From IMG/VR virus record IMGVR_UViG_3300028782_000005, positions 1 through 25,992 of that record: a DNA stretch of 25,992 nt. The stretch is one strand, 5' to 3'. Within the stretch, counting starts at the first letter, position 1, and every line of letters starts with the position of its first letter. The translations under genes and the position numbers were made by a program. Shown one piece after another: positions 1 to 25,992 of this stretch. Origin of the DNA: a virus. The notes below the pieces were generated by a model. It was not told where the DNA came from, made no database searches, and saw only the letters and a list, made by a program, of their open reading frames with translations.

Positions 1-2
1 AC

Positions 3-89
3 GCGGACGCGTTCGGTGGTGGTGGTGGTGGTGGTGGTGGTGGTGGTGGTGGTGGTGGTGGTGGTGGTGGTGAGGGCGACCTGGGCTGA
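3..89 (+). CDS. C-terminus of a glycine-rich protein, 5' end outside window (possibly SSB)
   Basis: The frame starting at base 3 is open from the window edge and reads ADAF, then 19 glycines, then EGDLG and a TGA stop. The other two frames would give poly-valine or poly-tryptophan, so this frame is the plausible one. Single-stranded DNA-binding proteins often end in a Gly-rich linker with an acidic tip, and one would fit upstream of a DNA polymerase, but the DNA-binding fold is not in the window and the usual DDDIPF-like tip is absent. The SSB assignment is inference only. Confidence 0.5.
   Translation, partial: ADAFGGGGGGGGGGGGGGGGGGGEGDLG
15..71 (+). repeat. (GGT)19 microsatellite
   Basis: An uninterrupted run of 19 GGT triplets encodes 19 glycines in the preceding partial gene. 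Trinucleotide length changes would keep the reading frame, so this tract could vary in linker length without inactivating the protein. Such a tract is also prone to sequencing or assembly error near a contig end. Confidence 0.95.
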
Positions 90-120
90 TGTGACTTTGT
101 GATCTGAAGATGTTTTGGTC

Positions 121-142
121 TGCCACTCCACGAGGGGTGGCA
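121..142 (+). other. Intergenic RNA hairpin
   Basis: A 9-bp stem (121-129 with 134-142, one G.U wobble) closes an ACGA tetraloop in the 88-base gap before the next gene. No T-run follows on either strand, so it is not a convincing intrinsic terminator. It may be an RNA processing or stability element. I see no convincing promoter in the rest of the gap (90-177). Confidence 0.5.
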
Positions 143-177
143 GCACAAAGCAAAACCCACCAACCCGGAGAAAGCTG

Positions 178-378
178 ATGGGATTCCTGAACCGTTTCAA
201 CCCGTTCCAGATCGCAGGCACCGACCGCAGGCGCAAGAAGTTGCTGGAGGAGGCCCGCGGCCAACTCATCGACGCCGTGAGCAACAAGGAATACTTCGAC
301 GCCGTGGTGCCGATGCTGCGCAAGCGCATCCACCGTCTGGAGACCGAGATCAGCAAGCTGGCGAAGGGGCGGTCGTGA
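178..378 (+). CDS. Small charged helical protein, unknown function
   Basis: This 66-aa protein is rich in Lys, Arg and Glu and looks mostly helical (residues 18-62), with a coiled-coil-like end. No family was recognised. The ATG at 178 was chosen over an upstream in-frame start at 115 because GGAGAAAG lies just before it and because the longer form would have to translate through the hairpin at 121-142. It is the first complete gene of the replication run and its stop is overlapped by the next start (GTGA). Confidence 0.75.
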   Translation: MGFLNRFNPFQIAGTDRRRKKLLEEARGQLIDAVSNKEYFDAVVPMLRKRIHRLETEISKLAKGRS

Positions 379-479
379 AGTGGTCCAACACCTGCCCCCT
401 GTGCGGCGGCAAGCGCACCCTGAGCCACTGCCCGCGGTGGGTGGCACCTCCGCCACCCCCTCCGAAGGAGAAGTCGTGA
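375..479 (+). CDS. Tiny CxxC zinc-knuckle-like protein (34 aa)
   Basis: A GTG-started frame of 34 codons reads MKWSNTCPLCGG followed by a further Cys in SHCP, then a Pro-rich tail. AAGGGG sits five bases before the GTG. The start overlaps the upstream stop as GTGA, and the stop overlaps the next ATG as TGATG, so the frame fits exactly into the overlapping gene chain. CxxC plus a third Cys and a His suggest metal binding. No function is assigned. Confidence 0.65.
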   Translation: MKWSNTCPLCGGKRTLSHCPRWVAPPPPPPKEKS

Positions 480-706
480 TGGAACGTTCGCTACCGCACG
501 ACTACCGTCGCAAAGCGGCGGAAGCCCACGATCGTCGCATCGAACTGGAAGACCGCGCGCTTGAGATCTTCAAGCTGGTGGTCGCTGAGTGGAAGTCCGA
601 CCCGATGTCGGTGCAGTGCTTCGACTTGCGCATCGTGCGTGAAGCCATCGCGGCCCACGACGAGTTGGTTCAGATCGACACCAAGTTCCCCAACAGGCTT
701 TTCTGA
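479..706 (+). CDS. Small helical protein, unknown function
   Basis: This is a 75-aa charged protein (starts MERSLPHDYRRK) with two probable helices, at about residues 8-33 and 42-60. The ATG at 479 follows a GAAGGAGAAG ribosome binding site and overlaps the stop of the 34-aa gene. A longer in-frame GTG at 380 is rejected because it would overlap that gene and lacks a good ribosome binding site. No family recognised. It lies directly upstream of the polymerase with a 3-base gap. Confidence 0.7.
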   Translation: MERSLPHDYRRKAAEAHDRRIELEDRALEIFKLVVAEWKSDPMSVQCFDLRIVREAIAAHDELVQIDTKFPNRLF

Positions 707-709
707 CCC

Positions 710-3067
710 GTGAAGAATTTCTTTTTTGATCTCGAAACCTTCAGCCCCGTCCCGATCAAGGACGGCGTGCACCGCTACGCTGAGCAGGTGGAGGTGATGC
801 TCTGGTCGTACGCCACAGGCGACGGGCTTGTCAAGGTGTGGGACCTGACAGACGGCACCGTGCACTGGCCGGAGGTCGAGGAGTTGTCTGGCACGGTCGA
901 GTGGCACCAGTCGCCAACACAACCTAAGGGTGGCCCTGGTTGGCAGTTCCCGCCGGTGGACCTGGAGCAGGCCCTGGCCGACCCTGAGTGCCTCGTGTGG
1001 GGGCACAATTCCGGCATGTTCGACTTCGTGGTGCTGGACAAGGCCCTGCCCGGCCTGGCCAAGTGGATCACCAAGTCGAGACGCCGGGACACCATGGTGC
1101 AGGCGTTCTGCCACGGGCTGCCCGGTTCGCTGGAGAAGCTCGGGCACGCCCTCAACATCGACGAGGCCAAGCGCAAGGACACTGAAGGGAAGAAGTACAT
1201 CCACCTCTTCTGCAAGCCGCAAGGCGAAGCCTTCATCAAGAAGTACGGCACGAACCGGGCCACCAAGCACACGCACCCCGCGGAGTGGGCGGCGTTCATC
1301 CGCTACGCCGGCCGCGACATCACGGTGATGCGTGAGGCGCACCGGAAGATGCCGAAGTGGAACTACACCGGCCGCCAGGTCGAGCTGTGGCACATCGACC
1401 TGACGATCAACCAGCGCGGGTTCTGCGTGGACCAAGACCTGGCCGTCGCGGCGGTGGAGGCCGTGGCCAAGGCCAAGGCCACGTTGAACGAGCGCACGGT
1501 CGTCATCACGGACGGGGAGGTGGGTGCGGCCACCCAGCGCGACGCGCTGCTGGAGTGGATCCTGGCGTCGCACGGCGTGGACCTGCCTGACATGCAGGCC
1601 GACACGCTGGAGCGCCGGCTGAAGGACCCGGACCTGCCTGACGGCGTGAGGGAGCTGATCGCGATCCGGCTGCAGTCGTCCATGAACAGCGTCAGCAAGT
1701 ACAAGACGCTGCTCAAGGCCGTGAACCAGGACGGGCGGCTGCGTGGCGGGGCCCAGTTCCGCGGCGCGTTCCGCACCGGCCGCTGGGCCCACCGACTGTT
1801 CCAGCACGGCAACATGCCGCGGATGGACACGGCGACGATTGCCGCCTGGTGGGGCCTGCCCAAGGAGAAGGTCAAGGACGCCCACATCCTCCAGTACGTG
1901 AACTCGGGCATCGAGGCACTGAAGGGTGGCTCTGCCGACCTGACCCACGGCGATGTGATCCGGCTGGCAAGCTGCTGCATCCGCGGCTGCATCGTCGCGG
2001 CTCCGGGCAAGAAGCTCGTGATTGCGGACTTGGCCAACATTGAAGGCCGTGTGCTGGCGTGGCTGGCCGGCGAGGAGTGGAAGCTGCAGGCGTTCCGGGA
2101 CTACGACGCGGGCACTGGCCCGGATCTGTACAAGCTCTCGTACGCTCGCGCGTTCAACGTGTCGCACGAAACCGTCACGCACGACCAGCGCCAGATCGGC
2201 AAGGTGCTGGAGTTGATGCTCGGCTACCAGGGCGGAGTCGGGGCGTTCCTGACCGGGGCCGCGACCTACGGCATCGACCTGACGGCCATGGCTGAGGCCG
2301 CGTGGCCTGTGCTGCCGGGGGACGTGGTCGACGAGGCGGAGAGCTTCCGGGAGTGGGTGGAGCACACCGCGTTGACGGCGTTGTTGCGGAGGGTCGGGTT
2401 GCTCCCGAAGACCGGGAAGATCACTGACACGCAGTACGAGATGGCACTCGACATCGCGATGGCTACGAGACCCGATGACGTGGCAGCAGCCAAGTCGAAA
2501 GTCCAGTTCGGACTGAGCGACAAGGTGTTCGTGGTTTGCGACTCGCTGAAGCGCCTCTGGCGCCGGGCCCACCCGAACATCGAAGCGCTGTGGGGTGAGG
2601 CCGAAGCTGCAGCCAAAAATGCTGTGCTGAACCCTGGCACCGTATTCCGGGCTCGCCGGCTTGCGTTCCGTCGCGACGGGGCCTGGCTGCGCATGGCGCT
2701 GCCCAACGGCCGGGTGCTGTGCTACCCCCAGCCGCAGGTGGACCCCAAGACCGGGACCCTGAGCTACATGGGGCTCAACCAGTACAGCCGGAAGTGGGAG
2801 CGCCTGAGCACGTATGGCGGCAAGACCATCGAGAATGGCACCCAGGCCGTAGCCGCAGACCAGCTTTCGGACTGCATGCCGGCAATCGAAGCCGCCGGCT
2901 ACCCGATCGTCTTCCACGTGCACGATGAGATCGCAGCCGAGGTCCCCGACACGGGGGACTTCACGCACGAGAAGCTGGCGGAGATGATGTGCGCTGAACT
3001 GCCCTGGAACGCCGGCTTGCCGCTGGCGGCTGCCGGGTTCGAGACCTACCGCAATAGGAAGGGGTGA
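710..3067 (+). CDS. Family A DNA polymerase with 3'-5' exonuclease domain
   Basis: This 785-aa protein is the phage replicative polymerase. The N-terminal DEDDy exonuclease shows FFDLETFS (D7, E9), HNSGMFDF (99-106, D105) and YAGRDITV (Y199, D203). The polymerase part shows TGR at 356-358 in the template-binding loop, motif A IADLANIEGR (438-447), motif B RQIGKVLELMLGYQGG (494-509) and motif C VHDEIAAEV (H738, D739, E740). There is no 5'-3' exonuclease domain, as is usual for phage enzymes of this class. The residue matching Phe762 of E. coli Pol I (O-helix) is Leu502, and the following YG is YQ. The start is GTG with only a weak ribosome binding site. High confidence in function. Confidence 0.96.
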   Translation: MKNFFFDLETFSPVPIKDGVHRYAEQVEVMLWSYATGDGLVKVWDLTDGTVHWPEVEELSGTVEWHQSPTQPKGGPGWQFPPVDLEQALADPECLVWGHNSGMFDFVVLDKALPGLAKWITKSRRRDTMVQAFCHGLPGSLEKLGHALNIDEAKRKDTEGKKYIHLFCKPQGEAFIKKYGTNRATKHTHPAEWAAFIRYAGRDITVMREAHRKMPKWNYTGRQVELWHIDLTINQRGFCVDQDLAVAAVEAVAKAKATLNERTVVITDGEVGAATQRDALLEWILASHGVDLPDMQADTLERRLKDPDLPDGVRELIAIRLQSSMNSVSKYKTLLKAVNQDGRLRGGAQFRGAFRTGRWAHRLFQHGNMPRMDTATIAAWWGLPKEKVKDAHILQYVNSGIEALKGGSADLTHGDVIRLASCCIRGCIVAAPGKKLVIADLANIEGRVLAWLAGEEWKLQAFRDYDAGTGPDLYKLSYARAFNVSHETVTHDQRQIGKVLELMLGYQGGVGAFLTGAATYGIDLTAMAEAAWPVLPGDVVDEAESFREWVEHTALTALLRRVGLLPKTGKITDTQYEMALDIAMATRPDDVAAAKSKVQFGLSDKVFVVCDSLKRLWRRAHPNIEALWGEAEAAAKNAVLNPGTVFRARRLAFRRDGAWLRMALPNGRVLCYPQPQVDPKTGTLSYMGLNQYSRKWERLSTYGGKTIENGTQAVAADQLSDCMPAIEAAGYPIVFHVHDEIAAEVPDTGDFTHEKLAEMMCAELPWNAGLPLAAAGFETYRNRKG

Positions 3068-3070
3068 GGC

Positions 3071-3283
3071 ATGGGTGAGATCGCAGACGACCACTTCGAT
3101 CGGTTGTGGGACGGTGATGAGGACGAGAACCTGGACGACGAGTACCGACCCCTGACCCGTTGCAACCGTTGCGGGAGCCGCGACGTGCGCTGGCGCCAGC
3201 AGACCGGCAAGTGGGTCCTCTTCAACCTCGGTCCGGGCGAGCACGTGTGCCAGATCGACGACCCGTTCAAGGTGCTGCCATGA
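3071..3283 (+). CDS. Small zinc-ribbon-like protein
   Basis: This 70-aa protein has an acidic N-terminus (residues 13-25, DGDEDENLDDE) followed by CNRCGS (31-36) and a later HVC (58-60), a possible zinc ribbon with one weak ligand. It begins four bases after the polymerase stop behind AAGGGGTGAGG. Its stop overlaps the next ATG as ATGA. The function is unknown. Its position suggests a replication or transcription accessory role, which is inference. Confidence 0.8.
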   Translation: MGEIADDHFDRLWDGDEDENLDDEYRPLTRCNRCGSRDVRWRQQTGKWVLFNLGPGEHVCQIDDPFKVLP

Positions 3284-3516
3284 CCAGAAGCACACGCGTG
3301 AACGCGAAGTCACCGGGTACGTGGATCGGCAAGTTTGGGGACGTGGTAGGGCTGTTGTGGAGGACCCCCAGGACCGTGCGCGAAGTCGTGAAGGTGACAG
3401 GTGCCGGCGTAGACACCACGGCTCGGTACTTCGCCGTGCTCGAAGCCGAGGGCCTTATCGTCAGAGACGGGTCGCGTGACAGGTCAGCGGTTTACAGGTG
3501 GGTTGACAGGAGTTGA
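3280..3516 (+). CDS. Winged-helix DNA-binding protein
   Basis: This 78-aa protein looks like a winged helix-turn-helix. Residues 30-56 (RTVREVVKVTGAGVDTTARY, then FAVLEA) form the HTH, and 58-76 (GLIVRDGSRDRSAVYRWV) form the beta wing. ATG at 3280 overlaps the upstream stop (ATGA). A longer frame reaching back to 3160 runs through the coding sequence of the previous gene and is not used. It probably binds DNA as a small regulator or replication accessory; the target is unknown. Confidence 0.8.
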   Translation: MTRSTRVNAKSPGTWIGKFGDVVGLLWRTPRTVREVVKVTGAGVDTTARYFAVLEAEGLIVRDGSRDRSAVYRWVDRS

Positions 3517-3517
3517 C

Positions 3518-3808
3518 ATGACGAACGTGAAAACCGGCGATCTGGCGATCATCATCAAGGACGAGCGGCCTGAGAACATCGGTGCGATCGTCGAGGTGGG
3601 CAAGCGCGACTACGACTGGCGGCTACCAGGTCCCGGGCCGTACTGGCACTGCACGGCCACGGGTCGGCCTCTCGTGACGCTGTGCTTGGTCGATCTCCAG
3701 TACCGCATGTGCACCGAGGTGCTGTGCCCTGACGACTACCTGCGCCCGATCAGCGGCATCCCCGACGCAGACGTTACGGCACGACCCAAGGAGCGCAAGA
3801 ATGCGTGA
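3518..3808 (+). CDS. KOW/SH3-like small phage protein
   Basis: This 96-aa protein begins with a beta-rich segment, KTGDLAIIIKDERPENIGAI (residues 5-24), resembling the KOW/SH3-like barrel of small phage proteins. A second beta-rich part (43-80) contains two Cys in CTEVLC. AGGAG stands six bases before the ATG at 3518. A start at 3476 is possible but would overlap the previous gene by about 40 bases. The end overlaps the VRR-NUC gene by 8 bases. Biochemical role unknown. Confidence 0.8.
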   Translation: MTNVKTGDLAIIIKDERPENIGAIVEVGKRDYDWRLPGPGPYWHCTATGRPLVTLCLVDLQYRMCTEVLCPDDYLRPISGIPDADVTARPKERKNA

Positions 3809-4088
3809 GAGCAGGATCGAGGCGTACTTCGTGGAGCAGGCCAACGCCCAGGGCTGCCTGGTCCGAAAGGCGGCCTGGGTCGGGCGCAAGGGCTGCCCGG
3901 ACCGGGTGGTGATGTTCCCTGACGGGCGGATCGTGTGGGTTGAACTCAAGGCATCTGGGCTGGCGGCTGGGTTCCCGTCCAACGCCCACGAGCGCCAGCA
4001 GGACCGTGAGCACGAGCGCATGCGCCGTCGCGGCCAGCAGGTTGAGATCGTGGACTCGTTCGAGCGGGTGGACGAGGTGCTGGCATGA
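3801..4088 (+). CDS. VRR-NUC domain nuclease
   Basis: This 95-aa protein is a stand-alone VRR-NUC nuclease, a PD-(D/E)xK-fold family that cuts structured DNA and is common in phage replication modules. The core reads GRKGCPDRVVMF (29-39) and IVWVELKASG (44-53), giving the catalytic set D34, E48 and K50. The length is typical for viral single-domain versions. In many phages this gene stands next to the SNF2-type helicase; here two genes (4085-5004) lie between them. It overlaps both neighbours (8 bases, then ATGA). Confidence 0.92.
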   Translation: MRESRIEAYFVEQANAQGCLVRKAAWVGRKGCPDRVVMFPDGRIVWVELKASGLAAGFPSNAHERQQDREHERMRRRGQQVEIVDSFERVDEVLA

Positions 4089-4396
4089 AGGTCAATGCCA
4101 TGATGATGGCCATGCTCGTCAAGGCCATGATCGACGGCACGATGACGTGCCGCGAGCTGGCCGCGGAGACCGGCCTGCACTACCTCACGGTGCTGCAGTA
4201 CGGCAAGGCCATGCACAAGGCCGGCGCGGCCCACATCTCGGGTTGGGAGTTGGACTCCCTCGGCCGGTGCAGCATTCGCATCTACCGGCTCGGGCCCGGC
4301 AAGGATGCAAAGAAGCCGACGAGGACCCGGGCGCAGGTGTGCGCAGATCGACGGGCCAGGAAACGCGACGCAGAACTTCTAGGATTGAAGACATGA
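4085..4396 (+). CDS. Helix-turn-helix protein
   Basis: This 103-aa protein has a clear HTH at about residues 17-47 (TCRELAAETGLHYLTVLQYG and following helix) and a basic C-terminal tail (70-97, many Lys and Arg). It looks like a small DNA-binding regulator. It overlaps VRR-NUC and the next gene by ATGA at each end, so the gene order is tight even across the lower-GC insert that follows. Confidence 0.82.
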   Translation: MKVNAMMMAMLVKAMIDGTMTCRELAAETGLHYLTVLQYGKAMHKAGAAHISGWELDSLGRCSIRIYRLGPGKDAKKPTRTRAQVCADRRARKRDAELLGLKT

Positions 4397-5004
4397 GCAG
4401 ACTGGTCGATCTCTCCGGTAGGCGTTTCGGCATGTTGGAGGTTCTGGAGCGGGGCCCGGACATGCCTCGTGCCGACCACGGCGGTCGCACTCAGTGGTAT
4501 TGCGTGTGCGACTGTGGTGCCCTGTGCTTGGTGGAGGGTTGCAACCTGAAATCCGGGAACAGTGAGTCGTGCGGTTGCACCCACGGTGAAAAACACGGAA
4601 TGGGGCACCTACCAGAGTACAGAGTTTGGTGTGGCATGTGGAAACGCTGCAGCAACTTGAAGAGCAAGTCCTACCGTAACTACGGCGGGAGAGGGTTGGA
4701 GGTCTCCGAGAAGTGGTCAACATTCAGCCGGTTTTACCAGGACATGGGGCCACGACCGACGCCTTGGCACACCTTGGAGCGGGAGAGGAACTCTGAAGGC
4801 TACGGGCCTGGCAATTGCGTGTGGGCCACGAGAAAAACCCAAGGTAACAACCGGAGAGGTAACTTGCGGATTACTGCATTCGGGGTCACAAAAACATTGG
4901 CTCAGTGGGCAGAGAGCACCAAGCTGAAAAGTAGCACCATTCGGTACAGAATCGTGGTATCTGGGTGGACCCCAGAAGAAGCACTAAGCAGACCGGTGCA
5001 ATGA
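4393..5004 (+). CDS. Putative homing-endonuclease-type protein (HNH-like core with zinc and HTH domains)
   Basis: This 203-aa protein has three recognisable parts. Residues 6-62 are a zinc-binding domain (DLSGRRFGMLEVLE, then CVCDCG and SCGC; C39, C41, C60, C62). Residues 77-152 carry the phage endonuclease-like core with YRNYGGRGLEVSEKW, FYQDMGPRP and NCVWATRKTQGNNRR. Residues 160-200 resemble a NUMOD-like HTH (FGVTKTLAQWA, GWTPEEAL). The usual LDR-D-N-D-G run is LERERNSEG here, so activity may be altered. Base composition is visibly less G+C-rich than the flanking genes (two 60-base lines counted by hand are near half G+C), suggesting recent arrival. ATG at 4393 overlaps the previous stop; much longer upstream in-frame starts are rejected. 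Confidence 0.8.
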   Translation: MSRLVDLSGRRFGMLEVLERGPDMPRADHGGRTQWYCVCDCGALCLVEGCNLKSGNSESCGCTHGEKHGMGHLPEYRVWCGMWKRCSNLKSKSYRNYGGRGLEVSEKWSTFSRFYQDMGPRPTPWHTLERERNSEGYGPGNCVWATRKTQGNNRRGNLRITAFGVTKTLAQWAESTKLKSSTIRYRIVVSGWTPEEALSRPVQ

Positions 5005-6413
5005 CGTTACGCCATCTCACCCCTCGCCCCTTCCAGCCGCTGATGTGGAACCACATCGTGGAGCACCACCGCAGCATGCTGTTGGTGCCCATGGGTATGG
5101 GAAAGACAAGCTCGGTGCTGATGGCCATCTCCATCCTGCTGATGTCCGGGTCGGCCCGCAAGGTGTTGGTGCTGGCCCCGCTGCGCGTGGCCCAGAGCAC
5201 GTGGCCGGACGAGGTGAAGAAGTGGGCCGAGTTCTCACACCTGCGTGTGTCGACCATCGTTGGCACTCCAGTCGAACGCCTGGCGGCCTTGAAGGTGAAG
5301 GCTGACATCTACACTACCAACTACGACAACCTGGTCTGGTTGATCGAGACGGTGGGTGACAAGTGGTTCTGGGACATGGTAGTGGCAGACGAGTGCACGC
5401 GCACAAAAAACTTCCGTACGAAGCAGGGCGGCAAGCGCGCGCAGGCGCTGAGCAAAGTTGCCCACAAGCACGTGAAGCGCTGGGTTGGGTTGACAGGGAC
5501 TGTGGTACCCAACGGTGTCAAAGACCTGTGGGGCCAGATGTGGTTCATCGACCAGGGCGCCAGGCTGGGCAGCACCTACACGGCGTTCATGAACCGGTGG
5601 TTCGGGTTCCGGAATGCGAAGGACGCCGCGAACAACTCCGGCAAGGCGTACGTCGAGAGGATCCCCTTCCCGCACGCGCAGAAGGAGATCGAGGTGCTGG
5701 TCAAGGACGTGTGCCTCACGCTCGACGTGAAGGACTGGTTCGACGTGAAGGATCCGGTTGTAAACACTCTTTACGTGGACCTGCCGCCGAAGCAGCGCAA
5801 GCACTACCAGGAGATGGAGCGCGAGCTGTACACGGTGCTGGAGAACAACGAGATCGAGGCGTTCGGCGCTGCTGCGAAGACGATCAAATGTCTTCAATTC
5901 GCGAGCGGAGCCGCATACATTAACGGGTCGAACGACGAGTGGGTGGAGATGCACGATGAAAAACTGCAAGCGCTCGAAAGCATCATTGAGGAGGCGGCCG
6001 GCGCGTCGGTACTGGTTGCGTACCACTTCAAGTCTGACCTTGCGCGTATACAGCGGCGCTTCCCGCAAGCCCGGGTCCTCGACAAGAAACCACAAACAAT
6101 ACTTGATTGGAACGAGGGGCGGATCGGACTCCTCCTTGCTCACCCGGCTTCTGCGGGCCACGGCCTCAACTTGCAAGACGGGGGCAACATCCTGGTCTTC
6201 TTCTCGCACTGGTGGTCACTGGAAGAGAGGCAGCAGATCGTCGAGCGGATCGGCCCGGTCCGTCAGCTTCAGGCCGGACATGATCGACCGGTCTTTATCC
6301 ATCAGATCGTTGCTCGTAATACCGTGGACGAGGATGTGATCGCACGCATTTCAACCAAGCAGGATGTCCAAGACGTTCTGCTGCAAGCACTGAAGAGGAG
6401 ATTGGAATCATGA
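5001..6413 (+). CDS. SNF2-type superfamily 2 helicase
   Basis: This 470-aa protein is a phage SF2 helicase/ATPase of the SNF2-like type, probably unwinding or remodelling DNA in replication or recombination. Motif I is PMGMGKTSS (30-38), motif II is DECTR (130-134), motif III is LTGTVVPNG (164-172), and the C-terminal RecA-like lobe ends in ERQQIVERIGPVRQ (about 409-423, motif VI). The second Arg position of motif VI is partly replaced (IGPVR), which I believe is usual in this phage group. ATG at 5001 overlaps the previous stop. An in-frame start at 4965 is less likely. Confidence 0.93.
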   Translation: MTLRHLTPRPFQPLMWNHIVEHHRSMLLVPMGMGKTSSVLMAISILLMSGSARKVLVLAPLRVAQSTWPDEVKKWAEFSHLRVSTIVGTPVERLAALKVKADIYTTNYDNLVWLIETVGDKWFWDMVVADECTRTKNFRTKQGGKRAQALSKVAHKHVKRWVGLTGTVVPNGVKDLWGQMWFIDQGARLGSTYTAFMNRWFGFRNAKDAANNSGKAYVERIPFPHAQKEIEVLVKDVCLTLDVKDWFDVKDPVVNTLYVDLPPKQRKHYQEMERELYTVLENNEIEAFGAAAKTIKCLQFASGAAYINGSNDEWVEMHDEKLQALESIIEEAAGASVLVAYHFKSDLARIQRRFPQARVLDKKPQTILDWNEGRIGLLLAHPASAGHGLNLQDGGNILVFFSHWWSLEERQQIVERIGPVRQLQAGHDRPVFIHQIVARNTVDEDVIARISTKQDVQDVLLQALKRRLES

Positions 6414-6970
6414 AGTTGATCTACAGCCCGGTGACCGGTGTCCGGCACGTTGACGTTTCACTGACGGCGGAGGAGTACCGGGAGCTGTGCCCGACCGAGT
6501 CGTGGGCCTTCAACCCTTTGACGGGGAAGCGTCGTGCCACGTACGACGTGGTGCACGACCCCCAAGGGCTGATGATCGTGGCTGGTGAGGAGTTGAAGGC
6601 AGCCGCGGGGGTGCTGGACAAGCAGCCGGTACCGACCGAAGGTCGGATGCTCTACGACCCGGAGACCAACACCGTCATCGGGGTGCCCACCGACACCCTC
6701 ACCGACACCCTCACCGACACCCTCACCGAACGCGGCAAGCGCTACGGCAAGTTCACCGACCACGCTCAGATATCTCAGGACCTGGAAGACGTGATGCGGG
6801 CCTGCCCGAAGTGGTCGGCGCTGGCAGCCGACCAGAAGGAGGCGTTGAAGATGGTCGTCCACAAGATCGCCAGGATCCTGAATGGCGACCCGAACTACGA
6901 CGACTCGTGGGTGGACATCTCGGGCTATACCAAGCTGGTGGCCGACAGGCTGCAAGGAGTGTCACGGTGA
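6410..6970 (+). CDS. Two-part protein with DUF6378-like C-terminal domain
   Basis: This 186-aa protein has an N-terminal region (1-90) of unknown type, a linker made of three TDTL repeats (94-105), and a C-terminal helical domain (106-186) matching the phage DUF6378 pattern: ERGKRYGKFTDHAQ, PKWSALAADQKEALKMV, HKIARILNGDP and DSWVDISGY. The biochemical role of DUF6378 is not known to me. ATGA overlap with the helicase gene and GTGA overlap with the next gene place it in the same transcript. Confidence 0.85.
   Translation: MKLIYSPVTGVRHVDVSLTAEEYRELCPTESWAFNPLTGKRRATYDVVHDPQGLMIVAGEELKAAAGVLDKQPVPTEGRMLYDPETNTVIGVPTDTLTDTLTDTLTERGKRYGKFTDHAQISQDLEDVMRACPKWSALAADQKEALKMVVHKIARILNGDPNYDDSWVDISGYTKLVADRLQGVSR
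6689..6724 (+). repeat. Three perfect 12-bp tandem repeats in coding sequence
   Basis: ACCGACACCCTC occurs three times head to tail, encoding TDTL x3 (with a partial fourth copy) in the linker of the DUF6378-like protein. The unit is a multiple of three, so copy-number change alters linker length without a frameshift. Confidence 0.95.
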
Positions 6971-7521
6971 GAGAACTTGCGCAACACATCCTCACCAACG
7001 CCAATGCGTTCGAGTGGTCCCTGCAAGGCATGGGCTTGCTCCGACTTCACCTGCCAAACCACTGCCGGCTGCATGTCTGGGACTCGCGGTTCCGCAAGCC
7101 GGGCGTCAGCATGATCCACGACCACCTGCAGTGGGGCCTGCACTCGACCATCCTTGCCGGGGTGATGACGAACCGCCGCTACGTCGAAGACGCGAACGGC
7201 ACGGAGGTCATGCACATGACTATCAAGCCGGGGTACGGGTACTTCAAGAAGTCGGAACCCGCGGGTATTCGGCTGCGAGCCCTCCCTGCTGAGTTCTACC
7301 GCCCTGGAGAGACCTACTCGCAAGAGCCGAACGAGATCCACGAGACCGACGCCGACGACGGCACCGTCACGTTCATGCGCAAGTCGCCCACCACCGACGA
7401 GTCGGCCCGGGTGTTCTGGCCCCTTGGCCAGGAGTGGGGCAGCGCCGAACCGCGGATCGCGACCGCGGGTGAGGTGACCGCGATCACCGAGCACGCGCTG
7501 AAGCGGTGGTTCGGGGTATGA
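6967..7521 (+). CDS. Cupin-like protein, possible metal-dependent oxygenase or isomerase
   Basis: This 184-aa protein looks like a cupin. Motif 1 is MIHDHLQWGLHS (H51, H53, H59) and motif 2 is YSQEPNEIHET (E120, H126), separated by about 60 residues as in cupins. Cupins bind a metal and include dioxygenases, isomerases and sugar epimerases; the substrate cannot be told. The GTG start overlaps the previous stop (GTGA). It opens the accessory block of glycan-type enzymes. Medium confidence in fold, low in reaction. Confidence 0.75.
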   Translation: MRELAQHILTNANAFEWSLQGMGLLRLHLPNHCRLHVWDSRFRKPGVSMIHDHLQWGLHSTILAGVMTNRRYVEDANGTEVMHMTIKPGYGYFKKSEPAGIRLRALPAEFYRPGETYSQEPNEIHETDADDGTVTFMRKSPTTDESARVFWPLGQEWGSAEPRIATAGEVTAITEHALKRWFGV

Positions 7522-8120
7522 GCAAGCTGCTCGACTGGTCCGGCAAGACCTGCGTCATCCTGGCCAGTGGCCCAGGTCTCACCGAGGAGCAGGTCGAGCA
7601 CGTCGGCGGCAGTACCGGCCCTTTGAGGTCGATTGCCGTCAACTCCACCTTCAAGCCCGCGCCCTGGGCCGACGTAGCGTACGCAGGCGACATGCAGTGG
7701 TGGAAGAAGTACCACAAGGAGGTCCCCGCGCCGATGCAGCGCTGGACCTGCGACCACCAGGCTGAGCACCACTACAAGATCAACCGCGTGAAGGGTGTCA
7801 ACCGGCCCGGCCTGGGCCTGAACGTGCTGCACACGGGCGGGAACAGCGGGTACCAGGCGATCAATCTCGCGTTCCTGTTCGGCTGCCGGCGGATCCTGCT
7901 TCTGGGCTTCACCATGCGGGTGATCGACGGCCGCAAGCACTGGCATCCAGACCACCCGGCACCCCTCACTCAGGTGGTGCTTCCAGATGAGTGGCGCCAC
8001 AAGTTCACGAAGATGGCGGATGATCTCAAGGCTCACGGCTGCACGGTTGTGAACTGCGATCCCTTGAGCGCGCTGACCTGTTTCCCGATGAGCACAATCG
8101 AAGAGGAGTTGAGGACATGA
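7518..8120 (+). CDS. MptE/DUF115-like phage protein
   Basis: This 200-aa protein begins with a Rossmann-like segment, VILASGPGLTEEQ (13-25), followed by IAVNSTFKPAPWADVAYAGD (39-58), LHTGGNSGYQAI (104-115) and HWHPDHP (141-147). This order resembles phage and bacterial proteins of the 6-hydroxymethylpterin pyrophosphokinase MptE-like/DUF115 group, some members of which work in glycan transfer or flagellin glycosylation. ATG at 7518 overlaps the previous stop. The reaction is unknown; a nucleotide-sugar or pterin-type substrate is inference. Confidence 0.75.
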   Translation: MSKLLDWSGKTCVILASGPGLTEEQVEHVGGSTGPLRSIAVNSTFKPAPWADVAYAGDMQWWKKYHKEVPAPMQRWTCDHQAEHHYKINRVKGVNRPGLGLNVLHTGGNSGYQAINLAFLFGCRRILLLGFTMRVIDGRKHWHPDHPAPLTQVVLPDEWRHKFTKMADDLKAHGCTVVNCDPLSALTCFPMSTIEEELRT

Positions 8121-8518
8121 ACAGTATCCCGATACCTGAAGGCATGCCGGGTTTGATCTCGGCAACGTTGGTCGGCAGCCGCGTGACGTGCAGTCCGCCA
8201 CCCGCCGACACCGACCTGGACGTGCTGGTACTGGTAGGCGAGGACCAGTGGGACGAAGCTCAAGCGTTCCTGGTGGCGAACGGCTACGGACACGACGGTT
8301 CGGACATCAGCGACAAACTCGGCTTCGTGTCCGACTCGTGCTTCAAGTCCTACTCGCTCGGCGAGGTGAACATCATCGTCACACACGACGGGGATTTCCA
8401 CGATCGGTTCTTGGCTGCGTCGTCGGTCGCCAAACGGTTGAACCTGCTGCAGAAAGCTGACCGTGTAGCGCTGTTCCAGGCTGTGCTCTACGGCAACTCT
8501 TGCGTGGACTTCTCGTGA
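8117..8518 (+). CDS. Small nucleotidyltransferase-like protein
   Basis: This 133-aa protein shows the minimal nucleotidyltransferase signature: GSR (20-22) followed by DTDLDVLVLV (31-40), with D33 and D35 as likely metal ligands. The rest is a compact alpha/beta domain, shorter than most sugar or tRNA nucleotidyltransferases, like the phage and MNT-type single-domain forms. It could transfer a nucleotide to a small molecule or a protein. No HEPN partner gene is next to it, so a toxin-antitoxin pair is not supported. Confidence 0.72.
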   Translation: MNSIPIPEGMPGLISATLVGSRVTCSPPPADTDLDVLVLVGEDQWDEAQAFLVANGYGHDGSDISDKLGFVSDSCFKSYSLGEVNIIVTHDGDFHDRFLAASSVAKRLNLLQKADRVALFQAVLYGNSCVDFS

Positions 8519-8835
8519 GCAGCACTGAAGCCTATGTCGTGGACGGCGGTGAAGAACGCCGTCTGCGCAACCCCAACGAAGGTCCGGACGGCGAGATGGT
8601 ACCGACAGGCGTGCAGCGGCGGGCTGGGCTCACCGGCGTGCTCCACCTGCTGGACCAGATCGCCCGGCGCGACGAGAGCCGTGACTTCCGAGTCGCGGCA
8701 CGCGCTCAGGCGAACGTCGTCCGCGGGCTCCTGGGCCTGGAGACCAAGGACTACGGTGGTGAGGTCCAGGCCTCGCCTTCGCAACTGAAGATCGGCAACG
8801 TCACCGACGTGCTGGTGATCGAGAACAAGCCATGA
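8515..8835 (+). CDS. Hypothetical protein (106 aa)
   Basis: The frame starts at GTG 8515, overlapping the previous stop, and overlaps the next ATG at 8832. The protein is soluble with a helical centre (LTGVLHLLDQIARRDESRDF, residues 39-58, then VRGLLGLETKDYG). No family recognised. A link to a terminase small subunit was considered from size alone and is not supported. Confidence 0.72.
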   Translation: MSSTEAYVVDGGEERRLRNPNEGPDGEMVPTGVQRRAGLTGVLHLLDQIARRDESRDFRVAARAQANVVRGLLGLETKDYGGEVQASPSQLKIGNVTDVLVIENKP

Positions 8836-9626
8836 GCCGTATTGCCGTCGTCAAGGTTCGCAAAGAGCCGCACTACCGCCGCCAGGCCATCGAGTCGGGC
8901 CTCCTGCGCTGCGGGTTCGCGCTCGCGGCCAGCATCAAGGCCCCGCAACTCCACAAGGACGACTGGCTGGTGCTCTGGAACCGCAAAGCTGGCGTCGAGG
9001 AGGCGGAGGCCGAGGACTGGGAGCGCCGGGGCGGCAGCGTCATCGTCATGGAGAATGGCTACTTAGCTAAGGTAGACAAGACCATGTACGCGATCAGCGT
9101 GGGCCAGCACAACGGCGCGGGCTGGTTCCCGGTGGGCGACGAGGACCGATTCACGAAGCTCGGGTTCGAGATCAAGCCGTGGCGCGAGGGTGGTGAGTAC
9201 GTGCTGGTGTGCGCACAGCGCGGCATCGGCTCGAAGCTCATGGCCAGCCCGCCAGGGTGGGATCGCAAGATGGCCGAAAGCCTCAAGAAGATCATTCTGC
9301 TTCCGGTCAAGGTGAGGTCTCACCCTGGCAATTTCGTCGCCAAGGTGCCGCTGGTGACCGACTTGGCGAAGGCTGAATCGTGCGTCATCTGGTCCAGCGG
9401 CTCAGGGGTCAGGGCTCTGGTGGAGGGCGTGCCGGTGAACTACAGCGCGCCTCACTGGGTCTGCGAGCAGGCAGCAATCTCGTGGAGAGCGCGTCACGGT
9501 GGTGGGGTTCCGGTTTGCGACCTGTACCGTAAAGAGGCCCTCCACCGCATGAGCCACGGGCAGTGGCACGTAGACGAAATCACAACCGGCGAACCCTTCG
9601 CCAGAATCTTGGAAGGACTGAAATGA
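8832..9626 (+). CDS. Glycosyltransferase-like protein, copy A of a related pair
   Basis: This 264-aa protein looks like a short GT-B-type or capsule-synthesis-type protein. Recognisable parts are WLVLWNRKAG (45-54), VIVMENGYL (70-78), LGFEIKPWREGGEYVLVCAQ (110-129), PVKVRSHPGN (158-167, an RPHP-like motif), VIWSSGSGVRALVEGVPVNY (185-204) and QWHVDEITTGEPF (244-256). The same series is found in the 244-aa protein at 9781, so the two are paralogues. A sugar or sugar-phosphate donor binding site is inferred from the SSGSG-EGVPV segment. ATGA overlaps at both ends. Confidence 0.75.
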   Translation: MSRIAVVKVRKEPHYRRQAIESGLLRCGFALAASIKAPQLHKDDWLVLWNRKAGVEEAEAEDWERRGGSVIVMENGYLAKVDKTMYAISVGQHNGAGWFPVGDEDRFTKLGFEIKPWREGGEYVLVCAQRGIGSKLMASPPGWDRKMAESLKKIILLPVKVRSHPGNFVAKVPLVTDLAKAESCVIWSSGSGVRALVEGVPVNYSAPHWVCEQAAISWRARHGGGVPVCDLYRKEALHRMSHGQWHVDEITTGEPFARILEGLK

Positions 9627-9784
9627 GCGACGAGGAAATGAAGCGTGACGCGGCCCGCTGGCGCTGGCTGCGCGAGCAGTCGAAGCAGGTGGCGCCTGTG
9701 GCGGCCGTGGTGTGGCAGACGCCACCCTTCGACGCCACCGACCTGGACACCGCGGCGGATCGCTACGTGGAGCATGACGAATGA
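9623..9784 (+). CDS. Small phage protein (53 aa)
   Basis: The 53-aa protein begins MSDEEMKRDAARWRWLREQ, a sequence type seen in many short phage proteins of unknown function. ATG at 9623 overlaps the previous stop and its own stop overlaps the ATG at 9781. An in-frame upstream start at 9563 is rejected because it runs through the end of the glycosyltransferase-like gene. Confidence 0.75.
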   Translation: MSDEEMKRDAARWRWLREQSKQVAPVAAVVWQTPPFDATDLDTAADRYVEHDE

Positions 9785-10515
9785 CCCCCTACCCCACCCT
9801 TGGCAAGCCGAAAGCCAAAGTCCTCCTCGACGCCTTCATGGAGGGCTGCGGCGATCTGAAGGAGAACGCCGCGGTCTTCTACGGCGTCAACGAGACCAAC
9901 ATCGAGCACTGGCGCGAGGTGCGCCGGTTCCGGCGGCCGTACTACTCGATCGACAACTCGTACTTCGACCAGACCCGCGGCTTCAAGGAGCCGCACGCGC
10001 AGTTCCGGATCACGAGGAACAGGTTCCAAGTGCCCGCGGTGGACCTCAAGTCTGACGGCTTTCGGTTCGCGGCGTTGGGCATCAAGCTGCAGCCGTGGCG
10101 GCACCCGACCGCCACCAGCCACACGCTGGTGTGTCCGCAGTCGGACGCGTTCATGCGTGACATCGCCCAGTACCCGGGCGACTGGGCGAAGGACACGATG
10201 CAGAGCCTGGCCCACGCCTCGCCGGTGGTGTTCCGCGCGTGGGGCCGCGACAAGCTGAAAGCTGCAAGCACCCTGCCGCACGACCTGGAGAACGCGCACC
10301 TGCTCGTGACCCACAGCTCCGCCGCCGCGGTTACGGCGCTCATCCACGGGGTGCCGGTTCAGGTGTCGAGCATGTCGGCGCTGTGGGGTTGCAATTTTGA
10401 CGTTGGCAACGACAATTGCCCGGTCCGGCTCAACGTCATGGGTGTGCTGGCGGACAACCAATTTTCACTTTTGGAAATCAAACAGGGGGTGGCGTGGAAA
10501 TGGCTAAGCAAGTGA
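9781..10515 (+). CDS. Glycosyltransferase-like protein, copy B of a related pair
   Basis: This 244-aa protein follows copy A segment by segment: AVFYGVNE (31-38), YYSIDNSYF (54-62), LGIKLQPWRHPTATSHTLVC (99-118), VVFRAWGRDK (149-158), LLVTHSSAAAVTALIHGVPV (174-193) and NQFSLLEIKQGVAW (226-239). The positively charged loop FRAWGRDK replaces VRSHPGN, so the presumed active site differs and the two may act on different acceptors. It overlaps the 53-aa gene by ATGA and the next methyltransferase by 16 bases. Confidence 0.73.
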   Translation: MTPYPTLGKPKAKVLLDAFMEGCGDLKENAAVFYGVNETNIEHWREVRRFRRPYYSIDNSYFDQTRGFKEPHAQFRITRNRFQVPAVDLKSDGFRFAALGIKLQPWRHPTATSHTLVCPQSDAFMRDIAQYPGDWAKDTMQSLAHASPVVFRAWGRDKLKAASTLPHDLENAHLLVTHSSAAAVTALIHGVPVQVSSMSALWGCNFDVGNDNCPVRLNVMGVLADNQFSLLEIKQGVAWKWLSK

Positions 10516-11057
10516 AAAGCGGATGGTTCACAACTCCCGGTCGCCCCGGCGACCGCACGCTCCAGGACCAGATGAAGGGCTTGGACCACGTGTTCGAGTT
10601 CGTCCACGGCAAGACCGTGCTCGACATCGGTTGTGCTGAGGGCATGCTCACGGCCGAGATGGCTCACCGCGGCGCGGTGGCGGTGCACGGCGTCGAGGTG
10701 GTCAAGGCCCACGTCGAGACCGGCCGCAGGGTGCACGCAGACCTGGCGGCCTGCTTCGAGGTCGGCGACGCCAACGTGTGGGTTCCGAAGCGCAAGTACC
10801 ACGTCGTGCTGCTGCTGGCGGTGCTCCACAAGCTGAAGAACCCCACCGAGGCGTGCGCCCGGTTCGCGGACGCAGCCATCGACATGGTGGTCATTCGCCT
10901 GCCGCCCGAGCACGCACCCACGATCATCGACTCGCGCAGCGGTAACAACCCCCACCACATCGACCGAGTGATGGAGGTTCGGGGCTGGCGGTTGGAGCGG
11001 GTGACGCGTGGGCACTTCATCGAGTGGTGCGGGACGTACGTGAGGAGTGGCGCGTGA
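10500..11057 (+). CDS. Class I SAM-dependent methyltransferase 1
   Basis: This 185-aa protein has the Rossmann motif I VLDIGCAEGMLTAEM (40-54), an acidic residue after strand 2 (GVEVVK, E66), and a strand-4 segment VVLLLAVLHKLKNP (102-115). It resembles small-molecule or glycan methyltransferases of the type 11/25 class. The acceptor is unknown. ATG at 10500 has a GGGGG ribosome binding site ten bases upstream; a GTG at 10494 is possible but too close to it. It shares 16 bases with the previous gene. Confidence 0.85.
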   Translation: MAKQVKSGWFTTPGRPGDRTLQDQMKGLDHVFEFVHGKTVLDIGCAEGMLTAEMAHRGAVAVHGVEVVKAHVETGRRVHADLAACFEVGDANVWVPKRKYHVVLLLAVLHKLKNPTEACARFADAAIDMVVIRLPPEHAPTIIDSRSGNNPHHIDRVMEVRGWRLERVTRGHFIEWCGTYVRSGA

Positions 11058-11275
11058 AGATGGAAGTCAAGCACTACGATGCTGAGGCCCGGAAGTTCCT
11101 CGCGAATCTGAAGACCCACAAGGAGGACCCCGATCGGCGGGAGGTGGTCGGTCAGATCACGGTGGAGTCCCGCGGACGGCAGTTCGTCAGGAACATCCGG
11201 GACGGGGATGTCCTGGACATCGAAGCTGTACAACGAGAGGTTCAGACCCTCCACACCAAGAGGCGCAAGCTGTGA
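11054..11275 (+). CDS. Hypothetical protein (73 aa)
   Basis: This is a 73-aa basic, mixed alpha/beta protein. GTG at 11054 overlaps the previous stop and lies about seven bases after GAGGAG; an ATG at 11060 in the same frame is an alternative. No family recognised. It sits between two methyltransferase genes and is translationally coupled to both. Confidence 0.72.
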   Translation: MKMEVKHYDAEARKFLANLKTHKEDPDRREVVGQITVESRGRQFVRNIRDGDVLDIEAVQREVQTLHTKRRKL

Positions 11276-11796
11276 CCGACCTGACCCCGCTGTACCGTGA
11301 CATGGCCGCAGGCGGCCAGTCGTTCTTCGGCCTCTCGATTCTTCAGCACGAGAAGACGATCCGCAAGCTGGTCCGCAAAACCGGCGCCAAGACGATCCTC
11401 GACTACGGCTGCGGTCGCGGGGACGCCTGGGGCGCTGGTGGTAACCTGCACCGCGACATCGGCGTCAAGCGCAAGGACGTGACGCTGTACGACCCGGCGT
11501 TCAAGGGCAACGCCCGGGTGCTGCCCGAGGGCCGCAAGTTCGACGGCGTGCTCTGTAGTGACGTGCTGGAGCACGTGCCTCGCGAGGACGTGGACGCGCT
11601 GATCGACAGGCTGTTCGGGCACGCCAAGCTGTTCGTCTGGGCCAGCGTCTGCTGCCGGCCGGCCAAGAAGTGCTTTCCGGACGGCACCAACCTGCACGTC
11701 ACCATCGAGCCGTACGAGTGGTGGCTCAAGAAGTTCCACGGCATGAACGCAACGCGGGTTGCGCCTCTCGACTTCTGCTTGACGGAGACACCATGA
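11272..11796 (+). CDS. Class I SAM-dependent methyltransferase 2
   Basis: This 174-aa protein shows motif I ILDYGCGRGDAWG (42-54), a post-II acidic segment YDPAF (73-77) and motif IV-like DGVLCSDVLEHVP (91-103), typical of class I methyltransferases acting on small molecules or glycans. The N-terminal MTDLTPLYRDMAAGGQSFFG is common in phage members. It is not closely similar to methyltransferase 1, so it probably modifies a different position. GTG start, GTGA overlap upstream, ATGA overlap downstream. Confidence 0.86.
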   Translation: MTDLTPLYRDMAAGGQSFFGLSILQHEKTIRKLVRKTGAKTILDYGCGRGDAWGAGGNLHRDIGVKRKDVTLYDPAFKGNARVLPEGRKFDGVLCSDVLEHVPREDVDALIDRLFGHAKLFVWASVCCRPAKKCFPDGTNLHVTIEPYEWWLKKFHGMNATRVAPLDFCLTETP

Positions 11797-12023
11797 CCGA
11801 TGCTGACATTCACCGGCTTACCCAGATGCCGGACAAGGAACTCATCCAGTACCTGAAGACCCTCCCGGGAGCCTTGACCGTAGAAGTGGCAAGGAGCCTT
11901 CTCGTGCGCCTGGACCGCCTGCACGCGGCGGTTGATGACGTGGCGGATGACGTGGGGCGGTACACACGAGGTGATCCGCAACACCCGCTCCGAGCCGCGA
12001 TGGTGTTCCATGGGTCTCGGTGA
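11793..12023 (+). CDS. Hypothetical small helical protein (76 aa)
   Basis: The 76-aa protein (starts MTDADIHRLTQMPDKEL) looks helical, with Leu and Val spacing suggesting a coiled coil at about 30-55. ATG at 11793 overlaps the previous stop. Its 3' end lies inside the next glycosyltransferase gene in another frame, by some 50 bases if that gene starts at 11971. The C-terminal part may therefore be shaped by the overlap. Function unknown. Confidence 0.65.
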   Translation: MTDADIHRLTQMPDKELIQYLKTLPGALTVEVARSLLVRLDRLHAAVDDVADDVGRYTRGDPQHPLRAAMVFHGSR

Positions 12024-12759
12024 TTTTTTGATGGCATCCGGCCGAGCCCGGAAGCTGTACCAGGAGAACAAGCTCCCGGTGCTCATCCTTGGCCGGAACG
12101 GGACTCGCGCCTGGTCCGACCTCTGGGATGGTTTGCCATACATCGCCCGCCGGCCTGCGGGCCGCCGGTACCAGACCATCGTGGACGGCTCGGGCGTGCG
12201 CCCCTACATCGCGGCCAAGACCGCGGAGCGGTGGACGTGGAAGCCGTACGGCCCCACGCCGGCCCAGATCGTGTTCACGCCTGCCGAGCTGGCGTTCGCG
12301 GAGCTGTACCGCGGGATGGTGATGGTCGAACCGAACGTGAAGGCCATCGGGCACACGAACAAGGCCTGGAGTTGGGGTCGGTGGCAGGAGGTGGTGCGCG
12401 CGATGCCGGAAACGCGGTTCGTGCAGTGCATCTCGAACGGTCTCCAGCCGACCTTGCACGGCGTGTCGTGGGTGGTGTCGCCGTCCTTCCGCCACGCCTG
12501 CGCCGTGCTCTCGGTCTGCAAGGCGTTCGTCGGTACTGAGGGCGGCCTCATGCACGCGGCTGCGGCCGTGGGCACACCGGCCGTGGTATTGTTCAGCGAG
12601 TTCATCAGCCCGGACATCACCGGCTACACCGCGCACCGCAACATCCGGCATGCCGGGCCAGCGTGCGGCATGCGCACCGACTGCCCCGGCTGCCGGACGT
12701 CCATGGAAGCCATCTCGGTTGACGAGGTGGTTCGCAACTTGAAGGAGATCCTGGAATGA
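11971..12759 (+). CDS. Glycosyltransferase, GT9/heptosyltransferase-like
   Basis: This protein of about 262 aa has an ADP-heptose:LPS-heptosyltransferase-like layout. SMGLGDFLMASGRARKLY (13-30) is the N-terminal GD loop and helix, VLILGRNG (37-44) follows, and CKAFVGTEGGLMHAAAAVG (183-201) with GTPAVVLF (201-208) is the nucleotide-sugar binding part. CGMRTDCPGCRTSM (232-245) is a Cys-rich tail also seen in relatives. It probably transfers a sugar from an NDP-sugar. The start is uncertain: GTG 11971 keeps the first beta strand; TTG 11932, ATG 11935, ATG 11947 or ATG 12010 are alternatives. Confidence 0.82.
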   Translation: MIRNTRSEPRWCSMGLGDFLMASGRARKLYQENKLPVLILGRNGTRAWSDLWDGLPYIARRPAGRRYQTIVDGSGVRPYIAAKTAERWTWKPYGPTPAQIVFTPAELAFAELYRGMVMVEPNVKAIGHTNKAWSWGRWQEVVRAMPETRFVQCISNGLQPTLHGVSWVVSPSFRHACAVLSVCKAFVGTEGGLMHAAAAVGTPAVVLFSEFISPDITGYTAHRNIRHAGPACGMRTDCPGCRTSMEAISVDEVVRNLKEILE

Positions 12760-13406
12760 AACTTCACAAAGGCTGGTGGTTCCCGGACCATGAGCAGCAC
12801 CTCACGGCCTGGATGGACAGCAAGAAGAACAAGGTCGAGATGAACGGTCGGTCGGCCTACCAAGGATCGAAACAGATCGCGGCGCTCAAGCGCTGCACTT
12901 CGTTCCGGCTGGCCGTGGATGTCGGAGCGCACGTCGGGCTCTGGAGCCGCAACCTGGCGTTCGCGTTCGACACCGTGTTCGCCTTCGAGCCGGTAGCCGA
13001 ACACCGCGAGTGCTTCCAGAAGAACGTCACTGGAGTTGGCCAAGTCACTCTGTTGCCGTACGCGCTCGGGGCCAAGCCCAGCATGGTCTCCATTGACACC
13101 GAAGTCGGAAGCAGCGGTAACAGCGCGGTGGGCGGGCCTGGTGAGATCGAGATGCGCACCCTCGACAGCTTCGGGCTCAACGACCTGGACTTCCTGAAGA
13201 TCGACACCGAAGGCTTTGAAGAGAACGTCCTGCGCGGCGGTGAGCAGACGATCAAGGCTTGCAAGCCAGTGATCGTCGTGGAGCAGAAGCGGGAGATGGC
13301 CTCGCGGTTCGGGCTACCCACGCTGGGCGCCGTGCACCTCCTGGAGTCGTGGGGCTACAAGGTGGTCGAGGAGATAAGCGGTGACTACATCTTGGTGCCG
13401 ACATGA
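12756..13406 (+). CDS. FkbM family methyltransferase
   Basis: This 216-aa protein is an FkbM-type SAM-dependent O-methyltransferase. It shows AVDVGAHVGLWSR (53-65, SAM-binding motif I), VFAFEPVAEH (74-83) and the diagnostic LDFLKIDTEGFEENVLRGG (144-162). FkbM enzymes methylate hydroxyls of sugars or polyketides, which fits the neighbouring glycosyltransferases. Length is normal for the family. ATGA overlaps at both ends. Confidence 0.93.
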   Translation: MKLHKGWWFPDHEQHLTAWMDSKKNKVEMNGRSAYQGSKQIAALKRCTSFRLAVDVGAHVGLWSRNLAFAFDTVFAFEPVAEHRECFQKNVTGVGQVTLLPYALGAKPSMVSIDTEVGSSGNSAVGGPGEIEMRTLDSFGLNDLDFLKIDTEGFEENVLRGGEQTIKACKPVIVVEQKREMASRFGLPTLGAVHLLESWGYKVVEEISGDYILVPT

Positions 13407-13603
13407 AACTCAAGAAGTACATCGTGGACGGGAAACCGGTAGAGGCCGGAACGCACAGGTCGGCGCTACGGAAAGCACGGGGCTACAAGTCCTTCCCTGG
13501 GCACCACGTGGAGGAGTGCGCTGAAGGAACTGAAGGCTGTGCTCGTGTCGAGGACGGCGACGGGAATCTGATCTGTTGGGTAGTCGAAGTGGAGCACGGT
13601 TGA
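13403..13603 (+). CDS. Hypothetical protein (66 aa)
   Basis: This is a 66-aa basic protein with two Cys (ECAEGTEGCARV, residues 38-49) and a beta-rich C-terminus. It overlaps the FkbM gene by ATGA and ends two bases before the next ATG. No family recognised. Confidence 0.75.
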   Translation: MKLKKYIVDGKPVEAGTHRSALRKARGYKSFPGHHVEECAEGTEGCARVEDGDGNLICWVVEVEHG

Positions 13604-13605
13604 AC

Positions 13606-14301
13606 ATGAGAATCCTGATCGGCTACGACGAACGCGAAGCGGAAGCCGCGCGTGTCGCGCTCAAGTCGCTGCGCAGCGTGTCCAACGTGCCGGCTGAACT
13701 GCTGGACGCGGAGAAGCTGGCGGCCCACGGCCTGCTCAACAGGCTCGGCGACCACCGGGGCGGCCAGGACTATGACCTGGTGTCCAACGCGAAGAAGAGC
13801 ACCCGCTTCGCGGTCTCGCGCTTCCTCACTCCGATCCTGTGCCAGGAGGGTTTCGCACTCTTCACCGACTGCGACGTGGTGTTCCTGCGCAACCCGGAAG
13901 AGATGTTGAACGAGATCGAACCGGGCAAGGCCGTCTACGTCGTGAAGCACGACTACACGCCATCCACCCGGTTCAAGATGGTGAATCAGGAGCAGAGCAA
14001 CTACGTCAGGAAAAACCAATCTTCGGTGATGTTGTTCGACTGCTCCCACCCCGCCAACCGCCGGCTCACGCTCTGGGACGTGAACAACCGGCCTGGCCGC
14101 GACCTGCACAGGTTTTACTGGCTGCACGACGACGAGATCGGTGACCTGAGCCCGGCCTGGAACTGGCTCTGCGACGAAGTAGAGAGGCCCGACAACCTGG
14201 GCATAGCCCATATGACTCTAGGAGGGCCTTGGATACCAGGCTGGGTCACCGGTAAGGGGTGTTTCGACAACGAGTGGTGGGAGGCGGCGCGCAATGAGTG
14301 A
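13606..14301 (+). CDS. GT-A type glycosyltransferase with DxD motif
   Basis: This 231-aa protein shows the GT-A signature FALFTDCDVVFLRNP (83-97, with D88 and D90 as the metal- and nucleotide-binding DxD). A C-terminal AHMTLGGPWIPG (201-212) resembles the His-Gly-Pro-Trp segment of GT8-like enzymes. It begins MRILIGYDEREAEA, the usual first strand of phage members. It probably uses a UDP- or similar sugar donor. ATG 13606 is two bases after the previous stop. It is the last gene of the plus-strand run and faces the spanin genes. Confidence 0.88.
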   Translation: MRILIGYDEREAEAARVALKSLRSVSNVPAELLDAEKLAAHGLLNRLGDHRGGQDYDLVSNAKKSTRFAVSRFLTPILCQEGFALFTDCDVVFLRNPEEMLNEIEPGKAVYVVKHDYTPSTRFKMVNQEQSNYVRKNQSSVMLFDCSHPANRRLTLWDVNNRPGRDLHRFYWLHDDEIGDLSPAWNWLCDEVERPDNLGIAHMTLGGPWIPGWVTGKGCFDNEWWEAARNE

Positions 14302-14317
14302 GAACGCCCTCGTCCAC

Positions 14318-14333
14318 AAGGCGGCCGGGCCTT
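14318..14333. terminator. Weak terminator-like hairpin at the convergent junction
   Basis: A 5-bp stem (AAGGC with GCCTT, six-base loop) followed by TCT lies in the 33-base gap between the two converging transcription units. The stem is short and the T-run poor, so this is only a candidate. No better terminator is visible in the gap. Confidence 0.2.
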
Positions 14334-14334
14334 T

Positions 14335-14574
14335 CTACTTCGGCCAAGCCTCAAGCACCGAGTCGAGCCGCGAAGCGCACTCGTCGTACAGCACGATGAC
14401 CTCGCGGCTCCACAGCACCTGGTCTGCGCCGGTCTTACCGGTCGGGGCTGGAAGCGCTGGGCAGCGCCGGTCCAAGTTGGCGGCGAGCGTTGGAGGCGGC
14501 GATGTCGTCAGAGAGGATGCGCAACCCACCGTCATCAAGACACACGTTGCGGTACACAGGCTTTTCCAGAACAC
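14335..14574 (-). CDS. Rz1: Outer-membrane spanin subunit, Rz1-like lipoprotein
   Basis: This 79-aa protein starts MFWKSLCTATCVLMTVGCAS, a signal peptide with a lipobox-like end (Cys18 as the lipidated residue), and then has a Pro-rich stretch (TTSPPP) typical of Rz1 proteins. It lies mostly inside the Rz-like gene in another frame, the classic overlapping spanin arrangement. It would sit in the inner leaflet of the outer membrane and bind the Rz subunit to fuse the membranes at lysis. Confidence 0.85.
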   Translation of the reverse strand: MFWKSLCTATCVLMTVGCASSLTTSPPPTLAANLDRRCPALPAPTGKTGADQVLWSREVIVLYDECASRLDSVLEAWPK

Positions 14575-14797
14575 GTTGAACCTCCTTCACGACGATGCGC
14601 TCTCGCGCACCACGTTGTTCTCGTTGAGTCTCAAACCTGGCCGATGCCTGTGAGACCATGCGTTGCTGCTCGTCGGCCACTTCCTTCTGAGCCTGGACCC
14701 TTTGCAGTTCCCGGGCGTCGGCTCGCCAGTCAGCGACCGTCCAGCCCAGACCGATCCCTGCAACCAGCGCCGCGCCAGCAACATAGGCGGCGATCAC
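14435..14797 (-). CDS. Rz: Inner-membrane spanin subunit, Rz-like
   Basis: This 120-aa protein has one N-terminal membrane segment (AAYVAGAALVAGIGLGWTVA, residues 3-22) as a signal anchor and then a long periplasmic helix rich in Arg, Glu and Gln (24-75), as in Rz proteins. It overlaps the endolysin stop (ATGA at 14794-14797) and contains the start of the Rz1-like gene. Together they form a two-component spanin that disrupts the outer membrane after endolysin action. Confidence 0.85.
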   Translation of the reverse strand: MIAAYVAGAALVAGIGLGWTVADWRADARELQRVQAQKEVADEQQRMVSQASARFETQREQRGARERIVVKEVQRVLEKPVYRNVCLDDGGLRILSDDIAASNARRQLGPALPSASSPDR

Positions 14798-15408
14798 GAC
14801 AGGGCCTGCAAGGCGCGGTCGAACCGACAGCGCCGCTCGTCAGCACCCAGCATGGCTCGGCCGTTGATCTTGCGGGTGATGGCGTCGATCTGTGAGCCGT
14901 CAGCCAGGTCGTTGCAGCCGGCGGCGGACCAGAACCATGCGGCGGTCATGGCCGCGCTCTCAGGCTCAGCCACCATGGCCGGGTGGTTCTTCAGGTCCAC
15001 CCCGAGCGCCCCTCCGGCGGCCATGTAGTTGGCCCGGCCGGTGATCTGGAAGAGACCACGGCCCCGGTACCTCCACCCATCTCCGCTGGCGTCGTCGCCG
15101 TTGCCGAGCCTGTTGGCATACACGCGGTTGGCCAAGGCTTCAGGATTGCGGATGAGCGGCGCCGCAGCAGCGGTTGACGGCACGCTGGACGGGAACACGG
15201 CTGCGATGCGCTCCGGCGTCGAGTAGTGCAGGTTCTCCTCCAACCGGGTGAAGTTGACCGACTCGTGAGCCGCCTGGGCGATGAACGCCGCCATGCGCAC
15301 CGGGCTGAGGATCTCGAAGCGCTCGAAGGCTTGCTGGAGCGGAGCGAGGAAGGTGCGGGCCTGGGTCGGCCCGATACCGCACGCGATCAGGTGGTCGAGA
15401 GTGAGCAT
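14794..15408 (-). CDS. Endolysin, GH19 chitinase/lysozyme-like
   Basis: This 204-aa protein is a glycoside hydrolase family 19-type phage endolysin that cuts peptidoglycan. It shows FIAQAAHESVNF (42-53, catalytic E49), LEENLHYS (56-63, second acid E58), and GWRYRGRGLFQITGRANY (111-128), the GH19 core. There is no signal peptide or membrane segment, so a holin should be needed for release. Strong ribosome binding site. Upstream of Rz/Rz1 and downstream of three membrane proteins, the normal lysis order. Confidence 0.94.
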   Translation of the reverse strand: MLTLDHLIACGIGPTQARTFLAPLQQAFERFEILSPVRMAAFIAQAAHESVNFTRLEENLHYSTPERIAAVFPSSVPSTAAAAPLIRNPEALANRVYANRLGNGDDASGDGWRYRGRGLFQITGRANYMAAGGALGVDLKNHPAMVAEPESAAMTAAWFWSAAGCNDLADGSQIDAITRKINGRAMLGADERRCRFDRALQALS

Positions 15409-15416
15409 GGTTTGTG

Positions 15417-15424
15417 CCCTCCTC
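15417..15424 (-). promoter_or_regulatory. Strong ribosome binding site of the endolysin gene
   Basis: On the minus strand GAGGAGGG lies eight bases before the ATG at 15408. It is much closer to consensus than most sites here, and the endolysin is one of the few minus-strand genes with a real gap (56 bases) upstream, suggesting independent, strong translation. Confidence 0.7.
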
Positions 15425-15464
15425 AGACCATGCTACGCCCGGCCCCCGGGCGGCGCAACGGCTG

Positions 15465-15839
15465 TTACCTTCCAGCCAGGCGAACGCGACTCGGGACTCG
15501 CTGCTGGTGCACCTGCTGACCTGGCTTGAGAGTGCCCTCCGGGGCTCCGTGGCGCCAGCGGGCCGACCCTGCCAGCAGGTAGACCATGACGCCGACGCTC
15601 AATACCGCGACCCCGATCCGTGGTTGCGCCATCAGGTCCACGACCCAGCCTTCGGCTCCGTAAGCACGCAGCAATCTCCAGTCCAGCGCCGTCATGCCGG
15701 CCACAAACAGGCTCAACGCCAGGACGGCGTGCTGGAACACTACCACGCCCCGGGTCCGGCCGGAGACCATGAACGCTATGCGGCACAGCACCGCCCAGAT
15801 GGCCATGTTGGCCGCGATCAACGTCACGATCGTCATCAT
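15465..15839 (-). CDS. Three-pass membrane protein, holin candidate
   Basis: This 124-aa protein has three hydrophobic segments, at about residues 3-25, 32-53 and 73-92, and a polar, basic C-terminal tail (93-124). Size, topology and position directly before the endolysin fit a class I-like holin, but no holin family was recognised. AAGGGGTGAG precedes two tandem ATGs (15839, 15836), an arrangement that in lambda S makes holin and antiholin forms; whether both are used here is unknown. Confidence 0.75.
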   Translation of the reverse strand: MMTIVTLIAANMAIWAVLCRIAFMVSGRTRGVVVFQHAVLALSLFVAGMTALDWRLLRAYGAEGWVVDLMAQPRIGVAVLSVGVMVYLLAGSARWRHGAPEGTLKPGQQVHQQRVPSRVRLAGR

Positions 15840-15843
15840 TTAC

Positions 15844-16248
15844 TCACCCCTTAGATCGCGATTCCACGAATCGCTCAATGCGGCGCTTGACTAGCGCCGC
15901 AGACCACTGACCAACCCTGATCCAGTCCATGCCGATGGCGGGAATCCCAAGCGCGACAAAGAACAACCAGTCGGTAGGGTTACCACCGTTGTGGGCCGCT
16001 AGCCAGGTGGCCGCCGTGCTGGCGCTGCCGACCGTCACCACGAACGAGACCATCACGAACCATAGCGCACGCACCCTCACCCCGCCGCCTTCAGGGTCGG
16101 ACTGCAGCCTCAACAGGCCGACCAACATGCCCCCGAACCACCCGAACACGATCAGCGCGAATGTGCTGATTAAAGGCCCCATTTGCTGGCCGAACACCAC
16201 CGTCGCTACGACGGCGATGAAGGTCTCAAGATTTGGTATTTTTTCCAC
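15844..16248 (-). CDS. Multi-pass membrane protein, lysis cassette
   Basis: This 134-aa protein has about three or four hydrophobic segments (8-46, 62-85 and 94-112) and a basic C-terminus. The GTG at 16248 is preferred because CGGAG stands about eight bases upstream; a TTG at 16269 in the same frame gives seven more residues and overlaps the previous gene further. It is one of three consecutive membrane proteins before the endolysin, so it may be a holin, antiholin or accessory membrane protein. Confidence 0.75.
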   Translation of the reverse strand: MEKIPNLETFIAVVATVVFGQQMGPLISTFALIVFGWFGGMLVGLLRLQSDPEGGGVRVRALWFVMVSFVVTVGSASTAATWLAAHNGGNPTDWLFFVALGIPAIGMDWIRVGQWSAALVKRRIERFVESRSKG

Positions 16249-16603
16249 GACTACTGCTCCGTACGGCAAGCGAAACCATGAGACCGATGTACATCCCTAG
16301 CAAGGTGATCGGGGTGTTGAACACCCCATCACATTGGGCCTCGCCAGGCACCGGGGTCCACGGCTCGATGAGCCAGGCTACGGAACAACCGGCGGTGGCA
16401 AGCTGGAGGCAAATGAGGTACGCCAGCACCAACCCCATCTCCTCGCTGCGGTGGAACACCGCGGCCAGCAGGCCCAGCAGCAACGCCGTATAGATGGCCC
16501 CGGAGGCGTTCCACACGTTCGCCTGCATCGCGATGGGTGCCCACATCCACCCAAAGCGGGCGCAGAGCCCCACCAGCAGGAGGACGAGGGCCAGCGACTT
16601 CAC
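16226..16603 (-). CDS. Four-pass membrane protein, lysis cassette
   Basis: This 125-aa protein has hydrophobic segments at about 3-27, 35-51, 57-79 and 96-113 and a basic tail (SSSRGKNTKS). It starts with GTG 16603, overlapping the stop of the 43-aa gene (GTGA), and overlaps the next gene at its end. No family recognised. Its place suggests a lysis or envelope role, which is inference. Confidence 0.75.
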   Translation of the reverse strand: MKSLALVLLLVGLCARFGWMWAPIAMQANVWNASGAIYTALLLGLLAAVFHRSEEMGLVLAYLICLQLATAGCSVAWLIEPWTPVPGEAQCDGVFNTPITLLGMYIGLMVSLAVRSSSRGKNTKS

Positions 16604-16731
16604 ACCGGGGTCGTCGGGTGGGGGCCGACCAGCACCACCAGCAAGCCGTCTTTCACTTTGGACTCGGGGAGCTTCTTCACGCCGTAGATGGTCGCACGGT
16701 AGGCGACCAAGGCCAGCAGGATCTCGATCAT
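16600..16731 (-). CDS. Small protein (43 aa) with hydrophobic N-terminus
   Basis: On the minus strand, ATG at 16731 opens a 43-codon frame starting MIEILLALVAYRATIYGVKK. AAGGAG lies six bases upstream, a near-ideal ribosome binding site, and the TGA stop overlaps the GTG of the next gene. It fills what would otherwise be a 140-base gap in a tightly packed operon. A possible small membrane-associated protein; function unknown. Confidence 0.75.
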   Translation of the reverse strand: MIEILLALVAYRATIYGVKKLPESKVKDGLLVVLVGPHPTTPV

Positions 16732-16742
16732 TGGGTTCTCCT

Positions 16743-19700
16743 TCAGGGTTTGGGTTTCTTCATCGCGTCGCGCAGGGCCTGCACGATGCCTTTGCCGGCG
16801 AACGCATTGTCCACGGTCACCTCGCCGGTTGGTGTGACGCGCCCGATGCGGTTGCCTTGCTTGTTCACCGCCTCGAAACCGCCAGTCTTCACCGGCCGCA
16901 AGGTCACGCCTTCGGGTAAGGGTCTTTCTTTGCCGGCTTCGGCTTTGGTATCGGGAACGGGCTTTTCTTTGCGGGTTTCGGCGGTTTGACCATTTTGGTC
17001 TCCTTTGAGGTCTGAAGCCTTGGCACGAGGGCCGTCAGCTTCCTTGTTGATGATATTCTTGCTCTGCATCTCCTCCACGAATGCGAGACCGTCAGTGGTC
17101 TGCACGCGGCCTGGAGCGATATCGTGACCGGCATCCCGGACCGCCCGGTACATCATCTCCGCCAAGCCGCGCCTTCTGAGGTACGGGGCGACCTTCACGT
17201 TCTCGGCCACCAGAGTGCCGTCCTTGCGGATCGCGAAGTCCACGAACCCCCGCCGCTGACCGGTCACCGGGTCATGCACCTCCACCAGGATCGCCTTCTC
17301 CTTCTTGTCGGCCCCAAGCACCTGTTCACTGACCTTGACCTGGTAGGGGTCGCCCTTCTTGTCGAAGCCTTCAAGCTGACCGCGAGGCCCCTTCTCCAGC
17401 CGCACCTCGGCCTCCGGAGCCTTCGCCTCGCCTTTGCCGGGCGCGGTGAACAACTCCTTGGCCTCACCAACAGGGATCGCCTCTTCGACGCCCGAGTCGG
17501 TGACGTGAGTGGCCTCACCGGTGGGGAGCTTCTTCATCTCCGGTGCCCGACCGGTGGCGGGCTCGTTGGGCACCTCCGTGGCCTTGCCCACCGGGATCTT
17601 GCCGACCTTCTCGGTCTTGATCTCGGGCTGACCTTCGGTCACCTCACCGACCGGGATCTTCTCCGGCTTCTCCAGGTCCTCAGCGCGCGCCAGCAGGCGC
17701 TCTTTCAGCTTCGCGTCCTTGACCCCCGCGGCCACCTGGCGCAACTCGGCCACGTCGGCCTTGAGCTTCTCGGCTTCGGCCTGGGCCTTGATCTCGCGCT
17801 TGAGCTTGGCGGCCTCCGCGGTCAGCGCCTTCTTCACGGCTTCTGACTTCGCACCCTGCTGCAACTGTTCGATCTCCGCCAGGCGCGGGTCGGTAGGCGC
17901 GACCTCGGTGGCCTCACCCACCGGGATCTTGCCGGGGTTCTGGGCTTCGAACTCGTCGATCGTCGCCAGCGCGTCCTGCATCGCGCGGCCGGTGGGCTCC
18001 GTGGCGCCGACCTCCTTCGGAGGACCGCCCACCATGGCGTCGGGCAGGTCCGGACGCCCAGGCACGGCCGGGATCTGCTCGCCGGCTCGCCGGCCGGGAG
18101 TTGGGGGTTCGGCCACCACCTGCTTCACCGGGCCGGCATCCGACTGGTTCTCTCGGGAGATCCGTAGGTCGGCGCCACCGGGGCGCACCCGGGCAGGCCC
18201 GCCGGCCTCATCGACCGCGGGCACCAGCCCCTCAGTCGGAACCACCTCCTGGCGGCCTGCGGACGCCGTAGCGCCGGGCGCGGTCTCCCAGTCTGGCGTC
18301 AAGTCGCCCAGCGGGCCCGCGGGCGGTGCACCGTCCTCCCGAGCCGGGAATGGTGACTGCTCGGCGGTGAGTTCCGGCTTGGGGGCCGGGGCTTGGGGTT
18401 TCTTGCCTGCCATGCGCTTCTGCATGAATTCGCTACCCAGGGCGGCACGCGCCCCGGGCCGGGCGACGAGCGCCGCCAGCGCGGTGGTCGGGCCGTGAAG
18501 CGCCGCCAGCAGAATGTCGCGGAAGTCAGGGCCGGTACCGCCGGACTTGCCCTTCTTCTGTGCGAGGCCCTCCTCGCCGAACTGCTTGGCGAACTCAGCG
18601 ATCTGCTTGGCACCTCCGGTGAGCTTGGCACCCTTCTCCAGCGCCCGTTTGTAGGCCATGGCGTTCACCTCGCCCGGCTTGCCGTCCATGGCCTCGTCCA
18701 ACAGGTACGTCTTGGCGATGCGCACCCGGGCAGCCTGGTACTTGGCCACCGCGTCGGCGAGTTCCGGCGAGCGCTTCGTCTCCGCCATGCGTGTCAACGC
18801 CCGGTCCAAGGAGTTGTCCACCGCAGATGCAGCCGCACGGTACGAGGCCCCGAGCTTCTTGTCGCCGGCCCGGAACGCCTTGTCGGCCTCGTTGCGCAGG
18901 TCCTTCACCACCTCGATCGCGGAGGCCGAATCCACATCCGCCTTGCGCAGGCCTTCGACGCGCTTGATGATGGGATTGTTCAGCAGCTCCGGGAAGTCCT
19001 TGGCGGCCTCGGTGTACGGCCTGGTGATGTTGTCCAGGTCCTTGCCGTACTGGGCGTCGTTCTCGAACCGGCCAACGTCCTTCACGACCGCGTAGTTCTC
19101 ACCTTCCTGCTTGCGGATCGCGGCTGTGGCTTCAGGCGTCGCCGGCACGTCGTCAGGCAGGCCCACGTCCTGACGGGCGAGCCTGGAGGTGTTCTCGGCG
19201 TTGTGGGCGGAGAACTCCTTCTCCAGCCGCCCAGAACCGGCTGCGGTCTGAGTCATGCGGGCAGCCACACCGGCATTGGCCGCCTTCGGGGTCAGCTTGT
19301 ACCCGGCCTCGTGCGCGGCTTCGATGCCGGCCCGTTCCGGGGCCGCGAGGGCGGCTTCCTTAGCAGCCTTCACTTCTCGGGCAACCGTGCGGGTGGCGTT
19401 GAACTTCCGGTTCGCGTCCAGCGCCGCGGAGCCCGCGGTACGCAGGTCGCGACCCACCATCCGGCTGGCACTGCTGAGTGCTGCGGCTTCAGCCGGCAGG
19501 CCTCCCAGAGGTGCGAGTTGGGACAGACCCTCGGCCGCCTGGGCTGCACGCTCTTGCCCAAGTTCACTGCGGGGGTTGTAGACGAGGCTGGCGGCCCCCT
19601 CCTTGGCACCCGCACCGATCGCGTCCAGCGCCGGCACGCTGCCGTCCGCCTGGCGACGCAGCCCGCCGCTGGCAGCCGAGCCTGCGAACGCCCCGAGGCC

Positions 19701-19970
19701 CCCACCCACGGCCCCGAGCAACCCGCCGGTGGCCGCGCTCGCCAGGTGCATGCCGGTTTCCACCAGCGCCGTGATCTTCTGCGTCAGCGTGGGTGGGGCA
19801 GACGACCGCCCCGGCAGGGAAGGTTGACTGACCCGGCCGGAGGCGGGGTCCAGTGTCGGGACGCTGGAGAAGGCCGGCGCGGGCGCAGCATCGCCTCCGG
19901 CGTCCATCTCGAAACCAGGAGGTGGCGGCGGATCTTCCTCGAAGCCGGGAGGCAGTGCAGGATCATTCAT
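16743..19970 (-). CDS. Large internal-virion-type protein with GNAT-like domain
   Basis: This 1075-aa protein is probably packaged in the virion and may help DNA ejection. The N-terminus is Pro-rich with a repeated PPGFE motif (LPPGFEEDPPPPPGFEMD), common at the start of phage internal proteins. Residues about 65-105 are Gly/Ala-rich and may insert in membranes. A long helical part follows, to about 450, then a disordered Pro/Gly/Glu-rich region (500-850) with five IPVGEATE-like repeats. At about 880-980 a GNAT-like unit is visible: GFVDFAIRKDGT, then VAPYLRRRGLAEMMYRAV, the acetyl-CoA loop-like segment. ATG 19970 overlaps the previous stop (ATGA); an ATG at 19985 is the alternative. Confidence 0.85.
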   Translation of the reverse strand: MNDPALPPGFEEDPPPPPGFEMDAGGDAAPAPAFSSVPTLDPASGRVSQPSLPGRSSAPPTLTQKITALVETGMHLASAATGGLLGAVGGGLGAFAGSAASGGLRRQADGSVPALDAIGAGAKEGAASLVYNPRSELGQERAAQAAEGLSQLAPLGGLPAEAAALSSASRMVGRDLRTAGSAALDANRKFNATRTVAREVKAAKEAALAAPERAGIEAAHEAGYKLTPKAANAGVAARMTQTAAGSGRLEKEFSAHNAENTSRLARQDVGLPDDVPATPEATAAIRKQEGENYAVVKDVGRFENDAQYGKDLDNITRPYTEAAKDFPELLNNPIIKRVEGLRKADVDSASAIEVVKDLRNEADKAFRAGDKKLGASYRAAASAVDNSLDRALTRMAETKRSPELADAVAKYQAARVRIAKTYLLDEAMDGKPGEVNAMAYKRALEKGAKLTGGAKQIAEFAKQFGEEGLAQKKGKSGGTGPDFRDILLAALHGPTTALAALVARPGARAALGSEFMQKRMAGKKPQAPAPKPELTAEQSPFPAREDGAPPAGPLGDLTPDWETAPGATASAGRQEVVPTEGLVPAVDEAGGPARVRPGGADLRISRENQSDAGPVKQVVAEPPTPGRRAGEQIPAVPGRPDLPDAMVGGPPKEVGATEPTGRAMQDALATIDEFEAQNPGKIPVGEATEVAPTDPRLAEIEQLQQGAKSEAVKKALTAEAAKLKREIKAQAEAEKLKADVAELRQVAAGVKDAKLKERLLARAEDLEKPEKIPVGEVTEGQPEIKTEKVGKIPVGKATEVPNEPATGRAPEMKKLPTGEATHVTDSGVEEAIPVGEAKELFTAPGKGEAKAPEAEVRLEKGPRGQLEGFDKKGDPYQVKVSEQVLGADKKEKAILVEVHDPVTGQRRGFVDFAIRKDGTLVAENVKVAPYLRRRGLAEMMYRAVRDAGHDIAPGRVQTTDGLAFVEEMQSKNIINKEADGPRAKASDLKGDQNGQTAETRKEKPVPDTKAEAGKERPLPEGVTLRPVKTGGFEAVNKQGNRIGRVTPTGEVTVDNAFAGKGIVQALRDAMKKPKP
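17447..17940 (-). repeat. Five degenerate IPVGEATE-type peptide repeats
   Basis: Within the 1075-aa protein, KIPVGEATEV, KIPVGEVTEG, KIPVGKATEV, KLPTGEATHV and AIPVGEAKEL occur at about residues 680, 768, 793, 815 and 831. The first two are about 90 residues apart and the rest lie 15-25 apart. The linkers are acidic and low in complexity. The DNA copies are similar but not identical, so the repeat is maintained at protein level. Confidence 0.85.
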
Positions 19971-22120
19971 TTGAGGGGTACCCATTGACCGTTCTGGAGC
20001 ATCAGTTTCTCACCGGTCTTCGGGTTGGTGGCGGTACGCACGCCAGGCGGTGCTTTCGGAGCCGCAGCACCACCAGGCTGTTGCAGCCCGAGGCCACGGG
20101 CTGGCGCAGTGGCCGCACCCTGAGCCTTCTGGGCCGCAACCACGTCTTTCAACGTCAGGTTGGGGTTGTCCTCCTGGCCCTTGGTCAACTGCGACAGATC
20201 GCGCTGAGTGAACGGTACCGACTTCCGGATGTTGGCTACGACTTCCTCGGCGTGATCCCGCATTTCCTTCGGCACCCGCGGGTTGGCGATCGTGGTCTCC
20301 AACCCGGCCTCGACGATCTGTCGGGTCTGCGCCAGCTTCTGCAGCTTCGTCAGGTTGGTGTCGCCTTCCTTGAACAGCACGGAATCCATCTGGTGAGTCA
20401 ACGAACCGGAGGGTGCGAGGCCCGCGGACTCGATGGCGGCCAGAGAGCGTTGGAAGCCGGTAGCCATGACGTTGTACGACTGCGCCTCCTGCCCGGTCAT
20501 CTTGTTGGCGAGCACCTCCTTGGCGGCATCCATCAACCCGACACCTTGCTTGCGCCCACCGAACAGACCGGTGCTGGCTGTCAGCGGGAGGCTCGTGACG
20601 CTCTCCAGATCCTTGGCAGCTTCATTTCCGGACAACAGCACCCGTTGGATGAATATCGCTTCCCGAGACCCGAGTTCGCTTTGCTTGCCCATGTCGGCGC
20701 CAGGCTTGTACTGCAGCGCCAGGGACAGCATGCGCCTCCGTTCCTCGCCCTTGGTGCTGATGTCGGTGGGCTTAATCTTCCCTTCGGCCAGGGCACGAAC
20801 CACATCCGCATCCGCCTTCGGGAGTGTCTTCAGGAAATCCTCACCGTGCAGGTCAGGATTCGCCAGAACCTCACCTGGCGTAGCATTGGGTGCGGCCTTT
20901 GTCGGCCTGATGCCTGACATGTTGGCCTTGCGCATCGCCGCCGCCTCTTCGGGCGTGATGTCGCCGTCTACTTCTGCCTGGTCGATGTCCGCCATCTTGG
21001 CCCGGTACGTAGACACCCCGGCGCCTGGCGAGAACAGCTTCGGCGTTGCACCTTTCTTCAACTCCGTCTGGTTGACCACCTTGCCGGTGATGTCGATCTC
21101 ACGGTCCAGCACGCGGTCACCGAGATCCACCTTCTCACGGGTTACGGTCTTCTTGCTGGGTTTCGTGAGGGAGTAGAACTCGTCGAAGTACTTCTGCACC
21201 TCCGGCCCGACCTCACGCTCGCCCTGCGCCATCTTCTCGGCGATGTCCGGGCGCTGCAACGCGGTCGTCAGCACACCCAGGTTCCCAACCCAATCCAACG
21301 ACTTCTTGACGCTGATGGGTTCGACCTGCTCGTCCTGCACCGAGGCACCGCGCGTCATGGGGGCGTCGTAGTAGCGCTCCTGGGTGTCGCCGGGGCGCTG
21401 CACGTAGACACGGATGACCGGGAACACCTTGTCCGGGTCCATCCGCCCATTGGCGTCCTTCGCCGGCACGAGGCGGATCACCTCCTTGCGGGTGATCTTG
21501 CCGTCCGAGGGCGCCTCCTCACCCACACCCTGCCGCAGCCGCGGGGCGAACAGCCCGTTGACGGCCTGGAGCGTGAGGCCCTGGTTGTTGGTCTCGATGC
21601 CGGCTTGCAGGTCGTTGGCGTGCTGCGGCATGCCGGCCAGGTCCTTCATCGTCATGCCGGTGCCCACGGTCACGGCCTTGAACGCCTGGGCCGGTGACAT
21701 GCTGCCCAGGTCAAGCTGGCCAGCGGCGAGGCGTGAGGCGTCGTCGAGCGCCGCCTGACGCAGCTTCGCCAGCCGGCCGGACACCACGCTGTACTCCTCG
21801 GCCGTGCCGGCCGGGACTGGCGCCCCTGCAGTCTGCGCAGCGGTGCTGGCGGCCAGGAGTTCAGCCCGGCGGCTTGTCAGCGCCGTGGTCGCCCGAGCGG
21901 TGGCGTCGCGACGTTCTGCGTCCTGCAGCCGGGTCTCGGCTCGCTGGTCCGCGCTGCGCCGGAGCCCGAGTTCCTCCTCGGCTCGGGTGTCGGCCTGTGC
22001 CTGGCGGGCTTCCTGGACACCACGCTGGCGCTTCTCCTCCGCCGCAGCGTCAGCACGCAGCCCGAGGCCGAAGCCTGTCTCAATCCCGCGGGCGGCGCCC
22101 GCACCGAAGCTGGTGGCCAT
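19967..22120 (-). CDS. Internal-virion/ejection-type protein (717 aa)
   Basis: This 717-aa soluble protein has an Ala/Arg/Glu-rich coiled-coil-like N-terminus (25-90), a mixed central domain and a Gln/Ala/Pro-rich tail ending NPKTGEKLMLQNGQWVPLK, an ending seen in many phage internal or structural proteins. Two EF-hand-like loops, SDGKITRKEV (about 204) and VDGDITPEEA (about 387), are visible. It lies between a glycine-zipper protein and the GNAT-containing protein, an order suggesting a set of ejected proteins. No enzymatic motif seen. Confidence 0.82.
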   Translation of the reverse strand: MATSFGAGAARGIETGFGLGLRADAAAEEKRQRGVQEARQAQADTRAEEELGLRRSADQRAETRLQDAERRDATARATTALTSRRAELLAASTAAQTAGAPVPAGTAEEYSVVSGRLAKLRQAALDDASRLAAGQLDLGSMSPAQAFKAVTVGTGMTMKDLAGMPQHANDLQAGIETNNQGLTLQAVNGLFAPRLRQGVGEEAPSDGKITRKEVIRLVPAKDANGRMDPDKVFPVIRVYVQRPGDTQERYYDAPMTRGASVQDEQVEPISVKKSLDWVGNLGVLTTALQRPDIAEKMAQGEREVGPEVQKYFDEFYSLTKPSKKTVTREKVDLGDRVLDREIDITGKVVNQTELKKGATPKLFSPGAGVSTYRAKMADIDQAEVDGDITPEEAAAMRKANMSGIRPTKAAPNATPGEVLANPDLHGEDFLKTLPKADADVVRALAEGKIKPTDISTKGEERRRMLSLALQYKPGADMGKQSELGSREAIFIQRVLLSGNEAAKDLESVTSLPLTASTGLFGGRKQGVGLMDAAKEVLANKMTGQEAQSYNVMATGFQRSLAAIESAGLAPSGSLTHQMDSVLFKEGDTNLTKLQKLAQTRQIVEAGLETTIANPRVPKEMRDHAEEVVANIRKSVPFTQRDLSQLTKGQEDNPNLTLKDVVAAQKAQGAATAPARGLGLQQPGGAAAPKAPPGVRTATNPKTGEKLMLQNGQWVPLK

Positions 22121-22123
22121 GGC

Positions 22124-22384
22124 TTAAAAAAGGCCTCCGGCAATCGAGCCGATCGCGCCGCCCACAAGCGAGCCCACCGGGCCCCAGGCCATGCCGATGG
22201 TCGATCCGATCGTGGCGCCAAGCTGGCGGTTGCCAGCCTTCTCGTTCTGCTCCATCTGCTGGTTGGCGATGTTGCGGCGCTGCTCCGTGCCTGCCGCCTG
22301 AGCAGCCTCGTACATCGCCTCGCGACCGCGGCTGGCACCCAGGGTGGCGAGGTTGGCTCCGATTCCGAGACCACGAGTGGCCAT
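22124..22384 (-). CDS. Small glycine-zipper protein
   Basis: The 86-aa protein has a Glu/Gln/Asn-rich helix (23-52) and a C-terminal glycine zipper (TIGSTIGMAWGPVGSLVGGA, then IGSIAGGLF), a pattern that lets helices pack in or cross membranes. AAGGAG lies before the ATG. Only TAA GCC separates it from the next gene in the same frame, and both begin MAT with a Gly/Ala-rich stretch. A minor internal virion protein is likely but not proven. Confidence 0.8.
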   Translation of the reverse strand: MATRGLGIGANLATLGASRGREAMYEAAQAAGTEQRRNIANQQMEQNEKAGNRQLGATIGSTIGMAWGPVGSLVGGAIGSIAGGLF

Positions 22385-22385
22385 G

Positions 22386-22787
22386 TCAAACTCCTTGGGG
22401 TGCAGGGTTGCCCAAAATTTGCTGTTGCCGTTGAACCGTGAGGTCCCGAGCCGTGTTCTGGGCCTGCACGTCCGTCAGCGACTTGCTGAGGGCCGTGGCC
22501 CGCGTGCTGGCGGTCTGCTGCTCAGGTGTCAACTGCAGGCCCAACCCGCGCAGCCGGCGTCCCGTGGCGCCCTCCTGCGCCGCGAAAGAGTCGTTGACGT
22601 TCTGGCTGGCGTCCGCCATCGCCCGGTTTGCGGCTTCCGGGTCGGTGGCCATCTGGATGAGTTGGTTCTCCAGCGGGACGAACGTGTTCTGGTAGTCAGC
22701 CCACTGCTCGCGCGTGAGCGCGGCGAAGGTGTTGGAAGCTGAAGGCTGTTGCTGGCCTATCCAGCTACCGAGATTGAGTCCGGCCAT
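22386..22787 (-). CDS. Small Gln/Ala-rich virion-type protein, related to its neighbour
   Basis: This 133-aa protein has no enzymatic motif. EQWADYQNTFVPLENQLIQM (27-46) matches SYADWKQRWLPLQKQLARSI in the upstream 217-aa protein, and ATGRRLRGLGLQLTPEQQTA (74-93) matches the later GSKLEKQLTATGAGLNSGRA segment. The two are probably divergent copies. A structural or ejection role follows from the context only. Confidence 0.8.
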   Translation of the reverse strand: MAGLNLGSWIGQQQPSASNTFAALTREQWADYQNTFVPLENQLIQMATDPEAANRAMADASQNVNDSFAAQEGATGRRLRGLGLQLTPEQQTASTRATALSKSLTDVQAQNTARDLTVQRQQQILGNPAPQGV

Positions 22788-22788
22788 C

Positions 22789-23442
22789 TCAACGCCTCCC
22801 CATCACATCAGCTCCAGTGCGCGAATACTGCATCCCTGAAGCATCGTTGTTGTAGCTGTACTGCGGCGTGCCTGGAGCACCCTTCAGGCCTTGTTGCAGC
22901 CCGTACCCAGCGAACTGGCCCACCAGCTCGGCGTTGCCGGCCCGGTTCTCCAGCGCGATCGATGCGTCGGACTGCGCCTGCTGGGCGCTCTGCCGGGCCT
23001 GGAGGCCCATGGCGTCACCCACCTGTGCGCGCTGGCCCTGCCCGAGGCTGGTCAGCGCGGCCAGACCCTCGACGTAGGCGTCGTTCATCTGCTGGTCGGA
23101 GATGGTGAGCCCCATCCCGGTGGACTTGGCCGCGTCGTCGCCGAGCCCGGCGGTGGCCATCACGGCCCGGCCGGAATTCAACCCTGCGCCGGTGGCCGTG
23201 AGTTGCTTCTCCAGCTTGCTACCGGCGTCTGCGAACTGGATGGCCGTGTCGGTGGACGCCTTGCCGGCGGCCAGGCCGCGCTGTGGGGAGTTCTCGTCGC
23301 CGGCTGCGGTGATGCTGCGGGCGAGTTGCTTCTGCAGCGGTAGCCAGCGCTGCTTCCAGTCGGCGTAGGAGTCCTTCGCGTGCTGGGCCAGCGCGCGCTC
23401 CTGTGCGGTCTCCTGCACCTTTCCGTCGTCACCACCGCCCAT
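22789..23442 (-). CDS. Ala/Gln-rich virion-type protein (217 aa)
   Basis: This 217-aa protein begins MGGGDDGKVQETAQERALAQ and is mostly helical and Ala/Gln-rich, with a Tyr/Ser/Gly-rich end. The central part (25-150) resembles the 133-aa protein downstream, with an extra segment (DDAAKSTGMGLTISDQQMND and on). GAGGTG precedes the ATG. Probably a minor structural or internal virion protein. Confidence 0.8.
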   Translation of the reverse strand: MGGGDDGKVQETAQERALAQHAKDSYADWKQRWLPLQKQLARSITAAGDENSPQRGLAAGKASTDTAIQFADAGSKLEKQLTATGAGLNSGRAVMATAGLGDDAAKSTGMGLTISDQQMNDAYVEGLAALTSLGQGQRAQVGDAMGLQARQSAQQAQSDASIALENRAGNAELVGQFAGYGLQQGLKGAPGTPQYSYNNDASGMQYSRTGADVMGRR

Positions 23443-23443
23443 G

Positions 23444-23809
23444 TCACACCTCTCGGACGAACTCGCGGGTTCCGCGGGGGCGCCACTCAGGACCCAGCCG
23501 CCTCGCCCAACCCCGCCTCCGAGACTCGAAGGCGACCGTTGTTGCTCCGAGATCGCGGGCGACTGCGCACACCGCGGCGGCTTGACGCTCGAAGGCGCCG
23601 TGCTTCAGGGCCACGGCCAGCCAGACGAACATCTCCAGGGCTCCATCCCGCGCTCGGAGGTCGAAGACGATCACTACGTCCTCGCACACCAGGCAGGTGG
23701 CCCTGTCAGCTTCGCATTCTGCCTGAACTTCCGCCAGCCCGGCGGTGAGGTTCGGGCGCACGCGCAGCGCTGGCAGGGGTTGGATCGTGAACTGGGTGCC
23801 GGCGATCAC
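23444..23809 (-). CDS. Small protein of GNAT-like appearance, next to tail fibre
   Basis: The GTG at 23809 overlaps the tail-fibre stop (GTGA), giving 121 aa. Two Cys lie close together (CLVC, 39-42), followed by LEMFVWLAVALKHGAFERQA (59-78), CAVARDLGATTVAFESRRRG (81-100) and WARRLG. This strand-helix-strand order ending in R-GW-R-L resembles GNAT-like proteins of podoviruses, such as the acetyltransferase-like T7 gp13, but the acetyl-CoA loop is not clear. Upstream in-frame starts lie inside the fibre gene. Fold call tentative. Confidence 0.75.
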   Translation of the reverse strand: MIAGTQFTIQPLPALRVRPNLTAGLAEVQAECEADRATCLVCEDVVIVFDLRARDGALEMFVWLAVALKHGAFERQAAAVCAVARDLGATTVAFESRRRGWARRLGPEWRPRGTREFVREV

Positions 23810-25992
23810 GATTTCTGCTTGGCTGCCAGTTCCTGCACCGCCCGCCACAGGATAGGGATGAACTGCTCGTACCGCAATGCCTGCTCAGACTTCGGGTCGT
23901 CAGGGTCAGCCAGGTTCCAGCCAGCGAAACTGGCCCCGTCCAACCCTTGCTCGGCCAATGCGGCTTGAACCTCCTGGGCAATGAACCCGTAGTGTCGGCG
24001 GCGGCCGGGGATCGGCGTGACGACGTGCGTTCTTGCGTCGTCGTCAAGCACTGTGACGATATTACTGCCCACCTTCTGCAAGTATGACACCGGCCTCAAC
24101 GACTCCACGAAATCCAACCCGAGAGCCACAGGTTGGACTTCAATCTTGTTGCGCTTGTCGGACGCCACTGTGACCGCGTTCTGCGAGTAAATGTTGCGCC
24201 AATTGCCGGTGCTGGTCTCTCCCAAGTCCCGGGTGTTGTTGTTCTGGGCCAGGAATGCGTTGGAGCCGTACTTGTAAGCAGCCGTCGAGTTGGCGGACAA
24301 CCCAACCACGCCCGCGGCTTGGAGATACATACCGTTGGCTGGCGCCGTCGATCCGGTGACCAGCAGCGACGCGCTTTCCAGCGTGGACGAGAACACGCCG
24401 GATGTGCCAGCAAGCGACGACTGAAACGTGGCCGCGCCCGTGTTCGAGATGGTCAACCGCGTGGTGCCGTTGACCACCACGGTGAAATTGCCGGCTGTAC
24501 CGCTTGAACTTGTTCCGGCCGTGATTGACACGGATCCACCAGCACCTGAACTTGGGTTGTTGCCGGCCGTTATGGCGATGCTGCCGGCAGCGGACGTGCC
24601 GGCGCCAGCACCGCCTTGGATGGTCAGCAGGCCAGCGCCGACAACGCTGGGCGCAGCATCGCCGGTTTGGATGGTCAAGGAGGCGGCATTTGCGCCACTG
24701 GAAGCGTTGGCCGTGCGAAGTGTAGACGGGCCCGTGCCGGCGCCCATCTGCATCGTGAGCGTCGAGTTCGCCCAGGTGAAGGTGGACGTGCCGGTAAGCA
24801 CGTTCGACCCATTGCCGTAGCCGATGTTGGTGGACGTCAGGGCACTGCTCGGTGCGTTTGACCAAGCGGGAAAACCGCCGACGCGCACGATAACCTGGCC
24901 ATCAACGCCGGCCGCTATCGGGGTTAGGCTGTTCGATATGGATGTCAGGACCACTCCGTCAGCGTAGGACGACAACCCGGTGCCTCCGTTCCCGGTGGCC
25001 AATGTGCCACTGACGTGCGTGGTGAGTCCGATCTTGCCCCAGGCCGGCGCCGCGCCGACCCCACCAGAGATGAGTGCGTTTCCCGTCGCCACATCTGCCA
25101 GCTTCGACAGCACGCTGGCGGTGCTGGCATAGAGGATGTCACCCACCGCGTAGGTGGAGAAGCCCGTGCCTCCGAAGTTGGCTGCCGGCGGTGTGCCTTG
25201 CCACACCCCAGTGTTGATCGTACCGACGCTCGTCAGCGAGCTGGTGACCACGTTGGCGGCCAGAGTGGTACCTGTCAGCGTGCCGGCCGGTGCCACGACC
25301 GCGTTGGTGCTGGCCGCTGTGACCAGACCCTTAGGGTTGACCGTGAACGACGGGATGGCGGTGCTGGAGCCGAATGACCCGACGTCGCTGTTCACCGTTG
25401 CCAGGGTGGTGGCAAACGACCCGGTCCCGGAACCTGCCACATCACCAGTCAGGGTGATGGTCTGGTCGCCGGTGTTGGTGCCGCTGAGGTTGGAGCCTGC
25501 CACCGTGCCGCTGGCGGCCACTGACGTAGGCGTGATGTTGCCGAGCCCGATGGTGATGGATCCGGATGAAGTGATCGGCCCTCCAACGGACGTGACCCCG
25601 TCCGCTGGCGTGATACCCACCGAGGTCACGGATCCTGAGCCGGAACCTGCGAGGTCTGCGATGTCCTGCACGCTCACCTGGTACGAGGTGCCATCCCCGT
25701 CGTCAACGGCCACGGCTTCGTGACCGTTCAACCCTCCGCTGCGGATCGGGAGGTTGGAGATCGGCGTGTCGTAGATGAACGGGTTGTCGCCCACTCCGTT
25801 GCCATCTTCGACCACCAGGTTCCCGCCCACTTCGATCGTGCGCGTCGTCACGTCGTCCGGTCCAATCTTCACCACCAGGCCATTGCCGGCCGAGTTGAAG
25901 TCCTGAGCCAGAGTCACCGCGTCGCGCACCAGGCCCCAAGTCGCGGGCAGGAAGGTCTCGTACTCCGAGTAGACGCCCGGGTGCTGCAGCGC
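23806..25992 (-). CDS. Tail fibre with C-terminal S74 chaperone domain, 5' end outside window
   Basis: The frame is open to the window edge (first residues read ALQHPGVYSEYETFLPATWG), so the gene starts outside; an internal GTG at 25929 is not needed as a start. At least 728 residues are present. The shaft is Gly/Ser/Thr-rich with GGTG-type repeats (FGGTGFSTYAVGDILYAS, NGGTGLSSYADG), typical of fibres. The C-terminus (bases 23806 to about 24165) is an intramolecular chaperone/peptidase S74 domain: VASDKRNKIEV with the cleavage Ser, then YGFIAQEVQAAL. The domain trimerises the fibre and then cuts itself off. It determines host binding. Confidence 0.92.
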   Translation of the reverse strand, partial: ALQHPGVYSEYETFLPATWGLVRDAVTLAQDFNSAGNGLVVKIGPDDVTTRTIEVGGNLVVEDGNGVGDNPFIYDTPISNLPIRSGGLNGHEAVAVDDGDGTSYQVSVQDIADLAGSGSGSVTSVGITPADGVTSVGGPITSSGSITIGLGNITPTSVAASGTVAGSNLSGTNTGDQTITLTGDVAGSGTGSFATTLATVNSDVGSFGSSTAIPSFTVNPKGLVTAASTNAVVAPAGTLTGTTLAANVVTSSLTSVGTINTGVWQGTPPAANFGGTGFSTYAVGDILYASTASVLSKLADVATGNALISGGVGAAPAWGKIGLTTHVSGTLATGNGGTGLSSYADGVVLTSISNSLTPIAAGVDGQVIVRVGGFPAWSNAPSSALTSTNIGYGNGSNVLTGTSTFTWANSTLTMQMGAGTGPSTLRTANASSGANAASLTIQTGDAAPSVVGAGLLTIQGGAGAGTSAAGSIAITAGNNPSSGAGGSVSITAGTSSSGTAGNFTVVVNGTTRLTISNTGAATFQSSLAGTSGVFSSTLESASLLVTGSTAPANGMYLQAAGVVGLSANSTAAYKYGSNAFLAQNNNTRDLGETSTGNWRNIYSQNAVTVASDKRNKIEVQPVALGLDFVESLRPVSYLQKVGSNIVTVLDDDARTHVVTPIPGRRRHYGFIAQEVQAALAEQGLDGASFAGWNLADPDDPKSEQALRYEQFIPILWRAVQELAAKQKS

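Follow-up and report, generated by a model that had tools for sequence, protein, structure and literature searches.

An eight-gene glycosyltransferase and methyltransferase cassette of phages as a candidate virion O-glycosylation system

Gene organization of the locus

The window, i.e. the whole stretch of DNA analysed, comprises positions 1-25,992 (25,992 nucleotides) of IMG/VR record IMGVR_UViG_3300028782_000005, a bacterial virus from soil. Fifteen plus-strand genes lie coupled at positions 6967-14301. With the ORF starts as chosen, fourteen of them overlap the preceding gene by 4 nt and the GT9 gene, whose start is probably ATG 12010, does so by 14 nt. These overlaps and the families found bear out the run of fifteen genes described in the initial annotation, except that its gene list is corrected here, with a 76-aa ORF at 11793-12023 as number fifteen. 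The genes of the run and a further gene of interest are as follows.

6967..7521, plus strand: cupin-like protein (name from the initial annotation), accessory; phrog_4784, 4e-8
7518..8120, plus strand: core 1, MptE/DUF115-like protein, Maf/GT42 sialyltransferase fold; phrog_4603, 2e-44
8117..8518, plus strand: nucleotidyltransferase-like small protein, accessory insertion; phrog_15166, 3e-27 (unknown function)
8515..8835, plus strand: 106-aa protein, accessory; no strong family
8832..9626, plus strand: core 2, GTB1, GT-B with beta-Kdo-transferase fold; AF2 model, fold matches and motif
9623..9784, plus strand: 53-aa ORF, accessory; no strong family
9781..10515, plus strand: core 3, GTB2, relative of GTB1; profile cross-match and conserved place
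10512..11057, plus strand: core 4, MT1, class I methyltransferase; PF13489, 37.6 bits, and conserved place
11054..11275, plus strand: 73-aa ORF, accessory; no strong family
11272..11796, plus strand: core 5, MT2, class I methyltransferase; PF13489, 33 bits; phrog_24759, 7e-23
11793..12023, plus strand: 76-aa ORF overlapping the GT9 start, accessory; translation only
12010..12759, plus strand: core 6, GT9 heptosyltransferase-like; PF01075 over cut-off; WaaF 1psw, E 6e-6
12756..13406, plus strand: core 7, FkbM methyltransferase; PF05050, 72.8 bits; TIGR01444, 77 bits
13403..13603, plus strand: 66-aa ORF, accessory; no family
13600..14301, plus strand: core 8, GT-A with DxD (DCDVVF); phrog_28018, 5e-38
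23806..25992, minus strand: tail spike/fibre, reaching past the record end; phrog_4636, 5e-21

A DNA polymerase (recognized by eye) and an SNF2 helicase are encoded upstream of the cassette, and minus-strand lysis and structural genes lie downstream. The cassette had been described as lying inside a replication operon; the upstream genes agree with this, but it sits at the end of the operon and lysis genes follow. The ORFs named cupin and nucleotidyltransferase are present, but neither has a Pfam match. The latter, by its motif, we take to be pol-beta-like, unlike sugar nucleotidyltransferases. A search for near-identical DNA among phage records matched nothing.

Predicted activities of the core proteins

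The MptE-like protein scores under the cut-off of PF01973 (22.4 bits, cut-off 34.6) and matches phrog_4603. In VIA, its AF2 model (pLDDT 92) showed the Maf/Cst fold, with Z 15.5 to Maf 5mu5 (179 aligned, rmsd 3.2) and Z 12.9 to the sialyltransferase CstI 2p2v; this ranking comes from VIA, the top ranks in Foldseek being dehydrogenases with TM near 0.3. The aligned MptE proteins are about 200 aa long, and the long flanks of the 632-residue Maf chain are absent from them. According to work cited in PMC7591256, Thr/Ser residues of flagellin are modified with Neu5Ac or Kdo by Maf enzymes in E. coli. From its modelled fold, the MptE-like protein is proposed to be the initiating glycosyltransferase.

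The AF2 model of GTB1 (pLDDT 92) showed the two-domain GT-B-like fold of KpsC, WbbB and KrkA. Foldseek ranks 1-18 were all retaining beta-Kdo transferases (KpsC, E 1e-6), as were VIA rows 1-15 (Z 10.0-12.7; KpsC 12.7, WbbB 12.5, KrkA 10.2), the following row having Z 7.8. No family was above cut-off for GTB1 or GTB2, and the GT-B identity of GTB1 comes solely from the predicted structure, that of GTB2 from profile similarity to GTB1. The GT-A, GTB1, MptE and GTB2 profiles gave no credible match among PDB sequences.

KpsC (GT107), WbbB (GT99) and KrkA (GT140) have their fold in common with nearly the whole GTB1 model. The QXXXD nucleophile and (K/R)XHP motifs were analysed, with QXXXD as defined in PMC12887879 and PMC10148158. 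GTB1 of the window carries the CMP motif as R162-S-H-P and keeps Gln129, and Gly133 stands at the place of the nucleophile Asp. The (K/R)XHP CMP-binding motif was found in 63 of 78 distinct GTB1 sequences, that of the window included, and in 2/40 GTB2 sequences; Gln of QXXXD is present in 76/78 GTB1, as is Gly at the Asp place. Thus GTB1 retains these features of the beta-Kdo transferases but not the nucleophile Asp that they keep (0/78; 2/40 in GTB2). Since the catalytic Asp is absent from all 78 GTB1 sequences, the known double-displacement mechanism cannot apply. Judging from the modelled fold, the donor of GTB1 is probably a CMP-sugar.

Both MT1 and MT2 are above the PF13489 cut-off. The GT9 protein matches the GT9 profile PF01075 above cut-off (30 bits) and WaaF 1psw in the PDB, and 19 of 20 aligned relatives match PF01075 at E 0.01; its donor would perhaps be ADP-heptose. 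The FkbM protein is above cut-off for both its profiles and matches the PDB FkbM 2py6 at E 0.003. The GT-A protein matches phrog_28018 and is under the cut-off of PF03407; its D90 and D92 are invariant in 17 sequences. None of the eight core proteins of the window has a 19-residue Kyte-Doolittle mean above 1.51, and long hydrophobic segments are absent from them. The initial naming of an MptE-like protein, a GT-B pair, a GT9, a GT-A, two class I methyltransferases and an FkbM protein is thus supported by profiles, predicted structure and motif.

Conservation and genomic neighbourhood of the cassette

Relatives were drawn from the best 80 of 303 and the best 80 of 168 matches, giving 75 distinct loci (clusters) that include the window's own phage. 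The core cassette consists of the MptE/Maf-like glycosyltransferase, GTB1, GTB2, MT1, MT2, GT9, FkbM and GT-A. All eight genes were found in this order in 23 of the 75 distinct GTB1 loci among the matches listed. Where there was enough flank (n=48), 19 loci had all eight and 35 had at least six, 31 of these 35 without inversion. One to six core genes were found in 36/75 loci, some of which are explained by a contig end. The same gene order recurs in different phages at about 40-67% identity, and pairwise distances are correlated among the eight genes, with rho at 0.28-0.75 (shared ancestry left uncorrected). In one locus (L065), MptE and GTB form a fused open frame.

Other genes, such as endonuclease-like ones, are interspersed in the cassettes of relatives, and radical SAM and sugar C-methyltransferase-type genes occur in other cassettes. 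The cassette of L249/G019 contains a PF02348 CMP-sugar synthetase-like gene, whose best NCBIfam match is PseF at 64 bits (cut-off 205.7). Neighbouring ORFs were picked mechanically, which is error-prone at high G+C, and codon-position G+C was used for the interspersed cassette genes.

Among 100 loci, tblastn matches to the cupin and nucleotidyltransferase ORFs were confined to records of the window's phage. Neither was matched in L004, where MptE is 88% identical and GTB1 directly follows it. These two genes, found only in the window's phage, are therefore placed outside the core. Across the same 100 loci, matches beyond the same phage were limited to L100 and L087 for the 106-aa ORF (34-40% identity) and to L004 for the 53-aa and 73-aa ORFs (59% for the latter); the 66-aa ORF was matched in the same phage only. 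The initial annotation had suggested a single sugar pathway, to be abandoned if co-conservation were lacking or the folds unrelated. Neither was observed. The eight-gene unit in one order and the glycosyltransferase folds of the two modelled proteins uphold the suggestion, but it does not extend to all fifteen genes.

Markers of the window's clade were lacking in 52 distinct loci among the matches listed, and in 30 of these a capsid, connector or neck gene was no more than 500 nt away from the edge of the cassette; some of the 52 clusters, being short, may be members of that clade after all. By a rough estimate, in a genome of 50 kb a head gene would be this close by chance in a few per cent of cases. 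The seeds for head genes were drawn from MptE and cassette loci, and detection there is therefore favoured. The connector seeds tested belong to connector families, and major head proteins are matched by 3/4 of the capsid seeds. The clade of the window accounts for 23/75 loci; there the cassette lies between replication and lysis genes, and neither head nor connector genes were detected adjoining it. A group of 20/75 loci had neither a detected head gene nor a clade marker; 3 of them had a collagen-like gene only, and the other 17 were left unassigned. The phrog_1289 label 'portal protein' falls on collagen-like repeat proteins and was not taken at face value.

SNF2 was rejected as a clade marker, many records outside the window's clade having been returned, and its loci became a control. 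A head gene was found within 4 kb in 0/76 of these loci, and none was found anywhere in their flanks; this control is weak because head types of that kind may escape the seeds. Among upstream neighbours of mostly, though not only, lone MptE genes, 29/41 matched a major head protein family, many of the 29 being close relatives of each other. The scan of neighbours used two batches of unrelated proteins, aligned jointly for scanning only; 81 upstream neighbours were listed, with L212 left out and L046 in both batches.

In the Caulobacter phages CcrSC and CcrColossus, an MptE-GTB1-GTB2-GT-A-MT2-GT9 run lies between tail genes and the endolysin. Six core homologues thus stand in one run as in the window, but GT-A is further forward, MT1 has no match and the FkbM homologue is elsewhere in the genome. 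A triad of an MptE homologue, a methyltransferase and a further protein occurs in D3, PAJU2, Psp6 and Eowyn. In the first three it lies among head genes and the further protein is weakly GT9-like; in Eowyn it lies among hypothetical genes. The triad differs from the cassette in having three genes against eight, its other two members matching the cassette GT9 and MT2 profiles weakly or not at all. P7 hdmB, annotated as head morphogenesis, and hdmC match the MptE profile. In Stenotrophomonas phage DLP_6, the homologues of GT-A and of the methyltransferase are located after a cluster of tRNA genes. Locus L272 is labelled as an archaeal MAG; Kdo is not expected in archaea.

A proposed virion glycosylation pathway and its alternatives

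The reading preferred here, with a probability of roughly 0.56, is that the eight-gene cassette serves, while infection is under way, to O-glycosylate virion proteins within the cytoplasm. From the computed gene content, order, folds, motifs, hydrophobicity and neighbours, we infer donors, step order, acceptor and benefit as follows. The Maf/GT42-like MptE protein would transfer the first sugar from a CMP-activated host eight- or nine-carbon acid sugar (Kdo or nonulosonate), the acceptor being Ser/Thr in a protein of the capsid or a fibre. The chain would then be lengthened by GTB1, GTB2, GT9 and GT-A, and MT1, MT2 and FkbM would cap it by methylating hydroxyls. The outcome would be a decorated particle, and the benefit may be adsorption, stability or shielding. 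Several observations speak against this reading: the window's clade shows no head or connector gene adjoining the cassette, 20/75 loci have neither head gene nor clade marker, GTB1 has lost the catalytic Asp, the homologues in DLP_6 and Eowyn lie in other settings, and L272 carries an archaeal label. Own synthesis of nonulosonate was considered and dropped: among 22 cassette-bearing records, NeuB was found in none and PF02348 in one. These counts suggest host-supplied donors in most records, unless missing pieces encode them.

Modification of the host surface is the main rival. Soluble glycosyltransferases and methyltransferases would rebuild LPS core or capsule precursors at the cytoplasmic face, so that the receptor is altered and other phages are kept out. 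Gram-negative hosts use Kdo and ADP-heptose as donors for LPS, enzymes of LPS and capsule synthesis have the GT9 and beta-Kdo-transferase folds, and the place of the window cassette after replication genes fits early host takeover. Yet capsid, connector and tail genes adjoin the cassette in other phages, MptE finds its best fold match in a protein glycosyltransferase, Maf, and both the GtrA flippase (control search positive in 7/14 genomes) and the acyltransferase family were found in 0/22 cassette-bearing records, possibly fragments. On balance it appears rather unlikely; seroconversion of the gtr O-antigen type was rejected on the GtrA and acyltransferase counts. That the product is a free glycan or small inhibitor, or that flagellin or another host protein receives the glycan, is improbable. 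Maf is itself a flagellin glycosyltransferase, and the cupin-like gene of the window and the radical SAM and C-methyltransferase-type genes of other cassettes would suit such a product, but the linkage to structural genes and the short MptE without Maf's long flanks argue against it.

Hypermodification of DNA with a sugar chain is very improbable. Phage DNA glucosyltransferases exist, and the window cassette follows DNA polymerase and helicase genes; however, the neighbours elsewhere are structural, and the thymidylate-synthase/dNMP-hydroxymethylase family PF00303 occurred in 1/22 records, which may be fragments, and was absent from the window's phage in its 60.6-kb record, making a DNA target unlikely. 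That the genes are independent cargo assembled by chance, without a single pathway, is hardly credible. Loci with one to six genes and interspersed genes would agree with it, but the constant order at such divergence, the correlated distances (uncorrected for ancestry) and the MptE-GTB fusion speak against it. Of the three targets named initially, virion proteins thus fit best in view of the structural-gene neighbours, DNA is disfavoured and host LPS is the chief alternative.

Among known systems, flagellin O-glycosylation by Maf/FlmG has in common with the cassette a soluble glycosyltransferase of the Maf/GT42 fold; the cassette encodes neither a membrane protein nor a lipid carrier. Flagellin glycosylation islands typically carry extra glycosyltransferases and FkbM-type methyltransferases. 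In contrast, the cassette is phage-borne, has the short MptE domain only and in many relatives adjoins capsid, connector or tail genes, not flagellin. In mycobacteriophage virion glycosylation, phage-coded glycosyltransferases act on particle proteins, as proposed for the cassette, but those known are fewer and of other families. In the literature covered (the titles and abstract openings listed, with most subscription journals and preprints outside scope), no description of this cassette or of such virion glycosylation was found.

A more specific form of virion O-glycosylation is offered tentatively: a horizontally exchanged phage system in which a Maf-type initiator, four glycosyltransferases extending the chain and three methyltransferases capping it build a methylated Kdo/nonulosonate and heptose glycan on capsids or fibres, the KpsC-like GTB1, without its nucleophile, using CMP-sugars by a different and perhaps inverting mechanism. 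Were this so, an elaborate glycan would be built by soluble enzymes on the particles of many phages from the environment and of some Caulobacter phages that can be cultured. Phage genes near head genes annotated 'alpha-2,3-sialyltransferase' or 'hypothetical' (D3, P7) would gain a function, more cytoplasmic O-glycosylation enzymes would be at hand for engineering, and GTB1 would represent a GT-B group that is beta-Kdo-transferase-like and without the nucleophile. In the window, the tail spike/fibre at 23806..25992, with Ser and Thr making up 23% of its composition, is a possible acceptor of the glycan.

Locus and gene content

The window, a complete IMG/VR record of 25,992 bases, shares its entire 6967-14301 block at 100% identity with a 60,583-base record (3300028872_000001), and five further contigs hold pieces of the block at 99-100% identity. 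In the larger record portal, capsid, tail and primase/helicase genes were read by eye, and by eye the phage is taken for a podovirus. All fifteen block genes lie on the plus strand in tight coupling, with the following surroundings.

Features flanking the block
Upstream: DNA polymerase, VRR-NUC and HNH-like genes (by eye)
Upstream: SNF2 helicase and DUF6378 protein
Downstream, opposite strand: GH19 lysin and structural genes
Downstream, opposite strand: holin, a weak match below cut-off
Downstream, opposite strand: spike, a structural gene named by PHROGs

The HNH-like protein at 4393-5004 (by eye; no Pfam match) overlaps both flanking genes by 4 nt. Elsewhere in the same phage, a 212-aa protein with a GT-A-like DWDD stretch and no Pfam match (L101:358-996, minus strand) lies close to tail genes recognized by eye, and L102:1361-2218 encodes a long Ala-rich repeat protein.

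Enzyme assignments are supported for eight of the fifteen genes: an MptE-like protein, the GT-B-like pair GTB1 and GTB2, two class I methyltransferases (MT1, MT2), GT9, FkbM and GT-A. The remaining ones are small or variable (cupin-like, NTase-like, and ORFs at 8515, 9623, 11054, 11793 and 13403). Relatives of the cupin, the NTase and ORFs 8515, 9623, 11054 and 13403 were sought by tblastn (E 1e-4) in 100 loci. Cupin, NTase and ORF 13403 gave no match there beyond records of the same phage; outside that phage, ORFs 9623 and 11054 matched the related locus L004 alone, and ORF 8515 only L100 and L087. In L004, whose MptE is 88% identical to that of the window, GTB1 begins at the MptE end, so the NTase and a 106-aa gene look like insertions.

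Structural relatives and sugar donors

The MptE model (17 sequences, pLDDT 92) matched the Maf structure 5mu5 over 179 residues with Z 15.5, followed by CstI (12.9), CstII (12.3) and the archaeal MptE-type enzyme 8sd5 (11.9); in plain Foldseek, dehydrogenases ranked top with TM near 0.3. The GT9 protein matches WaaF, and PF01075 was found in 19 of 20 members. For GTB1 (21 sequences, pLDDT 92) the top structural matches were the beta-Kdo transferases KpsC (E 1e-6, Z 12.7), WbbB (Z 12.5) and KrkA (Z 10.2), the next rows of the VIA structure comparison standing at Z 7.8. Its best named relatives among viral models include one from CcrColossus and, from the algal Tetraselmis virus 1, proteins named 'capsule polysaccharide biosynthesis'. 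Pfam matches were weak across the 21 members, and the GTB1 profile had no credible match among PDB sequences.

In beta-Kdo transferases, as described in passages of PMC12887879 and PMC10148158, QXXXD, which holds the nucleophile, is absolutely conserved and (K/R)XHP is the CMP motif. Among 78 distinct GTB1 proteins the QXXXD place carries Gln in 76 and Asp in none, the HP motif is present in 63, and all have an acidic residue at position 74; Q129 and H164 were equated with KpsC by motif and strand order rather than by structure alignment. In GTB2 each motif occurs in 2 of 40. GTB1 is thus like the beta-Kdo transferases without being classed among them.

Kdo is nearly universal among Gram-negative hosts. 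NeuB was found in none of 22 cassette-bearing records, and the donor is therefore probably a host CMP-sugar. One relative (L249, record G019) carries a CTP_transf_3 protein between MT2 and FkbM.

L249:12188-12907, inside the cassette: CMP-sugar synthetase-like gene (PF02348)

Among NCBIfam models it comes closest to pseudaminic acid cytidylyltransferase (PseF; 64 bits, far short of the cut-off of 205.7), and Kdo cytidylyltransferase models score lower. A passage of PMC7591256 cites work in which Maf enzymes, in E. coli, decorated flagellin with Kdo or Neu5Ac; as its own result that paper reports that C. crescentus makes pseudaminic acid.

Co-conservation and possible exchange of the cassette

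Viral scans were seeded with MptE, GT-A and a GTB1 profile. MptE has many relatives: one scan gave 303, the best 80 of which were retained. A genome scan with the GTB1 profile gave 5 loci. With one profile HMM per core gene (eight in all), GTB1 exceeded its 150-bit threshold in at least 114 loci, forming 75 clusters at 90% identity. MptE accompanies GTB1 in 67 of the 75, an inversion is present in 6, and all eight core genes stand in the window's order in 23, the loci having been chosen by single genes and not by order, yet with profiles from the better-conserved loci. A flank of 1.5 kb or more upstream and 7 kb or more downstream is available in 48 clusters. Of these, 19 hold eight genes, 27 seven or more and 35 six or more, and 31 of the last group are free of inversion. 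Pairwise gene distances correlate with rho from 0.28 to 0.75 (39 clusters with at least seven genes; uncorrected for shared history).

A hint of exchange came from comparisons with L238, a contig without clade marker that has a collagen-like gene upstream. Between it and the window's clade identity reaches 72% for MT1 and GT-A and 67% for FkbM, exceeding the medians inside the clade (56-60% for these three genes), which suggests that at least part of the cassette has been exchanged. The best cross-context identities of MptE and GTB1 (49% and 56%) are not above their medians (51% and 57%).

Individual cassettes vary further. A single 450-aa open frame at L065:9989-11338 combines an MptE-like and a GTB-like domain. 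Within cassettes, L233:10714-11754 and L228:9514-10803 encode two proteins, one of the radical SAM type and one of the zinc-binding sugar C-methyltransferase type (PF08421, PF08484). In L211 the cassette genes are interspersed with three endonuclease-like ORFs (HNH/GIY-YIG by eye) at 4931-5413, 6207-6743 and 8025-8519, as if homing elements were settling there.

Virion-gene neighbours and the target of the cassette

Sorted by neighbourhood, 32 of the 75 clusters have head genes, 23 belong to the window's clade, 3 show only a collagen-like gene, and 17, both Caulobacter phages examined among them, fall into no class. Of the 52 clusters lacking clade markers, 30 have a capsid, connector or neck gene no more than 500 nt from the cassette edge. 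Of the 12 seeds for connector, closure and neck genes, the nine that were scanned match PHROGs connector families. Among upstream neighbours, 29 of 41 in a first batch, many of them close kin, match major head protein families; in a second batch of 40, phrog_1289 was matched by 14, the tail-fibre family phrog_5073 by 12 and the major head protein phrog_10 by 6. In the SNF2 control, same-strand head genes occurred within 4 kb in none of 76 other loci, a weak control, since none was found anywhere in their flanks.

In cultured phages, D3, PAJU2 and Psp6 carry among their head genes an MptE with a GT9-like protein (weak, E 0.0095-0.2) and a weakly MT2-like methyltransferase (E 8e-5 to 0.002). P7 hdmB and hdmC, annotated as head morphogenesis, match the MptE profile. 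In MW202512 an MT2-like and a GTA-like gene are flanked by the genes for a capsid and a stabilisation protein. Eowyn holds an MptE triad amid hypothetical genes, and the two partners have no credible match to any cassette profile. At E 0.01, GTB1 matched only 14 records among 50,697 phage records, all of Caulobacter phages. CcrSC and CcrColossus were examined, and in both the cassette runs between tail and lysis genes.

We consider virion proteins the target of the cassette with a probability of about 0.56. In the cytoplasm, the Maf-like enzyme would initiate glycan synthesis on a virion protein; the chain would be lengthened by four glycosyltransferases and capped by three methyltransferases. 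In the window's phage the Ser/Thr-rich spike is only a candidate acceptor. The GTA and methyltransferase genes of Stenotrophomonas phage DLP_6 count against linkage to virion genes: they follow a tRNA cluster and shortly precede an endolysin. Modification of the host surface instead appears rather unlikely. A simple hydropathy test found no long hydrophobic segment in the window's eight core proteins, and flippase and acyltransferase families were found in none of the 22 cassette-bearing records. A hydroxymethylase-type family occurs in one of these 22.

Repeat proteins of collagen-like type, encoded immediately upstream of cassettes (L046:7848-9959, L099:3637-5310, L251:5694-7370), share a C-terminal part labelled 'portal protein' by PHROGs, a label that seems wrong. 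Cassette genes also occur on sequences labelled as cellular. GTB1, GTB2-like genes, MT2 and GTA stand on a contig (L272) of a MAG labelled Candidatus Methanoperedens; this contig either belongs to an archaeal virus or was misbinned. Partial cassettes of five and four core genes lie on a Mesorhizobium chromosome (L273) and a Variovorax contig (L274); both are probably prophages, potentially inducible, since the Variovorax cassette adjoins a connector-like gene.
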